64,000 nt of DNA from a bacterium. Lineage in GTDB: Bacteria > Armatimonadota > Fimbriimonadia > Fimbriimonadales > Fimbriimonadaceae. The first letter of the stretch is position 1; every line of letters begins with the position of its first letter. This document shows, one piece after another, positions 1-64,000 of this stretch. The translations under genes and the position numbers were made by a program. Below the pieces are notes generated by a model. That model had not been told where the DNA came from, did no database searches, and was given only the letters and a program-made list of their open reading frames with translations. The stretch spans positions 744,001 through 808,000 of the forward strand of contig JAIXUN010000002.1 in NCBI GenBank assembly GCA_027483535.1, written 5' to 3'.

Positions 1-270
1 TTGGGCTTCTACACCAATTCCATCTCGCCTTCCGCGCACGGCAACTTTTATGAGCTTTACGCCATTGCCGCCGCTGTTCTGGGCGGATGTTCGCTACGCG
101 GCGGAGAGGGTTCCATCATCGGAATCCTGCTCGGTACCGCCCTGCTTCAAGCGCTTCGAAACATGGTAAACCTGCTCAAGATCCCGTCCTCTTTGGAGTT
201 TGCGGTGATGGGCGTGGTCATCCTGCTCGGCGTGCTTGCCGATAGCCTGGTACGCAAGAAGAAAGCTTAA
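1..270 (+). CDS. Sugar ABC transporter permease, C-terminal end (partial)
   Basis: C-terminal 89 residues of an integral membrane permease whose start lies before the window. The glycine-rich stretch LGGCSLRGGEGSIIGILLGT followed by LLQALRNMVNLL and a final hydrophobic helix is typical of the ribose/xylose-type permease family (RbsC-like, BPD_transp_2), which forms the membrane channel of an ATP-driven sugar importer. The protein ends with a basic tail (RKKKA). The stop codon overlaps the stop of the convergent SRAP gene in a shared ttaa. The substrate cannot be told from this fragment. The in-frame TTG at base 1 is probably an internal codon, not the start. Confidence 0.8.
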   Translation: MGFYTNSISPSAHGNFYELYAIAAAVLGGCSLRGGEGSIIGILLGTALLQALRNMVNLLKIPSSLEFAVMGVVILLGVLADSLVRKKKA

Positions 271-932
271 GCGGCGAACACTTTGATAAGGCCCGCATCT
301 ACGGGTCGAAGCAGATGTTGCAGTCTCTCGTCTGAGTTGACTCGCTCGTCGAGCCAAAGATCGTGATTCTCCGGGTCGAGCATCACAGGCATTCGGTGGT
401 GATACTTCGCCGCGACGTAGTTTGGGTTGCACGTCAGAATCGCGACAGTGTCTAGCTCAGTTCCGTCGGCGGCGATCCACGTATCCCAAACGCCGGCGAA
501 CATGAACAGCTTGGTATCGGCCCGCTCGAACCGATACTTCTGCTTTACCTTCTTCAAAACCGTATGACCTTCTCCAAATAGATCGGGCTGGAACGAAGCG
601 AGGACCTCTCGATTCTCAAGGCGCCATTCAAAGTAGGCGCTCGCCGGGAGTAAGCATCGCCGGCGTGCAAAGGAGTGCCGAAAGGTGTTTCGCTCCGACA
701 AGGTTTCAGATCGGGCGTTGATGAGCTTGGCACCCAGGTCCACCTTCGACCAAGATGGCGTGTAGCCCCACCGCATGTGCGTGGCAACCACGTTCTTGTG
801 CATTGAAGCGACCACCAGAACGGGGTCGGTAGGGAAGATCTCTTGTCGTGGGGCTATGCCCGGCTCGAATGGCAACCCGAAAGCGTCAATGAGCGCTTGA
901 GAATCGGCTGCCAGTTGGAACCGGGCACACAT
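267..932 (-). CDS. SRAP family peptidase (YedK/HMCES-like)
   Basis: SOS response-associated peptidase family, 221 residues, the usual length. Family members crosslink covalently through Cys2 to abasic sites in single-stranded DNA and shield them from breakage. The key residues are visible: Cys2 directly after the initiator Met, Asn72 in INARSET, Glu102 in YFEW, and His179 in HHRMPV. The start is fixed by the need for Cys2. It lies 8 bases downstream of the purB stop on the same strand, so the two are probably co-transcribed. No LexA-type operator was recognised upstream. Confidence 0.93.
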   Translation of the reverse strand: MCARFQLAADSQALIDAFGLPFEPGIAPRQEIFPTDPVLVVASMHKNVVATHMRWGYTPSWSKVDLGAKLINARSETLSERNTFRHSFARRRCLLPASAYFEWRLENREVLASFQPDLFGEGHTVLKKVKQKYRFERADTKLFMFAGVWDTWIAADGTELDTVAILTCNPNYVAAKYHHRMPVMLDPENHDLWLDERVNSDERLQHLLRPVDAGLIKVFAA

Positions 933-940
933 GGCACCCG

Positions 941-2245
941 TTACTCGACCACTCGCGCCGCTCGAACCGCCTTGAGCGTGTGACCCGCGTTGCGAAGGTG
1001 ATGATCGAGACTGAAGATATGGGCGACTTCTTCCTTACTGAGGTTCGCCTTCACGTCAGGGTCGTTCTCCACACAGGTCTTGAAGTCGTGACCTTCCCAC
1101 GCCATTGCCGCGTTGCGCTGAGCCACCTTATACGCTGCGGCTCGGCTAAGTCCCTTGCCAACAAGCGTCACCATCAAGTGCTCGCTGAACACAAGGTCGC
1201 CCATCTTTCGGAGGTTCGCCTTCATGTTCTCTGGGAAGACCACGAGTCCGCGAAGAATGGTGGTGATTCGCTTCAGCATGAAGTCGGCGAGGTGGAACGA
1301 GTCGGGGAAGATCACGCGCTCAAGACTCGAGTTCGTCAGGTCGCGCTCGTGCCAGGTCGAAACCGATTCGAGCATCGCGTGGGCGTTGGCTCTGAGCAGG
1401 CGAGCGAGTCCGCAAACGGTTTCGCTATTCCAAGGATTGCGTTTGTGCGGCATCGCGCTCGATCCCGTTTGTCCGGCCGCGAAAGCCTCTTGAACCTCCA
1501 GAATCTCGGTTCGTTGTAGGTTTCGAAGCTCCGTGGCAATTCGTTCCAGCCCCGCACCCATGAGAGCCAGGCAGTTGAGCAAGTGGGCATGCTTGTCTCG
1601 GTTGACGATCTGCGTGCTGGCGGGCTCCGATTTCAGGCCGAGTTTGCTCAGCACCCGAGTTTCCATCTCCGGTTCCACAATGGCGTGAATTCCCACCGCG
1701 CCTGAAATCTTGCCGTAGGAGATATCTGTCTTGGCGGCTGCGATTCGCGAAATGTTTCGATCCAGTTCGGCAAGCCAGTTGGCGCACTTGAATCCGAAGG
1801 TGATCGGTTCGGCGTGAATGCCGTGGGTCCGTCCGATCTCGGCCAGATCCTCGTGCTTCTCTGCGAGGTCTTCAATCACCTCTCGCAGCGCCCGCGCCGA
1901 ATCCAGGAGCACGTCGCAGGAATCGCGAAGCATCATGCCCAGGGCCGTATCGATGACGTCGTAACTGGTGACTCCGAAGTGAATCCACCGACCCGCAGGC
2001 CCAACATTCTCTTCCAGGTTCCGCACGAAAGCGACCAGATCGTGCCGGGTCTCTTTCTCAAGCTCATCGCAACGGTCCAGCGTGAAGGTCGACTTTTGCT
2101 GAATCTCAACGAGGTCTTCGATCGGGATAACTTTCTCTTCCGCCCACCCTTCGCAGATGGCGACTTCCACTTCTTTCCAGCGTTCGTACTTGGCCTGTCG
2201 GCTCCAAATCGCGTTCATCGCGGGGGTCGTATAGCGGTCGATCAT
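941..2245 (-). CDS. purB: Adenylosuccinate lyase
   Basis: 434 residues, cytoplasmic, fumarase/aspartase superfamily. It catalyses two fumarate-releasing steps of purine synthesis: SAICAR to AICAR and adenylosuccinate to AMP. The superfamily signature GSSAMPHKRNP is present at about residues 260-270, with TSYDVIDTALG and GRTHGIHAEP upstream carrying the conserved active-site His. The N-terminus MIDRYTTPAMNAIWS matches the usual PurB start (YTRPEM..IW type). The SRAP gene follows after 8 bases. No other pur genes are in the window. Confidence 0.96.
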   Translation of the reverse strand: MIDRYTTPAMNAIWSRQAKYERWKEVEVAICEGWAEEKVIPIEDLVEIQQKSTFTLDRCDELEKETRHDLVAFVRNLEENVGPAGRWIHFGVTSYDVIDTALGMMLRDSCDVLLDSARALREVIEDLAEKHEDLAEIGRTHGIHAEPITFGFKCANWLAELDRNISRIAAAKTDISYGKISGAVGIHAIVEPEMETRVLSKLGLKSEPASTQIVNRDKHAHLLNCLALMGAGLERIATELRNLQRTEILEVQEAFAAGQTGSSAMPHKRNPWNSETVCGLARLLRANAHAMLESVSTWHERDLTNSSLERVIFPDSFHLADFMLKRITTILRGLVVFPENMKANLRKMGDLVFSEHLMVTLVGKGLSRAAAYKVAQRNAAMAWEGHDFKTCVENDPDVKANLSKEEVAHIFSLDHHLRNAGHTLKAVRAARVVE

Positions 2246-2482
2246 CGACCAAGAGAATACCGGTTGGGGCTCATTCGCAGTGGCGGGAAGCCTTCGGGTT
2301 GAAAACTCGACGCAGGTTAGGATTCACGTAGCCCGCCCAAAGACGAGGGTAACCCATTTATGGAAGGGGCACCGGTCAATTTGGTGACTGAAGGTCACAA
2401 CATTGCTTGGGATTTATTTCCATTTTGTTAAGGGTAAGTGATTTCTTTTGGATCTTTGTAAAAGCTGGATTACGGTGTTTAC
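2246..2482. other. Divergent intergenic region purB / hydrolase
   Basis: 237 bases, noticeably more AT-rich than the flanking genes. It carries the candidate promoter of the rightward gene (listed separately) and a small hairpin, GTGAC-tgaag-GTCAC, near 2381-2395. No RNA gene was recognised. Confidence 0.4.
2448..2476 (+). promoter_or_regulatory. Candidate promoter, possibly leaderless
   Basis: TTGGAT (2448-2453), exactly 17 bases, TACGGT (2471-2476), then only 6 bases to the ATG at 2483. With a normal start site 6-8 bases after the -10 box, the transcript would begin at or beside the ATG. No Shine-Dalgarno is present. Confidence 0.45.
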
Positions 2483-3316
2483 ATGAACAGAAGAGTCGCG
2501 GTCTTGACGCTCCATGGGATGGGAAAAACAGACAGAGATTATGCGTCTCAGCTGTTCCAAGACCTGCGCGAAAAGCTTGGAAATGACCAAGGTGACGTGA
2601 CGTTGAAATCGGTCTTCTACGATGGAGATATCCAAGAGAGGGAGGACGCCGTATTCGGCGAAATGTTGGCGACGGTGGACCTCAACTGGAAAGGATTAAG
2701 AGAGTTCGTAATGTACAGTCTTGCCGACGCGGTGGCGATAGAAGCGCGCCGGTCCTCTGAACGCAGCCCTTACTACAAAGCGCAGTTTGAGATCGCAAAG
2801 ACCTTGCTTGACTCCCAGCAAAGTCTTGAATCGAGTTCGAGCCCTGTGATCATCCTCGCGCACTCTTTGGGGTGTCAAGTCATCTCTAACTACATCTGGG
2901 ATGCCTCTCAGCCGACCGAAAAGGCCGCGGGGATCTGGAGCGATCCAGTGGCCCTTCAGCAGCGTCTTGGAGCCTCGGACGACCAGATGGAGTTCATTCG
3001 GCTGAAGTCACTCGAACGTCTGATGACGTTCGGATGCAATATTCCCGTCTTCGTGGCCGCCCTCGCTGAGAAAGACATCGTCCCCATTAACAAGCCCACC
3101 GTGAGTTTTCGTTGGTTGAATTTTTATGACAAGGACGACGTTCTAGGTTTTCCACTGAGAACTCTCTCCGCTGGCTACCAGGACCTGGTTGAGGACTTCC
3201 AAGTTAATGTTGGTCCTTTCCCTCAGAGCTTAACGCCGTTCGCACACATGCATTACTGGGAGGACCGAAAGGTTCAAGAGAGCATTTACAAACAGATTGT
3301 CGACATCGCCGGCTGA
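2483..3316 (+). CDS. Alpha/beta hydrolase-like protein, unknown substrate
   Basis: 277 residues with no signal peptide. Residues 6-13 (AVLTLHGMG) fit the first beta strand and oxyanion region of an alpha/beta hydrolase. VIILAHSLGCQV around Ser128 is a lipase-type nucleophile elbow, although the first small residue is Ala rather than Gly. HMHYW near residue 254 could supply the catalytic His. The family is not recognised more closely. The start has no Shine-Dalgarno but sits 6 bases after a good -10-like box. The gene runs into a small unknown gene 35 bases downstream, and the pair may form a two-gene unit. Confidence 0.7.
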   Translation: MNRRVAVLTLHGMGKTDRDYASQLFQDLREKLGNDQGDVTLKSVFYDGDIQEREDAVFGEMLATVDLNWKGLREFVMYSLADAVAIEARRSSERSPYYKAQFEIAKTLLDSQQSLESSSSPVIILAHSLGCQVISNYIWDASQPTEKAAGIWSDPVALQQRLGASDDQMEFIRLKSLERLMTFGCNIPVFVAALAEKDIVPINKPTVSFRWLNFYDKDDVLGFPLRTLSAGYQDLVEDFQVNVGPFPQSLTPFAHMHYWEDRKVQESIYKQIVDIAG

Positions 3317-3351
3317 ATCGGAAGACCGGTCCCGCAAACAAGGAAAAAATC

Positions 3352-3741
3352 ATGAACATCGTAGCAATTGTCTTGCGTCTTGGAACGCAACTTAAAAAAG
3401 GTGAACGGTGGCAAGCAAGCCACAAAATCGACGGCAAGCAAACCCCGAAGCGACCAGTGGTCTCGGAGTTTGACTGCGGAATCAACGAGGGCCGAACTTG
3501 GTTCGAGTTCGTCTTCTCCGAAGACGATGGTGAACATACTCTTCACGGAATTTTCAGCGTGAACAATGACGGGGAGGAGATTCACTTCGATGGCGCGGAC
3601 GTCGAGAGCGACGACGTGATAGTCAGCCATCGGTGGCGAAACGCTGATCTTCGCGGTGTAATCGAGTTCGAGTTTGTGGCCGCCGACAAACTTCATCGGT
3701 ACCGGTTTGACGCTACCCTTGCAAAACTGATCGATCTTTGA
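3352..3741 (+). CDS. Hypothetical protein, 129 aa
   Basis: Small acidic protein (pattern such as FSEDDGEHTLHG), no signal peptide or membrane segment, family not recognised. The start ATG follows AAGGA (in caaggaaaaaatc), a clear Shine-Dalgarno. It lies 35 bases after the hydrolase-like gene on the same strand, so it is probably co-expressed. A 7-bp hairpin TCTTTGA-tagg-TCAAAGA (3735-3752) overlaps the stop codon but lacks a T run. A 156-codon antisense frame covers it, but the sense frame is preferred because of the ribosome binding site and operon spacing. Confidence 0.6.
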   Translation: MNIVAIVLRLGTQLKKGERWQASHKIDGKQTPKRPVVSEFDCGINEGRTWFEFVFSEDDGEHTLHGIFSVNNDGEEIHFDGADVESDDVIVSHRWRNADLRGVIEFEFVAADKLHRYRFDATLAKLIDL

Positions 3742-3954
3742 TAGGTCAAAGACCAAGTCCTAGGAGCCGACGCTTGATTTTGGCTCTAGGACTTTCATTT
3801 CGACCCATGCAGAGGAATCCTCAGAGACGGGGATCGAGTACCGCACATGTTGGACGTGGCCAAGTCTATTGCGGAGATCGGAGTGGACTCTGCGACTCGT
3901 TTCAATGCAGTGGGCTTCGCTAATTTATCAAGACTGGCTAAAGTTAGTTCGCCC

Positions 3955-4842
3955 ATGTCGATACTAACCTCCACCTCTTTGCTCGCGCTTCTCGTGAGCG
4001 GCACCGCGCCACCCACGAGTCAGAACACCTTCACTCCGGGAGCGTTCCGAACGACGATCGAGGTAGAGCGAGGCACGAGCGTGGAAGTGTTTGGATATCG
4101 CCCAAGCACCTATCGAAAAGAGCGGATGTTCGTGGTCTTCCACGGCACCCTTCGCAACGCAGAAGAGTATCGCGACCACTCGATTGAAATGGCGGAGAAG
4201 TACGGGGCAATGGTCATCGCCCCGATGTTCGACGAGAAGCGATTCCCCAGTTGGCGATACCAGCGCGGAGGAGTTCTCAATCGGGATGGCTCCACGCGAT
4301 TGCGTGTGGAGTGGACCTACGCAATGGTGCCCACCATCATCAATCAAGTTCGAAAGGGAGAAGGGGATCCCTTCATGCCGTATTGGCTCATGGGACACTC
4401 GGCGGGGGGCCAATTTGTGGACCGCATGGCCGCTTTGTCGCCCTTCTTCGATCGGGCACCCGGCTTACAGAGAATCATCGCCGCGAACCCCGGTTCGCTC
4501 ATCTTCCCGACCTTCGACTGGGAGTTCAGCTATGGGTATGGCGCTCTCCCGAAAGAAGTCGCCGATCAAGAGACGCTGAAAAGATATCTTGCTCTGCCGC
4601 TAGTCCTCTACTCCGGCTCGGCCGACAACAAGCCCGACGAATACTTCGATGCAAGCCCGGAGGCGATGCGCCAGGGTCCGGGTCGATATCAGAGAGCATC
4701 GGCTTGTTTCGACCTCGGTAAGTCGGTAGCCGCGGAAAAGGGTTGGACCTTCGGTTGGAAGCGTGTTGTGGCAGAAGGGGTCGATCACGACCACGAGAAG
4801 ATGTTCAATCACCCTTTGATGAAGGATGCTCTCGGGTTGTAG
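3955..4842 (+). CDS. Secreted alpha/beta hydrolase (esterase/depolymerase-like)
   Basis: About 295 residues from the ATG at 3955. That start gives a short N-terminal hydrophobic stretch (ILTSTSLLALLVSG) that looks like a signal peptide; an upstream in-frame ATG at 3847 would bury it. MFVVFHGTLRNAEEYRDHS is the oxyanion-hole region and LMGHSAGGQF carries the nucleophile Ser149 (GHSAG). An acid is plausible in YSGSADNKPDEY and the His in GVDHDHEKMF near the C-terminus. The layout resembles PHB-depolymerase/feruloyl-esterase type hydrolases. The substrate is unknown. It converges on gpsA with 3 bases between stops. Confidence 0.75.
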   Translation: MSILTSTSLLALLVSGTAPPTSQNTFTPGAFRTTIEVERGTSVEVFGYRPSTYRKERMFVVFHGTLRNAEEYRDHSIEMAEKYGAMVIAPMFDEKRFPSWRYQRGGVLNRDGSTRLRVEWTYAMVPTIINQVRKGEGDPFMPYWLMGHSAGGQFVDRMAALSPFFDRAPGLQRIIAANPGSLIFPTFDWEFSYGYGALPKEVADQETLKRYLALPLVLYSGSADNKPDEYFDASPEAMRQGPGRYQRASACFDLGKSVAAEKGWTFGWKRVVAEGVDHDHEKMFNHPLMKDALGL

Positions 4843-4845
4843 AAC

Positions 4846-5850
4846 CTAACCTTCTTCGTTACGCGTCAGCGACTCTAATCCCTCGTCGCGAGTCATCCGC
4901 TCCATGAGCATGTTAACGGCCTTGCCGGCGGGGATTCGACCTCGCAACACGCCGTCGATCGCTTCGAACACGGGCATCGGAACGCCCCTGCGTCGAGCAA
5001 GGGCCATCACCGCTTCCGCCGTGCTCACTCCTTCGGCAACCTGACCGATCTCTCGAAGCGCCGCCCTTAAATCTTGACCTTGCCCGATCGCATAACCCAG
5101 TCGATAGTTTCGACTGAGCTGACTGCTTGCTGTCGCGAACAAGTCACCGACCCCCGCGATGCCCAGGAAGGTTTCAAGTCGACCTCCGACGGATAGGCCG
5201 TAAGCGATCATCTCCTTGAGTCCCCGAGCAACTAGCGCGCCCTTTGTGTTGTTTCCAAACCCAAGACCATCGCTGATGCCGCCTCCGATGGCAATGACGT
5301 TCTTCAATGCACCCGCCACTTCCACGCCGATCACATCCGAAGAGCAGTAAACGCGATACGAGCCGCACATGAAAGCCGATCGAACGCGGTCGGCATAAAT
5401 CGGATCCGCGCAGGCCGCAATGGCCGCCGTGGGAATGCCGCGAACGATCTCGACTGCTAGGTTTGGACCCGAGATCACCGCGACTTCACTACCAGGATGC
5501 ACCTCTTGAACCACCTCGGCCGGTAAGAGTCCGGTGGTGTTTTCCATTCCTTTGCTGGCAAGAACAAAAAGAGGATGATCGCCGTCTAAGTGCTGGATGA
5601 CCTCGCGCACTGCGCCGGAGGGTACGGCGACGACCGTCATCGAAGCCGAAGTCGCCTGGTGCAGGGGCAAGAACTCGACTCCTTTCGGGATGGCGAAGCC
5701 GGGGAGATAGTGAACGTTTTCGCGATTAGAGCGCATGAAGGCAATCTCTTCCTCATTACGACCGAAAAGACCGACTTCTAATCCGTTCCTGGCAAGGAGG
5801 ATGGCGATCGCCGTTCCCCAACTGCCTGCACCCAAAACCGCGACGTCCAT
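4846..5850 (-). CDS. gpsA: NAD(P)-dependent glycerol-3-phosphate dehydrogenase
   Basis: 334 residues, the usual GpsA length. It reduces dihydroxyacetone phosphate to sn-glycerol-3-phosphate, the backbone for phospholipids used by PlsY, which is also in this window (44398-45147). Evidence: the N-terminal Rossmann motif VLGAGSWGTAIA, ASKGMENTTG in the middle, and the catalytic-lysine region GALKNVIAIGGGISDGLG with NNTKGALVARGL. The start ATG is the first possible one and begins directly with the nucleotide-binding strand (MDVAVLGAG). Confidence 0.96.
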   Translation of the reverse strand: MDVAVLGAGSWGTAIAILLARNGLEVGLFGRNEEEIAFMRSNRENVHYLPGFAIPKGVEFLPLHQATSASMTVVAVPSGAVREVIQHLDGDHPLFVLASKGMENTTGLLPAEVVQEVHPGSEVAVISGPNLAVEIVRGIPTAAIAACADPIYADRVRSAFMCGSYRVYCSSDVIGVEVAGALKNVIAIGGGISDGLGFGNNTKGALVARGLKEMIAYGLSVGGRLETFLGIAGVGDLFATASSQLSRNYRLGYAIGQGQDLRAALREIGQVAEGVSTAEAVMALARRRGVPMPVFEAIDGVLRGRIPAGKAVNMLMERMTRDEGLESLTRNEEG

Positions 5851-6075
5851 GACGAATTCGTATTATGGGATGATTCAATGGCAGTGAATAGGGGGGGATC
5901 CACTTGCGGTGGGGTCCGGAGGCTAACCGCCGTGTTCCCTGGCGAACCGAAAACCAAGAGGCAACCGCAAGTAAAGCTGTATAATTTACGGGTAGCTAAG
6001 CACCCACTAGAGGTGCCGCAATTCTGCATTTAGCAGCCCGTTTGTGCTCTTTTTGAAGCCGTTTTTTTTGGAAGT
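5851..6075. promoter_or_regulatory. Divergent intergenic region gpsA / dehydratase with inverted repeat
   Basis: 225 bases. It holds 9-bp inverted repeat arms ACTTGCGGT (5902-5910) and ACCGCAAGT (5964-5972) enclosing a 53-base segment, and a TATAAT (5980-5985) pointing toward the rightward gene with no good -35 at 17 bases. On the leftward strand the repeat would sit in the gpsA 5' leader. No known riboswitch class was recognised. Confidence 0.4.
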
Positions 6076-8001
6076 GTGATTTTGAAGGAGATTGAATCTA
6101 GTCGCAAGCGAACGTCAGGCTTTCTGGCAGGAACGTTAAACATCCGAACGATGATGCTCGACGCGGGCGTCCTTATTGCCGCGTTTGTTTTCGCCTCTGT
6201 TTTACTGTATCTCTCAGGGCAAGTAGAGTATCGAATCGAGCGGGTAATCGGGCGGGGGCTTCTCCTTTCTGTTACCGGCGTGGCACTTTTAGCTTGGCGT
6301 GGTCGATATGTCGCCAAGCCCAAGTACTTCGGCCTCTACGATGTCGTCAACATCGGCGCGGCGATGATCGGCCAATGTGTTTTTGCGTTACTGGTGCTTC
6401 TAGCGACTCGGCGAGACACATTAAATCACGAACTGGTCGTCGTCATTCTCTACACGTTCTTTGCCGCAACCGGACTGGTGGCACTTCGTTTGTGGCAAAG
6501 ACGCACCGCCCTGCTCGCGGCCAAACGCGTATCAAGTCCCACCCAAAAGTGGAGAACCCTGGTTGCGGGTGCCGGAGACTCGGGCGAGATGCTTCTGCGC
6601 GAAATTCAGCGGGCCCCTCACTCTTCCATCCATATCGTAGGGTTCGTTGACGATGATCCGTCGAAGCAGGCGATGCAGATGCACGGCGTACCCGTTTTGG
6701 GCACCACTCAGGATATTCCGACTTTGGTGAAGGAGCATCGTGTTGAACAACTGGTCATCGCGATGCCCTCTGTAAAGGGCGATTGCATTCGAAGGATTTT
6801 CGATCTCGCCACAGAGTGCCAAGTCCGAATTCGCACCCTCCCGGCTGTTTGGGACATTGTGACCAACCCCGTTAAATCCCTCATCCCGCAGATTCGTGGG
6901 ATCGAAATTCAAGATTTGCTTCGTAGGGAAGCGGTCCAAACAAACCTCGAAGAGGTGGGACGCTACCTGGCGGGTGAGCACATTTTGGTGACAGGTGCAG
7001 GGGGCTCTATCGGTAGCGAACTCTGTCGACAGATCGCCATGATGTCCCCGGCGAGCCTTACGATCGTTGGCAAAGGCGAAAACAGCATTTACGAGATCGA
7101 GCAGGAGCTGATTCAAACCACGGGTCTTGTGCCAAGTTCCGTAATCGCCGACGTTCGCGATCTTGTGGCGATGGAGCAAGTGTTCCGGAAGCATCGGCCG
7201 ACGGTCATCTTCCACGCGGCGGCTCACAAGCACGTCCCGCTCATGGAGCGAAATCCTCGCGAGGCGATCCTCAATAACATCCAGGGCACGTTCAACCTTG
7301 CCGAGCTTTCGGTTCAGTTCGAGGTCAAGAAGTTCATTCTGATCTCTACCGACAAGGCGGTCAAACCGAGCAGCATCATGGGCGCCACGAAGCGCGTGTG
7401 CGAAATGATCGTGAGCGCTTACGGCCAGTCCTCCGACGTCCAGTTCGCAGCGGTTCGATTTGGAAACGTACTAGGAAGCCGAGGGTCGCTCATTCCACTG
7501 CTCACCGCGCAGATCCGACGTGGTGGCCCGGTGACGGTCACCCACAAAGACATGACCCGGTTCTTCATGACCATCCCGGAGGCCGTTCAACTGGTTCTCC
7601 AGGCGGGCGCAATGGGAAGCCGAGGCGAGGTTTTCATTCTGGACATGGGCGAGCCGGTCAAGATTCTGGACCTAGCCACCGAGCTGATTCGAATGCATGA
7701 ATTGGTGCCCGGACAAGATATCGAGATCAAGTTCACGGGAATTCGCCCGGGTGAAAAACTGAACGAAGAGTTGGTTTATGAAGGCGAGGATCTCAATGAG
7801 ACTAGTCACAGGAAGATCCGGTCTGTGGCAAACATGCGTGCTCTCGAGGTGGAAAAACTGCGTGAAGACCTCGGAATCATGAAGGGCCTCTTTGATGATC
7901 CGGATCGGCTGGTGCAGTATCTCCAAGACCTAGCCTGGGAAAAGAACAGCACGATCGTTAAGAAGACGATGCCCGAAAAGCCTCCGGTGCGCCTCGACTA
8001 A
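6076..8001 (+). CDS. Membrane nucleotide-sugar 4,6-dehydratase (CapD/PglF/WbpM-like)
   Basis: 641 residues. The family converts UDP-GlcNAc-type nucleotides to 4-keto-6-deoxy sugars for surface glycans. Order: transmembrane helices (about residues 25-150), a CoA-binding-like Rossmann domain (VAGAGDSGEMLLREI near 160), then the SDR catalytic domain starting at VTGAGGSIGSELCRQI near 305, with HAAAHKHVPLME and STDKAVKPSSIMGATK. The last motif carries the Ser-Met-Lys type triad that replaces Ser-Tyr-Lys in this family. The start is the GTG at 6076, with weak GGAAG just upstream; an ATG at 6151 is an alternative. It stands alone, away from the polysaccharide locus at 28.7-40 kb, but probably feeds it. 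Confidence 0.9.
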   Translation: MILKEIESSRKRTSGFLAGTLNIRTMMLDAGVLIAAFVFASVLLYLSGQVEYRIERVIGRGLLLSVTGVALLAWRGRYVAKPKYFGLYDVVNIGAAMIGQCVFALLVLLATRRDTLNHELVVVILYTFFAATGLVALRLWQRRTALLAAKRVSSPTQKWRTLVAGAGDSGEMLLREIQRAPHSSIHIVGFVDDDPSKQAMQMHGVPVLGTTQDIPTLVKEHRVEQLVIAMPSVKGDCIRRIFDLATECQVRIRTLPAVWDIVTNPVKSLIPQIRGIEIQDLLRREAVQTNLEEVGRYLAGEHILVTGAGGSIGSELCRQIAMMSPASLTIVGKGENSIYEIEQELIQTTGLVPSSVIADVRDLVAMEQVFRKHRPTVIFHAAAHKHVPLMERNPREAILNNIQGTFNLAELSVQFEVKKFILISTDKAVKPSSIMGATKRVCEMIVSAYGQSSDVQFAAVRFGNVLGSRGSLIPLLTAQIRRGGPVTVTHKDMTRFFMTIPEAVQLVLQAGAMGSRGEVFILDMGEPVKILDLATELIRMHELVPGQDIEIKFTGIRPGEKLNEELVYEGEDLNETSHRKIRSVANMRALEVEKLREDLGIMKGLFDDPDRLVQYLQDLAWEKNSTIVKKTMPEKPPVRLD

Positions 8002-8024
8002 AGTCGACGGTCGGAGAGACAAAA

Positions 8025-8050
8025 AACGGGGAGCCGGTCGGCTCCCCGTT
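8025..8050. terminator. Bidirectional intrinsic terminator
   Basis: Perfect 11-bp stem (8025-8035 with 8040-8050), loop ggtc, flanked by an A run (8021-8026) on the left and attgttt on the right. It lies between the convergent dehydratase and E1 genes and can serve both. Confidence 0.85.
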
Positions 8051-8063
8051 ATTGTTTCGATTC

Positions 8064-10028
8064 CTACTCCATCACAACGTTCAAGGCGTCGATGACTCGG
8101 TCGATATCGGGCAGTGCCGCGTATTCGTAAATCGGGTTGTAGCCGATGTGAACATCGTCTCGGCAAACGAGCTGGGGCGGCGCGAGCAAAAGGTTGAAGC
8201 GCTCCGGAGTCGAAGTGACCTCTGCGATCACCGATTGCCCGAATCCGCAGGTCTTCGTGTCCTCGTGCAGAACCACCAATCGACCCGTCTTCTCAAGCGA
8301 TTGGGTGATCGTGTCGTAGTCGCAAGGAACGATGCTGCGAAGGTCGATGATCTCTACCGAGTAGCCCGACTTTGCGGCCGCTTCCTCAGCAAGTTCAATC
8401 GTGTTGCCGTAAGTCACCAGGGTGATGTCCGCACCTGGTTTGACGATTCGAGCCTTGCCAAACGGAACGGGCTCGACGTTGGCAACATCTACCTGCTTAC
8501 GGAAGATGTGCTTCGGAATCAGAACAAACGCGGGATCGTCTCCGTGAATCGCCGACCACAGCAGACCCGCGGCGTCTTCGGGGGTGGACGGAATCGCCAC
8601 CTTCAGACCGGGGACGTGCGCCAAAGATGCCTCGTTGCTCTGCGAGTGCCAGAGCGAGCCACCCGGAAGATATGCACCGTAAGGAGCGTAAACCACCAGC
8701 GGAGTCTTCCATTCGCCGTATGTTCGCCAGCGAGTGGTGCTCATGTTCGTGGTGATCTGGTTCCAGGCCGGAGCGATGAAGTCGATGAACTGGAGTTCAA
8801 AAACGGGCTTCCAGCCGTAAGCCGCCATGCCAACGGCGACACCCATAATGGTCGCCTCCGCAAGGGGAGAGTTGAAAACCTGCTTGGGAAACGCCTCGCT
8901 GAGCCCCTTGGTGATACCGAAAACGCCACCCTTGGGATCTTCAATGTCCTCGCCAAAGAAGACGACCTTGCCATCGTCCTCCAGAGCCTTCTTGAAGGTC
9001 TGGTTGATGGAGGCGACCATGGTCTGTCGGCCCGGCTGAATCGGGGGCTTCGTTGCGGCAACCTCATCGCCCCAGCAATCTTTCATCACCTCAGACGGGT
9101 CAGGATCAGCCGCTTTTTCGGCCTTCAGGTAGTCCTCGTCAACAATGCGAACCACCTCGTCTTGCATCTCTTGCCACTGCGCCTCGGTGAGCTCGCCTGC
9201 AGCAATGAGTTCCTCAGCAAGTAGGCGAATCGGGTCGCGATGCTGCATCTCTTCGATGTCCTTTAGGTCGCGATAAACCCGATGGTCGTCCGAACTGGTG
9301 TGGCTGGAAAGTCGGTCGATGTCCATCCAAATGAGCGTCGGACCCTCGCCCGCTCGGGCCTTTGCTACGGCTTGAGCAGTCGCTTCGAGCACAGTATCCA
9401 CCCGCCGACCGTCGATCTTTACATAGGAACTCTCGTCCAGCATGCCCAAATGGAAGGGAAGGAACTTGCCCGTGGGAGTCGAGATGCCGTACTTGTTATC
9501 CTCGACTACGAAGATGACCGGAAGTTTCTCTTGCAAAGCGAACGCCCACGCTTCAAAGAACTCGCCTTGACGAGATGCCGCGTCGCCGATAGTTGCCAGC
9601 GCGACTCCATCCGAGCCGTCCAATTTCATTGCCCAGGCGGTTCCGCAAGCGGGTAACAATCCGCCGCCCGTGGGGGTGCAAACACTGAAAACGTTGTGCT
9701 CCCGGCTAGAGTAGTGGCCGGGCATTTGGCGTCCGCCGCTGCTGGAATCCTTCTTGGCAAAGTAGGCAAGCGCCAGATCGAAATTAGAAAGTCCTCGCGC
9801 CAGCATCAGTGCTCGATCGCGATAGTAGGGGAAGACGTAATCTTGAGGCTGCAAACAGTGCGCCATCGCACCGAGAGCTTCGTGGCCCATGCCGCTCACC
9901 TGGAACCAGCCTTTACTCTGGCGGAGGAGGATGCCCTCCCGTCGATCGCCTTCCCGGCTGAGAAGCATCAGCTTCAGGAAGTCGAGTTTTACGATGGAAT
10001 TGTTCGCAAGGGTCGACATAGGATTCAT
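8064..10028 (-). CDS. Fused 2-oxoacid dehydrogenase E1, alpha and beta in one chain
   Basis: 654 residues. Residues about 1-320 are the thiamine-pyrophosphate E1 alpha subunit (YYRDRALMLARG; GDAASRQGEFFEAW, the TPP/Mg site; VVEDNKYGIS). Residues about 330-654 are the E1 beta subunit (VFFGEDIEDPKGGVFG; PYGAYLPGGSLWHSQSNEA; C-terminal VVLHEDTKTCGFG). The enzyme decarboxylates a 2-oxoacid and acylates a lipoyl E2. The sequence resembles branched-chain (2-oxoisovalerate) E1 more than classical pyruvate E1, but substrate is inferred. E2 and E3 genes are not in the window. The ATG at 10028 has AGAAAG upstream; a second in-frame ATG at 10018 is possible. Confidence 0.9.
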   Translation of the reverse strand: MNPMSTLANNSIVKLDFLKLMLLSREGDRREGILLRQSKGWFQVSGMGHEALGAMAHCLQPQDYVFPYYRDRALMLARGLSNFDLALAYFAKKDSSSGGRQMPGHYSSREHNVFSVCTPTGGGLLPACGTAWAMKLDGSDGVALATIGDAASRQGEFFEAWAFALQEKLPVIFVVEDNKYGISTPTGKFLPFHLGMLDESSYVKIDGRRVDTVLEATAQAVAKARAGEGPTLIWMDIDRLSSHTSSDDHRVYRDLKDIEEMQHRDPIRLLAEELIAAGELTEAQWQEMQDEVVRIVDEDYLKAEKAADPDPSEVMKDCWGDEVAATKPPIQPGRQTMVASINQTFKKALEDDGKVVFFGEDIEDPKGGVFGITKGLSEAFPKQVFNSPLAEATIMGVAVGMAAYGWKPVFELQFIDFIAPAWNQITTNMSTTRWRTYGEWKTPLVVYAPYGAYLPGGSLWHSQSNEASLAHVPGLKVAIPSTPEDAAGLLWSAIHGDDPAFVLIPKHIFRKQVDVANVEPVPFGKARIVKPGADITLVTYGNTIELAEEAAAKSGYSVEIIDLRSIVPCDYDTITQSLEKTGRLVVLHEDTKTCGFGQSVIAEVTSTPERFNLLLAPPQLVCRDDVHIGYNPIYEYAALPDIDRVIDALNVVME

Positions 10029-10153
10029 GGTTCTTTCTACGTTGAAAGCCTTTTCTTGTCGGGAAAAGGAAAGTGAAGTCCCAAATCAGCATTGATTGGA
10101 GACACTTGAGAGAATACCGCCCCCAAAGGGCGCCAACGTTAAGGGTTCAACGA

Positions 10154-10729
10154 TTACGGCAAGCGAACCAAGTCGCCCTTCAGATTCACAGCCCACCCGT
10201 TGGCAACACCATCTGCTTTAGGGTCACCCACCTGGTTCCAGGCGGTTTCTTTGCTTTCAAAGAAAAGGATGGTTGCGGGATCCTTCAGGTCTTTGTCGTA
10301 CTTGCCCGCAATCGCCGCGTTCATGGCGAATCCAGAAACCTTGGGGGTCTTGTTTTTGAACTCTTCCGAGGTCTCTAAGTCCGGGCGAATCAGTTTCTTG
10401 ACTTCATCGCCAGACTTCAAATCGGCGGTCTTCATGCGCAAGCGAAGATCGTCCATCCAGCCCGCGGCAGGCGGAAACATCTGCTCGGACCGATGATACT
10501 GAGAAGCGGCGGTAAAGATGGCTCGTAACCGATCTTCGGTGTCGCCCTCGTACCGAGTTTTCCCTTCCGTGTTGTCGAGCACTCCTGCGCTCAGGAGATC
10601 GCGCAGAGCGTTTCCTGCCGGACTCATCACCCCGACCACGAGAACGAACACCAGCGATGCAAGAACAATCCAAAGCAGCTTGGATTTTCGCTTCTTGCCT
10701 TGCTCTTGGGCTTTCAGAGTCTCGGGCAC
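10154..10729 (-). CDS. Membrane-anchored protein with prepilin-like C-terminal domain
   Basis: 191 residues: a basic N-terminus (GKKRKSK), one transmembrane helix (LLWIVLASLVFVLVVGV, about residues 18-34), then an exported domain. The part around GFAMNAAIAGK and DPATILFFESKETAWN resembles the globular domain of H-X9-DG prepilin-like proteins common in Armatimonadota and Planctomycetes (alignment by eye). It has no typical prepilin cleavage site. The start is a GTG at 10729 and is uncertain. It is divergent from the deaminase-like gene, and the space between starts is only about 80 bases. Confidence 0.6.
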   Translation of the reverse strand: MPETLKAQEQGKKRKSKLLWIVLASLVFVLVVGVMSPAGNALRDLLSAGVLDNTEGKTRYEGDTEDRLRAIFTAASQYHRSEQMFPPAAGWMDDLRLRMKTADLKSGDEVKKLIRPDLETSEEFKNKTPKVSGFAMNAAIAGKYDKDLKDPATILFFESKETAWNQVGDPKADGVANGWAVNLKGDLVRLP

Positions 10730-10807
10730 TGCTCATTTTGGCAGATCGGACGCAGTCTGCTTCAGGGGCAAACCCGGTCAGTCACTATCGGGCAAAATAA
10801 AAGTGCT

Positions 10808-11782
10808 TTGGTTGAACCTGCTCGCATTTCCCTGATCACCGCTCCCACCCCCCTGCATCGTCTGCCGCGAGTCTCGGAAGACCTTGGTATTGATCTGTGG
10901 ATCAAGCGCGACGATCTCACCGGATTTGCCTTGGGCGGAAACAAGGGTCGCAAGCTCGAATTTCTGCTTGCGGATGCCCAACAGAAGGGCGCCGAGGTTG
11001 TGGTGACTTGCGGTTCTGCCCAGTCCAACTTCATTCGGCAGCTTGCTGTCGGCTGCGCGATGTTGGGGATCAAGTGTGCGGTTGTCGCGATGCAACTCCC
11101 TTACGAAGGCGAGCCTCCCACTCCGGAGATCATGGCAAAGGCGTTGAAATCGAAAGGCGGCAACTTGACCATTGATCGCATTGTGGGGGCAGAAATTGAA
11201 GTTGTCCCGAACGGCACCTGGGATGAACTCTTCGAGCGTCAACAAGAACTGGTTCAACGGTACAAAGACGACGGATTCAACGTTTACTCGATTCCGGTTG
11301 GTGGATCCACCACCCTAGGAGCCTACGCCTTCTATCGAGCCTCCCTGGAGCTGTGGCGACAAGCGGAACCGTTCGATTTCGTTGTTTCTGCCAGCAGCAG
11401 CGGAAGCACCCAAACCGGCCTGCAGTACGGTTATCACAAAACGCCCACCCGGTATATCGGTGTCGCGTGCGATCCCGAGCCGGAACTCATTCATGAGTTT
11501 GTTACGCTCGCCGGAAGCCTCGATGAACTGCTCGAAGAGCAAAAGGGCTTAACCGCGAAAGACTTTCGGTTCGATCTGCGTTTTGTGGGCGATGGTTACG
11601 GCATTCCGAGCGAGCAAGGCAACCGAGCCATTGAGTACCTGGCACGCCGGGAAGGAATCTTCCTAGACCCGATCTACTCTGGCAAAGCGTTTGCGGGCCT
11701 TCTACAGATGGCAAAGAATGGCGAGATCGATGGTCGAGTGTGTTTCTGGCATACGGGCGGCACGCCCACCCTCTTCGTCTGA
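10808..11782 (+). CDS. PLP-dependent ACC deaminase / D-cysteine desulfhydrase family enzyme
   Basis: About 324 residues from a TTG at 10808; the frame is open further upstream (to 10700), but homologues start close to TPLHRLPRVSEDLG. The motif WIKRDDLTGFALGGNKGRKLE carries the PLP lysine (in GGNKGRK), and CGSAQSNFIRQLA follows, as in the tryptophan-synthase-beta fold deaminase/desulfhydrase group. GGSTTLGAYAF would bind the phosphate of PLP. The family includes ACC deaminase, D-cysteine desulfhydrase and L-cysteate lyase; these cannot be separated here. No Shine-Dalgarno is seen at 10808. It ends just before a strong terminator. Confidence 0.8.
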   Translation: MVEPARISLITAPTPLHRLPRVSEDLGIDLWIKRDDLTGFALGGNKGRKLEFLLADAQQKGAEVVVTCGSAQSNFIRQLAVGCAMLGIKCAVVAMQLPYEGEPPTPEIMAKALKSKGGNLTIDRIVGAEIEVVPNGTWDELFERQQELVQRYKDDGFNVYSIPVGGSTTLGAYAFYRASLELWRQAEPFDFVVSASSSGSTQTGLQYGYHKTPTRYIGVACDPEPELIHEFVTLAGSLDELLEEQKGLTAKDFRFDLRFVGDGYGIPSEQGNRAIEYLARREGIFLDPIYSGKAFAGLLQMAKNGEIDGRVCFWHTGGTPTLFV

Positions 11783-11798
11783 GGGACGACAACAAAAA

Positions 11799-11834
11799 AG
11801 AGCGGCGATCCCTGTTTCGCAGGATCGCCGCTCT
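11799..11834. terminator. Intrinsic terminator
   Basis: 13-bp perfect stem (11799-11811 with 11822-11834), 10-base loop, A run immediately left. It is placed between the convergent deaminase-like gene and sdhC. The A run makes it a good terminator for the leftward sdhC transcript, and the right flank (ggttgttt) a weaker one for the rightward gene. Confidence 0.8.
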
Positions 11835-11856
11835 GGTTGTTTGCTGAATCGTTCGA

Positions 11857-12555
11857 CTAGATTTGGGTTTCGACCGCCGGAGCCTCTTTAGCCGCCACCG
11901 GAGTTTTGTCGCCTTTGATGAATCCGAACAGTGCAAGCCAGCCCATCAGAGTCAGACCCACGAATGCGGCCGCCGCAAATTTCTGAATTCGAACCTGAGC
12001 CGAATCGCTGATGGTGATGCCCCAGCGGATGCAGAAGTTCCAGATGCCATAAGCAAGGTGGTAGCTCGCGGTGAGAACGCCCAGAGCGTACACGACGACA
12101 ATCACCGGCTGCGAAGTCAACAACTCGTGCCACGCATCGAACTTGATCAGCTCGGCATCATTGTTGAAATACTTGCGACCCGTGGTGGTGGTGACGTGAT
12201 AGCAGAGGAAGAAAAAGATGAAGATGCCCGACCATCGCTGGGACGAGTACATCAAGTTTTGCGACCACTTGTACTTCGTGCTGAAGTAGTTCTGCTGGCC
12301 TCGGTTGGCAATGAACAAGCCGTAGATCGCGTGGAACGCAAGCGGAATCCAGATCGCAAAAACTTCCAGGGTGAGCAGCATGTGCTTCGGAATCCCCTCG
12401 AAGAAGTTGATGACCCCGTCGAACTTCTCTCGTCCACCTAGCGAAAAAGTGTTCAGCGCTAGGTGCTGGACCATGTAGTAGCCGACCGGGATGATTCCGG
12501 TGAGCGAGTGAACCTTGTGCAGGATGTAGTTCTCTCGATTCAGCGCGAGTGCCAT
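11857..12555 (-). CDS. sdhC: Succinate dehydrogenase cytochrome b558 subunit
   Basis: 232 residues with five predicted hydrophobic helices, as in the single-subunit diheme cytochrome b558 anchors (Bacillus-type SdhC). It docks the succinate dehydrogenase flavoprotein and iron-sulfur subunits to the membrane and passes electrons to quinone. Candidate heme His residues lie in HKVHSLTG, VQHLALN, AFHAIYG, CYHVTTTTG and ASYHLAYG. The start MALALNRENYILHKVHS fits the family. Upstream on its own strand a TAATCT sits 10 bases before the ATG. sdhA and sdhB are not adjacent in this window, because the next gene upstream is a divergent glucanase. Confidence 0.88.
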   Translation of the reverse strand: MALALNRENYILHKVHSLTGIIPVGYYMVQHLALNTFSLGGREKFDGVINFFEGIPKHMLLTLEVFAIWIPLAFHAIYGLFIANRGQQNYFSTKYKWSQNLMYSSQRWSGIFIFFFLCYHVTTTTGRKYFNNDAELIKFDAWHELLTSQPVIVVVYALGVLTASYHLAYGIWNFCIRWGITISDSAQVRIQKFAAAAFVGLTLMGWLALFGFIKGDKTPVAAKEAPAVETQI

Positions 12556-12673
12556 AAGCTTTCTCAGATTACCTCTCGCAAATTCTACGGAGGTCGGTCA
12601 ACAATCGTCCACCTCGTTCGTTTCGGTTGTTGACTGGATGGATTCAGGTTCGCTACGATCTCGAAATCTTTGA

Positions 12674-12679
12674 TAAGAT
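12674..12679 (+). promoter_or_regulatory. Extended -10 box, candidate leaderless start
   Basis: TGATAAGAT at 12671-12679 gives an extended -10 (TGnTAAGAT). The ATG of the GH9 gene follows after 6 bases and there is no Shine-Dalgarno. Confidence 0.45.
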
Positions 12680-12685
12680 AGAACG

Positions 12686-14422
12686 ATGTACCTAGTTTCG
12701 ATGACGATGCTAGCGCTTGCGACGGCCTCGCCATCCACCGCGACGCCCATGCAAGCACAAAAGGAAACCGTTCAAGGGAGTGGTCCTATTCCCGCCGTTA
12801 AGACCTGTCAGGTCGGATTTTTGCCATTCGAGACCAAAATTGCCGTTGCGACGGTTCCGTCCGGAAAGGGTGTCTCGAGCCTGGTTGCGAATGTTGTCAA
12901 CGCCGTAACGGGCAGGCCCGTGCTTCGGGTCGAGGGATCCGCGCCCGTGAAGGATGCTGATTCCGGCGATATCGTCTCTCATTTCGACTTTTCTAGCCTG
13001 AAGACCCCCGGCGAATACAAGGTGGTCGTCGAAGGCGTGGGCGAGACCTTTGCCTTCTCCATTGGCGACAAAGTGTTTTCCAAGGCCTTTCGCCTGGCCG
13101 TTCGCAGTTTCACAGGCCTCAGAAGTGGAATCGATGTCGACCTTGGCCCCGATTTCCCTCAGTACAAGTTCAAAGCGGGCCACACCGCCATCGGCAAATA
13201 TCACACGTCCAGCGGGAAAACCGGAACGAGGGACGTCTCTGGCGGGTGGTACGACGCGGGGGACTATGGCAAGTACACCGTCAACTCCGGCATCACCACC
13301 GGAACCATGCTCCTTGCGTTCGAGCGCAACTCTGCGAAGCTCAAAGGCATTAAGTTGGACATCCCGGAGACCGGCAAGTACAAACTCCCCGACTTCCTCA
13401 GCGAGGTCAAGTGGAACCTGGACTGGATGCTGAAGATGCAAGACGAGGACGGGGGAGCTTGGCACAAAGCCACGACCGCTCAGTTCACTGGATTCGTGAT
13501 GCCCGATCAAGACAAGGCGGATGTTCTTGTGATCGGGACAGGGAAGGCGCCGTACAAAAACACCACCGCTACCGCCGATCTTGCCGCCGTTGCGGCCATT
13601 GGAGCCCGGGTGTTCAAGAGTTACGACCCGGCGTACGCGGCGAAGTGTCTTGACGCATCAAAGAAGGCGTTCGCTTGGTGCCAACTCCATCCGAACGAGC
13701 TTTACCAAAACAACCCGCAAGGAATTGGAACGGGCGGATATGGTGACGGTAACGCCAAAGACGAGTTCCTCTGGGCAGCGGTGGAACTGTATCGCACCAC
13801 CGGAAACACCGCCTATCACGACCTGTTCTTGAAGACTGCGAAGGAGTGGAACGACACGTTTAGCGACACTCCTGCCCCGGGCTGGCCCGAACTGCGACCG
13901 CTTGCCCTGATGGCCTATGCCCAGATCAAGGACAAGCCTGTCGACAAGGCCTACCAAGAAACGGTGAAGAAGGGACTCGAAACCGCCGCAGATGCGGTCA
14001 CCGCCCGGGTCAAGGCGAACGGCTATCTCATGCCGCTCAAGTCGGGCGAATACTACTGGGGCAGCAACGGCGTGATCGCCAACTACGCGCTTGTGCTGCA
14101 AATGGCGTATTCGGTCCACCAGAAGCCCGCTTATCGACAAGCCGCTCTCGACTGTTTGCACCACCTGTTGGGGCGAAATCTGTGGGGCACCAGTTATGTC
14201 ACGCACGTCGGCACCAAGTGGGCTAAGCGACCCCACCACCGACCCTCCGGAGCGGACGGAATCGACGAGCCATGGCCAGGGCTACTCGTTGGCGGTCCCA
14301 ATGCCGATGGGAAAACACCTCCGGCTCGTGAGTGGTACGACGAAGAGGCAAGCTACCGAACGAACGAGAACGCCATCAACTGGAATGCGCCGCTGGTATT
14401 TGCACTAGCCGAGTTTCTCTGA
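12686..14422 (+). CDS. Secreted glycoside hydrolase family 9 endoglucanase
   Basis: 578 residues. Order: short signal peptide (first about 20 residues), an Ig-like CelD_N type domain (about 35-125, from CQVGFLPFETK), then the GH9 (alpha/alpha)6 catalytic domain. Catalytic Asp residues lie in GGWYDAGDYGKY (about 186-197). The His-containing motif RPHHRPSG and the acid Glu561 in SYRTNENAINWNAPLVFALA are at the C-terminus, both GH9 signatures. The family hydrolyses beta-1,4-glucan such as cellulose. There is no dockerin or carbohydrate-binding module. It is a single gene divergent from sdhC and closed by the terminator at 14509. Confidence 0.95.
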   Translation: MYLVSMTMLALATASPSTATPMQAQKETVQGSGPIPAVKTCQVGFLPFETKIAVATVPSGKGVSSLVANVVNAVTGRPVLRVEGSAPVKDADSGDIVSHFDFSSLKTPGEYKVVVEGVGETFAFSIGDKVFSKAFRLAVRSFTGLRSGIDVDLGPDFPQYKFKAGHTAIGKYHTSSGKTGTRDVSGGWYDAGDYGKYTVNSGITTGTMLLAFERNSAKLKGIKLDIPETGKYKLPDFLSEVKWNLDWMLKMQDEDGGAWHKATTAQFTGFVMPDQDKADVLVIGTGKAPYKNTTATADLAAVAAIGARVFKSYDPAYAAKCLDASKKAFAWCQLHPNELYQNNPQGIGTGGYGDGNAKDEFLWAAVELYRTTGNTAYHDLFLKTAKEWNDTFSDTPAPGWPELRPLALMAYAQIKDKPVDKAYQETVKKGLETAADAVTARVKANGYLMPLKSGEYYWGSNGVIANYALVLQMAYSVHQKPAYRQAALDCLHHLLGRNLWGTSYVTHVGTKWAKRPHHRPSGADGIDEPWPGLLVGGPNADGKTPPAREWYDEEASYRTNENAINWNAPLVFALAEFL

Positions 14423-14508
14423 CGGCAAATAGAGCCTGGGGCTGATAATCAATCGGCTTAAACAGGTTCAAGTTTTGATAAACAAAAGCATTATTGGCTA
14501 CGGGAATT

Positions 14509-14545
14509 AGTGATTAGCAGATGTATTTCTGCTAATCACTTTTTT
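14509..14545 (+). terminator. Intrinsic terminator of the GH9 gene
   Basis: 13-bp perfect stem (14509-14521 with 14528-14540), loop tgtatt, followed by TTTTT. A textbook rightward terminator separating the GH9 gene from the PYP operon. Confidence 0.92.
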
Positions 14546-14642
14546 GTCAGTTCTTGACGAGCTTGCAATTACTCATTACCAAGCTGTTTCGGTAAAAAGA
14601 TCGCACTTAAAGTCTGGTCTTTGATTCTCACCGGCTTGTCGG

Positions 14643-14755
14643 CTGGACATATCAGTCCAGAACGACCCGGCGAAAAAACATCATTGCGGGTACCGCCCAC
14701 TTGGTAAGTGGGCCGTAGATGATCGAAGGGAGCCAACCCGGTGAAAACGGTCGTT
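14643..14755 (+). promoter_or_regulatory. Structured leader candidate upstream of the PYP operon
   Basis: Four nested or adjacent helices can be drawn: CTGGAC/GTCCAG (14643-14648 with 14655-14660), a closing stem AACGACC/GGTCGTT (14661-14667 with 14749-14755), inner ATCAT/ATGAT (14680-14684 with 14719-14723), and an 8-bp apical hairpin GCCCACTT-ggt-AAGTGGGC (14695-14713). Two near-identical acccggYgaaaa strings flank the inner stems. I do not recognise a known riboswitch consensus. It lies about 150 bases before the first ATG, so it could be a cis-acting RNA for the operon. Confidence 0.4.
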
Positions 14756-14906
14756 TTGAACTTAACAAGGCATCGAGAAGTCTGTTCATTGACCATTTTT
14801 ACGAAATGTGTGAACTTGTTCAATTTCCCCTGAAGATATATCAGCGTCCCTCCAAAGAGTTACCTGTTGGACCATTGCAAGTGGCAGTGGAAAGACGAGG
14901 AACCGT

Positions 14907-15341
14907 ATGGAAACCATCATCAGCATGGAAGAGCAACTTGCGGAGCTCTACCGTGAGAAAGAGCATCTTTCTGTGGCATTTCCTGGTCTAGATGTGAAGG
15001 GATTTATCGACTTGACCCGCAGTGTGCAGGGACAACTCGATGATCTCATCTCCGAGCAAGTAGATCAGCTACTTGAGGAGAAGTCCAAAATGGAGGCCGC
15101 CCTCCCCGGACTCACCACAGACCAGATAATCGAACTGGCCCAGGCAGAACTCTATCGACGAACCGGCGCCACCGCAGACGCCGACCCCGTGACAACGTCG
15201 TTCTCCCAGCAGTTGGCATCGCTCTATTCCGAGCGAGAAGAGCTGGAATCGGCATTCCCGGGCCGATCGGTACCCGAGATCGTTGGAGAAATCCAAGAAA
15301 AGATTCGACTTCTCGAGCAGCTTTATGCGCGGAAGAACTAG
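14907..15341 (+). CDS. Triple-repeat helical protein, first gene of PYP operon
   Basis: 144 residues, soluble, highly charged and probably helical. Three copies of one unit are visible at about 11-36, 55-77 and 103-129, with consensus LxxLYxExExLxxAFPGxxxxEIxxL. Each copy has the core FPG or LPG followed by an amphipathic stretch. Family not recognised. The ATG follows GAGGAACCGT, a fair Shine-Dalgarno. The PYP gene starts 27 bases after its stop. By position it is likely a partner or scaffold of the light-sensing system, but nothing in the sequence gives a biochemical role. Confidence 0.75.
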   Translation: METIISMEEQLAELYREKEHLSVAFPGLDVKGFIDLTRSVQGQLDDLISEQVDQLLEEKSKMEAALPGLTTDQIIELAQAELYRRTGATADADPVTTSFSQQLASLYSEREELESAFPGRSVPEIVGEIQEKIRLLEQLYARKN

Positions 15342-15368
15342 ACCCAAAAGCAGGAAACAAGAGAACCA

Positions 15369-15740
15369 ATGAGCTTTGTAGACACTTCAATCATCAACCG
15401 ACCGGGCAACGTGACCCGGGAAATGGCCGATTCGCAAGATTACGGCATCGTCAAAGTAGACGACAACGGCAACATCCTCCTCTACAACCGGTATGAGGCA
15501 GACATGGCCGGCGTGGAGCCCTCTCATGCAGAAGGACGATCGTTCTTTACGCAGGTTGCCCCTTGCACCAACAACCGCCTCTTCTTTGGCAAGTTCAAAG
15601 AGGGCGTCTCCAATGGGAACCTGAACGAGCAGTTCAAGTACACGTTCACGTACAAGATGAAGCCGACCCCGGTCGAGATTCACCTGTACCGAGATCAGGA
15701 GACCAAAACAAACTGGGTCTTCGTTAAGAAGGCAGCTTAA
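15369..15740 (+). CDS. pyp: Photoactive yellow protein (PYP), blue-light receptor
   Basis: 123 residues, close to the 125 of Halorhodospira halophila PYP. It is a single PAS domain that binds p-coumaric acid as a thioester. Strings shared with classical PYP include VAPCT, GKFKEGV, GNLN, YTF and WVFVK. The chromophore cysteine is Cys66 (equivalent to Cys69). Tyr39 and Glu43 match the chromophore-binding Tyr42 and Glu46. Two pocket residues differ: Thr50 is Ala47 and Arg52 is Val49. Numbering is offset by 3 with no gaps across this region. The gene is in the same operon as the chromophore enzyme (17869-20781). The next gene starts 2 bases after its stop. Confidence 0.95.
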   Translation: MSFVDTSIINRPGNVTREMADSQDYGIVKVDDNGNILLYNRYEADMAGVEPSHAEGRSFFTQVAPCTNNRLFFGKFKEGVSNGNLNEQFKYTFTYKMKPTPVEIHLYRDQETKTNWVFVKKAA

Positions 15741-15742
15741 AC

Positions 15743-16357
15743 ATGGAGGCGGTCGGTTCCATCCAACACCTTCGACGCATCTTGATCGAGATCGAAGGGC
15801 TCGTGAGTTCTTACTCTCTGGAGGAAAGAACAAGTGTATGTCAGTTACTTGAAGAGTGCGTTCGAAAGGTTCAAGGGATCGGAACCGACTCGCCCATCCC
15901 AAAGACGCTTTCGGAAGCGGTCTTAGATCGCTTCTCGTTTGATCGCTGGCGCATCTTTACCGAGAGCCTGATCGGACATATGGAGATTCAAGAACTCTCC
16001 GTTCAAAGCCTCATTTGGTCTTATCTGCAGTCGCGTCTACAGAAGATTCAGGCACTCGCCTTTCTTCTTGCCGACCCAGAAGACGAGGCGGAACTCCGAG
16101 ATCATCTCCTGTACTGGTATGTCGAATCGAAAGCGGAGTGGTTTCAATTCAACTGTCGTGTGAACTACACCACGGTTCGAGGCGAGAACCCGGATCCCGT
16201 GCTCGTAGTCCAGGCCTCCCTGAGTAGCCACACGCTTCAGGTTCTGGAAGCGCTGTTCGACGAGCAAGAAATCACTTTGCTCACCGACTTTATCTCTGCT
16301 CCCCTCCCCAATGCGCTGTTGCTGGACTCGTATCGACAAAGCAACAGTCGCGCCTGA
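15743..16357 (+). CDS. PYP-operon protein sharing a module with the CheA-like partner
   Basis: 204 residues, soluble, mostly helical. Family not recognised. Residues about 95-197 align by eye with residues about 48-147 of the next protein: LLYWYVESKAEWFQFN versus VVYWYIEAKAQWCQFN, then VNY versus LNY, LEALF versus IESLF, and LLTDFISAP versus ALTDILAAP. This indicates duplication of a common module. The N-terminal 90 residues are different. The start lies 2 bases after the PYP stop with AAGG inside the end of pyp, so the two are translationally close. A signalling or scaffold role beside PYP is inferred from context only. Confidence 0.8.
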   Translation: MEAVGSIQHLRRILIEIEGLVSSYSLEERTSVCQLLEECVRKVQGIGTDSPIPKTLSEAVLDRFSFDRWRIFTESLIGHMEIQELSVQSLIWSYLQSRLQKIQALAFLLADPEDEAELRDHLLYWYVESKAEWFQFNCRVNYTTVRGENPDPVLVVQASLSSHTLQVLEALFDEQEITLLTDFISAPLPNALLLDSYRQSNSRA

Positions 16358-16376
16358 AGACACACGTTCTTTAGCC

Positions 16377-17891
16377 ATGGAAGCCCCCACCTTGTTTGTA
16401 GAAGTCAAAGCGGTCATCGAAGGTAAGGATTGGACCCGGCACGCAGCCGCGTTGGCGGGTGAATCCGGGGTGGAGGCTTCCGAGGATGTCCAGCGCATCG
16501 TGGCGTTCACCGAAACCCGATTGGGTCAGCTCCAAGGATTGCTCGATGACGTCGGAGACGATCCTGAATCAGAACCAGACTTGCGCGCCGCGGTGGTGTA
16601 TTGGTACATCGAGGCAAAAGCCCAGTGGTGCCAATTCAACCAACGACTCAACTACCAAATGATGCTGACGGGCATGCCCGATATGGCCCTTATGGTGATT
16701 GGGGCTATTGGAACCGCCATTCTTCAAGACATCGAATCGCTCTTCCAACCCAGCGAAATCGAAGCCCTTACCGACATCTTGGCGGCCCCAATTGAAACGG
16801 CCACTGATTACAACAAGCTCAAGACTTTACAGATAAGCGATGGTCATTGCGAGATTCCGATTGCTTTGGCGGAAGGGATTCAGCAAACGCTCCTGGAAGT
16901 CCAGCAATTCCAATTTAAGCTCGACGCCGATCAGGGTCTTGGTGGCTCGCAAACCGTTTTAACCGAGTACGGCCCCCTTGTGAAAGCGGCTCAATCCCAG
17001 CTTGCGCAACTGAACGATTTCAACAAGTACGAGAAGCTCTTCCGCAGGTTCGTTCAACAGATCTCCGAGACCGTCGGGGTGCGAATCATGCCCTGCTTCG
17101 ACCTTGCCCAAGACGCAAAACTCGATCTCCCCACCCAAAAGGCGATGATCGATCTTTGCTATCGATACCTGGGCGTTTTGGCAGAGCGTGGGCTAGAGAA
17201 ATCAGCCGAAGAGCGCATTGCCAAAGGGAAGCCAGGCTACGTCGACGTCAAATTCCGGGTCTACACAGACGGGAGAAGAATCACTCTCGAGCTCAAGGAC
17301 AACGGCGTTCCCTTAGCGGACCAGGATGTTGTCACCGAACAAATGAAGGATGCGGAGACGCTACGAGCCGTCCCCGGTGCCACTCTTGAAATGGACTCGA
17401 CGGAGGAAGGCAACTGCATACGAGCCACTTTTCCCGTTCCCAAAGACCTCTCCGCAAAGGACTACTTGGAAGTCGCTGTCGGCGAGAACATCTATGCAGT
17501 TGAGTCCTCTATCGTCGATGCCGTAGTCAACTTCGACTCCGCCTGCGTGCAAGCTTCTCATACCACCCCTTCGCTGGTCGTCCACGGCGTGCGCCACGAC
17601 GTGTTCGGGCTAGTCGAACTCATCGGAGAGCAGTCCGAGCTACCCGTTCGTGGTGTAGGACTCACTCTCAAACGCAACGATCTACCCACGGTTGTTGTGG
17701 TGGACGCCGTTGTCAACCGCAGGAACGGTGTGGCAAGGCCGCTCGGGAAAATGCCTTTCGAAACGGCAAGCTACATCACCGGTTACCTTCCCAACGAGAA
17801 AGCCTGCTCTCTCGTCGTCGATCTCAAACAGCTTCTTCAACCAGAAACAAGCGACCAGGACGCTTTGGATGAATACAATCATGCCTCTTAA
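16377..17891 (+). CDS. CheA-derived pseudokinase with CheW-like C-terminus
   Basis: 504 residues from the ATG at 16377. Residues 48-147 are the module shared with the preceding protein. About 215-355 match the CheA ATPase region: RGLEKSAEERIAKGKP (271-286) is the CheA N-box tail, and LKDNGVPL (306-313) stands at the G1 box. However, the ATP-binding Asn and His of the N box are replaced (Val and Arg in my alignment), the G1 box ends in Pro, and the G2/ATP-lid segment is missing between 320 and 333. PGATLEMDSTEEGNCIRATF resumes the CheA fold. About 360-490 is a CheW-like regulatory domain (DYLEVAVGENIYAVE). No Hpt histidine domain is seen. It probably binds chemotaxis-type partners without phosphorylating them. 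Confidence 0.8.
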   Translation: MEAPTLFVEVKAVIEGKDWTRHAAALAGESGVEASEDVQRIVAFTETRLGQLQGLLDDVGDDPESEPDLRAAVVYWYIEAKAQWCQFNQRLNYQMMLTGMPDMALMVIGAIGTAILQDIESLFQPSEIEALTDILAAPIETATDYNKLKTLQISDGHCEIPIALAEGIQQTLLEVQQFQFKLDADQGLGGSQTVLTEYGPLVKAAQSQLAQLNDFNKYEKLFRRFVQQISETVGVRIMPCFDLAQDAKLDLPTQKAMIDLCYRYLGVLAERGLEKSAEERIAKGKPGYVDVKFRVYTDGRRITLELKDNGVPLADQDVVTEQMKDAETLRAVPGATLEMDSTEEGNCIRATFPVPKDLSAKDYLEVAVGENIYAVESSIVDAVVNFDSACVQASHTTPSLVVHGVRHDVFGLVELIGEQSELPVRGVGLTLKRNDLPTVVVVDAVVNRRNGVARPLGKMPFETASYITGYLPNEKACSLVVDLKQLLQPETSDQDALDEYNHAS

Positions 17892-20781
17892 GCCCTTAAC
17901 TCCATCCCTCAATAACGGCATCTACCGCTCGTTAGAGAGTGTTCTTCTCCGGCAGCCAGAGCCTCTTATCATTGCCAACCGATCCTGTCCGGCCGCCTCC
18001 CTGTGGACAGGAGGGCTAGCGGTCACCAAGGCGCTTCAGGAGGCCGGGCTTCAACCCGGACAGCGCGTTGCCGCTCGGATTCCAAATGGAGTCGCTTACG
18101 TTCAGGCGATGCTTGGGGTCTGGGGAGCTGGGGGTGTTTTCTGCCCGCTCCCGGCTGGGCTCGAAGATGAAGAGGTCGAGCAGCGACTAGACGTCATGGA
18201 CGCGGCCGCCTTCATCGACGGCGAGATCACGGTCGAGGCGATTGTGCAGGGGCTCAAGATTCCTGTTGAGCAGGGGACCACGGTTTCGGCTGCCGATGTG
18301 CGGCTGATGCTCTGGACTTCGGGCTCTCAGGGCCTGGCTAAAGTGATTGCCGTTCGCGACGTCAACCTCGTGCACCAAGTAGACACTCACCTCAACGTCC
18401 TAAACATCGGCAAGCACTCTACGGTGATCAGCTACCTCTCTTGGGCGCACTGCTTCGGGGGAATTCTCGAGCTGCTCTGCTCTTTGTTCGCAGGGGCGGT
18501 TATCGAAATCCCCTCTCCTGAGCATTTCCATCTGGAGAGCATTGCCAAAGCGATCGAGCGGGTCGAACACCCTGTTTTGTTCAGCGTTCCGAAGGTGATC
18601 GAACAGCTCGCCGAGCGTTCCAACGGTCGACTCCTTCTGGCAAAAATTGAGGAAGGAATCATTGGTGGAGCCCCAATGAACGGCGAACTCGCCGGGATCC
18701 TTACCCGCGCCGGATGCCGAATGAGAATCGGTTACGGACAAACCGAATGCACGCCCGGGATCATGCTCGGTCAGCCTGGATTCTTCGCCGCAAACTATCT
18801 CGGATTCCCGATCGGCTGCGAGGTGCGGCAAGACGCAAATGACGTCTTGGAAGTGAAGGGCAGTAATGTCAGCGATCCCGATATCGAGTGGTGGAACACG
18901 GGCGATGTGGTGATTCGACACGAAGACGGCAGCTACTCCCTGAAGGGTCGAGTCGGTCGGTCATGGAAGTGGTCGAACGGTCGGATGTTCCATCCCGAGC
19001 CCGAAGAGCAACTGCTTTCCGAACGCCTCCAAACCGAGGTCGTTGTCGCCAAGAAGAATGGCGATGCCGCTTTCGGAATCGCGCGTGGGGAAGGGGTTTG
19101 GCCCAGTCGTGACCTGGGAGCGTCTCCTTACATCTCGGATGGGATCTATCTTGCCGACGAGATTTGGGAAATGGCGGCGACGCCATCTGGAAAGATCGAC
19201 TACTCGCTCCTGGCATTCTTGGGCGAAAAAGCGATGAGTGCCAAGGTAGAAGACGTGGTCGAGGTTGGTGCAGGAATACGGCTGGAACCTGTACATATCG
19301 CAAGTCGAACCGCGCTTGTGGTGAACGAAAATGCCCGAGCGGCGGTGGAGCGAAGCCACCGCTTTGCGCTGGAGAAGGCGGCTTCCAACACCCCCATCTA
19401 CGGCTGGAAAACGGGCTTTGGACCGCTGGTGAAGTACGCCGCCGACGAGGACCCGAGAAAGCAAGGATTCGGCCTCCTCTGCCACCTGCAAGCAGGCCAA
19501 GGCGATCCCCTGGAACCCGACGTGGTGCGATCCATGATCCGGCTTCGACTCCATACCGCTTCGCAGGGTCTCAGTGGAATCTCGCCGAAGACGGTTGATT
19601 GGATCGAAAAAGCGGTGGAGCAAGACCTAGTCCCGGTGGTACCAAGCATGGGTTCGGTTGGGGCGAGCGGAGACCTGATCCCAATGGCGCATGCGGTCGC
19701 CGCGTTTTGTGGGGAGGGCGAGGTCTGGCTTAAAGGCGAGAGAATGTCGGCCTCTGAGGCTCTGAACCGACTTGGGTGGGAACCGATCCCGCTTGAAGGG
19801 CGAGACTCTTTGGCCCTTGTGAACGGCACTCCGCTGATGAGTGCGGCGGGCTGTGTCGCCCTAGAGCGGGCTCGAATTCGGCTTTCCGCCGCCTCTGCCT
19901 TGACGGCTCTCCTATACGACCTTCTGGGTTGCCACGACCAGCCGATCCGCACAAAACTACACGAGGCGTCGGGTCATTCAACCCACGTTCGCATCGCCGA
20001 AACCATCCACCATCTTGCCAACGGGATCAACAAAGATGGTCGAGATCGGCCGTTGCAAGAATCCTATTCTCTCCGGTGTGCGCCCCAAGTATTGGGTGCC
20101 GCGCTAACCGTTTGGGAGCAAGCCAACGAGGTGGTGACCCGCGAGATCAACGGTGTCACCGATAACCCAATCTTTGATGCCGACGGCGATCAAGTCATCC
20201 ACGGGGGAAACTTCTTTGGTCAAGAAGTGGCGTTCGCAATGGACCATTTGTCGAACGCGATGATTCAGGTCGCAAATCTTGTCGAGCGTCAACTGGCTCT
20301 CTTAATGGAGCCCGCGCAAACCGATGGTCTGAATCTGATGCTGAGCCCTCGTCCGGGAGCGGCAAGTGGATTCGCGGGTGTTCAGCTTTGTGCGACGGCG
20401 ATCGTTGCCGAGATGCGACGAACCGCGATGCCCGCCTCTATCCAGACCTTGCCGACCAACGGCATGAACCAAGACATCGTTCCGCTAGGCACCCATGCGG
20501 CACTCAACACTTTGGCAATGATCGAGAAATTGGACATTTTGATCGGCGCCTTGGGACTGGCAATCCGACAAGCCTTCCATCTTGCTCAGCGAGAACCTGC
20601 CAGTGCGATTGGAAAGTCGATTCCCGCGCTCTTCGCGATCGAACCGCTCCTTGAGGATCGCCCCCTCGCCGCCGATGTTCGAAAGGCGTCGGAGATCATC
20701 CTCACCAATCCGTGTGTTCATCAGGCGTGCGAATATCTGCAGCCAAAGACTCTTCACGACTCGAATCTTCTAGCCGCCTAA
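17869..20781 (+). CDS. Fused p-coumarate:CoA ligase and tyrosine ammonia-lyase
   Basis: 970 residues. Residues about 1-450 form an ANL adenylating enzyme: P-loop LWTSGSQGLAKV (149-159, unusual for the SSGTTGxPKG consensus), GYGQTECTPG, NTGDV, and the A10 lysine Lys442 in TPSGK. Residues about 465-970 form an aromatic ammonia-lyase: catalytic Tyr511 in IYGWKTGFGPL, MIO-forming Ala599-Ser600-Gly601 in GSVGASGDLIPMAH, and His539-Leu540 at the selectivity position where tyrosine lyases carry His-Leu. Together it should convert tyrosine to p-coumarate and then p-coumaroyl-CoA, the PYP chromophore donor. The ATG at 17869 has AGGA 8 bases upstream and overlaps the CheA-like gene by 23 bases; 17881 is the alternative start. 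Confidence 0.92.
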   Translation: MNTIMPLKPLTPSLNNGIYRSLESVLLRQPEPLIIANRSCPAASLWTGGLAVTKALQEAGLQPGQRVAARIPNGVAYVQAMLGVWGAGGVFCPLPAGLEDEEVEQRLDVMDAAAFIDGEITVEAIVQGLKIPVEQGTTVSAADVRLMLWTSGSQGLAKVIAVRDVNLVHQVDTHLNVLNIGKHSTVISYLSWAHCFGGILELLCSLFAGAVIEIPSPEHFHLESIAKAIERVEHPVLFSVPKVIEQLAERSNGRLLLAKIEEGIIGGAPMNGELAGILTRAGCRMRIGYGQTECTPGIMLGQPGFFAANYLGFPIGCEVRQDANDVLEVKGSNVSDPDIEWWNTGDVVIRHEDGSYSLKGRVGRSWKWSNGRMFHPEPEEQLLSERLQTEVVVAKKNGDAAFGIARGEGVWPSRDLGASPYISDGIYLADEIWEMAATPSGKIDYSLLAFLGEKAMSAKVEDVVEVGAGIRLEPVHIASRTALVVNENARAAVERSHRFALEKAASNTPIYGWKTGFGPLVKYAADEDPRKQGFGLLCHLQAGQGDPLEPDVVRSMIRLRLHTASQGLSGISPKTVDWIEKAVEQDLVPVVPSMGSVGASGDLIPMAHAVAAFCGEGEVWLKGERMSASEALNRLGWEPIPLEGRDSLALVNGTPLMSAAGCVALERARIRLSAASALTALLYDLLGCHDQPIRTKLHEASGHSTHVRIAETIHHLANGINKDGRDRPLQESYSLRCAPQVLGAALTVWEQANEVVTREINGVTDNPIFDADGDQVIHGGNFFGQEVAFAMDHLSNAMIQVANLVERQLALLMEPAQTDGLNLMLSPRPGAASGFAGVQLCATAIVAEMRRTAMPASIQTLPTNGMNQDIVPLGTHAALNTLAMIEKLDILIGALGLAIRQAFHLAQREPASAIGKSIPALFAIEPLLEDRPLAADVRKASEIILTNPCVHQACEYLQPKTLHDSNLLAA

Positions 20782-20793
20782 TGCGCAAAAAGT

Positions 20794-20829
20794 AGCACCT
20801 CGGAGGTCGTAACCTGAGGTGCTTTTTTT
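20794..20829 (+). terminator. Intrinsic terminator of the PYP operon
   Basis: Outer stem AGCACCTC/GAGGTGCT (20794-20801 with 20816-20823), inner stem AGGT/ACCT with loop cgta, followed by TTTTTT. Strong rightward terminator directly after the ligase-lyase gene. Confidence 0.9.
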
Positions 20830-20863
20830 GTTTCCGACTCGTTCGCCTGGAACCACTGAGTCG

Positions 20864-20887
20864 GATAGGGACCCGTAGGTCCCTATC
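20864..20887. terminator. Hairpin at the end of the FlhG-like gene
   Basis: 10-bp perfect stem GATAGGGACC/GGTCCCTATC with loop cgta, overlapping the stop codon of the leftward gene. No T run follows on either strand, so termination is uncertain; it may stabilise the transcript end. Confidence 0.45.
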
Positions 20888-21731
20888 GAGATGAGCGCGC
20901 GAGAAGATCGTCGATTCGACTGAGACCCGCCATCAGTCGAGACATGAACGATCCGCGTTCTTCAGTTTCTGCCTGTACGGTTGAGATTCGACTTCGAAGT
21001 TGGGACGCATGCCACTTAGAAGCGACCTGCTTCACCTCTCTCGCTGCCGAGGATTTAGGGTTGCTAACCATCAGCGGAGATCGCGAACAAAGGGCATTCC
21101 GGAACGAGAGGTCGCGATGGATGGCGCCCAGAAACTCAACGTTCACGTTGAGGGATTCCCTCGCTACGGAGTGGATGCGATAAAAGAACGACTTTCCTTG
21201 CTCGGAACTGTCGGCCATGTTCATCACCACCTTCACTCTAATGTTGGGTCGGCGCCGAGCAAGGACTTTCAGAGTTGCGAAAGAGTCCAGAACACTGAGT
21301 GGATCTGGAGTCACCACTAACACGATCTCATCGGAAGCCGCGAGCAATGCCAAGTTTGCGCTCGAGATTCCCGCCGCCGTATCCACGACCATCACGTCGA
21401 ACGAAGATTCCAGTTTTCCGAACTGCTGAATCAGACGGGAGGTGGACACCATGTCGAGATCGGCCAGTTCGGTCACTCCGCTCGATCCTGCCAGGATACT
21501 AATGCCGTACGAGGTATTCATGACGACATCCTCTATTCGCGCCCCGTTCAGAAGGTCGACTAATGTCATTACAGGTCGAATCCCCAGAACCGTGTCTACA
21601 TTAGCAAGTCCAAAATCGGCATCCAGCAAAATTGTTCGATATCCGATTTCCGAAAGAGCGATGGAAAAGTTGCAGGAAAGGGAAGTTTTTCCTACGCCAC
21701 CTTTCCCTCCGGTAAATGCAATGGTCTTCAT
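20883..21731 (-). CDS. FlhG/MinD-like P-loop ATPase
   Basis: 282 residues. Deviant Walker A GGKGGVGKTSLSCN at residues 8-21 with the signature lysine, ILLDADFGLANVD (switch region with the FlhG-typical GLANVD), and VMVVDTAAGIS as Walker B. FlhG/YlxH proteins regulate the number and site of flagella together with the SRP-like GTPase FlhF; others in the family place other polar structures. No flagellar genes lie in the window. The start is the ATG at 21731, which overlaps the stop of the upstream gene (TGATG), indicating translational coupling. C-terminal residues 230-282 are basic and helical. Confidence 0.85.
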   Translation of the reverse strand: MKTIAFTGGKGGVGKTSLSCNFSIALSEIGYRTILLDADFGLANVDTVLGIRPVMTLVDLLNGARIEDVVMNTSYGISILAGSSGVTELADLDMVSTSRLIQQFGKLESSFDVMVVDTAAGISSANLALLAASDEIVLVVTPDPLSVLDSFATLKVLARRRPNIRVKVVMNMADSSEQGKSFFYRIHSVARESLNVNVEFLGAIHRDLSFRNALCSRSPLMVSNPKSSAAREVKQVASKWHASQLRSRISTVQAETEERGSFMSRLMAGLSRIDDLLARSSR

Positions 21732-22081
21732 CAAGCTGCCCGTGTGAAGTAAGACCGAATCCGGTCGACCATGGAAACCGTTTTGGTTTCGATAAAGACG
21801 GCTTCCATCGCCTCGCGTGGATCTGCCGCCCCGTCCTCAATCGGAATTTTTGCCGATTGTTGAATCTCTAGATTAGGTTTGATCTGCTCGTCGACAATCT
21901 TTGCCGCCACTTGAGACGGGATCTGCGACCTTCGAAGAATCGTCCGGATGAGCTCTGATCCCGACCCTCGAAATGAGGATTCCGTCGTCTCTGATTCGCC
22001 CTGGTCTGAAGGGTCTATTTTTGGGGAGGTTTTGATCGATTCGATGAGATGACGAATCGTCTTTGTGTCCAGGCTTGGCAT
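21731..22081 (-). CDS. Small protein coupled to the FlhG-like ATPase
   Basis: 116 residues, soluble, with low-complexity acidic and serine-rich residues 20-40. The segment ELIRTILRRSQIPSQVAAKIVDEQ (residues about 43-66) resembles the N domain of SRP-type GTPases such as FlhF, but no GTPase domain follows. The C-terminus SMVDRIRSYFTRAA is basic and amphipathic. Its stop overlaps the ATG of the ATPase gene, so the two are made together. It may be a shortened FlhF-like activator of the ATPase; this is inference, and the family is not securely recognised. Confidence 0.6.
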   Translation of the reverse strand: MPSLDTKTIRHLIESIKTSPKIDPSDQGESETTESSFRGSGSELIRTILRRSQIPSQVAAKIVDEQIKPNLEIQQSAKIPIEDGAADPREAMEAVFIETKTVSMVDRIRSYFTRAA

Positions 22082-23643
<1,562 letters not shown>

Positions 23644-23666
23644 TAGAGCGACCGGACGCGCGATTT

Positions 23667-23690
23667 TCGACCCGCCAAACGGCGGGTCGA
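23667..23690 (+). terminator. Intrinsic terminator of eno
   Basis: 10-bp perfect stem tcgacccgcc/ggcgggtcga with loop aaac, 24 bases after the stop codon. The trailing T run is interrupted (tctgtttg). Confidence 0.75.
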
Positions 23691-23824
23691 TCTGTTTGTG
23701 CAGGTAATTTTGCGGGGTTCCCTTAACCCAGTTAAGAGTGACGTCTTTACTGTTAAATTTAACAGTCTCTTTACCGTCGGCAGTCAAAACCATGTTCGGA
23801 TTTCGGTCCAAGGCTGTTCGGAAC

Positions 23825-25174
23825 ATGAAGAAGATTTGGGTGCTTTCACTTATCGCGGCAATGCCGCTCGCGGCGCAGGCTCAGTTCGTCACCTTCCAAG
23901 AGGGACTCAACGGGTATGCGGGAACGCAAATGGTCAACCTCCGGTCCCGTTTTGGGGCTCCGGCAGCAGAGAACTTCTGGATCGACAACCCCGCCGTTGG
24001 AAACGATCCCACGATCGATGACAACGACTCCGTTCTCCTCCGATTCGAGAACATCATCGGTGGCGGCGCCTCGCAAATCCCGGCGGGTGCAAGAATCAAG
24101 TCTGCACGATTGGTTCTCACGGCCGGAAGCAGCACCAACCGCCCCGGCAACGGTGGTCGACTCCACCAGATGCTCCAATCTTGGTCGAGCACAACTCTTT
24201 ACAACGATTTCGCAGGCGGCAACGGAGTGAATCTCGACGACGTCGTTGCGAAGGCAAATGCAAGCACCGCCTTCGGTGCCCTTGCCATCGATGGCAGCAG
24301 CAACGCACTTTTCAACGGAAGCTCGCTTCTTCTGAACGTGGACGTCCGAAAGGAACTCCAAGCGTGGGCGAACGGTGGAGCAAACAACGGTTGGGCACTC
24401 ATGCCGATCATCAACGGCAGCAACGGCACCGCGATCCGATCTCACCTGGCAGCCGACCCAACGATGCGACCAATTCTGGAGGTTGAATACGAAACGGCTC
24501 CGCTTCCGGCTGGAGCACAAACCACCGTCTTCCAGAACGGATTGAATGGTTACTCGGGAACGGTTTCCAAGTCCATTCGAGCCGATCTCAGCGCACCGAA
24601 CGCAGATCGACTTGGCGTTGACTACTCCATCACCAACCCCGGAGACCAAGAGCAATCCCTGCTCAAGTTCCAAGATCTTTTCGGAAACGCAGCAGGACAG
24701 ATTCCGGCCGACGCTCAGATTTTGGAAGCAAAATTGATCTTCCATACCGTCGGGTCTAACGCATCGGGAGACGGCGGCACGCTTCACCGAATGCTTTCTG
24801 ACTGGGATGGATCTGCTACCTGGGCATCCGCTCTTGGTGGAGACGGTGTCACCCTCGGAGTGGACGCTCTTTCTGGAACGTCTGCAGTATTCGGAGACCC
24901 CTCCTCGCTGGAGCCAAACATTCGGTACGGTCTGACGACTGCCGACGTGACGGCTGACCTCAAGGCTTGGATCGCAGGTGGAACGAACGAAGGTTGGGCT
25001 TTCCTTCCTCACCTGAACGGTGGAGACGGCTGGTTCTTCCTGAACGAAGCGTTCAGCGATCCTCTTCTCCGACCTTCGCTTGAAGTGACCTGGGCACCCG
25101 TTCCAGAGCCCGCTTCCATGACGATCCTCGGCGCGGGTCTTCTCGCTCTCCTTCGAAAGCGCAAGCAGGGCTGA
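23825..25174 (+). CDS. PEP-CTERM surface protein with two DNRLRE-like domains
   Basis: About 449 residues from the ATG at 23825, chosen because it gives a clean signal peptide (KKIWVLSLIAAMPLAAQA). Two homologous halves follow, each opening with FQxGLNGYxGT (about residues 22 and 239) and each containing a WxxGGxNxGWA motif, consistent with tandem DNRLRE-type beta-sandwich domains. The C-terminus PVPEPASMTILGAGLLALLRKRKQ is a PEP-CTERM signal (PEP, hydrophobic helix, basic tail) for exosortase-mediated surface sorting. The exosortase is not in the window. It is followed by a terminator. Function beyond surface display is unknown. Confidence 0.85.
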   Translation: MKKIWVLSLIAAMPLAAQAQFVTFQEGLNGYAGTQMVNLRSRFGAPAAENFWIDNPAVGNDPTIDDNDSVLLRFENIIGGGASQIPAGARIKSARLVLTAGSSTNRPGNGGRLHQMLQSWSSTTLYNDFAGGNGVNLDDVVAKANASTAFGALAIDGSSNALFNGSSLLLNVDVRKELQAWANGGANNGWALMPIINGSNGTAIRSHLAADPTMRPILEVEYETAPLPAGAQTTVFQNGLNGYSGTVSKSIRADLSAPNADRLGVDYSITNPGDQEQSLLKFQDLFGNAAGQIPADAQILEAKLIFHTVGSNASGDGGTLHRMLSDWDGSATWASALGGDGVTLGVDALSGTSAVFGDPSSLEPNIRYGLTTADVTADLKAWIAGGTNEGWAFLPHLNGGDGWFFLNEAFSDPLLRPSLEVTWAPVPEPASMTILGAGLLALLRKRKQG

Positions 25175-25195
25175 TTTAGTCACCCCGCAACAAGT

Positions 25196-25221
25196 CGACC
25201 TCCGCTAGAAAGCGGGGGTCG
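25196..25221 (+). terminator. Intrinsic terminator
   Basis: 11-bp stem with one G-T pair (25196-25206 with 25211-25221), loop agaa, then gcattgtcgttttt. It ends the PEP-CTERM gene. Confidence 0.75.
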
Positions 25222-25283
25222 GCATTGTCGTTTTTACTCGTCAACATTTCCCAACACTCGCTGAATAGCTACCCAAGGAACTT

Positions 25284-26084
25284 ATGCGCAGAGCCTTTAC
25301 TCTTATCGAACTCCTCGTTGTGATCGCCATTATCGCCATTCTTGCTGCCATCCTCTTCCCGGTTTTTGCCGCAGCAAAAGAATCTGCCAAAGGCACTCAA
25401 TCGCTCTCCAACATGAAAAACATGTCGGTAGGCATGCTGCTTTACCTGGGTGACTATGAAGACACCTTCCACAAGAATCTCGGTGGTGTGGTCGTTCCTG
25501 CCGCATACGGATTCGGTGCCAACAACAATCTGCGAGCATGGACGAACTGGCCTTGGTTCTATGGACCCTACGTCAAAAACATCGACATTTACGACTGTCC
25601 GCTTAGCCCAGATGGAAAGGACCAACTGACGGTTACCAACTGGACCAACGACGGTAACTACACCTGGAACTACGACGGTCTGACAAAGGCCACTAACGTT
25701 CCCGCGCAAGTCGCCACTGCCGTAGACGAACCCGCTAACACCTACGCCTTCTTCACGGGTGGAGATCCTGATATCGTTCCGGGAACAAACACGTTTATCA
25801 ACCTCTTGGAGTCTTTGGACATCAACCTGACCTGTGGTAGCAATCGTTGGTCTGGCTACACCAAAGAACAGGCTTTCCGGTATCGACAGAAGATGATCAC
25901 GTGCTTTGTCGATGGTCACGTGAGCCAAGTTCACTGGTCGAAAGCCCTCGAACGGCGCGGAGACAACACGTGGCCTTATAACATGGATTGGGCAGATTGT
26001 AACGGAGATTGTCGCCCGCTTGCTGCAGAAGTAGATTGGGTAGGACCTGGCAAGTGCTTCGATCCGAACCGCCTTCCTCGCTAA
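25284..26084 (+). CDS. Prepilin-like protein with H-X9-DG type domain
   Basis: 266 residues. The N-terminus RRAFTLIELLVVIAIIAILAA is a type IV prepilin/pseudopilin signal, with cleavage before Phe and Glu at position +5. The globular part contains YLGDYEDTFHKN and a C-terminal FVDGHVSQVHW, the pattern of the H-X9-DG family that is amplified in Armatimonadota and Planctomycetes. The ATG follows AAGGAACTT. It has its own terminator, which overlaps the end of the convergent gene. Assembly into a fibre is not shown, and the partner machinery is not in the window. Confidence 0.9.
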   Translation: MRRAFTLIELLVVIAIIAILAAILFPVFAAAKESAKGTQSLSNMKNMSVGMLLYLGDYEDTFHKNLGGVVVPAAYGFGANNNLRAWTNWPWFYGPYVKNIDIYDCPLSPDGKDQLTVTNWTNDGNYTWNYDGLTKATNVPAQVATAVDEPANTYAFFTGGDPDIVPGTNTFINLLESLDINLTCGSNRWSGYTKEQAFRYRQKMITCFVDGHVSQVHWSKALERRGDNTWPYNMDWADCNGDCRPLAAEVDWVGPGKCFDPNRLPR

Positions 26085-26096
26085 ACCATTAAAAGT

Positions 26097-26651
26097 CTAC
26101 TTTTGGGATCCGAACAACTGTCGGATCCCATTTTCTTTTGGCGTTCGGTAGTCCGTTAACACGGCAAATCGGATTCCTCCGTAAAGGAAGAACAGCGCGA
26201 CTAGCGCAATAATCCATCGGTTCAAAGACAAACTGTCCTGATTCCATCGGAACCCCTTAAAGAACCCAACCGCGCCAATCCAGGCGCATACGGTGAATAC
26301 GAGATAGCCGATGGGTCCTAACCAGTGAACTTTGAAAGACTCGACGATATTCCCGTGAAGTAGGTGCGTCCAAGAGGTCGTGAGCCCGCAACCGGGGCAA
26401 GGTCTGCCCAAGAACAGTGCGCTCGGGCAAGGACTCAGTCCCAACGACTGGTGCGTTCCGTGCCCATGACCCGAGGGCGTAAGCGCTAGTCCGACAAGCG
26501 TCACGCCTAGCCAAATGAAGAACCAGACGAGATTAGGCACCGCCCGCGACTTCGTGGACGGAATGAACCAGCCTAACTTTCCAGGAAATGAAAGTTGGGG
26601 CGGTGGTTCTCCGGTTCCAGAAGAAGGGAGGTTGACGATCGGTTCGTTCAT
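26097..26651 (-). CDS. DUF2752 membrane protein
   Basis: 184 residues. DUF2752 hallmark CPGCGLTTSWTHLLHG is present (CPxCGxT followed by a helix), preceded by FLGR. At least three or four hydrophobic helices are visible, including residues about 40-60 and 110-135. The proline-rich N-terminus is probably cytoplasmic. No enzymatic role is known for the family. It is the last gene of a leftward set, with truB 18 bases upstream. The final codons double as the terminator of the convergent gene. Confidence 0.85.
   Translation of the reverse strand: MNEPIVNLPSSGTGEPPPQLSFPGKLGWFIPSTKSRAVPNLVWFFIWLGVTLVGLALTPSGHGHGTHQSLGLSPCPSALFLGRPCPGCGLTTSWTHLLHGNIVESFKVHWLGPIGYLVFTVCAWIGAVGFFKGFRWNQDSLSLNRWIIALVALFFLYGGIRFAVLTDYRTPKENGIRQLFGSQK
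26104..26134 (+). terminator. Intrinsic terminator lying inside the convergent coding end
   Basis: 10-bp perfect stem TGGGATCCGA/TCGGATCCCA (26104-26113 with 26121-26130) followed by TTTTCTTTT. It terminates the prepilin-like gene but is embedded in the last codons of the leftward DUF2752 gene. Confidence 0.85.
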
Positions 26652-26669
26652 CGCTTTCTTAGAAGGACG

Positions 26670-27617
26670 CTAATCTCGCTCGCCAGGATGCGTGGGTGTA
26701 GGCGGCGCTTCGGTAGGAATCACGCACTCAGGATGCAAGAAGTCTCCTTCCAAGGAAGCAACGGAGATAACTTGCCCGGTTGGATCAGTGAGAGCGACGT
26801 AAGGGATCGCTTCTCCTTCCTCACCATTCCTAGACGGAGAGCGGAAACCGCGGTCGAGAGCCTCACTCGGCGAGACGCGAGCCGGAATTGGGTTCCCATT
26901 ACGAACCCTCGCCAACTCCGATTCGTTCAGTTCGCGCATGAGCATCGGATACAAAGCCGTTGAGAGAGGAATGAGGTTCTCGGGATTGACCTCCTCCAGG
27001 TTCGCTGCATCTGACAATTGGAATCTGCCGACCTCCGTCCGCACCAAACCAATCAGGTGCGCACCGCAACCTACGGCCTGGCCCAAGTCTTGGGCGAGTG
27101 TTCGAATATAGGTGCCACCGGAGCACTCGATTTCCGCAACCACATTGCTGCCGTTGGTCTCAAGAATGTCAAACCGGGCGACGTGGATCCGCCTCGTTTT
27201 CCGCTCCATCTCGATCCCCTGTCGAGCGTATTTGTACAACGGCTGCCCTTTGACCTTCACGGCTGAGTACATGGGCGGGAGCTGGTCGATGAGCCCTCGA
27301 AAGCGGGGAACCGCTTCTTTGATTTGAGCTTCGAGGTCGTCCGGCACCGGCTTTTCGGCGACCACCGTGCCTTCCGCGTCGTAGCTGTCCGTTTCGACTC
27401 CAAACTGAATCCGGGCGCGATAAACCTTAGGCTCAAGGTCTAGGTATTGAAGGAAGCGCGTTGCGGGTCCGACGGCAACCACCAAAAGCCCGCTCGCCAA
27501 AGGATCCAGCGTTCCCGCATGACCAATGCGCCGCGTTTGGAACCGCCGTCGCATGATGCCCACCACATCGTGAGAGGTCATCCCGATCGGCTTGTCGATT
27601 AGACAGATTCCAAGCAC
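26670..27617 (-). CDS. truB: tRNA pseudouridine(55) synthase
   Basis: 315 residues. It isomerises U55 in the T loop of most tRNAs. Catalytic Asp38 lies in GHAGTLDPLASG; DKPIGMTSHD at the start and RARIQFGVETDSYDAEG follow the family. The C-terminal part contains a PUA-like extension. The start ATG overlaps the end of nrnA by 19 bases, the conserved nrnA-truB arrangement, although rbfA is not next to them here. Confidence 0.96.
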   Translation of the reverse strand: MLGICLIDKPIGMTSHDVVGIMRRRFQTRRIGHAGTLDPLASGLLVVAVGPATRFLQYLDLEPKVYRARIQFGVETDSYDAEGTVVAEKPVPDDLEAQIKEAVPRFRGLIDQLPPMYSAVKVKGQPLYKYARQGIEMERKTRRIHVARFDILETNGSNVVAEIECSGGTYIRTLAQDLGQAVGCGAHLIGLVRTEVGRFQLSDAANLEEVNPENLIPLSTALYPMLMRELNESELARVRNGNPIPARVSPSEALDRGFRSPSRNGEEGEAIPYVALTDPTGQVISVASLEGDFLHPECVIPTEAPPTPTHPGERD

Positions 27618-28579
27618 AGTCTTAATTCTGAGACCAAACGACGCTCGGCTTCTTCTAAAGAGGTTTCAAACGTGCATCCAGCGGCGTTTTTATGACCGCC
27701 TCCGCCAAACTGCCGCAAGACCTCCGCTACGTCGATAGTCCCTCGACTTCGAACCGAAACACGAATCTTGCCGGGCACCGCTTCTCGGAAGAGCGCTGCC
27801 ACTTGAACGGTCTCGATCGAAAGGAGTTCGTTCACAAACCCTTCCGTATCCTCATCTTTGGCGTTCGCCCAGGTGAAGTCTCGATGGCTCAGGGTGCCCC
27901 ACGCCAAGCGGTCGTTCATGTCCAGTTGCATGGTCTCTAGGGTGTGGCCCAAAAGCCGAGCGGAAGAAAGTTGTCGACTCTGGAAGACCTCTTCGCTCAC
28001 CTTCTCGAAGGCGGCTCCACGCTCAAGAAGCGTTGCGGCGGCTTGCAAGGCGGAAGAACTGGTGTTCCTGAATCGGAAAGATCCCGTGTCGGTGACGATG
28101 CCCGTATAGAGGCAGGTCGCCATATCGGGAGAGATGGGAGCCTCCAGTTGAAGATAAAGCTTGGTGAGCAACTCCGCAGTCGCAGCCGCAGAGGTGTTGA
28201 CAATCCTTACGTCGCCGGGTGCCTGGTGGGGAACGTGGTGATCTACGACGATCAGCTTCGGAACCGCGTCGAACCGCTCCTTATGATTGCCTAACCGCTC
28301 GGTCGAATCAAGGTCGAGAATGATGCCCAGATCGGCCGTTTTGTCGGTTCCTTCGGTGCGAATCTTGTCTACACAAGGCAGGAATCGGAGGTTGCGAGGT
28401 GCGGGATGGTGGCAAAGGACTTCGAACGACTTCCCAAGCGATTCCAGGAACAGGCCCATGGAGATTGCGGAGCCAAGAGCGTCACCGTCTGGATTAAGAT
28501 GCGTCCCGACGATGATGTGATTCGCCTGGTCTACGGAGCGCGCGAATTCGGCGACCAACTCTTTTTCAATCGTCAGCAT
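27599..28579 (-). CDS. nrnA: DHH-family oligoribonuclease / pAp phosphatase
   Basis: 326 residues. The family degrades nanoRNAs (2-5 nt) and dephosphorylates 3'-phosphoadenosine 5'-phosphate. Metal-binding motifs: HLNPDGDALGS near residue 27, LGIILDLDSTERLG, VDHHVPHQ near residue 113 (the DHH triad), and the C-terminal DHHA1 motif GGGGHKNAAGC. The ATG has a strong GGAAGGA Shine-Dalgarno. It is the first gene of the nrnA-truB-DUF2752 unit. Confidence 0.93.
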   Translation of the reverse strand: MLTIEKELVAEFARSVDQANHIIVGTHLNPDGDALGSAISMGLFLESLGKSFEVLCHHPAPRNLRFLPCVDKIRTEGTDKTADLGIILDLDSTERLGNHKERFDAVPKLIVVDHHVPHQAPGDVRIVNTSAAATAELLTKLYLQLEAPISPDMATCLYTGIVTDTGSFRFRNTSSSALQAAATLLERGAAFEKVSEEVFQSRQLSSARLLGHTLETMQLDMNDRLAWGTLSHRDFTWANAKDEDTEGFVNELLSIETVQVAALFREAVPGKIRVSVRSRGTIDVAEVLRQFGGGGHKNAAGCTFETSLEEAERRLVSELRLCLESV

Positions 28580-28643
28580 GAGTTCCTTCCAAGGCGCAAG
28601 CTCATTCCTGAGACCCTAACCTTCCCTAAGGCCCTTGCCCTCT

Positions 28644-28655
28644 CAGAGCGCTCTG
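28644..28655. repeat. 12-bp perfect palindrome within a larger inverted repeat
   Basis: CAGAGCGCTCTG at 28644-28655. CTCTCAG (28640-28646) and CTGAGAG (28659-28665) form overlapping arms. It lies upstream of nrnA in the 164-base space before the glycosyltransferase, and could be an operator. Confidence 0.35.
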
Positions 28656-28743
28656 CTCCTGAGAGCTGAACCTGCATTGTACTTGATCGTATGCTCACGT
28701 CCCGGAAAAACGGGATTCGGCGAACTCGGCTACGCTCCATACC

Positions 28744-29868
28744 TTAAGATCGGAGAAGCGCGAGAACCTCTTCGGCGTACTCTTGCTTGAACCGATCGAT
28801 GGAAAACCGTTGGGCTTGTGCTTTCAAGACCTCGGGGTCGAATTCCCGGCTTTCAAGAGTCTTGATCCCCTCGCAAAGAGCCTCTACCGTCTGCTCGTGA
28901 ATATGGACTCCGCAGTCGGGGGTCACCGATTCGGCGGCGCCACCCGCGCTAAATGCGACAACCGGCAATCCCGCGCTTAGGCTTTCAACGGCAACAATTC
29001 CAAAGTCTTCGTAGGCAGGAAATAGGAATGCTCGCGAGGTGGCGAGGAGCTCTTGAAGCCCCTCATCGCTGAGCCGACCGTGAAACTTGATGTTCGCATG
29101 ACCCTTTGCCAGCTCCTGAAGGGGTGCCTCCATCGGACCCTTGCCCACGATATGCAGGTCGAAGCCCATGATCTTCGCCGCCTCGATGGCGAGATCGACC
29201 CGTTTGTATTCGATCAATCGACCCCACATCACATACCCATTGCCTGGGCCAGAACGCTGGGTGTGGGCGAACTTGTTCACGTCCACGCCGGGATAAACCA
29301 CTCGGTCGACCTCTCGGTTGTAAAAGCGTTTGATTCGGTCGGCGGTGGTTTGGCTGTTGGCACTGATCCGGTTCGGTCGACCGCAAATCTCAAGATCCAG
29401 TTTCTTGATTCGTTGAACGACGAGGCTTCTCAAAAATCCTTGTCCGGCCCGTTTATCGATCTCGGGTAGCCATGCGGCGCGTGCCGGAGAGTGATAGTAA
29501 ACGTAAACCTTCGCATCCGATCGGGCTCGCTTCACATGGTGCCCAAAGGTATGGCTGGAGCACAAAACAACGTCGAACTCGCGGAGATCGATCCCTCGGT
29601 ACACATCGGCGAGGATGGGAGCGTAAACGTAGTGCTTAGAAGTTCCAAGGGGAGCCTTGGATACCCATGTCGTTCGGTGCTCGTACTGGGCGAGCCAAGG
29701 AAACTTCTCTGGGTTCAACTGAGCGGCGATGACGGTTGCCGGGGTCACCTCCAACATTTGTCGAACAACCTCCTCGGCACCACCGGGAACGGTGAGCCAA
29801 TCGCTTAGCAGGGCGACCTTTTTCCCGCTGAGGGCCTCGTGGAGATCGTTCATCAAGGGAGTTTTCAT
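28744..29868 (-). CDS. Glycosyltransferase, GT-B family 4-like
   Basis: 374 residues. N-terminal acceptor domain (KVALLSDWLTVPGGAEEVVRQ, about 15-35) and C-terminal nucleotide-sugar domain with YEDFGIVAVESLSAGLPVVAF, the EX7E motif of retaining GT4 enzymes; GRLIEYKRVDLAIEA is also typical. It transfers a sugar onto a glycan or lipid acceptor at the cytoplasmic face, probably for the polysaccharide made by the genes to its right. It is divergent from glmS. A second in-frame ATG (MNDLHEAL) could be the true start; TACTCT lies 12 bases before the first ATG. Confidence 0.9.
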   Translation of the reverse strand: MKTPLMNDLHEALSGKKVALLSDWLTVPGGAEEVVRQMLEVTPATVIAAQLNPEKFPWLAQYEHRTTWVSKAPLGTSKHYVYAPILADVYRGIDLREFDVVLCSSHTFGHHVKRARSDAKVYVYYHSPARAAWLPEIDKRAGQGFLRSLVVQRIKKLDLEICGRPNRISANSQTTADRIKRFYNREVDRVVYPGVDVNKFAHTQRSGPGNGYVMWGRLIEYKRVDLAIEAAKIMGFDLHIVGKGPMEAPLQELAKGHANIKFHGRLSDEGLQELLATSRAFLFPAYEDFGIVAVESLSAGLPVVAFSAGGAAESVTPDCGVHIHEQTVEALCEGIKTLESREFDPEVLKAQAQRFSIDRFKQEYAEEVLALLRS

Positions 29869-29947
29869 GGCAATGCAACCAGAGTATTGTCGGCTGTCTA
29901 GACACCTGGCTTCCGGTTCGGGGAAAAAATCGCGCCGATTCGTGATT

Positions 29948-29953
29948 TATACT
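29948..29953 (+). promoter_or_regulatory. -10 box close to the glmS start
   Basis: TATACT, 7 bases before the GTG start of glmS. No Shine-Dalgarno lies between, so a leaderless transcript is possible. No clear -35 was found. Confidence 0.45.
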
Positions 29954-29960
29954 GTGATAC

Positions 29961-31790
29961 GTGTGTGGAATTGCTGGTTATGTTGGCCCTCGGAATGCCG
30001 TTGAAGTTGTCTACGATCAACTAAAAAGGCTCGAATACCGGGGTTATGACAGCGCCGGGATCGCCTTCCCGAAAGGGGATGAGATCGTTGTTACCAAGCG
30101 TGCGGGGAAGCTTTCCGAACTGGCTCAGGCCCTTTCCGACAAGTGGCCCGAAGCGCCTCTAGCCATCGCTCACTCTCGGTGGGCGACCCATGGTGCCCCG
30201 ACCGACGTCAACGCGCACCCACACTTCGACCAAACCGAGCACGTAGCGATCATCCACAACGGGATCATTGAGAACTACCTCGATCTCCGCCAGGAGCTCA
30301 TCTCGAGGGGGCATAAGTTTCACTCCCAGACCGATACCGAGGTTGCCGCTCACGTCATTGGCGAGGAATACGAAAAAGGTGGCCCGTTGGAAGAGGCGGT
30401 TCGCCGCGCCATCGCTAGACTTCGAGGCGCGTACGCCTTGGTCGTTGTTTCGCACCTGGAAAACGATAAGATCGTCTGCGCTCGAAACTCAAGCCCTCTG
30501 GTTCTAGGTCTTGGAAAGGGCGAGAACATGCTCGCCAGCGATATCCCCGCCCTTCTCCCCTATACGCGAGAGGTGATCGTGATGGACGATGACACCCTCG
30601 CCGTCCTCACCACCGAGGGTATTCGCCTAATGGATGCCAATGGTCGAGACCTGCCCGTGGAGCCGATGCACGTCGATTGGGATGTCGCGGCTGCGGAAAG
30701 AGGAGGCTACGAGCACTTCATGCTCAAAGAAATCCACGAGCAGCCTCAGGTCATCCGGCAAGTGCTGGCGGGTCGGGTCGATGAGAAGTTCAAAGTTCGG
30801 CTGGAAGGAATCTTTGGCGAACACGTCTGGACCGAAATCGATCGGGTCAACATCATCGCTTGCGGAACGGCCTACCACGCCGGTTTGATGGGCAAGCATC
30901 TCTTCGAGACTCTGTTACGACTTCCGACCGACGTCTATTACTCTTCCGAATTCCGATATGGCGATCCGGTTCTTTCGCCACGATCGCTTGCGATCTTCGT
31001 GAGTCAGTCCGGAGAAACGGCCGACACCTTAGCTGCGCTCAAGCTCTGTAAGCAACGACGAATTCGGACCCTTGGCATCGTCAACGTGATCGGCTCGTCG
31101 ATCGCCCGAGAGTGTGATCGAACGATCTTTACCCAAGCGGGACCGGAAATCAGCGTCGCTTCCACCAAGGCGTACACGGCCCAAGTCATGGTTTTCGCCC
31201 TGCTAGCGCTTTACATCGCTCAGGTTCAAGAAATGCCCGGTGTGAGAGTCGGCGAATGGGTGGAAGAGCTGATGCGAATGGACTCCCTCGCAGAGGATGC
31301 GCTCAAGCTGGAGCCGGAGATCATCCGAATGGCGGAGGACATGAAGAATATGCCGCTCTGCTTTTTCCTAGGGCGAGGCGCGGATGCGTACGTCGCGGTA
31401 GAGGCGGCTCTCAAGTTGAAGGAAGTTGCCTACATCCCAACGCAGGAATCACCTGCCGGTGAGATGAAGCACGGTCCTTTGGCTTTGGTTCAGCCGGGTG
31501 TGGCAGCCATGTTCGGAGCCACCGACCCGCATACTCGCGACAAGGTGGTCAGCAACATGAAAGAAGTGCAGGCTCGGGGTGGAACCGTTGTGGCGATCAC
31601 CACCGATGACGACACTATCATGGACCAAGCCGCGGATCAGGTGGTTCGCATTCCAAGAGCGAAGTTTGAGTTCCTAAGCGCCCTTCTCAGCATCATTCCG
31701 CTTCAGCTCTTCTCTTACCACGTGGCCCGGTTGAACGGGTGCGAGATCGATCAGCCCCGTAATCTTGCCAAAAGCGTTACGGTTGAATGA
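29961..31790 (+). CDS. glmS: Glutamine-fructose-6-phosphate aminotransferase (isomerizing)
   Basis: 609 residues, the family length. It makes glucosamine-6-phosphate, the first committed step to UDP-GlcNAc for cell wall and glycans. The start is a GTG, fixed by the requirement for the nucleophile Cys2 (M-CGIAGYVG). Glutaminase domain 1-230 (SRWATHGAPTDVNAHPH), then two SIS isomerase domains (CGTAYHAG; SQSGETADT; STKAYTAQV) and the C-terminal NLAKSVTVE. No glmS ribozyme is possible, since the leader is only a few bases. Its placement at the head of the polysaccharide locus suggests precursor supply. Confidence 0.97.
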   Translation: MCGIAGYVGPRNAVEVVYDQLKRLEYRGYDSAGIAFPKGDEIVVTKRAGKLSELAQALSDKWPEAPLAIAHSRWATHGAPTDVNAHPHFDQTEHVAIIHNGIIENYLDLRQELISRGHKFHSQTDTEVAAHVIGEEYEKGGPLEEAVRRAIARLRGAYALVVVSHLENDKIVCARNSSPLVLGLGKGENMLASDIPALLPYTREVIVMDDDTLAVLTTEGIRLMDANGRDLPVEPMHVDWDVAAAERGGYEHFMLKEIHEQPQVIRQVLAGRVDEKFKVRLEGIFGEHVWTEIDRVNIIACGTAYHAGLMGKHLFETLLRLPTDVYYSSEFRYGDPVLSPRSLAIFVSQSGETADTLAALKLCKQRRIRTLGIVNVIGSSIARECDRTIFTQAGPEISVASTKAYTAQVMVFALLALYIAQVQEMPGVRVGEWVEELMRMDSLAEDALKLEPEIIRMAEDMKNMPLCFFLGRGADAYVAVEAALKLKEVAYIPTQESPAGEMKHGPLALVQPGVAAMFGATDPHTRDKVVSNMKEVQARGGTVVAITTDDDTIMDQAADQVVRIPRAKFEFLSALLSIIPLQLFSYHVARLNGCEIDQPRNLAKSVTVE

Positions 31791-31831
31791 AATCTTTGTA
31801 AAGCCCTCGGGGGAAGTCTGGGTTTCTAACC

Positions 31832-31837
31832 TATACT
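31832..31837 (+). promoter_or_regulatory. -10 box before the sugar transferase
   Basis: TATACT in the 70-base gap after glmS, 23 bases before the ATG at 31861. The -35 region is not convincing. Confidence 0.35.
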
Positions 31838-31860
31838 TTTCTTGTAGGGCTTTGCCTTTT

Positions 31861-32592
31861 ATGATTGATTCTAGGGTTCTTAGGGAAGAAAAGTTTGATC
31901 GGAGAGAAACATCAGAAGGAGCCTCGCAGTCTAAAGCCGAGGTGGCTTCTGTGAGTGCGATCCCGATTGCAAAGGAGATCATCAGCAAACCGGTCTATCG
32001 CGTGATCAAGCGCGGATTGGACCTGTTCTTTTCATCGCTGATGCTGCTCATCCTCGCGCCACTTTTCCTTGTGGTCTACATCCTTGTGGTCACCACGAGC
32101 AAGGGTCCCGCTCTTTATATGAGCCGACGGGTGGGAAGATGCGGCGAAACCTTCCTTTTCCCCAAGTTCCGCACGATGTACATTGATGCCGAACAACGCC
32201 GTGCCGAGCTTGAAAAGCTCAACGAGAAAGACGGCCCCATTTTTAAAATGAAGCATGACCCGCGAGTGACTCCGGTGGGTCGAGTGCTTCGAAAGTACAG
32301 CCTGGACGAACTGCCCCAACTGCTCTGCGTGGTGAAAGGCGAGATGTCTCTTGTTGGACCACGACCTCCGATTCCTAGCGAGGTTAGCCACTACGATGAG
32401 GCTGCTCAGCGACGACTCTCCGTGAAGCCAGGGATCACCTGCTACTGGCAGATCATGGGTCGCAGCGACCTGAGCTTCGAAGAGATGGTTGCCCTAGACA
32501 ACCGCTACATCGACGAGATGAGCTTTACGACCGACGTCAAGATTCTGGTGAAGACCCCGAAGGCGGTCCTTTCCGGAAAGGGCGCTTACTAG
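31861..32592 (+). CDS. Initiating sugar-1-phosphate transferase (bacterial sugar transferase family)
   Basis: 243 residues from the ATG at 31861; an earlier in-frame start (31765) would overlap glmS and add residues unlike the family. It loads the first sugar-1-phosphate onto undecaprenyl phosphate. Hallmarks: RGLDLFFSSLMLLILAPLFL membrane anchor, RVGRCGETFLFPKFRTM, DELPQLLCVVKGEMSLVGPRPP, and PGITCYWQIMGRSDLSF. It is the short WbaP/WcaJ-like catalytic form without the N-terminal multi-helix domain. The first sugar cannot be predicted. Confidence 0.93.
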   Translation: MIDSRVLREEKFDRRETSEGASQSKAEVASVSAIPIAKEIISKPVYRVIKRGLDLFFSSLMLLILAPLFLVVYILVVTTSKGPALYMSRRVGRCGETFLFPKFRTMYIDAEQRRAELEKLNEKDGPIFKMKHDPRVTPVGRVLRKYSLDELPQLLCVVKGEMSLVGPRPPIPSEVSHYDEAAQRRLSVKPGITCYWQIMGRSDLSFEEMVALDNRYIDEMSFTTDVKILVKTPKAVLSGKGAY

Positions 32593-32605
32593 AGATGATT
32601 CCCCT

Positions 32606-32651
32606 GGTCATGAACCTACGGGTCGTGAACCTACGGTGCATGATTCTTCGG
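32606..32651 (+). repeat. Short direct repeats before galE
   Basis: GGTCATGAACCTACGG (32606-32621) and GGTCGTGAACCTACGG (32621-32636) differ at one base, and a third diverged copy (GGTGCATGATTCTTCGG) ends at 32651. The period is 15 bases. They could be an operator array or a local duplication. Confidence 0.6.
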
Positions 32652-32669
32652 GCTAATCAACGATCCCGG

Positions 32670-32675
32670 TAACAT
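32670..32675 (+). promoter_or_regulatory. -10-like box before galE
   Basis: TAACAT, 10 bases before the galE ATG. No Shine-Dalgarno is present. Confidence 0.3.
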
Positions 32676-32685
32676 AGAGCTGTCC

Positions 32686-33678
32686 ATGGATTCTCGTTCC
32701 GTCTTGGTCATCGGTGGTGCCGGCTACATAGGAAGCCACACCTGTAAGCGGATTTCGCAGCTCGGAGGGAAGCCGGTTGTCCTAGACAACCTCTCCATGG
32801 GGCACGACTGGGCCGCCATGTACGGACCGCTCTACGTCGGCGATGCCGGAGATTCTGCCTACGTTAAGCAAATCCTCGACGAGCACGACATCGACTCGGT
32901 GATCCATTTCGCCGCGTGTGCCTACGTCGGCGAATCCATGACGAATCCCGGGAAGTACTTCCGAAACAACGTCACGGCGATGCAAACGCTTCTCGATCGA
33001 TGCATTGAATCGGGAGTCAAAAACTTCATCTTCTCCAGCTCGTGCGCAACTTACGGTGTGCCGAACGAAACGCCGATTCGTGAGGACATGCCCCAAAAGC
33101 CGATCAATCCTTACGGTGAAACCAAGCTCATCGGCGAGCAGATGCTCCACTGGTACAGCCAGTGTCACGACTTCAACTATGTGGCTCTTCGATACTTCAA
33201 CGCCTGCGGTGACGACCCAGACGGAGAGATCGGTGAAGTGCACGATCCGGAAACGCACCTGATTCCGATTGTTTTGCAGGCGGCGTTGGGCAAGCGAGAG
33301 TACATCGAGGTGTTTGGCACCGACTATCCGACGGAAGATGGAACCGCCGTGCGCGATTACATCCACGTCTCTGATCTGGCCGATGCCCACGTGCGAGCAT
33401 TGGACTACCTGGTAGCCGGTGGCGAATCGACCAAACTTAACCTTGGCACTGGGAACGGTATTTCCGTCCAACAGGTTGTTGATTCTGCACGTCGAGTAAC
33501 CGGACGGGAGATTCCCGTCAAATACGGTCCTCGCCGGGCGGGTGATCCTCCCGCACTGTACGCCGACCCTTCCAAAGCGAAAGAGGCTTTGGGCTGGGAA
33601 GCGCAGTGGACCGACATCGATAAAATCATCGAATCGGCATGGAATTGGGAACAAGTACGAATAAAGCGGGATTTATAA
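32686..33678 (+). CDS. galE: UDP-glucose 4-epimerase
   Basis: 330 residues, extended SDR family. It interconverts UDP-glucose and UDP-galactose (or the GlcNAc pair). NAD-binding GGAGYIGSHT at residues 9-18, SSSCATYG with the catalytic Ser/Thr region, and NPYGETK carrying the Tyr-X3-Lys pair. RYFNACGDDPDGEIGE and RRAGDPPALYADPSKA are GalE-typical. It supplies activated sugars for the surrounding polysaccharide locus. Confidence 0.93.
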   Translation: MDSRSVLVIGGAGYIGSHTCKRISQLGGKPVVLDNLSMGHDWAAMYGPLYVGDAGDSAYVKQILDEHDIDSVIHFAACAYVGESMTNPGKYFRNNVTAMQTLLDRCIESGVKNFIFSSSCATYGVPNETPIREDMPQKPINPYGETKLIGEQMLHWYSQCHDFNYVALRYFNACGDDPDGEIGEVHDPETHLIPIVLQAALGKREYIEVFGTDYPTEDGTAVRDYIHVSDLADAHVRALDYLVAGGESTKLNLGTGNGISVQQVVDSARRVTGREIPVKYGPRRAGDPPALYADPSKAKEALGWEAQWTDIDKIIESAWNWEQVRIKRDL

Positions 33679-33840
33679 CCGACAATTAGGAATTGGCAAC
33701 CGTGATTTAACAAGAAGATTCCCGCGATAACACCGGGAACCTCCACTTGGCACGTTGTTTGATAATAGAATTGAGACTGGTCTTAGCATCGTGTTCGAAG
33801 AACGCGGAGTTTGCGCTGGGGAATCGAAGGAAGATATTGA

Positions 33841-35937
33841 ATGTTTAAAGTCCACCTGAGAAGGTCGTTGGCTATGCTGCTGATTGCGGCAGTGATTGGC
33901 TACTTCGTCGGCAACTCGATGCCGAAGGTATACGAGGCCTACACGGAGCTCCAAATTGGCAACCCTTCGATTGCCATGGATGCGAGCCTTCCGATTGAAG
34001 CCCGTCGATCATTGATGCCCTCGCTGAACTCCAGCATTGACGGTGACGTCGGACTTCTTCGATCGAACCGTGTCTTCCGAGAAGGACTCTCGCGAGCGGC
34101 TAACGAGCTTGGTAAGCAAGACCTTGCTTCCGTCGAAACGTTCGTGAGCCTCTTCCCGATGTACGACGTTGAGATTCCTCCCGCTATCAACAGCTACGCC
34201 CAAGACCAAACCCGGGTTGTTCGAGTTAAGGTTCGCGCCTACTCCGGTGAGGACGCTGCGGAAATCGCCAACAACGTGGCCTACGCTTTCTCCGACATTC
34301 GACGTGAGCGGGTACGAACCTCGGTTCGAGACACCCTCACGGCTTTGACGGCCACGATGGAAGCAACCAAGGCCAAGCTTTCTCAGGTTGACAAAGAGTA
34401 CGAAGACCTCAAGCGGACCAAGAAGGTCGCCGATTTCGCCGATCGCAACAAACTCGCAACTCAACTTCTCGAAGAGTTCCGAAGCGCTCGCATGAAAGCC
34501 GAGGTGGAACTGGACGCAACCCGAGCCATGGTCGAGTCGTTGACCCTGCAGGTTGCCAAGGAGCCGCAGTTCACCAACTCTTCTCAATCCACGCAGTTGG
34601 ACTCCAGCATCGAGACCGCTCGAGGCCTGGTTGCCAACGCTCAAGCCGAACTCGATGAGTTCCGAAAGATTTTCCTCGACACCAGCCCCGAAGTCGCCAA
34701 GGCTCGCGAGAAGGTAAAGCAAGCCGAGGCTCGTCTTCGCTTAGCTGAATCCTCTGCCAAGCAGCGAGGAATGAGTTCGGTCCAATCGCTGAACCCGATC
34801 CGTGAAGAGCTTAAGGCGAAGCTTGCCGGTGCTCGAGCGGATGTCGATCGACTGATCGCTCAGGTCGCAGGCTTTAATCAGAAAATCGCCGAGCGCGAAG
34901 CGGAAGTTTCGATGCTCCCTGGCGACGAAATGAAGGCTCAAAAGCTTCTTCGAGACCGCCAAGCTCTCGAACAGAACTACCTGAAGACGCAAGAAGCGCT
35001 CAGCAACTTCTCGGCGTCGGTTGAAGGTCGTGCCGTTCCGATCATCTCGCCTGCCGTTCCCGAGCAAGCTCGCGAACCCGTCGCTCCCGACGTCCGCCGA
35101 TGGGTCATCTTGACCGCATTGGTGGGTGGCCTCATTGGTCTTGCTTACTCGTTCGCCATGGAGTCGTTCCGACTACCGGTTCACACCTCTTGGCAGCTCA
35201 GCGAGCTCACAAACCTTCCGGTCGCCGCTTCGGTGCCTGCTCTTCCGAGACCGCTGCAGCGCAAGCACGTAGGCGAAATTGGAAACGCCCAGTTCCGACC
35301 CATTGAAGCGTTCCGGTACATGGCCTTCTCGACCCTCGCGAAAGAGAATCGACCAAAGGCAATGATGTTCACTTCGGTGGGCATGGATGTGGAATCCGCA
35401 CCGATGGCCGCCGAGTTCGCCGTCGCTGTGGCACGAACCGGTGCACGAACCATTCTTGTCGACTGCGATCTGCGCGGCATGGGTCTTTCGAAGCTGTTCA
35501 ATCAGTCGAACCACACCGGCGTCAGCGATGTCCTAGGTCGAACCGTTCTTCCTGGAGAGTCCAGCGAGGTCTACGTCGCCACGAGCCACGAGAACCTTTC
35601 GCTCTTCCCCGCGGGATCGAACACGACGAGTGGATTGCTCGACTTCAACTCCGTTCACCTCAACGCTTTGCTGGAGCAGTTGAACGAACAATTCGACATG
35701 GTCATCATCACCGCCCCGGCAGTGGATGTCTTCTCCGACGCAGCCCGATTGGCAAGCATGGTAGACGAAATCGCTCTGGTGATCAGTGCGAAGACCACGT
35801 CCTATCGCTCTATTCCGATCGCGCAGGAAATCCTAAACCGATCCGGAGCAAAGACGGTGAGCATCGTTCTGGCAAATGCCAGCGCCGCTGAGGAGCCATT
35901 CGGTTCTCGCATCGGCGACGTCATCCAACGCGCTTAA
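33841..35937 (+). CDS. Wzz/Wzc-like polysaccharide copolymerase with degenerate BY-kinase domain
   Basis: 698 residues. Transmembrane helix 1 at about 10-27, a long periplasmic coiled-coil region (about 160-395), helix 2 at about 421-440, then a cytoplasmic domain shaped like a bacterial tyrosine kinase. Walker A' is recognisable (TILVDCDLRG, about 537-546), but the Walker A site reads TSVGMDVESAPMAAEFA with no Gly-Lys-Ser/Thr, and the Walker B position reads MVIITAPAV without the Asp. No tyrosine cluster ends the protein. It likely controls chain length or export without kinase activity. The ATG follows GAAGGAAG. A gene for an O-antigen-ligase-like protein follows after 16 bases. Confidence 0.88.
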   Translation: MFKVHLRRSLAMLLIAAVIGYFVGNSMPKVYEAYTELQIGNPSIAMDASLPIEARRSLMPSLNSSIDGDVGLLRSNRVFREGLSRAANELGKQDLASVETFVSLFPMYDVEIPPAINSYAQDQTRVVRVKVRAYSGEDAAEIANNVAYAFSDIRRERVRTSVRDTLTALTATMEATKAKLSQVDKEYEDLKRTKKVADFADRNKLATQLLEEFRSARMKAEVELDATRAMVESLTLQVAKEPQFTNSSQSTQLDSSIETARGLVANAQAELDEFRKIFLDTSPEVAKAREKVKQAEARLRLAESSAKQRGMSSVQSLNPIREELKAKLAGARADVDRLIAQVAGFNQKIAEREAEVSMLPGDEMKAQKLLRDRQALEQNYLKTQEALSNFSASVEGRAVPIISPAVPEQAREPVAPDVRRWVILTALVGGLIGLAYSFAMESFRLPVHTSWQLSELTNLPVAASVPALPRPLQRKHVGEIGNAQFRPIEAFRYMAFSTLAKENRPKAMMFTSVGMDVESAPMAAEFAVAVARTGARTILVDCDLRGMGLSKLFNQSNHTGVSDVLGRTVLPGESSEVYVATSHENLSLFPAGSNTTSGLLDFNSVHLNALLEQLNEQFDMVIITAPAVDVFSDAARLASMVDEIALVISAKTTSYRSIPIAQEILNRSGAKTVSIVLANASAAEEPFGSRIGDVIQRA

Positions 35938-35953
35938 TCCCTAACCAACCAGC

Positions 35954-37363
35954 ATGGCAAAGATAAACGCCCTTCCCGGAGCAGCACCTTCCGCTCCGGG
36001 AAGACGGATCAACGAAAGCGTGAACCTTCGTCGCCGCATGGCGACGATGAAGCGTTCGTACACGGCATGGTCCTGTTTCAACATCACCATGCTGATGGCG
36101 CAGTGCTTGGTCCCATTCCGGTACTTTGCCGACTTCGCTTGGTCGCTCGTTTATCTCACCTCGCTCTCAGGTTTCTTTCACGTCCTTTTCGGACTGTGGG
36201 CACTCCGCATTCCGGGGCGAATCTCCGCGAGCGCGTTCAGTCTGATCACGCTGGCGGGGTGGATTGTCATCTGCACCCTCTCCGTCAACGGCGAACTGGG
36301 AAGATCGTTCGGTAACGCCTGGGGATGGCACATCCTTTGGATATTCCACTACATCGTTCAGTTCTTCTCGATTGACCTTGGGACTAGGTCCTCCGAGTTT
36401 GTTCGCAAGTACGCCTACACCCTCATCTTGGGAGCGTATGCCTTTTCGGGCGTCATCGGATTCCTGCAGTTGTTTAAGGTTCCGTTCGCGATGGCCCTCT
36501 CGTTATCGGGCTTCTTTGGAACGCTTTTCCGTCCGACCGGATTGAGCAACTACTCGTTCGAGCTCGGGAACCAGGCCACGATCGGGATGATTCTGATTGG
36601 CTCAAGGCTCGTAAACCGTTCCTTGAAGACTTGGGAGTGGCTCGCAATTGCGTTCTTCGCCTCGGTCGTTCTCATTGCTCAGTATCGAACCTGCTACGTA
36701 AGTGGCATCTTGTTCGTGGGCGGAGCGATTGTCTTGATGCAAATCAAGCGCAACCCGAGCATCGGAATAGCGGCGGGACTGTCTGGAGCGCTTCTCATGA
36801 CCGTGCCCTTCATTCTCTTCCCGGAGAGGATGGGTTACGCATTGAAAGGATTTAGCGCGGACGACATCACCATTGCCGCGCGACAACTTGCGTGGAACCA
36901 GATTGGTCCGATTTTGCAGATTCGACCTTGGACCGGAATCGGGCCGGACTCCAACCTGATGATCTCAACGGGTTACCAATACATCGATAACTACACTTGG
37001 CTCGTTATCGATAACCTCTATCTGATGGTCCTGGCGTGCTACGGCATCATCGGGTGCATCTTCTTCGGTTTCACCGTTGTCACCACCCTCATCGGACTTG
37101 CGCTTAAATCGTTCCACCCGGCACCCGGCGTTCGAGAGGCGTCGGCGATCGGTTTCTTGCTCGTTTCGAGTCTGCTTATCGTAAGCCTCACCGGAAACTC
37201 TTTCGTGTACCCGTCGGTTGGATTCCCGCTCATCATCTTGTTGGCGGTCGGAAATCCAACGGCAGAAGAAGGAGCCAGCAACCCGGTCTTCACCTCGATC
37301 CACAAGATGATCGCCAACATCGGGTCGACCTTCCGACGCGCGCGTTTCGATTCCCGTGGCTAA
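35954..37363 (+). CDS. O-antigen ligase/polymerase-like membrane protein
   Basis: 469 residues with about ten or more hydrophobic helices. Between helices near residues 300-340 is an exported loop containing WNQIGPILQIRPWTGIGPD, resembling the Wzy_C (O-antigen ligase/polymerase) loop pattern RPxxGxGxD. Such proteins polymerise or ligate undecaprenyl-linked glycans at the periplasmic face. The basic N-terminus (GRRINESVNLRRRM) lies in the cytoplasm. It is 16 bases after the copolymerase gene, in one operon with it. Wzy versus WaaL role cannot be decided. Confidence 0.8.
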   Translation: MAKINALPGAAPSAPGRRINESVNLRRRMATMKRSYTAWSCFNITMLMAQCLVPFRYFADFAWSLVYLTSLSGFFHVLFGLWALRIPGRISASAFSLITLAGWIVICTLSVNGELGRSFGNAWGWHILWIFHYIVQFFSIDLGTRSSEFVRKYAYTLILGAYAFSGVIGFLQLFKVPFAMALSLSGFFGTLFRPTGLSNYSFELGNQATIGMILIGSRLVNRSLKTWEWLAIAFFASVVLIAQYRTCYVSGILFVGGAIVLMQIKRNPSIGIAAGLSGALLMTVPFILFPERMGYALKGFSADDITIAARQLAWNQIGPILQIRPWTGIGPDSNLMISTGYQYIDNYTWLVIDNLYLMVLACYGIIGCIFFGFTVVTTLIGLALKSFHPAPGVREASAIGFLLVSSLLIVSLTGNSFVYPSVGFPLIILLAVGNPTAEEGASNPVFTSIHKMIANIGSTFRRARFDSRG

Positions 37364-37510
37364 TGCCTTCGAGTGGACGTTCGCGCGGGGACGAGACCGA
37401 GGCTGGATTCGAACAAAGTTTTCTCAAGCTCCTTCCGCCATTTCCATTGATGATTCGGCAGAATAGTCCGATTCTTAAAAGGGTCCCGCTTTCCGTATCG
37501 TCGACGCGCC

Positions 37511-38923
37511 ATGCAGTTCAATAGCCTCCACTACTTTGGGTTTTTGCTCGTAACCGCCCTGGTTTACTGGCGATTGAACTTTCGGCACCAAAACCTCTTT
37601 CTCGTTGCCGTGAGCTACGCCTTCTATGCGGTGTGGGACTGGCGATTCCTTGGCCTCATGGTATTCGCCACCGCGATCGGCTTCTATCCGGCCCTGGCGA
37701 TCAAAAAGGCGCAAGCAAACGGGAATGCGCTCCTTGCCAAGCGGTGGATGGTCACCAGTGTGGTAGCGAGCTTAGGCACCCTGGCCGTCTTCAAGTACGC
37801 CAACTTCTTTGTGGATGGGTTCATGGCCCTCCTGGCACGTTTTGGAGGTTCAGCCGACTCCTTCACTTTGGGCATCGTCTTGCCGGTTGGGATCTCGTTC
37901 TACATCTTCCACACCATCAGCTATGTGGTGGACGTGTATCAAGAGAAGCTGGAGCCAACGAACTTCTTCTCCGAGTTGGCCCTCTTCCTGGCGTTCTATC
38001 CTCAGCTCATCGCCGGACCCATCGCCAGAGCGGGGAGCCTGCTCCCGCAGTGTTCCAACCCGCGCACCTATCGCCAAGACGATATCGTCACGGGAATCTA
38101 CCAAATCCTAGTCGGCCTCTTTAGAAAGGTGGTGGTGGCAGATAGCGCGGCGGCCTTGGCAGACCGGACCTTCAGCAATCCAACCCAGTACAACCAGGTT
38201 CAGCTCCTTTGTGGACTGCTGCTGTATTCCATTCAAATCTACAACGACTTTGCCGGGTACAGCGACCTGGCTCGTGGATCGGCGAAGATGTTCGGGTTCT
38301 CCCTCATCAAGAACTTCGATCTCCCCTACTTTGCGCAAAACATCTCCGACTTTTGGAAGAAGTGGCACATCTCGCTATCTAGCTGGTTGCGCGACTACCT
38401 CTACATCCCGCTCGGTGGCAGTAGAAAAGGGAAGTTCCGAACCTACTTCAACCTCATGGCAACCATGACCCTCGGCGGGCTTTGGCACGGCGCTAGTTGG
38501 AACTTCGTGTTCTGGGGCTTTTTGCACGGGTCGTATCTGTGTCTGTACCACCTGTACAAAGAGAGCTCGTTCAAACTTCCCACCAATCGATTTCTCCAAG
38601 AGTTCGCTTCGCCGCTCCTAGTCTTTGGCCTAGCCACGTTCACCTGGTTGTTCTTCCGATCCCCGAGTGAGCAAGTCACGGCCCAGTATCTAAAAGGGCT
38701 CGTGTCGGGAGGCCTGGCAGGCGGCGTTTACTGGTTGGTGCCCACTGCCATCATCATCGCTTTGCACCTCCTCCCCGATCTCGCGCAGAAGCTCCGGAAC
38801 AAAGACCCGTTCTTCATTGGGCTCAAGCCCACTTGGGCAACCGCTTTCGCGTTCGTGATGCTTGTCTGCCTGGTCGCCAGCGGAGACCTGCCGAGTCAGC
38901 CGTTCATCTACTTCCAATTCTAA
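37511..38923 (+). CDS. MBOAT family O-acyltransferase (AlgI-like)
   Basis: 470 residues, polytopic membrane protein. MBOAT hallmarks: GPIARAGSLLPQC, FWKKWHISLSSWLRDYLYIP, and TLGGLWHGASWNFVFWGFLHG with the catalytic His. AlgI-type enzymes move acetyl groups across the membrane to a periplasmic SGNH partner that acetylates exopolysaccharide; the next gene encodes such a partner. TATCGT lies 9 bases before the ATG; no Shine-Dalgarno was seen. It probably O-acetylates the polymer of this locus. Confidence 0.92.
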   Translation: MQFNSLHYFGFLLVTALVYWRLNFRHQNLFLVAVSYAFYAVWDWRFLGLMVFATAIGFYPALAIKKAQANGNALLAKRWMVTSVVASLGTLAVFKYANFFVDGFMALLARFGGSADSFTLGIVLPVGISFYIFHTISYVVDVYQEKLEPTNFFSELALFLAFYPQLIAGPIARAGSLLPQCSNPRTYRQDDIVTGIYQILVGLFRKVVVADSAAALADRTFSNPTQYNQVQLLCGLLLYSIQIYNDFAGYSDLARGSAKMFGFSLIKNFDLPYFAQNISDFWKKWHISLSSWLRDYLYIPLGGSRKGKFRTYFNLMATMTLGGLWHGASWNFVFWGFLHGSYLCLYHLYKESSFKLPTNRFLQEFASPLLVFGLATFTWLFFRSPSEQVTAQYLKGLVSGGLAGGVYWLVPTAIIIALHLLPDLAQKLRNKDPFFIGLKPTWATAFAFVMLVCLVASGDLPSQPFIYFQF

Positions 38924-38933
38924 GGAGACCACC

Positions 38934-39941
38934 ATGGAGCAACTTTCGCTAAAACCCTTGATCCTTGCCCTTGGGCTAACCGTGGTCACTTACGAAGTTG
39001 GGCTACGAGTGCCCGCTTTGGCAAAGCTCGCCCCGAAACCGAAGCCCTTTTACGACGCAGGAGTGAGCGATCGCCTGTCGAAACTGGAGTCCGTCGTGAA
39101 GTCTGGTGGACCGGTGGACGTCCTAGCGGTGGGCAGTTCGGTGGTGCGAACCAACATCCTCCCGAAAACCATGATGCAGGTCTGGAGCGGGCAAGGGACG
39201 AACTCCTCCGTCTTTAACGCGGGTCTTTCGGCCTTGCAACCCGACGAAGTGGTTTTCATGACCGAGAAGTTGCTTCTGACGAGCGCCAATCCGAAAGTGG
39301 TCGTTCAGTTTGTTCGAGGCGAGGAGGCCGTGAGCGAGGTCACCGCCGAGAAAAGCAGCACACTATCGAAAGGACGGATCGAGAGGTCCTGGCAGGCGGG
39401 TCAAGAACTTGGCGACAACGTCTGGAAGCTCACTCATTCTTCGAAGATGGCCGAGTACTACGGCGCGATGTCTAACGCCCTTGCGGTGCCTTTGAAGCCC
39501 CTCAACGGGCTGACTTTTCCGACCGACGCCGAGGGTTTTGGTCCGACGAGGGTTCTCCTATCCGAAACGCGGAAGATCGCACCCAGCCTTCTCGAGCAAC
39601 CAGAATGCAACACCCGCGAGCGCATGAGCGGCGCGTTTCCGACCCTGGAGATTGCCCTCTCAAAGGCAAAGGCGCTTGCGACCAAGCGCGGCGTTCGGTG
39701 GGTGATCGTCCCCATGCCCGAGCACCCTTCCAAGTGGAAAGATCCCGAAGCTTTTGCCGATTTCGTAGGGCGACTCGAAGCCCTCGCAAAAGACAAAGGC
39801 CTCGAGTTCGCGAACCCGTTTGGAACCGATCTTTACGCCTTTGACAAGGAAGAATGGTGGAGCGATTATCACCATATGTCGCCCGCGGGTGCCGAAGAAC
39901 TGAGCCGGCGCTTTGCCTCGGCTTGGTCTTCTAAATACTAG
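38934..39941 (+). CDS. SGNH-fold O-acetylation partner (AlgJ/AlgX-like)
   Basis: 335 residues from the ATG at 38934, which has a strong AAGGAGA Shine-Dalgarno and lies 10 bases after the acyltransferase stop. One N-terminal hydrophobic helix (about 7-22) serves as an anchor or signal. AVGSSVVRTNIL (near residue 65) matches the SGNH block with the catalytic Ser, and WWSDYHHMSPAGAEELSRRF at the C-terminus supplies the Asp-X2-His pair. It should transfer acetyl from the AlgI-like protein to polysaccharide in the periplasm. It converges on lptD with one base between stops. Confidence 0.8.
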   Translation: MEQLSLKPLILALGLTVVTYEVGLRVPALAKLAPKPKPFYDAGVSDRLSKLESVVKSGGPVDVLAVGSSVVRTNILPKTMMQVWSGQGTNSSVFNAGLSALQPDEVVFMTEKLLLTSANPKVVVQFVRGEEAVSEVTAEKSSTLSKGRIERSWQAGQELGDNVWKLTHSSKMAEYYGAMSNALAVPLKPLNGLTFPTDAEGFGPTRVLLSETRKIAPSLLEQPECNTRERMSGAFPTLEIALSKAKALATKRGVRWVIVPMPEHPSKWKDPEAFADFVGRLEALAKDKGLEFANPFGTDLYAFDKEEWWSDYHHMSPAGAEELSRRFASAWSSKY

Positions 39942-39942
39942 G

Positions 39943-42303
39943 CTAGAAGTCTCGACCCGTGCCCGTACCGAGCGGCTGGCCCTGCCGACCGAATCCAAAG
40001 TTCGTATCGAACGGGAACGCCTTGATGCGGATGAGGAAGGTGATCTCTCGCCCCGACCGGAACCCCGTACCGAAATCAGAAACCGTCAAAACGGCCTCGG
40101 CGCAGTGCAGGTCGTAGATGAGGTTGTACTGCTGAGAGTCGAACCGACCCGAAAAGCCGTTGAACGACAAAATCGCTCCGAGCCGAGTTCGGCCGTATTC
40201 CAAACCGTCTAGGAAGAGGTTCACGTTCGACCAAGTGTGTCGAACGCCATCGTAGCGGGCACCGATCGCCGCGCTGGCCGTATCCCAGTTCCAAGCCAGG
40301 TCCACCCGGGCGTTGCTCCAGATTTGGCGGAAGGTGTCGTAGGTGGTGAGGGTGCGCAAGCTAAACGCCTTCTGAAGTTGATACTCCGCCCGAACACCCA
40401 CCTGCTGCCAAGGAATCTCGCTTCGATCCAGGCGAGCGATGTCGTAGCCCGTTTGCAGACCCACCTGAGCGTTGCCGAACTTGTTGAGCGCGTCGAGCGT
40501 GACAAGGTTGGTGTTGCCCACGCGATCGATGATGAGCGGGCTGTAGCCGTACGGCCTCAGGTAGGTGTATCGCAGGTTCACCGTCGTCGTTCGGTTGATA
40601 TCGTAGGTGAGGGCGGTGCCCATGTTCAGCGTGTACTGAGCCGTGTCGTCGTTGGTGAAGCCCTGTCGGTATCGACCGTTGAAATCCCATCGCCAGTTGC
40701 CGCGATCTTTGGTGGATCGGTTGAAGTTGAAATCGAGTCCGTGCCGTGTGAATCTTCGCCTTTGTTGCGGGTCGAAGTACTCGCCCGAGGTCATCTCGGT
40801 TCGGAACGGCCAGTTCTTCGGAGCCGACTCGCCGAGCAGGCGTTTGCTATCGGAAGAGAACGTGAAGACGGGGGTGCGATCCGATCCGGGGAAGAAGTTC
40901 TCGATCTGACCAATCGGAACCGTTCGCTGATACTCCAGCCCCGCCGTGAATCGCTCGAAATCTTGCCGACCTTGGAGTCGCACGTCCACTGTCTCGCGAC
41001 GGCTCTCGTTGGTTGTCGAGCCACTTTGGAATCGGTTCGAAGCCTTGGCGTACGTGATCGCGGTTGTGGTTTGAAACTTCCCAAACGTCCGAGAGTCGTT
41101 GAGACTGATCGACTCGTTGGTGTTCGCGGAAAAGTCGTTTGTCGAGGTGTTTTGAACGAACCCAAGCGAAGTGTTTGCGGTTCCCCCGGGCGCCAACTGA
41201 AACAGGGCTCGGGTGTTGGTGATGGTGGAGCCCGGTGCGGTGAGATAGTTGTTCTGCTGCCGATCGTGGTCCACGGTTAGGGTCCCGAGACCGAACCGTT
41301 GCTCGTGTTGAAGGTTCAGCGTAGTGGTGTCGTTCCCCTGCCGACCCTGAACCGTATAGAACTTCGCGATGCCGTTCAGGTTCGGGTTGCGATAGTAGTA
41401 CTCGAGCCCCGCACCTTCGCCGATGCGCTCCATGTAGTCCAGCCGAACCACGCCGATGTCTTCGCCGCGCATGGGAAAGCCGTATCGGTTCTTCACGTAG
41501 AAGCCCTCGTCTGGGGTTTGACCAACGGCGGGCAGATAGTTGTAAGACCGGTCGCCAAGCGGAATCCAGAGGAAGGGAAGCCGCAGAATCTCTTTGTCCA
41601 GAACGGTTAGCCCGACGTCCTTCATCAGGATATGCCGATCGGGGATGACCTCGGTGCTGCGAGCGTCGAAGTGGAAGTGCGGTCGCTGAAGGTTGCAACC
41701 CGTCACCTGACAATCCTTGGCATCGATGCGGCGATCGGAGCCGTACGCCAGCCGACCCTTCACATACGTGTCGCCCTGAGTCTGGCCGTTGGTGAGATTT
41801 GGGCTGATAACAGCGGTGCCGTTGGTGGCGTTGAACGTGCCGTTCTTGAAGTCGATGACGATGACCTCACCCGTAACAACGGTGTCCTCGCCAATGATCT
41901 GCACGCCCCCTTTAACCGTGAAGACCTCGGTGTCGAGGTTTCCTTCCGCCGTGCTACCGATGATTCGGTAACCGCGGAGCAGGAACTCGCAGCCCTCATC
42001 CAGATAAACCACTCGCTTCCGAATGGAGGTCCTTCCGGCGCGGAGGATTTCAAACTCTTGCTGACCGTTGGCTCCTTCCGGCAACGGTTGACCGGCGGGG
42101 GAAGGGAAGGGACGCGGTCGAAGCGGGTTGTTAGGATTTCGGCGATTGATCGCTTCTTGCAGCGCTCGCGACTTAAAAGCGGGTGCAAGCGCGGTGAAGT
42201 TCTGCGCCAACGCTCCCGGAACTAGAACAACAAGAAACAACCACAGGACTGCCGCCCGAACGCCGCAACGACCAACGGCTGACAGGCAAGCAGTAAACGA
42301 CAT
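39943..42303 (-). CDS. lptD: LptD-like LPS assembly outer-membrane protein
   Basis: About 786 residues from the ATG at 42303, chosen because the signal peptide AAVLWLFLVVLVPGALAQ then sits near the N-terminus; an upstream ATG at 42357 is possible. An N-terminal OstA/LptA-like beta-jellyroll (about 60-230: EVFTVKGGVQIIGEDTVVTG) is followed by a long barrel domain rich in alternating beta patterns (LRYTYLRPYGYSPL, GARYDGVRHTWSNVNLFLDG). LptD inserts lipopolysaccharide into the outer leaflet of the outer membrane. The LptF/G-like gene is directly upstream. The LptA/LptD assignment rests on architecture and weak motifs. Confidence 0.8.
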   Translation of the reverse strand: MSFTACLSAVGRCGVRAAVLWLFLVVLVPGALAQNFTALAPAFKSRALQEAINRRNPNNPLRPRPFPSPAGQPLPEGANGQQEFEILRAGRTSIRKRVVYLDEGCEFLLRGYRIIGSTAEGNLDTEVFTVKGGVQIIGEDTVVTGEVIVIDFKNGTFNATNGTAVISPNLTNGQTQGDTYVKGRLAYGSDRRIDAKDCQVTGCNLQRPHFHFDARSTEVIPDRHILMKDVGLTVLDKEILRLPFLWIPLGDRSYNYLPAVGQTPDEGFYVKNRYGFPMRGEDIGVVRLDYMERIGEGAGLEYYYRNPNLNGIAKFYTVQGRQGNDTTTLNLQHEQRFGLGTLTVDHDRQQNNYLTAPGSTITNTRALFQLAPGGTANTSLGFVQNTSTNDFSANTNESISLNDSRTFGKFQTTTAITYAKASNRFQSGSTTNESRRETVDVRLQGRQDFERFTAGLEYQRTVPIGQIENFFPGSDRTPVFTFSSDSKRLLGESAPKNWPFRTEMTSGEYFDPQQRRRFTRHGLDFNFNRSTKDRGNWRWDFNGRYRQGFTNDDTAQYTLNMGTALTYDINRTTTVNLRYTYLRPYGYSPLIIDRVGNTNLVTLDALNKFGNAQVGLQTGYDIARLDRSEIPWQQVGVRAEYQLQKAFSLRTLTTYDTFRQIWSNARVDLAWNWDTASAAIGARYDGVRHTWSNVNLFLDGLEYGRTRLGAILSFNGFSGRFDSQQYNLIYDLHCAEAVLTVSDFGTGFRSGREITFLIRIKAFPFDTNFGFGRQGQPLGTGTGRDF

Positions 42304-42373
42304 GGAAAGTTGGACCTGAAGGTTTGGGCCGGGCGAATCCCCGCAAGGACCCCGCATTTATTCTAGTCGGTCG

Positions 42374-43462
42374 CTATTCCAGTCGCCTTAGACCGATGAC
42401 GCCAAGAGCAAAGAAAATGACGTTTGGAAGCCACGCCGCCATCACCGGAGACACCTGAGCTTGCTTCGTCAAAATCTGCGTGCTCACCACCCAAGCGTTG
42501 AAATACGCCAGTACGATCACGACCGAAATCAGGACGCCTATGAAGCCTCCCTGTTTCGCAAGCATGATCGAAAACACGGGTGAAACCAGCGCAAAGATCA
42601 GGCACATGGCCGGAACGCTGTATTTGATGTGATATTCGACTTCGAGCTGTCGTGTGTTTTGCCCAAGTCGCTTCTGCTCCGCAATTCGGGTTTCCAACTC
42701 TTTGATCGAAAGCTCGTTGGGGGCGGGCGGTGTGAAGAGGTCGGCAATGATCACTTTCTCGTTGATCACCATCTCTTTCGCAACCGTGTAATCAATGCCG
42801 GGGCTGTTGGTGGAAAATCGCCAAGTCTGGGCGTTGGGGAATCGCCACAGGCCCTCTCGATAACTCCCGTTCTTAGCGCTGGTGATCGTGATCTTGTCCG
42901 CTTCCGGCCGTTCGATAAGAAGAATGTCGGTGATGCTCAGCGACTCGTCTTTCTGCCGCGTGACCGATCCCAAACTGGCGGTGAAGTTCTTCAACTTCAA
43001 GGGCACGTTGCTGGTGAACTGAGTCACCGACCCAAGAATGCCCACCTGCGATTGCAGCTTTGCCGCCTCGCGAGTGGCTCGCGGCGTGGCTTGGTCGACC
43101 ACGAAGAAGGCGATGATGCCCACCACGAGACCGAACACGGCGGTTGGGAAAACCACGCGAGTGATACGCGTCCCCGCCGCCCTAAGAGCGGTGAGTTCCG
43201 ACTCGCGCGCCAAGCGGCTCATCGCCAGCGATGCAGCAAGGCTTACGCTCATCGGCAAAGTGAGGTTCACAAAGCCGGGGGTCTGCAAAAGAATGAGCTT
43301 CCAGACCGCCGCCTGAGGCACGTTGGCAAGGTCAAACGTTTTGCCTAGCGCCATGTAGTAGTTGATCTGAAACATCACGACCAGCACCAATGAGCCGATG
43401 AGAAATGGCGGAACCATTTCTCGAAGCACGTATCGGTCTAGGCGAGAGAACATTAGGATCAA
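42374..43462 (-). CDS. LptF/LptG family LPS export permease
   Basis: 362 residues, YjgP/YjgQ family. Layout: two-three N-terminal helices (LVLVMFQINYYMALGK; LTLPMSVSLAASLAMSRLARESELTALRAAGT), a periplasmic beta-jellyroll domain (about 130-265), and three C-terminal helices. The sequence RESELTALRAAG is a family signature near the LptB-coupling helix. In known systems two such subunits pair with LptB2; only one is here, so it may act as a homodimer or have a distant partner. The lptD-like gene follows on the same strand. Confidence 0.9.
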   Translation of the reverse strand: MILMFSRLDRYVLREMVPPFLIGSLVLVVMFQINYYMALGKTFDLANVPQAAVWKLILLQTPGFVNLTLPMSVSLAASLAMSRLARESELTALRAAGTRITRVVFPTAVFGLVVGIIAFFVVDQATPRATREAAKLQSQVGILGSVTQFTSNVPLKLKNFTASLGSVTRQKDESLSITDILLIERPEADKITITSAKNGSYREGLWRFPNAQTWRFSTNSPGIDYTVAKEMVINEKVIIADLFTPPAPNELSIKELETRIAEQKRLGQNTRQLEVEYHIKYSVPAMCLIFALVSPVFSIMLAKQGGFIGVLISVVIVLAYFNAWVVSTQILTKQAQVSPVMAAWLPNVIFFALGVIGLRRLE

Positions 43463-43484
43463 TAAACAAACGCGTAGGGCTGAA

Positions 43485-44306
43485 TCAAGAGTTTGTCACA
43501 GTATCTCGAATGGCGGTGAACAGTGCCCAAAAACAGAGGGCGATCAGCAAAAGCGTCACCGGAATGGCGATCGCGGGGCTGATTCTTGCCAACTGGGGAA
43601 TGGTGAACCCCGCCACCACAATCGCCACCCAAATCAGCAACACCTTCCGGCCTACAGAGGAGGTCTTGAACACGCCTCCGCGAATCCGGTCGTAAATAAA
43701 GGGCGCCCAGCACTTCGAGCAAAACGCTTCACCGGGATGACAATCGTTCCCGCAGCCTAGGCACTTCACGGGTGCCTGGTGCTGGGGCCCTACGGTCATG
43801 CGCCAAAGAGCGATCGTCTTATGCTCTTCTCGAAACAGGGCAGGGGATAGGCTCGTGATCGCGATTTCGGCAAGTGCGAGAGCATGCCCCGCCATCCCGT
43901 TATCGTAGGCGTACTTTGCCAGTCGAAACGTGGCGATGGCGTTCTGAGGATTGCGCCGAAGCTGGGTGTACTGAGTTTCGATCTGCTCCAGCATCAGCGC
44001 CTTGTCCGCCGAGGCCATGTTCAGCTTCTCCATGAGCGGTAATCCGACCACGATGGAGAAAAATGCGATCACCGCCCCAAAGCCCATCCACTCCTGCGGA
44101 GGTCGCCAGGCTAGGAATCCTAGGTAAACCGTGGCGCACAAGGTGAGGAACCCGATGAGAACGTCCAGTTCCGCCATGATCATGCGGTGGACCAGATAGA
44201 TCGCCCAAGCGGGCATCGCGATCCAGATGAAGCAGGGCATCAAAACGTTTGCAGCCCCTGTTGCCTGTCCCCAAAGGACAAAACTTAAGTCTTGGAGTGC
44301 AAGCAT
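43485..44306 (-). CDS. Membrane protein with a zinc ribbon
   Basis: 273 residues. Helices at about 12-35, 45-65, 73-92, then a cytoplasmic TPR-like helical stretch (about 100-165, KALMLEQIETQYTQLRRNPQ and AIATFRLAKYAYDNGMAGHA), a CX2C-X9-CX2C zinc ribbon (CLGCGNDCHPGEAFCSKCW, about 181-199) and two C-terminal helices. Family not recognised. It lies 22 bases upstream of the lptF/G-like gene on the same strand, so it is probably in that operon. A role in the envelope is inferred from position only. Confidence 0.7.
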   Translation of the reverse strand: MLALQDLSFVLWGQATGAANVLMPCFIWIAMPAWAIYLVHRMIMAELDVLIGFLTLCATVYLGFLAWRPPQEWMGFGAVIAFFSIVVGLPLMEKLNMASADKALMLEQIETQYTQLRRNPQNAIATFRLAKYAYDNGMAGHALALAEIAITSLSPALFREEHKTIALWRMTVGPQHQAPVKCLGCGNDCHPGEAFCSKCWAPFIYDRIRGGVFKTSSVGRKVLLIWVAIVVAGFTIPQLARISPAIAIPVTLLLIALCFWALFTAIRDTVTNS

Positions 44307-44397
44307 GGTCTAAAGCGGCAAACGCTTAACTTTCAAGACGAATCGGGCGGGGAGTTCGTTTGCCGCTTCGGCTCGAACCGCGAATAATCCCCAGCAA

Positions 44398-45147
44398 CTA
44401 TTCCGGGTCGCCGACGGTGATCCGTCGCTTCGGAGTCGCCGACTCTTCCACCACGGCTTGAGAAACAACCTCTTCGGCCTTCGTTGTCTCGGCAGCCTGG
44501 GCCACAGTGCCGGACTTCTTAAAGCTGAACTTCGGCTCAGTCCCCTCCTTGAGCCGCTTCATGTTGGACTTGTGCTTGTAGGTAATGAAGCCCGCCAAGA
44601 ACAGGAAGAACGGCAGAATCTGCAAGCTCTGACCAGGGATCAAGAACGGCATCGAAGCCGCGAAGGCCACCGCCGCCCACACCGCGACAACGCTTGCAAG
44701 CGAAACGTAGCGAGATACCGCGAGCACCACGATGAAAACGGCAAAGGCCGATAAACCCTGGAAGGGCGCAGCTCCCAGACTCGCACCGAGGCCGGTGGCG
44801 ATTCCTTTGCCGCCCTTGAATCCGACAAACGGGCTGAGCATGTGCCCAAGAATGGAGAAAGAACCAACGATGAACCATTGCGCCTGAGGGTCCAGTCCGC
44901 CGAGTTTCTCGCGAAGCATCACGTTGGCGATGATCGTAGGGACCGATCCCTTCAAGACGTCGAGCACGAACGCGAACAAGCCGAGCTTCGTGCCAAGGGC
45001 GCGCATAACGTTTGTCGCACCAATGTTTCCGCTGCCAACCTTGCGGATATCAATACCCTTGGCCTTCGCAATGATCAGTCCGTACGGGATCGACCCGGAA
45101 AAGAACGCGACAGCGCTTAGGATGGCAAGAAGAACGGCGTTATTCAT
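44398..45147 (-). CDS. plsY: Acyl-phosphate:glycerol-3-phosphate acyltransferase
   Basis: 249 residues. It acylates glycerol-3-phosphate (made by GpsA) with acyl-phosphate to start phospholipid synthesis, in the inner membrane. Motifs: GSIPYGLIIAKAKGIDIRKVGSGNIGATNVMR, here recognisable from SGNIGATN, and GHMLSPFVGFKGGKGIATG. About 45 extra residues rich in Ala, Thr and Glu follow the usual end (from about 205), forming a cytoplasmic tail not needed for the fold. Confidence 0.94.
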   Translation of the reverse strand: MNNAVLLAILSAVAFFSGSIPYGLIIAKAKGIDIRKVGSGNIGATNVMRALGTKLGLFAFVLDVLKGSVPTIIANVMLREKLGGLDPQAQWFIVGSFSILGHMLSPFVGFKGGKGIATGLGASLGAAPFQGLSAFAVFIVVLAVSRYVSLASVVAVWAAVAFAASMPFLIPGQSLQILPFFLFLAGFITYKHKSNMKRLKEGTEPKFSFKKSGTVAQAAETTKAEEVVSQAVVEESATPKRRITVGDPE

Positions 45148-45166
45148 ATCTCAATCAGGCCCACCT

Positions 45167-47776
45167 TTAAGACAGTTGGGACTCCCATTCAGCACGTTGA
45201 GAAAGCCAAAGTTGGCGCACCCAATTTCGGCGATCGCTATGATTTTGCACCAGATCGGCAAGCGGCTGCGCCCAACCAACCTGAGAGGCATCGGCGAGCC
45301 AACGTGCGAGTTCCTCGTTGGCGGGTAGGAGCGCCCCCTGTCCCAGCAACGCGGTTCGATTCCTGAGGTGCAACAAGTCGAGAAGGTCAGCGCGTAGTCG
45401 AACGCCTTCCTCCGCCGAATTGGACACGCCGAGCATCTTTCGTAGACGGATGAGCCATTCGATGTCGCCTAGCCCGCCCGGGCCGAGTTTAAGGTCCCTG
45501 GCGGCGAGTTCAGGCTTCACCCGCTCGTTCTCGATCCGAGATTTCATGGCGAGGAGTTCGCTCAGTTCTTCGGGAGAGATTTTGTCTTCCAGTGGCTGCA
45601 AGATCGTCTTGGCAAGCCCTTTGCCGTGCTCCGACCCAAACAGAACCGGACCTTGCAACGCGAACTTTTCCCAAGTGGCCATATCGTCTCTCAGATACGC
45701 CTCGAAGCCTTCCATCGTGGGAGCGAGCAACCCTTTTCCTCCCTCTGGCCTCAACCGGAAATCGAACAATGTGGGAAGCCCAACCCTTTTCCACCTTTCC
45801 AGAACTCGCACCACCCGTTGCAGATACTCCTCCGCAGGGTGCTGATCGGAAGAACGTTCGACCAGCGCAATGAGATCGAGGTCGCTCGTTGGTCCAAGCT
45901 CTCTTCGAGCAAAGGATCCCAAGCCAAGAACGACGATAGGAACGGGCGAATGGGCGATGAGGCTCTCGACCAAAACTTCGCTGATCGCTTGCGATGGTGT
46001 GGGAGGCTCATTAGGATTCCAGAGCAGACAGTCTCTCACCCAAGCGAACAGAAACGCCGACAACACGGTTCGTCCGATCCGGTCGACTTTGGCATCGTCC
46101 AGCCGATCCTCTGTACAGAGCGCCCATGCTTTTGAAAGGGAACTTGGATCCGGTTCCTCGTCCAAAATCTCGCCCGTCACAATCAACTCGGTGAGCCCAG
46201 GAAACTGAGCGAGGTGATCTACTAAGACTGGGGCCAACCTCGCTAAAGAATCGCATCGCAGTCCTGATTCCGAGTTCTCTCGAAGCACGGCGTCTGCGCC
46301 TTCCTCGCCGAGCGTCTTTTGCAGCCAGGGCAGAGTGTTCGGGTGAAGGTCCAACATCGGAGCCTCTCCTTCCCGCTCTGTCAATCGACGAAGAAACCTG
46401 CGGAAGATGGATCGCACTCGGGAGCGCCTCCTGGCAAGGTCGGTCTCCAGATCCTCAATCGATAGGAAACCCATCATCCGAGCCACGCCGAGTCGCTCTT
46501 CCGCAGAGTCCGGAAGTTCATGCGTTTGGCGATCGTGAAGAAGTTGGCATCTGTGCTCCAAAGTGCGGAAGAACTCGTACTCCAGCGCCAATTCGCCTGC
46601 AATCCGCTCCGGGAGCAATCCTTCCGCCTGAATGGCGCTCAGGGCCTGCAGGGTTGGTGCCACATGCAAAGAAGGCAAACGTCGCCCCTCGACAAGCTGA
46701 AGCAGTTGCGCCACAAACTCAATATCGCGGATACCCCCCGGGCCGCGTTTGAAATCGGATTCGGTGGCAAACGCGTCCAGGCGGTCGCGGACGCTGAGAA
46801 TCTCAGTGATGGTCGCGTCGGAAACGTGAGATCGAAACGCGTGTTTCAGGCGAAGGGTCTTCCAGCGAGGAGCGATTCCAATCGGATCGTTCAGCACTCG
46901 GCTACGAATGAGCGCCATTCGCTCCCAGGGCTCGGCGTAAAGCTCGTAGTAGGCCTCGAAGGCCCGCATGGCGCTCAAGAGGGGCCCGGAGGAACCGTAC
47001 GGGCGGAGTTTGACGTCGACTCGGTATAGCGCCCCTCTTCCCATCCGGTCCGAGACCGCTCGCAGAAAACTCTCTACAAAACGAGCGGCCTCCCGCTCTA
47101 ACTTCTCGTCGGTTCCGTCTTCAAGAACAAACACAACGTCCACGTCGCTTGAATAGTTCAGCTCCCGTCCGCCGTGCTTTCCAAAGGTCACCAGGCTCAC
47201 CGGACAGTCGGCTTCGAGTCCCTTCACTGTTCGGTGGTTCTCCCAAGCAAGATCGAACGATTTGTGTAATAAAACGTCCGCAATATTAGACAAAGCATCC
47301 CAAACGTGGTCGCTTGCTGGGACGACCGACGAAGAGTTTGGGCGACCAAGATCGGCGAGCGTTAACTGAAAAAACCACTTTTGACGCAGGTATCGCAAAC
47401 GATCGAGCCCGTGCGTGTAAGAGATCGCCGACTTTAGAAGGGTGTCCGCTTCTGCACTTAGCGCGGAGTGGGCAAACGTTTTTGCGGTTGCCTTCAGAAA
47501 GGAAGCGTCTTCGTACAACAGGGTCGGAAGTTCAGGGTTCTGAACCACCCAATCCGTAACCGCACGACTGCTTCCGAAAAGGTCGATCAGTCGCTGAGCG
47601 GCGTCCGATCGCACGGCGAGTTCTTCCAGATGAAGGCGAGGTGAACCCGTAGCGGCGAGCCACTGTTCTAGGCCCGTTTCCGCCCATGCGGGAATGGGCG
47701 CCTTTGCCGTCCACTTTGCGACCTCCGCACCGGTTGCGCCAAACGATTCCTGAAACCGGGTTCTAAAGTCGCTCAC
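45167..47776 (-). CDS. glnE: Glutamine synthetase adenylyltransferase, bifunctional
   Basis: About 869 residues from the GTG at 47776; an upstream ATG at 47857 would overlap the preceding gene by 68 bases and adds an atypical basic stretch. Two nucleotidyltransferase halves are visible: the deadenylylase half with TFGKHGGRELNYSSDVD and the adenylylase half with GLGSFARRELGPTSDLD, each followed by a GlnD-type helical domain. It adenylylates and deadenylylates glutamine synthetase in response to nitrogen status. It starts 13 bases after the endonuclease III-like gene and is probably co-transcribed with it. Confidence 0.9.
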   Translation of the reverse strand: MSDFRTRFQESFGATGAEVAKWTAKAPIPAWAETGLEQWLAATGSPRLHLEELAVRSDAAQRLIDLFGSSRAVTDWVVQNPELPTLLYEDASFLKATAKTFAHSALSAEADTLLKSAISYTHGLDRLRYLRQKWFFQLTLADLGRPNSSSVVPASDHVWDALSNIADVLLHKSFDLAWENHRTVKGLEADCPVSLVTFGKHGGRELNYSSDVDVVFVLEDGTDEKLEREAARFVESFLRAVSDRMGRGALYRVDVKLRPYGSSGPLLSAMRAFEAYYELYAEPWERMALIRSRVLNDPIGIAPRWKTLRLKHAFRSHVSDATITEILSVRDRLDAFATESDFKRGPGGIRDIEFVAQLLQLVEGRRLPSLHVAPTLQALSAIQAEGLLPERIAGELALEYEFFRTLEHRCQLLHDRQTHELPDSAEERLGVARMMGFLSIEDLETDLARRRSRVRSIFRRFLRRLTEREGEAPMLDLHPNTLPWLQKTLGEEGADAVLRENSESGLRCDSLARLAPVLVDHLAQFPGLTELIVTGEILDEEPDPSSLSKAWALCTEDRLDDAKVDRIGRTVLSAFLFAWVRDCLLWNPNEPPTPSQAISEVLVESLIAHSPVPIVVLGLGSFARRELGPTSDLDLIALVERSSDQHPAEEYLQRVVRVLERWKRVGLPTLFDFRLRPEGGKGLLAPTMEGFEAYLRDDMATWEKFALQGPVLFGSEHGKGLAKTILQPLEDKISPEELSELLAMKSRIENERVKPELAARDLKLGPGGLGDIEWLIRLRKMLGVSNSAEEGVRLRADLLDLLHLRNRTALLGQGALLPANEELARWLADASQVGWAQPLADLVQNHSDRRNWVRQLWLSQRAEWESQLS

Positions 47777-47789
47777 CAAAATCAGTTTG

Positions 47790-48581
47790 TCACTTTCGAG
47801 ACGCTTTGCTCTTTTTGGGTTTCCCGAACCCCGCAATCGCCTTGGTATCTCCGCCATGAACTTGATGCGCCTTGCACAGATCGGTCAATGGGCACTTCAA
47901 GCAATCAGGGGTCGGTGCCTTGCAAACCTTTCGACCGTGCTGAATCAGCAGGACGTGATACCGAAAAGCATCCCCGGTAGCGACCCACTTTTCCAAAAGA
48001 GGATGTGCGTCGTTCTCAGATACTCCAATCGGCAGAGCCCCAAGGCGGCGGGAAACGCGATACACATGGGTGTCCACCGGAATCGCATGACGCCCGAGCG
48101 CAAAGCTCAGGGTGATGGCGGCGGTTTTGGGACCCACTCCGGGCAAAGAGAGCAACCAACTCCGGGCTTCCTCATCGTCTAAATCGTCCAAGAGGTCAAG
48201 CGAGTACGCGCCTAGCCGGTTGTGAATCTCTATAAGGCAAGCCTGAATCAGCTTCGCTTTGTTGTTCGCCAATCCCGCCCCTCGAATGACGTCTGCAAGG
48301 TTGTTGACGGGCATGGTCGCGGTTTGCTCCCAACTGGGGATGGCGGCGCGCATTCGGGTGAAGGCGGGGAAGGAATTCGAGTCAGACGTGTGCTGACTCA
48401 GGATGCAGGAGATCAACTCCTCCATCGGGTCGAATCGCGGAATGGGGTGAGCCTCGCCATGAAGCGACTCTAGTCGCCGAAGGGCTTCTTTGAAGTCGAA
48501 GGACGGTCGCCGTGGCGACCGTTTTCCGCGCCTCACCTTTGTAGCAGGCTTACCGGATGATGGAAGAGATTCTCTTGGCAC
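47790..48581 (-). CDS. Endonuclease III-like HhH-GPD DNA glycosylase
   Basis: 263 residues. HhH-GPD fold with the helix-hairpin-helix LPGVGPKTAAI carrying the catalytic Lys, the Asp in IPVDTHVYRVSRRLG, and a C-terminal [4Fe-4S] cluster CX6CX2CX5C (CKAPTPDCLKCPLTDLC). Such enzymes remove oxidised pyrimidines and nick the abasic site. The N-terminal about 30 residues are basic and atypical. The start is a GTG at 48581 sitting inside an 8-bp hairpin (48574-48593); an alternative GTG is at 48536. The symbol nth is likely but length and N-terminus differ somewhat. Confidence 0.85.
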   Translation of the reverse strand: MPRESLPSSGKPATKVRRGKRSPRRPSFDFKEALRRLESLHGEAHPIPRFDPMEELISCILSQHTSDSNSFPAFTRMRAAIPSWEQTATMPVNNLADVIRGAGLANNKAKLIQACLIEIHNRLGAYSLDLLDDLDDEEARSWLLSLPGVGPKTAAITLSFALGRHAIPVDTHVYRVSRRLGALPIGVSENDAHPLLEKWVATGDAFRYHVLLIQHGRKVCKAPTPDCLKCPLTDLCKAHQVHGGDTKAIAGFGKPKKSKASRK

Positions 48582-48609
48582 CGGAGTGCCAAGAAGTTAC
48601 CTTGCGGCT

Positions 48610-49866
48610 CTACTTGCCAACTGCAACGCGCTTCTTCTTTCGGGAAGCATTGAACTTAGCAAACGGAGCATCCGCCTTGAACGGGCGGCAAAGGGGGTCG
48701 CCAATCACAATGTCTTTCCACTTCATCACGGGCGATGCCGCATAGAACGCTTCGGCGAGGCACGCGCCTTTGGTGTACCGATCAAAAAGAATCTGGGTTC
48801 GGCAAAGAGCGAACGTGTACGGCTCACTCACGTAGCCCTTCACACCCGTGATGCCCTGGCTGATGAGGTCGGCGATGAGGCTTTGACCACCCGACGTGCG
48901 CTCAAACGTGCGTCCAGAGGTGCTGACAAAGGTCTCCGAGATGGCCCCGGCCTTGAACCGCAGCTTGCGATAGGTGTTCAGGCTGAATCGGTTGTCGTTG
49001 CTGCCCCAAGAGGCGTAGCCCATGAGCGGTCCAGAGCCCTGTACGAACTCCGGCGAGACGTCGTACTCCACGTCCAAACCTGCTTCGGTGAGTTTATCGG
49101 CCGCCTGCGAAAGGGTTTTCTCCATCTCGCCGTAGCCGCCATCACGAGGCTTGAGCGGCTGAGAATCGAGAAGGAAGGGCCCCTTGTACTTTTTCGCGTT
49201 CAACGACTTGGTAATAAGCTTCACCGCATCGTCGGCGTCGTATCCGGTGAGTCGGGTCACCAGATACAAACCGAACTTCGCGTGGCTGAATGGCTCGTTG
49301 CTACGGAAATAGGGGTTTACGCACCGCTCAGGATTGGAATCGTCGATACCTAGAGAGCCGACCTTCTGCTTGATCGGGGCAACGTCGATCTCCATTGCCG
49401 CAAGGGTGGCGTCCACCGAGTACCCCCCGATGTCGTCCAACCGAATCGGGATTCCCCGGGTGAGCACGATGAAGTCGATGGGATTCTTGGATTTCTTGAG
49501 AGCGTTTTGAATGGGCTTTTGAATGGACTCGACGTACTCAGCGGTTTTGATCTCTTCGGTGGTCTTGGTTTTGATCCGAACAAGATTTGCGGCGGGTACC
49601 GATCGTGCTTTCATGTACGCCGCAGCGATCCGCACCGAATCGGGGCTGTCGTCGTTCATCACGACCAGCACTCGCTCCGCTTCGGACTTTGCGGCCTTGA
49701 CCGATGCAAATCCACGGTTTTTCTCTTTCGCAGTGGGAGGTTTGGGTTCGTTGATTTTCACCGCGATCATTGCCGCTGCGATGGCAGGGACGCCAACCGA
49801 GAATCCAACGCGAGTCCAATCAATGAACCCGTAAGGCTTAAACCAGTCCCCTAACCTTTTAATCAT
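48610..49866 (-). CDS. TIGR03790-like exported protein
   Basis: 418 residues. One N-terminal hydrophobic helix (about 20-37, GVPAIAAAMIAVK). The body contains VLVVMNDDSPDSVRIAAAYMKARSVP and FIVLTRGIPIRL, and a C-terminal GVKGYVSEPY and GDPLCRPF, matching TIGR03790, a family of unknown function found mainly in Planctomycetes, Acidobacteria and Armatimonadota. The Cys in some family members is not obvious here. The ATG at 49866 has no Shine-Dalgarno. The next gene on this strand, the glycosylase, begins 28 bases after its stop. Confidence 0.75.
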   Translation of the reverse strand: MIKRLGDWFKPYGFIDWTRVGFSVGVPAIAAAMIAVKINEPKPPTAKEKNRGFASVKAAKSEAERVLVVMNDDSPDSVRIAAAYMKARSVPAANLVRIKTKTTEEIKTAEYVESIQKPIQNALKKSKNPIDFIVLTRGIPIRLDDIGGYSVDATLAAMEIDVAPIKQKVGSLGIDDSNPERCVNPYFRSNEPFSHAKFGLYLVTRLTGYDADDAVKLITKSLNAKKYKGPFLLDSQPLKPRDGGYGEMEKTLSQAADKLTEAGLDVEYDVSPEFVQGSGPLMGYASWGSNDNRFSLNTYRKLRFKAGAISETFVSTSGRTFERTSGGQSLIADLISQGITGVKGYVSEPYTFALCRTQILFDRYTKGACLAEAFYAASPVMKWKDIVIGDPLCRPFKADAPFAKFNASRKKKRVAVGK

Positions 49867-50165
49867 TCTTCAGCTCTCAGTAACTCAAGCACCCGGCAGC
49901 GTTCCGGGGTTCCCACTGGAATATTCGGTTGAGATGAAGATTCTCTCCACCGAAAACCGCCCGTTTACTCGTACTATTGCTAGGGTGTTACACGAGTCGT
50001 TCGAAACGCGAAAACCGGCACATTGATTGCTGGGTTTTTGCATTGGGAACGAGCGAATCGCTCCGTTGTTTAGGGGAACAGGCCCTCAAAAGCCGAGAAT
50101 CTTCAAGGAACGGCGGCCAGGCGCATCGTGCGGTGCCCAACGTTTTTTGAGGAAGGGGAGAAAGA
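49867..50165. other. Divergent intergenic region TIGR03790 / manC
   Basis: 299 bases. A strong purine-rich Shine-Dalgarno (gaggaaggggagaaaga) ends it. Some GC-rich self-complementarity lies at about 50120-50150, but I recognise no riboswitch, RNA gene or clear promoter. Confidence 0.35.
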
Positions 50166-51230
50166 ATGAGATTTGCAGTTATCATGGCAGGCGGTTCCGG
50201 TGAGCGGTTCTGGCCGCTTTCACGGAAAATTCGTCCTAAGCAGTTGCTTCGATTAACCGATCCGAACAAGACCATGCTCTGCGAAGCAGTGGATCGAGTG
50301 GAGCCACTGGTGGGTTACGACCAGGTGATTATTGCGACCGCACCGCACCTTACCGATTCGATTTCGCAAGCGAATCTCGTGGACCCGCAGAACGTTTTTG
50401 CCGAGCCCAGCAAACGAAACACGCTCGGCTGTCTGGTTTGGGCGACCTCGACCTTGCTCGCCCGGTACGGCGAAGGGGTGCGCGAAAGTTCGATGGCGAT
50501 TCTCACCGCCGATCACCTCATCCGCCCCGCCGACCTCTTCCGAAAAGACGTTGAGTTTGCGCTCGGTATCGCCGAGCGAAGCGGTGGACTGGTGACCATC
50601 GGCATTCCTCCCCGCCGACCAGAAACGGGCTATGGCTACATCGAGGTGGAATCGGTGGAGATCACGGGCTCAAAGGTCGTCTCTTTCCGAGAAAAGCCCA
50701 ACTTCCAAACCGCCCGTGAGTTTGTGGATAGCGGCAGGTTCTATTGGAACAGCGGAATGTTCTTCTGGACCATCGACGGGTTCTTGAACGAGCTTGCGCA
50801 TACCTCGCCGGCTTCGGTAACCGTTTGTCACGCCATTGCCGATGCCCTACAAGCGGGCAACATGGAACTTGCGGTCGCTGAGTTCGACAAACTGGAGAAC
50901 AAGTCCATCGACTACGCCCTCATGGAGGGCGCGAAGCAGGTCTATATGGTCCCGGCTCGGTTCGCCTGGGACGATGTTGGATCGTTCGATGCCCTCATTC
51001 GAACCTTGCACCAAGACGAAAAAGGGAACGTGGTCGTTGGCAACGTGGTCGCCACGGACGTGAACAACTGCGTGCTGTACAACGAATCCGAGTCGAAGGT
51101 TTTGACCGCAGTGGGCATTCGAGACCACATCGTGGTCCAAACCGACGACGCAGTTCTCATGGCTCCTCTCAGCGATGCGCAACGGGTCAAAGAGATTGTT
51201 GGAATGCTTCAGGGAACCGCGTTTGTGTAA
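50166..51230 (+). CDS. manC: Mannose-1-phosphate guanylyltransferase
   Basis: 354 residues, single-domain form without the C-terminal isomerase. It makes GDP-mannose from mannose-1-phosphate and GTP. N-terminal GGSGERFWPLSRKIRPKQLL (residues 9-28) is the nucleotidyltransferase signature; FREKPNFQTAREF and FYWNSGMFFW follow, then VPARFAWDDVGSFDAL. GDP-mannose may feed the polysaccharide at 28.7-40 kb. Preceded by a strong Shine-Dalgarno. Confidence 0.95.
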   Translation: MRFAVIMAGGSGERFWPLSRKIRPKQLLRLTDPNKTMLCEAVDRVEPLVGYDQVIIATAPHLTDSISQANLVDPQNVFAEPSKRNTLGCLVWATSTLLARYGEGVRESSMAILTADHLIRPADLFRKDVEFALGIAERSGGLVTIGIPPRRPETGYGYIEVESVEITGSKVVSFREKPNFQTAREFVDSGRFYWNSGMFFWTIDGFLNELAHTSPASVTVCHAIADALQAGNMELAVAEFDKLENKSIDYALMEGAKQVYMVPARFAWDDVGSFDALIRTLHQDEKGNVVVGNVVATDVNNCVLYNESESKVLTAVGIRDHIVVQTDDAVLMAPLSDAQRVKEIVGMLQGTAFV

Positions 51231-51320
51231 TCGCGATCACCCCCGCGGCAATTAGACCTATCGAGCCGTAACCGACGGGCGTTCAAAGCGTTATGATGAG
51301 TGAACTACGGTTCACCCAAA

Positions 51321-52067
51321 ATGGCTAACGAACGCCCAACCAACCTTATCGGCACCTCCATCATCGCAGTGGCGGTGATTGCCTCCACCTACCTGTTTGG
51401 CAACGCGATCATCCGCACCCGCACCGGTGGTCAAGAAATCCGGGTCACCGGATCGGCTCGAAAAGAGATCAAGAGCGACTTCATCATCTGGCGCGCCAAC
51501 ATTGGCGTTCGTGGCGACACTGTCGCCTCGGCCTACAATGCGGTGAAAGACGGCTCCGACAAACTCGTCGCCTATCTCAAGAAGAAAGGCCTCGACGACA
51601 GCGAAATCGTTCGGGGAGCGTTCCGAACCAGCGCTTTGTATGAGCAGCGCCAAAACAACGACTATTCCGAGAACACCTTCCGCAAAATTGTCGGCTACGA
51701 CATCTCGCAAGATATCGAAGTCCAATCTCCGAAAGTCGACCTCGTCGACGACATTTCGCGCTCTTCAACGGAATTGATCGCCAGTGGTGTTCCGATGAGT
51801 TCGAACCCGCCGCAGTTTCTCTACACGAAGATTTCGGAAGAGAAGCGCGAGATTCTTGGTCTTGCCGCAGAAGATGCCCGAAAGCGAGCCGAGCAAATCG
51901 CCACCAAGAGTGGCGCAAGGGTCAGCGATGTTCGAGGAGCCCGGATGAGCCCGCTTCAGATCACGCCTAAGTTCGAGCAAGACATTCTGTCCGAGGGTCA
52001 GAACGACACCACCGCCAAGGACAAGGCGATCACCGCCATCGTTACGATGACGTTCGGCCTGCAATAA
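51321..52067 (+). CDS. SIMPL domain (DUF541) protein
   Basis: 248 residues from the ATG at 51321; a GTG at 51300 is the alternative. One membrane helix (about 8-25, SIIAVAVIASTYLFGNAII), then a periplasmic SIMPL domain with ITVTGSA-like IRVTGSARKEIKSDFIIWRA and the C-terminal repeat region RAEQIATKSGARVSDVRGA. SIMPL proteins form beta-alpha oligomeric rings in the cell envelope; their function is not settled. TATGAT at 51292 could serve as the -10. It converges on the ABC-2 permease gene with 18 bases between. Confidence 0.85.
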   Translation: MANERPTNLIGTSIIAVAVIASTYLFGNAIIRTRTGGQEIRVTGSARKEIKSDFIIWRANIGVRGDTVASAYNAVKDGSDKLVAYLKKKGLDDSEIVRGAFRTSALYEQRQNNDYSENTFRKIVGYDISQDIEVQSPKVDLVDDISRSSTELIASGVPMSSNPPQFLYTKISEEKREILGLAAEDARKRAEQIATKSGARVSDVRGARMSPLQITPKFEQDILSEGQNDTTAKDKAITAIVTMTFGLQ

Positions 52068-52085
52068 GAGCGTGCCCCGAACCGC

Positions 52086-52916
52086 CTAGCTACTGGCGCT
52101 ACTGTAACTCTTCAGTGCGTAGCGCCAGAACATCCGCGACCCGAACAAGGCGGCGGTGGTCCAAAGGATTCCAACCCCCATCGTTACCGGATTGAACCCT
52201 CGAACCAGTTGTTCGGCGGGCACGTACGCCAAAAAGGCGAGAGGCAAGAAGTAGGTGAGCACTCGTTGCGCGCCTACCCCGTAAATCTCCAGCGGGTATC
52301 TCGCGATGCCGTTGATGGATTCGCCGAGGACCCAAAGGTTATCCACTCGAACCAGCCAGATTCCAAGGGTCATCAGCGTGAGGTTGAAGCTGTAAAACAA
52401 CCCAACGCTGCAAGCGACACCCACAAAATAGGCGATCCACTGGATCGCGCCCGGCGTGGATTTCAGGGCAGGGACGGCCACGATCAAGAGACCCACGCTC
52501 GCCAGCATCGATCCGATCTCGTTGAAATTGAACTTGCGCGTGCTGATCCAAAATTGACTGTCGATCGGCTTGGTGACAATGAAGTCCAGAGTGCCCTGAC
52601 GCACGTGTTGGGGAATCTCAACCAGGCTGAAGAAGAACGCCGAGCAGATGGAGTTCATCAGGAAGATCGTCGCCGAAAGAACGAAAGATTCGTCGCGGTT
52701 CCAACCCCCCACCGTTTTGGCGTTCCCAAAGATCACAAGCAGGATCAGGAGAAAGAAGACGACCCACGTTAGGTTTTGGAGAATTTTGGCGATGAAGTTG
52801 GCGCGATACTCCAGCTCTCTTGTGAACGAGGTGACAAAGAACGTGCGAAAGACTCGCCAGTATCGTCCCGCTCCCCTCGTTCCGCCGCCCACTGGAGGCA
52901 CCGGATCGGCGTTCAT
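52086..52916 (-). CDS. ABC-2 family transporter permease
   Basis: 276 residues from the ATG at 52916 (an upstream ATG at 52958 is possible). Six hydrophobic helices. The N-terminal SFTRELEYRANFIAKILQNLTW and QGTLDFIVTKPIDSQFWIS (near residue 100) are typical of the DUF990/ABC-2 membrane subfamily that often exports polymers or antibiotics. The usual partner permease and ATPase genes are not adjacent in this window, so it looks orphaned here. TACTCT lies 14 bases before the chosen start. Substrate unknown. Confidence 0.85.
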   Translation of the reverse strand: MNADPVPPVGGGTRGAGRYWRVFRTFFVTSFTRELEYRANFIAKILQNLTWVVFFLLILLVIFGNAKTVGGWNRDESFVLSATIFLMNSICSAFFFSLVEIPQHVRQGTLDFIVTKPIDSQFWISTRKFNFNEIGSMLASVGLLIVAVPALKSTPGAIQWIAYFVGVACSVGLFYSFNLTLMTLGIWLVRVDNLWVLGESINGIARYPLEIYGVGAQRVLTYFLPLAFLAYVPAEQLVRGFNPVTMGVGILWTTAALFGSRMFWRYALKSYSSASS

Positions 52917-52999
52917 CGCTTTCGCCACGGAGAGTAGGTTACACCCACCTACGCCCATGCGAGAAACCCGCGCATGCCATTAAGCGCAAGAAAGAAAGA

Positions 53000-53005
53000 T
53001 ATATT
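53000..53005 (+). promoter_or_regulatory. -10 box, candidate leaderless start
   Basis: TATATT, 6 bases before the GTG start at 53012. No convincing Shine-Dalgarno or -35. Confidence 0.4.
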
Positions 53006-53011
53006 GAAAGC

Positions 53012-55027
53012 GTGATCTCCGGGATTCTTGGAATCTGCCTGTTCGGCATGGTGGCCGTGGGTGGTAGCCCCCTTTTCGGTAAGTGGCTGAAGGGCCTCGA
53101 TACCGCCGCAAGGGTGGGAGTAGGCGGCTTGCTTGCCCTAGCAACCTACGGAATGGCCATTTTTGCGACGGGTCTTGTGGGTGGACTCAAGTTGTCTCCT
53201 GCGCTCGCCATCTTGATGACCGTGGCGGGGATCGTGGTGACGATCAAGACGAAGTATCGACCCCTGCCCGTCTTCCAAGGTCCGAAGGGGCTCGACGTGG
53301 TTCCGTTCGCTCTCGCGACCCTCGCGATGCTTCTGGCGCTTGCCGGAGTGTTCTCGCCGAGTACCCCGCTGGATTGGGATTCGCTTGCTTACCACTTAGC
53401 GGTTCCGAAGATCTGGCTCGAGACCGGGAAGATCACCTTCATCTCATACATCCACCACTCGAACTTTCCGGGCACGGTGGATATGTTGTTCATCCCCGGA
53501 CTGGTGGTGGGCGGTCAGTTTGCCGCTAAGGCCGCCATCTGGCTGATCACGGTTTTCGGTGCCATCTCTATTTTTGGCCTCGCTCGAGAGCGATACGGGG
53601 TGAGCGCGGGGTGGTGGTCTGCCGCAACTTTCTGCACCATTCCCATGGTGATGTGGGAGTCGGGAACGGCCTATATCGATGTCGCTCACGGACTCTTAGC
53701 CGGACTCGGAACCTGGCTGCTCATCCAAGGACTCGACAAGGCGGAGCGCAACCGGGCGATCCTCGGTGGATTGCTCCTTGGTTTCGCGCTGGGCTCGAAG
53801 TACACGGGCATTCAAACGCTTGGAATTGCCGCAGTTGCGGGGTTCCTCGCCTGGCGAGGAAGCGAGCGAAAGAGCGGGCTGAAAGACCTCGCCATCCCGA
53901 TTGGGCTGGCGGTTCTGGTCGCTCTCCCCTGGTACGTCAAAAACATCGTATTGACCGGGAACCCGGTGTATCCGTTCTTCTACTCGCTGCTCGGAGGCAA
54001 GAACTGGGACGCCTTCCATTCGATGATCTACACCGAAGAGCAAAAGACCTTCGGGATCGGAGCCTCGCCTTTGCAACCGATATCGCTTGGAATCGCTCTT
54101 TTCGGCTTGGCTCTTGCGCCTGGACGATTCACGAACCCGCAGCCGACTCTCGGAAACGGTTTCCTTTTTGTGTCGTTGGGAGCAGTCGTCATGGTCGGTT
54201 TGGTCTGGCTTGTCCTACAAACCGGGCGAGCTTCGAACCACGTCAAGAAGGGCTCCGGAAGTGTGGGCATGGAGCGCAAGTTGGCTCTTGCGGTAGGGCT
54301 CACGCTGTTGGCGTGGTTCGCCTTAAGCCAGCAATCGCGTTACATCTTGGCGATCGCGCCGATTGCTTGCATCGCCTTTGGCTCGGCGGTGTCCCACCAC
54401 AAGCTCGGCGGCCTCTTTAAGGGCATTGGCGTAGTCAACGGCTTCCTAGCACTTTGCATCATTTGGACCATGTGGGTGACGCCAAAAATGCCGTACCTCT
54501 CCGGCGGATTGACGGAAGAGGAATACGTGGGTGGATTCGCCGATAACGCGGGCAATCGAGTGCCGGGTCAAGTGGGTTTCTACCAGCCCGCCAAGAAGCT
54601 CAACGAAGTTGCCAAGGGCGGAAAAGTGGCACTGTATGATGAAGTTTTTGGCTTTTTCTTAGACGTACCGTACATCTGGGCGTCTCCCGGTCACACCACC
54701 GAGTTCGGCTATGCGGAGATGAAAACCGGCGACGACTTGATCGCCTCTCTCAAGAAGTTAGGGGTGACCCACGTCTATCTGAATCTCTCCATTTACCCAG
54801 CGAGCCCGGAAGTGGTTCGCTGGTTCGAGGCAATGGGCTTCGGACCGATGGTCTCTCGAGACGCGGACTCAACGCCTAAACCATTCACGCCGGAAGAAAA
54901 GTCGGGTCCGGCGTTTGACGACATTCGCACCAAGTGGCGATTCCTGATGGCGGAAGCGATCAATCAAGGAAAGCTTCGGCCCATCGAATCGTTCGGCAAG
55001 CGCGTGATTCTTGAGATTGCCCCCTAG
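53012..55027 (+). CDS. Polytopic membrane protein, GT39/ArnT-like glycosyltransferase
   Basis: 671 residues from a GTG. About ten or more transmembrane helices in the first 490 residues, then a soluble periplasmic domain (about 500-671). The early exported loop DWDSLAYHLAVPKIWLETG (near residue 115) resembles the acidic active-site loop of polyprenyl-phosphate-dependent GT-C enzymes (GT39/GT83). Such proteins transfer sugars from lipid carriers to proteins or lipids. No family is matched precisely. It is a single gene divergent from the ABC-2 permease. Confidence 0.7.
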   Translation: MISGILGICLFGMVAVGGSPLFGKWLKGLDTAARVGVGGLLALATYGMAIFATGLVGGLKLSPALAILMTVAGIVVTIKTKYRPLPVFQGPKGLDVVPFALATLAMLLALAGVFSPSTPLDWDSLAYHLAVPKIWLETGKITFISYIHHSNFPGTVDMLFIPGLVVGGQFAAKAAIWLITVFGAISIFGLARERYGVSAGWWSAATFCTIPMVMWESGTAYIDVAHGLLAGLGTWLLIQGLDKAERNRAILGGLLLGFALGSKYTGIQTLGIAAVAGFLAWRGSERKSGLKDLAIPIGLAVLVALPWYVKNIVLTGNPVYPFFYSLLGGKNWDAFHSMIYTEEQKTFGIGASPLQPISLGIALFGLALAPGRFTNPQPTLGNGFLFVSLGAVVMVGLVWLVLQTGRASNHVKKGSGSVGMERKLALAVGLTLLAWFALSQQSRYILAIAPIACIAFGSAVSHHKLGGLFKGIGVVNGFLALCIIWTMWVTPKMPYLSGGLTEEEYVGGFADNAGNRVPGQVGFYQPAKKLNEVAKGGKVALYDEVFGFFLDVPYIWASPGHTTEFGYAEMKTGDDLIASLKKLGVTHVYLNLSIYPASPEVVRWFEAMGFGPMVSRDADSTPKPFTPEEKSGPAFDDIRTKWRFLMAEAINQGKLRPIESFGKRVILEIAP

Positions 55028-55181
55028 GGGCGAGTGAAGTTTCGGACGATCTCTGGGTCCAATCCGATCAAACCTAGAAGGTCCGGAGGACCGGCCAGAC
55101 TAATCCCTTACGGCCATTCTCTCTTGACGATTGTGAAAGGCGTCTCAAGACCGTACACAAGCCAGAACAGCTCGACAGAAA

Positions 55182-55213
55182 AATCCCCGGGTGCGACACC
55201 GCACCCGGGGATT
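55182..55213 (-). terminator. Intrinsic terminator of the subtilisin gene
   Basis: 14-bp perfect stem (55182-55195 with 55200-55213), loop of four bases. On the leftward strand it is followed by TTTTTC, so it ends the S8 peptidase transcript; rightward the flank is only ctgtttc. Confidence 0.9.
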
Positions 55214-55242
55214 CTGTTTCGACCGCGCCCTTAGTAGCGGGA

Positions 55243-57849
55243 TCAGTTGTGACCGCTTCTTCCGAAGTTCTGTCGCCAGATCAGGAAGTCGCCGTTACCG
55301 ACGTTACCGTCACCGTTTAGGTCGGCATTGGCGTTGTATCCGGTGCCGCCCGTGAACGTTCCCCAGGCCTGCCGAATCAGCAGGAAGTCGGAGTTCGAAA
55401 CGAGGTTGTCACCGTTCACGTCACCGTTGAACGGGTTGAAACTCAGATTCGTCGTCCCACTAAGAGTCCTGCTCGACAAACATTGTCGAAGGAAGTGCGC
55501 TCCGTGGATCGCCACGTCGAAGGTTCCGGTTCGCGAGGTGTTGATCGTGAAGGTGCCGTTGTTGGCAACGTTCACGGTGTGAGTCTCGAGTGCCGTTGTC
55601 GAACCAGGGTTTCGAATTGAGACCGTGAACGACTTTGCGGCTCCGTTGTATCCCGGAAGGCTGACCGAGCCATTAATGATGGTTTGGCCTGCAATCGTGA
55701 ACGGGCGGTTGGACAGAGTCACCTGTCCAGAACCGTTGGTGATCCGGTACACGGCGGTGTAACTGCCCGGTGCCAAGTTCAGACCCGTGATGGTCGTAGT
55801 GGGATCATCTGCGTAGATCTCGTGCGAACTCACTAGAGCGTTCGAGGAGTTGCGGATGTCGATGAAGAACGAGTCGATGCCCGACTCCGTGTCGTAGCCC
55901 CAGTGGGTTGCGGTCAAGGAGTTCGCGTTTGTAGTTCCCAGGGTGAATCGACCCACGACAGGCGCCGATTCGTCGAAGAAGTTCGTCGAACCGTTCGGGA
56001 CTCGGAAATCATGGCCCGTGTAGTCCGACCCAACGATGACCTTGGTGCGCTTCTGCTTGACATTGCCAAAGATCGAAACGCGGACATCGTAGGTGCCGGG
56101 CGTGAGCGCTTCAAACCGATAGGTGCCGTCTGCAGCGGTGGTGGTGCTTGTCCACGCTCCATTGCTACCCACCTTGCGGCATTGGACGGGCACGTTCGAC
56201 ATCGGGGTCTCCACGAGATATACCATTCCTTCAATGGCGCCCACCAGTTCTTCACGACCCGGTAGGTCGAGCATGAGGTTCTCAACGTTCAGAGATCCGT
56301 AGCCTTGATACAGTTCCCATCCTCCATAAGGAGCGCCCATCACGCCATCGGCCGATCGCTCGAGGGCGCGGTACACCTTAAGGTTGCTGAAGTCTCCAAG
56401 GCCGTAGTTCTTGTATCCAAAGTAGTGACCGGCGGCTCCCGCAACGATCGGCGCGGCCATCGAAGTTCCTGCCAGATACGTGTAGTCCGGCAGGTAGGGC
56501 GGATAGAGATTGCCGTTGAACGTCGTGGAAACGTCGTACGTTGCCGAAGGGCCATACACGAACTGGATGATGATGTACTCGGTTGACTGAATGAGGTCTC
56601 CACCGGGAGCGCCAAGATCGATGTATCGTCCGTAACCTGTGTAGGTTCCAACGGCAGGAATCTGATCGGGACCGTTCGCGGTGACGCACAGAACTCCCGA
56701 GCAAGCGGCTGGGTAGATCGGACCGAGGTCGCCACCACCGCCACCATCTTCATTTCCGGCGGCGATGATCAGGCAACCCTTTTGCCACGCATAAGTGCAA
56801 GCGTCTTGGAAGAGCTGAGAGTAGTTTCGAGTTCCGAGCGAAAGGTTGATCACCTTTGCGCCGTTGTCGGCAGCGTAGTAGATGGCTGCCGCCGCGTCAG
56901 AGTCGGTGCCGTTGCCGCTGTCGTCAAAGACGCGCAAGATCATGCCTCGGCAGCCATAGCCGCTTCCAACCACGCCTCGACCGTTGTACGACCCGTTGTT
57001 GCCCGCAGCGAGCGCCAGACCAGCGACGTGCGAACCGTGCCCGTGGGCGTCCATCGGACTCCCGAACTCGGCGACCTCGCCAAGGATGAACTGCTTACTC
57101 AGCGCGTAGTCGATCTGACCGCCATTTGCGGAGTCGGTAGAGGCGCTACCCGCATTTCGAAAATCGGGGTGGGTGATATCGGTGCCCGTGTCGATCACCG
57201 CGACCAAAGGAGCGTTTCGCGGCTTGTTGGCGGCGGTGTACCAAGTATTCGGCCAAACGTTCCAACCTTCGAAGGATCGCGTGTCACCGATATGCCAGTC
57301 TCGGCGGAACCAGATATCTTCTTCCCCGAAGTTGAGAATGTAGGTTTCGTCACGCTCTTCGGCGTTAAAGTCCGGATCGTTGGGCGTTACAAGAAGCGGA
57401 TAAGTCTTGTTGACCGGTTGGGCGTTGAGGATTCCCGGTTGCCGTTTGAGCTCATTGGCAAGCCTTACCGTGTCCACGACGTTTGGAACCGTCCAAAGCG
57501 TCCAGCCGGATCCAGCGATTGTCGACGCGAAGGTCATTTGAACGCTTTCCGCCAACCGCAACGGCATCAAAACCTTCGCGCCTCGATCTCGGTCCGCCTT
57601 AAAGGTCGCCGCTTTTGAAGGAGCGACCTTCACAAGGATCTGACCCGGCATCACCTCGTTCATCCGTGTAGGAATCATGGAGGCGATAGGACCCAACCGT
57701 GAGGTTTGACCCTTGTTACGAGACTTCGCCAAGTTTCTCAGTTTCGTGGAGTCAAGAACAGACTCCCGACTTACTTGGGAAACCGCAAAAGCGGTTAGGG
57801 AGAGGGCAGCGCTGAGCGCCAATAAAAGTGACTGTGATCGATTTAACAA
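55243..57849 (-). CDS. Secreted subtilisin-like S8 peptidase with dockerin
   Basis: About 868 residues from a TTG at 57849 preceded by GGGAGG; a longer frame to 57897 would hide the signal peptide (SLLLALSAALSLTAFAVSQ). Order: signal, inhibitor-like propeptide (PGQILVKVAPS), S8 catalytic domain with Asp in VAVIDTGTDITHPDF, His in HGHGSHVAG and Ser in GTSMAAPIVAGAAG, a carboxypeptidase-regulatory-like beta domain (AADGTYRFEALTPGTYDVRV), Ig-like repeats, and a C-terminal dockerin pair (DVNGDNLVSNSDFLLIRQ and DLNGDGNVGNGDFLIWRQ). It degrades extracellular protein. TACAAT at 57900-57905 (leftward) may be its -10. Confidence 0.93.
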   Translation of the reverse strand: MLNRSQSLLLALSAALSLTAFAVSQVSRESVLDSTKLRNLAKSRNKGQTSRLGPIASMIPTRMNEVMPGQILVKVAPSKAATFKADRDRGAKVLMPLRLAESVQMTFASTIAGSGWTLWTVPNVVDTVRLANELKRQPGILNAQPVNKTYPLLVTPNDPDFNAEERDETYILNFGEEDIWFRRDWHIGDTRSFEGWNVWPNTWYTAANKPRNAPLVAVIDTGTDITHPDFRNAGSASTDSANGGQIDYALSKQFILGEVAEFGSPMDAHGHGSHVAGLALAAGNNGSYNGRGVVGSGYGCRGMILRVFDDSGNGTDSDAAAAIYYAADNGAKVINLSLGTRNYSQLFQDACTYAWQKGCLIIAAGNEDGGGGGDLGPIYPAACSGVLCVTANGPDQIPAVGTYTGYGRYIDLGAPGGDLIQSTEYIIIQFVYGPSATYDVSTTFNGNLYPPYLPDYTYLAGTSMAAPIVAGAAGHYFGYKNYGLGDFSNLKVYRALERSADGVMGAPYGGWELYQGYGSLNVENLMLDLPGREELVGAIEGMVYLVETPMSNVPVQCRKVGSNGAWTSTTTAADGTYRFEALTPGTYDVRVSIFGNVKQKRTKVIVGSDYTGHDFRVPNGSTNFFDESAPVVGRFTLGTTNANSLTATHWGYDTESGIDSFFIDIRNSSNALVSSHEIYADDPTTTITGLNLAPGSYTAVYRITNGSGQVTLSNRPFTIAGQTIINGSVSLPGYNGAAKSFTVSIRNPGSTTALETHTVNVANNGTFTINTSRTGTFDVAIHGAHFLRQCLSSRTLSGTTNLSFNPFNGDVNGDNLVSNSDFLLIRQAWGTFTGGTGYNANADLNGDGNVGNGDFLIWRQNFGRSGHN

Positions 57850-57953
57850 AGTAGCCTCCCGGTGGCACCCAACGGCCACTCGCACAATTGCTTGCACCTA
57901 TTGTAAGGAACCCGCAAAAATTTGGGGACCGTACATTCACTAGGGTCACGAAA

Positions 57954-58706
57954 TTGGACGTCAAATTAGCAATTCTTGATCCCTGCGTTCTTGGAACAAA
58001 TTCAAGTTCACCAAACAAAATCAGGTTAGATATTGCAGTGGCGGCGCGATCGGACGAGTTCGAATTTTGTCTGCGCGTAGACCTCGACTACGTGCCGTGG
58101 GATACTCCCGACGCGCTGGAGTACGGTCACAGCGAGCCCGCCGTCTTCTTGAGGCTCATCGACCTCTCTCGACAAACCGGGAACGTGATGCACTTCTTTG
58201 CCTCAACGCGGGTTTTGAGGGCGTTCCCCGCCACTGCGGACACCGTTTTAAACGAGGGACATGCCCTCGACTGGCTGTGTAAGCATCCCGGCGATGCGGA
58301 GCGATGGGACGAAGCCGAATCGGCTTTCGAACAACTTGGACACAAACCCCTTGGTATTGCCGCCAAGAGCGCCTGGCCAAAAGACGCCATATGGCCGTCG
58401 GAAACTCTGAAGTTTCTGAGCGCTCCAAAGGGCTCTCACCCGAACGGGGTTTCTCTGTATCCAGTCTCGGCGACGACCCTCCGAGAGGCCGCCTATAGCG
58501 GCACATCGGTAAGAAAGTGGGCCGACGACATCCGCGCCCAGGTTCGAGACTCGGCGGCACGAAGGTTGGATACGACCGTCGTTGTGCGACCCCAAGTGCT
58601 CGGCAAGTTCGATCCGAAACTCCACGTGGTGAAGGAGATCTTGCTCCTAGCACGCGCGGTTGGCTTCAACATCGGCACTCTTCGCCAACGGCTTGAGAAA
58701 TATTGA
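57954..58706 (+). CDS. Hypothetical protein, about 250 aa
   Basis: Soluble protein, family not recognised. Features: DPCVLGTN near residue 12, an acidic middle with RWDEAESAFEQLGHKPLGIAAK, and a basic C-terminus (FNIGTLRQRLEKY). The start is uncertain: the TTG at 57954 follows TAGGGT after 7 bases, but the frame is open to another TTG at 57888, which would overlap the promoter of the divergent peptidase. It is upstream of the thioredoxin gene by about 40 bases and may be co-transcribed. Confidence 0.55.
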   Translation: MDVKLAILDPCVLGTNSSSPNKIRLDIAVAARSDEFEFCLRVDLDYVPWDTPDALEYGHSEPAVFLRLIDLSRQTGNVMHFFASTRVLRAFPATADTVLNEGHALDWLCKHPGDAERWDEAESAFEQLGHKPLGIAAKSAWPKDAIWPSETLKFLSAPKGSHPNGVSLYPVSATTLREAAYSGTSVRKWADDIRAQVRDSAARRLDTTVVVRPQVLGKFDPKLHVVKEILLLARAVGFNIGTLRQRLEKY

Positions 58707-58749
58707 GGATGCGCGAATCTTTTCCGCCGAGACGTAACTCTTCTTGGAT

Positions 58750-59109
58750 ATGGAAAACAGTCACGGCAAGGTAACCGCACTTACCGCTGCTACCTTCGAA
58801 GAACTCGTCATCAACTCCGACAAGCCCGTCGTTATCGACTTTTGGGCGGAGTGGTGCGGCCCGTGTCGCCAGATGAAGCCCACCTTTGCTTCTGCCTCAG
58901 AGCAAATTGAGGACGCGGTCTTCTTGGCGGTCAACGTGGATGAAGAACCCAAAATCTCGGAAGCGTTCGGCATCCGCTCCATCCCCACCTTTGTGACCAT
59001 GAAAGGGAATCGAGTGGTTGACGCGTTTGCGGGCGGCGCATCCCCCGCAGAGTTCGTGAAGAAGATTCAGGCTGCCGTCGAAAAGGCAAAGGCGCCGGTC
59101 GAAGCCTAA
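58750..59109 (+). CDS. Thioredoxin
   Basis: 119 residues from the ATG at 58750 (a TTG at 58744 is possible). Redox motif WCGPC in DFWAEWCGPCRQMKP and the cis-Pro loop SIPTFVTMKGN are both intact. Cytoplasmic disulfide reductant. It is followed after 27 bases by the DUF302 gene. The C-terminus is extended by an Ala/Lys-rich tail (KAKAPVEA). Confidence 0.93.
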   Translation: MENSHGKVTALTAATFEELVINSDKPVVIDFWAEWCGPCRQMKPTFASASEQIEDAVFLAVNVDEEPKISEAFGIRSIPTFVTMKGNRVVDAFAGGASPAEFVKKIQAAVEKAKAPVEA

Positions 59110-59136
59110 TCGTATCTCAGAAAACGTGAACAAACC

Positions 59137-59661
59137 ATGTGGGCTGCATTGATCGGTTTATCTCTTATGTCTCCTGTTTCAAACACCAACGAGGACGCCA
59201 TTCGGCCTCCAATCCAACCTAGTGCCGCAACCGGCGGCACCCCTCCAATGGAGCAGCGGCCGGAGAGGCTGACCGAATCGCCCTACTCCTTTGCCGTCAC
59301 GATAGAAAGAATCAAGGCGGCGGTCCCAGCAAACAAGATGTCGATCGTGTTCGAGATCGACCTTCAACAGCGGCTTGCGGATAAGCAACTTACGGTGGAA
59401 CCGACCGTGATCTTGGGTCTGTGCTCAGCAGGGCATGCCTACAAGGCTCTGACGGACGACATTCGAATCGCCTCGATGCTTCCATGCCGCATTGCCGTGA
59501 CCGAGCGGACCGATGCGAAAGGGAAGAAGGCAGTGGTGATCCACTCCATGAACGCCTCCTTGCTTGGCGCCATGTTTGAGGGTGAGAACATCAAAACGGT
59601 TGCTGTGGAAGTCGATTCAGCGATGAAGAAGATCGTGGAACAGACGATCGCCAAGAAATAA
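59137..59661 (+). CDS. DUF302 domain protein
   Basis: 174 residues. A short hydrophobic N-terminus (MWAALIGLSLMSPVS) may be a signal peptide, then a proline-rich linker and a DUF302 domain (about 50-160: FAVTIERIKAAVPANKMSIVFEIDLQQ cut here as TIERIKAAVPANK; VILGLCSAGHAYKAL; MLPCRIAVTER). DUF302 proteins are small alpha/beta folds of uncertain role, often linked to redox or lipid processes. It is placed just after thioredoxin, so the two could work together, but this is only context. Confidence 0.8.
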   Translation: MWAALIGLSLMSPVSNTNEDAIRPPIQPSAATGGTPPMEQRPERLTESPYSFAVTIERIKAAVPANKMSIVFEIDLQQRLADKQLTVEPTVILGLCSAGHAYKALTDDIRIASMLPCRIAVTERTDAKGKKAVVIHSMNASLLGAMFEGENIKTVAVEVDSAMKKIVEQTIAKK

Positions 59662-59773
59662 GTCGTCACGTCCAATTGGGTCCGTTGAAGAAACGCCTCT
59701 TGATCGCCAGACGTTAGGTTAGGAGAGGCGTGAAGTCTCCGGTTACGCCGTCTAGACCAGGCGGTGTAACCGG

Positions 59774-59779
59774 TAAGGT
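59774..59779 (+). promoter_or_regulatory. -10-like box before the large secreted protein
   Basis: TAAGGT, 8 bases before the ATG at 59788; no Shine-Dalgarno between. Confidence 0.35.
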
Positions 59780-59787
59780 TTACATAC

Positions 59788-62034
59788 ATGATGTGGCTCG
59801 GATTGACAGGATGGATGGTTGCGACTTCTCTTGCCCCAACTTCGCTCACTCCAGGGGGAGGAATTCAAGACCAACCGAAGGTCATGGTGGGTCCTGCGCT
59901 CTCCATTGCCGAGCTATACCGAAGCGCACCTGCTTTTGAGGCAACCCCCATGTTCGGCGGAGCGTTCAACCGCGGGTACTGGGCGGTTCGAGAGGCCGTT
60001 ATCGATAAGGCCAACCCGGCATTTCCTCAGCCCAACAAGTTCGTCAACACTCTCGGTCCGGGTCGGAAACTTCTCATCGACTTTCGCCTGTTGCACCGGC
60101 TCGTCTCGAATGTTCGGGTCACGAGCGCAACGCTCACCCTCACCAGCGCAGACGATGAAAATCTTGATCCCGGCGCCGTCAAGGTTTATCGAGTGAAGAA
60201 GCAGTGGCTACAGCCGCCCGTCGATGCGGTGAACGATCCAAACGCACCCGCTCCGTTGAAGAACGACGCCGGGAAACTCGTCCCGCCACCCAAATTTGGG
60301 GCGACCTGGAACACCCGCGACAACCAGGGTCGGAAATGGTCTACCGCTGGACTTGGAGCCGAAGACGCCGAGTTGCTGAATACACAAGTCGAAGTCAAGG
60401 GTCGCGAGATCATCATCTCGGGTCTCACTTCTGCCATTCAGGAAGCCTACGAGCGGCCCGAAACCGCCTACGGCCTTGCCATCGAAACCGAAAAGCCTAC
60501 GTACCTCTGGGCTTCCACGGGGCGCATTGGTCAGCCAAAGCTTTTCGTGCAGATGGAGTCGACCAACGACAACAAGCGCCTCGCCGCCCCTCCAATGATC
60601 ACGGGGGTCAAACGCACGACGGGCAACAACTTTGAAGTTCGGATCTGGTCGGTCATCGAACGACCGGGCCTGAAGGTTCAGTGGATCAAGTCGGTTGGCG
60701 ATTCGGTGACCGCTCCCGCCGAGAAGAGAGACGGCAACACTTACGTCGCTACTTTCAACGGCCTACCTGCCGAAGGTCTCAGCAAGCTGGAAGAGCGACT
60801 AGCCGTATTCGCCGACGGTTCGGACAAGTCGATTGAGACCTTTAGCTGGGTTCAGTCGGAGAAGACCCGCTCGATTCCCGCGACCGCGGTAGTTGCCGAA
60901 GCTTGGAATCAGAACGCCCTCGCGCAGAGCCGATTCTCCATTGCCACTTCGGGCGTCGATTTCCAGGTGGTTCCAGACTTCTCGGGCGAGCCGCTCAACA
61001 AGAGTTTTGACGTCTTTGGCGCCCTTGGTTTGACCTCGCCAAAGATTCCGCCTCGAATCATGGACGATCTTTTCCCAGGGATCGCCGGCTACGGGGAGAC
61101 CCGGTCCGACGTTCAGCTCATGTCTTCCATGATGGTCCCCACCGGACCCTGGCCCAACCCGTTGTTCGACATCATGAAGCTGTCCAATTTCGGGCCGCTC
61201 GCCTGGAGCGATGTCGATTTCCTGAACAAAGGCAAGCATCGGCTGATGCCGATCAACTTCCTCCGGTTCAACGACGCCCCCGGTCAGCGGTATGAAGGGG
61301 TGAAGGTTCGGATTTACGGATCGAAGACCCCGCTCTTCGACCTCCCGGCAGAGGGAGTCGCCCCGGACGCCGAGGGTGTCACCGACAAACTCGGCAACCT
61401 CTCTTTGGTCGATCTGCCCAAGGAAGTGGACCATGAGTTTGTCCATCGCCGAATCTATGTCGACGTTGAGTCGAACGGATTCGTCCAGCGCAACGAGCTG
61501 AAGGGATATCAACTCACCGATGCGGCAGCCCGCGGAACTGTTAGCGCGGCGTTCTTCGACTTCCGAGTGAATTTGCCCCGCGCCCCGATCTTGGAAGGAA
61601 ACCTCGCCCGTGGGAAGTCGGTTTCGGACTCCAACAAGTCGTTCCCGGCCCAGTTGGTTTCTCTGGTAGACGATCAACCGGACACAAAATACACGTGGAA
61701 GAACACCAAAGACGGTTGGTTTGAAATCGACCTCGGTAGGGATCGAACGATTGCGTCCATCACGCTGAAGGCGGATCAACTCCCGAACAAGTACCTCGTC
61801 CTTGCTTACAACACGGGTGACAAGGTCGAGGAGGCTCTCACCTACGCCGTCGAGTTCGACGCGGGCTTTTCTCTGAAGCACCAAAGCGTCTCGCTGAAGC
61901 CGTATGTGCCGGGGACGATGACTTACTTTGGAAGCCTTAGCCGAGTGCGATACCTCCGTTTTGTGAACCTCTCCGGCGACCCCGGTTTGATTCGTGACAT
62001 CGAAGTCCGCGCTGCCGACGTTCGAGACCGTTAA
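59788..62034 (+). CDS. Large secreted protein with discoidin-like C-terminus
   Basis: 748 residues with a signal peptide (LGLTGWMVATSLAPTSLTPGG). Residues about 60-250 resemble a DNRLRE-type beta-sandwich (VTSATLTLTSADDENLDP, WNTRDNQGRKWSTAG, LTSAIQEAYERPETAYGLAIE). Residues about 615-748 look like an F5/8 type C (galactose-binding-like) domain: VDDQPDTKYTWKNTKDGWF and SLSRVRYLRFVNLSGD. The middle is unassigned. No catalytic motif was seen. It probably binds glycans or surfaces. It converges on pflA with one base between stops. Confidence 0.7.
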   Translation: MMWLGLTGWMVATSLAPTSLTPGGGIQDQPKVMVGPALSIAELYRSAPAFEATPMFGGAFNRGYWAVREAVIDKANPAFPQPNKFVNTLGPGRKLLIDFRLLHRLVSNVRVTSATLTLTSADDENLDPGAVKVYRVKKQWLQPPVDAVNDPNAPAPLKNDAGKLVPPPKFGATWNTRDNQGRKWSTAGLGAEDAELLNTQVEVKGREIIISGLTSAIQEAYERPETAYGLAIETEKPTYLWASTGRIGQPKLFVQMESTNDNKRLAAPPMITGVKRTTGNNFEVRIWSVIERPGLKVQWIKSVGDSVTAPAEKRDGNTYVATFNGLPAEGLSKLEERLAVFADGSDKSIETFSWVQSEKTRSIPATAVVAEAWNQNALAQSRFSIATSGVDFQVVPDFSGEPLNKSFDVFGALGLTSPKIPPRIMDDLFPGIAGYGETRSDVQLMSSMMVPTGPWPNPLFDIMKLSNFGPLAWSDVDFLNKGKHRLMPINFLRFNDAPGQRYEGVKVRIYGSKTPLFDLPAEGVAPDAEGVTDKLGNLSLVDLPKEVDHEFVHRRIYVDVESNGFVQRNELKGYQLTDAAARGTVSAAFFDFRVNLPRAPILEGNLARGKSVSDSNKSFPAQLVSLVDDQPDTKYTWKNTKDGWFEIDLGRDRTIASITLKADQLPNKYLVLAYNTGDKVEEALTYAVEFDAGFSLKHQSVSLKPYVPGTMTYFGSLSRVRYLRFVNLSGDPGLIRDIEVRAADVRDR

Positions 62035-62035
62035 C

Positions 62036-62764
62036 CTAGACCGCTTCCAGCCCCCGGCTACGGAACGCCTCTTGAACCCAAGAGATGCTTTCAGGAGTCG
62101 GGGGCTCGGTGTTTGCGAGCCTGTAATCCAGGCCTAGCTCCTTCCATTTGAAGGCACCCATCTGGTGAAAGGGAAGGATCTCTACCCGTTGAACATTGCC
62201 GAGGGTCGAGACGAAATCGGCGAGTCCTTCCACGTTCTGCGGCTGGTCGGTTAACCCGGGCACGAGGACGAAACGAACCCAGGCGGGGCGACCAAGGTCG
62301 GCGAGTCGCCGGGCGGTTTCCAGAACGGGGGCGACAGGTTGTTCGACCGCGTCCAGGTGGATTGCCGGATCGAAGGACTTGATGTCGAGCAAGGTGAGGT
62401 CGATCTTCGACAAGTCGTCATCGGAGAGCTTCGACCCGTAAAAGCCGTTCGTGTCGAGCGCCACGTGATACCCCTCGCCGTGAAAGGCGTCGACGAGACT
62501 TCTCACAAAGTCCGGTTGGATCAACGGCTCGCCACCGCTGATGGTTACCCCGCCATGAGCGCCGTTCAAAAACGGTTCGTACGGACGAAGCACCTGCAGC
62601 ACGTCCTCAACCGACATCTCCTTTCCGTTGTGAAGATGCCACGTGTCTGGGTTATGGCAGTACTGACATCGGAACGCGCAGCCGCTGAGCCAGAGCACAA
62701 ACCGAACTCCCGGACCGTCTACAGAACTGCCCGGGAAGTAAGAGTGAACGAAGCCTTTCGTCAT
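62036..62764 (-). CDS. pflA: Pyruvate formate-lyase activating enzyme
   Basis: 242 residues from the ATG at 62764, which aligns with E. coli PflA; an upstream ATG at 62818 overlaps the pflB stop by 14 bases. Radical SAM cluster CX3CX2C at Cys29, Cys33 and Cys36 (GCAFRCQYCHNPDTW), and TISGGEPLIQPDF. It abstracts hydrogen from a glycine of PflB to form the active glycyl radical, using SAM. It immediately follows pflB in one operon. Confidence 0.95.
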   Translation of the reverse strand: MTKGFVHSYFPGSSVDGPGVRFVLWLSGCAFRCQYCHNPDTWHLHNGKEMSVEDVLQVLRPYEPFLNGAHGGVTISGGEPLIQPDFVRSLVDAFHGEGYHVALDTNGFYGSKLSDDDLSKIDLTLLDIKSFDPAIHLDAVEQPVAPVLETARRLADLGRPAWVRFVLVPGLTDQPQNVEGLADFVSTLGNVQRVEILPFHQMGAFKWKELGLDYRLANTEPPTPESISWVQEAFRSRGLEAV

Positions 62765-62804
62765 TGTCGAGTGGCTCGAATTCGCGCCCTCGGCATGGGC
62801 GGGC

Positions 62805-64000
62805 TCAAGCCCGCTCATGGAAGGTTCGGTTGATCACGTCTAGTTGCTGCTCTCGAGTCAACTTCACAAAGTTCACGGCGTATCCCGAGACTCGAATCGT
62901 GAGCTGAGGATACTTTTCGGGGTGCTCCATGGCGTCCTGGAGCATCTCCCGATTCAGCACATTCACGTTCATGTGGAAACCTTTGGCGCTGAAGTAGCCA
63001 TCCAGCGTTGCAGTGAGATTCTTGATCTGCTCTTCCTTCACCTTGCCGAGTGCAGAAGGGACGAGGCTGGTGGTGAGAGAGATTCCATCCCGAGCGCTTT
63101 CGTAAGGCAACTTCGCCACCGAAAGAGCGCTCGCGATGAACCCGAGTTTGTCTCGACCGTGCATCGGGTTGGCACCGGGAGCGAACGGTTCGCCTTTGCG
63201 CCTGCCGTCCGGTGTGTTGCCCGTTGCCTTTCCATAAACGACGTTGCTGGTGATGGTCAGCACGCTCTGAGTGTGGGTGGCGTTTCGATAAGTCGGAATC
63301 TGGCGAAGCTTGTGCATGAACTTCTCCACCAGGTCGACCGCGAACTTGTCCACGCGATCGTCGTTGTTGCCGAACTTCGGAAAGTCGCCTTCAACTTCGA
63401 AGTCCACAATCAGGCCCGTTTCGTCGCGAATCGGTTTCACGGTTGCGTATTTGATCGCGCTCAGACTGTCTGCCACCACCGAGAGCCCCGCGATTCCGAA
63501 CGCCATTGATCGGAACGGGTTGTAGTCGTGCAGAGCCATTTCAATTCGCTCGTAGGCGTACTTGTCGTGCATGTAGTGAATGCAGTTCATCGCGTTGACG
63601 TAGGTCTTCGCGAGCCAGTTCATGGTGTGCTCGAACTTGATCATCACCTCGTCGATGTCCAATTTGTCGCCTAGGACAGGCATCGATCGAGGGGCGATCT
63701 GGTCTCCCGACACTTCGTCTCTTCCGCCGTTGAGGGCGTAGAGGAGGCACTTGGCAAGGTTCACCCGAGCGCCGAACAACTGCATGTGCTTGCCAACGGT
63801 CATTGCCGAGACGCAACAGGCAATCGCGGTGTCGTCGCCAAAAGCGGAGCGCATGAGATCGTCGCTCTCGTACTGAATGCTGCTGGTGTCGATGGAAACT
63901 TTGCTGCAGAAGTTCTTGAACCCTTCCGGCAACTGGGGAGACCAGAAGACGGTCATGTTCGGCTCCGGTGCCGGGCCCAGGTTGTACAGCGTTTGCAGAT
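62805..64000 (-). CDS. pflB: Formate acetyltransferase (pyruvate formate-lyase), 3' part
   Basis: 398 codons of the C-terminal half; the frame stays open to the window edge ([12 protein letters not shown]), so the start lies beyond. It cleaves pyruvate with CoA into acetyl-CoA and formate under anaerobiosis. The active-site cysteine pair is in AIACCVSAM (about 63814-63819), and the glycyl-radical site is RVSGYAVNF near the C-terminus (about 62883). pflA follows after a short overlap or 40-base gap depending on its start. Confidence 0.97.

Follow-up and report, generated by a model that had tools for sequence, protein, structure and literature searches.

A photoactive yellow protein operon of Armatimonadota with two candidate relay partners, one of them fused to a putative CheA-derived pseudokinase

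Photoactive yellow protein (PYP) is a textbook blue-light photoreceptor and among the most studied. In Halorhodospira halophila it is encoded in an operon of the form pyp-pCL-TAL (PMC12826048). Surveys of the PYP family name kinases, GGDEF/EAL, MCP, V4R, BLUF, pCL and TAL as associated proteins (PMC9664959, PMC12826048). The same two papers already list PYP in Armatimonadota, contrary to an earlier note on the present DNA, made from its letters alone, which knew of no description of PYP in this lineage. Papers published in 2022-2026 still treat the way in which PYP passes on its signal as unknown (PMC9664959, PMC12826048, PMC13250908).

The window, a stretch of 64,000 nucleotides, contains at positions 14907-20781 of the plus strand five co-directional open reading frames flanked by terminators. 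They are as tightly packed as the earlier note had described, with gaps of 27, 2 and 19 bases followed by an 11-base overlap, and the terminators it had placed at 14509 and 20794 were both recovered. Its account of a complete PYP operon including the chromophore genes also holds; PYP and an AMP-binding/lyase enzyme lie in one five-gene unit. The first gene (14907-15341), for which the note made no such claim, also encodes a conserved partner. The features are as follows, with MOD denoting an unclassified module and CC a coiled-coil repeat.

14509-14540, plus strand: intrinsic terminator 5' of the operon (13-bp stem, loop of 6, T run)
14907-15341, plus strand: CC, coiled-coil repeat protein, 144 aa, with repeat units at residues 7-38 and 100-130
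15369-15740, plus strand: PYP, 123 aa (phmmer 1.9e-30 to solved Halorhodospira PYP; TIGR02373 4e-34)
15564-15566, plus strand: codon of Cys66, the predicted chromophore attachment residue (H. halophila Cys69), from alignment and sequence
15743-16357, plus strand: MOD protein, 204 aa, with an AlphaFold2 model and no match in Pfam, NCBIfam or the PDB
15920-16312, plus strand: MOD module, copy 1 (alignment of 44 modules, with invariant W and N)
16377-17891, plus strand: MOD-pseudoCheA, 504 aa, consisting of MOD, a degenerate CheA P4 and a CheW-like P5 by profile and fold; alternative in-frame ATG at 16311
16404-16799, plus strand: MOD module, copy 2, inside the preceding product (alignment of 44 modules)
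17022-17441, plus strand: degenerate CheA P4 (ATPase) domain (profile alignment to the CheA of locus L034)
17457-17837, plus strand: CheW-like (P5) domain (Foldseek to CheA P4-P5/CheW complexes 2ch4 and 3ur1; phmmer against the PDB, residues 340-483)
17881-20781, plus strand: pCL-TAL fusion enzyme, 966 aa, one polypeptide (Pfam); alternative ATG at 17869
17881-19245, plus strand: AMP-binding CoA-ligase half, pCL-like (PF00501, 2e-35)
19267-20778, plus strand: aromatic ammonia-lyase half, TAL-like (PF00221, 8e-133)
19663-19671, plus strand: Ala-Ser-Gly triad, precursor of the MIO cofactor (sequence, alignment)
20786-20832, plus strand: intrinsic terminator 3' of the operon (fold of -21.5 kcal/mol, z -4.5 against shuffles)

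The closest solved relatives of the window PYP, which is encoded by the only pyp copy in this genome, are PYPs throughout and not generic PAS proteins (phmmer, E 1.9e-30). Residues Tyr39, Glu43 and Cys66, noted earlier as intact, align with Tyr42, Glu46 and Cys69 of Halorhodospira PYP. The match to TIGR02373 (4e-34, 117 bits) is under the model cut-off of 143; this model was built on only four seed sequences (PMC9664959). Halorhodospira Thr50 and Arg52 are replaced by Ala47 and Val49. At position 52 (Halorhodospira numbering) the PYPs of genomes with MOD usually have Val or Ile, and those of the group without it usually Arg.

The TAL-like/pCL-like enzyme reported earlier in the operon was found to combine its AMP-binding and aromatic amino acid lyase halves in a single chain. 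A His of the lyase half aligns in 2o6y with the tyrosine-favouring His89 (R. sphaeroides numbering), a position pinned by the variant chain 2o78, which has Phe at that place. The ligase half contains the adenylation motifs TSGSQG..K, YGQTE, TGD and a C-terminal GK, and its best solved relative is a feruloyl-CoA synthetase, at only 55 bits. An identical type of fusion is present in two other Armatimonadota PYP genomes (G126, locus L008; G008, locus L011). The enzyme should make the PYP chromophore.

The third and fourth gene products share a module, which the earlier note had called unknown; the two proteins match over 124 aa with 35% identity (E 4e-23). In the module alignment the two copies are 34% identical, and neither exceeds 26% identity to any other module. 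A duplication of MOD within the window lineage is suggested, because the two copies are closer to each other than to the others. Across 44 aligned modules a Trp and an Asn are invariant and a Glu is nearly so, and there is no conserved His. Scanning these 44 members against Pfam, NCBIfam and PDB sequences gave nothing credible. The AlphaFold2 model of the MOD protein has a pLDDT of 89.7, reaching 97-98 in the module, and is all helical. Since it has no Foldseek match in the PDB at E 0.001, and a second-look fold comparison (VIA) gave a best Z of 7.7, which is in the range of unrelated helical proteins, the predicted fold may be new or just a common helical arrangement.

The CC protein and the one encoded upstream of pyp in G126, an Armatimonadota genome of the family Fimbriimonadaceae, share 41% identity over 143 aa. 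Units of the CC profile adjoin PYP or are fused to it in 40 loci; the repeats are short and coiled-coil-like, so that lone CC matches are weak. Pfam matches of CC (PhaP and others) were far under the cut-offs and were rejected as coil noise.

The CheA/CheW-like body that the earlier note had seen fused to the shared module has weak single-sequence support (phmmer 3.5e-5). By profile it aligns with P4-P5 of Bdellovibrionota CheA-MOD proteins (hhalign 98%, 1.7e-13), and its model, of middling confidence (pLDDT 71), matches the P4-P5 fold of CheA 1b3q (Foldseek 8e-20). Pfam detected no Hpt (P1) domain, the N-terminal part being occupied by MOD. At the ATP site Val stands in place of the N-box Asn, the G1 sequence is DNGVPL, and neither the lid nor the G2 box is present. 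On account of these changes the product is, by its motifs, CheA-derived and not a CheA, in line with its previous reading as a pseudokinase. The same MOD-pseudoCheA form occurs in 11 further loci, five of them with PYP, CC, TAL and pCL like the window. Within this family (n = 12) the N-box Asn is kept in L018 and L023 (by eye) and the G2 box in none; among Armatimonadota, only one of 291 genomes has the pseudoCheA version. As phosphotransfer and ATP motifs are lost and the CheW-like domain is kept, we infer a role as scaffold or competitor.

Both MOD and CC recur beside pyp. The surroundings of Armatimonadota PYPs were read together with 80 GTDB PYP loci (two of which repeat Armatimonadota loci), using MOD and CC profiles built from the window proteins and their first relatives. 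Within Armatimonadota, PYP was found by search in six of 291 genomes and in a seventh, G018, where it is cut by a contig end. The profiles picked up the MOD module in 39 loci (44 open reading frames) and the CC repeat in 40 loci (also 44), nearly always no farther than 2-3 kb from pyp. MOD and CC accompany PYP in eight or more phyla: the carriers include Armatimonadota, Bdellovibrionota, Myxococcota and Planctomycetota, and further Gemmatimonadota, Spirochaetota, Bacteroidota/Rhodothermota and Pseudomonadota (Sphaerotilus). Conservation of the neighbours beside pyp, on which the earlier note had staked its proposal, is thus found, mostly through phyla other than Armatimonadota.

Fusions tie PYP, CC, MOD and CheA together. 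CC-PYP fusions occur in Rhodothermota-type genomes and one planctomycete, CC repeats form part of N-terminal extensions in several PYPs from Bdellovibrionota (mostly by eye), and MOD-CC fusions are found in other Armatimonadota. In seven Bdellovibrionota loci, a CheA carries MOD as its C-terminal portion, with patterns of Hpt in 6/7, of the N-box in 5/7 and of G1 and G2 in 7/7; the L050 protein has KNSIDHG in place of the N-box pattern. A natural PYP-MOD fusion was looked for and none was found. Three of the CheA-MOD operons were followed beyond the fusion gene: the L138 operon encodes CheA-MOD, CC-PYP, an unclassified protein, CheY and CheX; L140 is alike as far as the CheY-like gene, and in L139 TAL and pCL follow the unclassified protein.

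Whole-genome searches independent of neighbourhood covered four groups with 948 genomes. PYP, MOD and both were found in 7, 8 and 7 of 291 Armatimonadota, in 11, 10 and 10 of 291 Bdellovibrionota, in 19, 1 and 1 of 179 Myxococcota, and in 4, 4 and 4 of 187 genomes of the Ignavibacteria/Kapabacteria class. Pooled, 22 genomes have both, 1 has MOD alone, 19 have PYP alone and 906 have neither. The association (Fisher, 3e-32) overstates independence, as the genomes share ancestry and the groups had been picked for holding PYP; the useful point of the counts is that MOD is nearly absent where PYP is missing. PYP was found in 22 of 23 MOD genomes, the exception being G122, which is 72% complete, and MOD in 1 of 907 genomes without PYP, counted with a profile from PYP-linked copies that distant PYP-less MODs could escape. 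There is usually one MOD copy per genome. On a PYP tree of 125 columns with many unresolved forks, 54 of the 59 rows of one supported clade are MOD genomes; two Leptospiraceae genomes in this clade are without MOD. MOD is absent from all 16 rows tested of the classical-type PYP clade (Idiomarina, Halomonadaceae, Ectothiorhodospiraceae, Campylobacterota). With PYP present in 22 of the 23 MOD genomes and MOD missing from genomes that have a classical-type PYP, MOD and CC probably serve a single PYP clade as its dedicated relay partners.

The observed gene content, sequence and fold relationships, fusions and co-occurrence lead us to favour, as a rather likely explanation, a self-contained blue-light cassette in which MOD plugs a PYP-CC sensor onto varied outputs, the output here being a pseudokinase adaptor or competitor. 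We infer the chromophore identity, physical contact, light gating and final output as follows. The pCL-TAL enzyme would convert tyrosine to p-coumaric acid and then to its activated form, which would be attached at Cys66 of PYP. Light would alter the contact of PYP with CC and/or MOD, and MOD would be the receiving and transmitting piece that links the PYP-CC sensor to different outputs. In Bdellovibrionota the output would be a CheA kinase whose motifs are intact, together with CheY and CheX, in a receptor-free operon. In the window it would be the CheA-derived pseudokinase, with phosphotransfer lost, ATP binding lost by its motifs and the CheW-like domain kept; because of this combination, it would most likely act as a light-gated adaptor or competitor, binding partners of the cell's own CheA/CheW system. 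We give even chances to the wider proposal that MOD and CC form the relay of a PYP clade in many phyla, with MOD as a novel type of input module that links a soluble photoreceptor directly to CheA-type proteins, instead of a chemoreceptor, and with the CheA turned into a light-gated pseudokinase adaptor in Armatimonadota and others.

The patchy spread of PYP, present in only 7 of 291 Armatimonadota and 11 of 291 Bdellovibrionota genomes, would fit neighbours that are passengers of a horizontally moved block and functionally unrelated to PYP. We regard this as highly improbable in view of the fusions and the near-absence of MOD from PYP-less genomes; moreover, 11 genomes have MOD away from pyp and none at the pyp locus, and this retention in trans means that the linkage is not mere co-transfer. 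That MOD and CC share an operon with pCL and TAL would also suit a helper function, in which they would assist the folding or oligomerisation of PYP or the loading of its chromophore and would not carry the signal. Such a function appears unlikely to us: MOD is fused to CheA with Hpt and ATPase domains, and classical PYPs with TAL lack MOD. In the genome G021 the chromophore Cys of PYP is replaced by Ser, and MOD and CC genes still adjoin, with no TAL or pCL seen near pyp in the 20 kb examined. Because G021 keeps both under these circumstances, MOD and CC would serve signalling and not chromophore loading.

A further reading is phototaxis, in which pseudoCheA would be built into the MCP-CheW-CheA lattice by way of its CheW-like domain, and lit PYP would alter kinase output and swimming. 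It is a special case of the cassette explanation, so that the confidences given to the two overlap, and we hold it to be possible but doubtful. The window genome has one canonical CheA, two CheW and six MCPs, with a FliD-like gene two genes from cheA (by reading the sequence), which makes coupling to flagellar control plausible here. The pseudoCheA fold matches CheA P4-P5 complexed with CheW, G126 has an MCP near pyp, and there are precedents in PYP-MCP fusions (PMC12826048) and in Ppr, whose kinase domain binds CheW (PMC2993699). However, neither CheW nor MCP was found in G008 (98% complete), G016 and G017 (85% and 82%), which have PYP and a MOD-CC protein, and G021 has many MCPs, yet its cassette is without a CheA-like part. 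CheW (PF01584) and MCP (PF00015) were therefore ruled out as general partners. The relay to a chemotaxis array that the earlier note proposed is thus possible in the window genome but is not the common rule.

The cassette explanation would make this a known photoreceptor with a new relay. As they accompany PYP across many phyla, MOD and CC have a strong claim to be the signalling partners that PYP has long lacked. The earlier note knew of no PYP with such partners, and we likewise found no description of MOD, CC or a natural pCL-TAL fusion in the main texts of openly accessible papers; the words 'coiled' and 'CheW' are absent from the main texts of PMC9664959 and PMC12826048. Both candidate partners are small, apparently soluble and recognisable from sequence, and their fusions are clear, which opens the question of PYP output to experiment. 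If true, a receptor-free CheA under the control of a soluble light sensor would also provide a compact building block for optogenetics.

Compared with known systems, the H. halophila pyp operon has the same three chromophore residues and likewise contains pCL and TAL, but these are unfused and there is no counterpart of CC, MOD or pseudoCheA. On the tree the window PYP groups with relatives of the Salinibacter ruber and Leptospira PYPs (clade B, PMC9664959). Like the cassette, the Salinibacter relatives carry MOD, and some have CC-PYP fusions; published accounts of S. ruber and Leptospira name chemoreceptor neighbours, and we found in them no mention of a CheA-derived partner, MOD or CC. Thermotoga maritima CheA (1b3q, 3ur1) shares P4-P5 order and fold with the second half of the 16377-17891 product, which differs in lacking Hpt, the N-box Asn, the G2 box and the lid, and in its N-terminal MOD. 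Rhodocista centenaria Ppr, a PYP-phytochrome-kinase (PMC2993699), is similar in tying a PYP protein to CheW and CheA, but does so through a fused histidine kinase, whereas in the window CC and MOD are proteins of their own. PYP input to the chemotaxis machinery is likewise suggested by MCP-PYP fusions and by chemoreceptors adjacent to PYP (PMC12826048, PMC9664959); in contrast to these systems, the window operon has no MCP, and MOD joins PYP systems directly to CheA-type proteins.

Further genes lie close to pyp in the family Fimbriimonadaceae. A MinD/FlhG-like ATPase is encoded directly downstream of the photoactive yellow protein (PYP) operon of the window, on the opposite strand, and in G126, a genome of the same family, two PilT-like ATPases (assigned by eye) and an MCP are encoded a few genes away from pyp.

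window 20883-21734, MinD/FlhG-like (ParA family) ATPase
L008:11135-17737 (G126), two PilT-like ATPases and MCP

In one Bdellovibrionota genome, a chemosensory-like operon contains no receptor gene and combines the helical module (MOD) with coiled-coil (CC) repeats and PYP.

L138:1215-5447, CheA with C-terminal MOD, CC-PYP fusion, 173-aa protein, CheY, CheX

MOD is separate from pyp in Kapabacteria-type genomes (L124, L125, L127-L130), where, by reading, CtpA-type protease-like and RNase-J-like genes follow it in conserved order.

Rhodothermota/Bacteroidota genomes encode long CC-repeat proteins with a C-terminal PYP-like domain, in which Ser or Gly replaces the chromophore Cys; an intact PYP is encoded close to them. 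Ser also occupies this position in a PYP of the Armatimonadota genome G021, beside which MOD and CC genes are retained and no TAL or pCL gene was found nearby.

L040:4435-8112, long CC-repeat protein with PYP-like end
L054:7110-8753, the same
L056:6330-8750, the same
L060, L061, L063, L064, the same
L012:9740-10117 (G021), PYP with Ser at chromophore position

In Hydrogenedentota and Myxococcota, PYP follows a MerR-type/HTH_17 DNA-binding domain, and these proteins are possibly light-controlled transcription factors.

L065:7803-8351, HTH-PYP (domain by eye)
L078:663-1298, HTH-PYP (domain by Pfam)
L080:8665-9941, HTH-PYP (domain by eye)

The TAL genes of L018, L020, L023 and L126 encode Tyr-Leu, not His-Leu, at the TAL/HAL selectivity position, so these enzymes may act on a different substrate from the one used by the fused pCL-TAL enzyme of the window.
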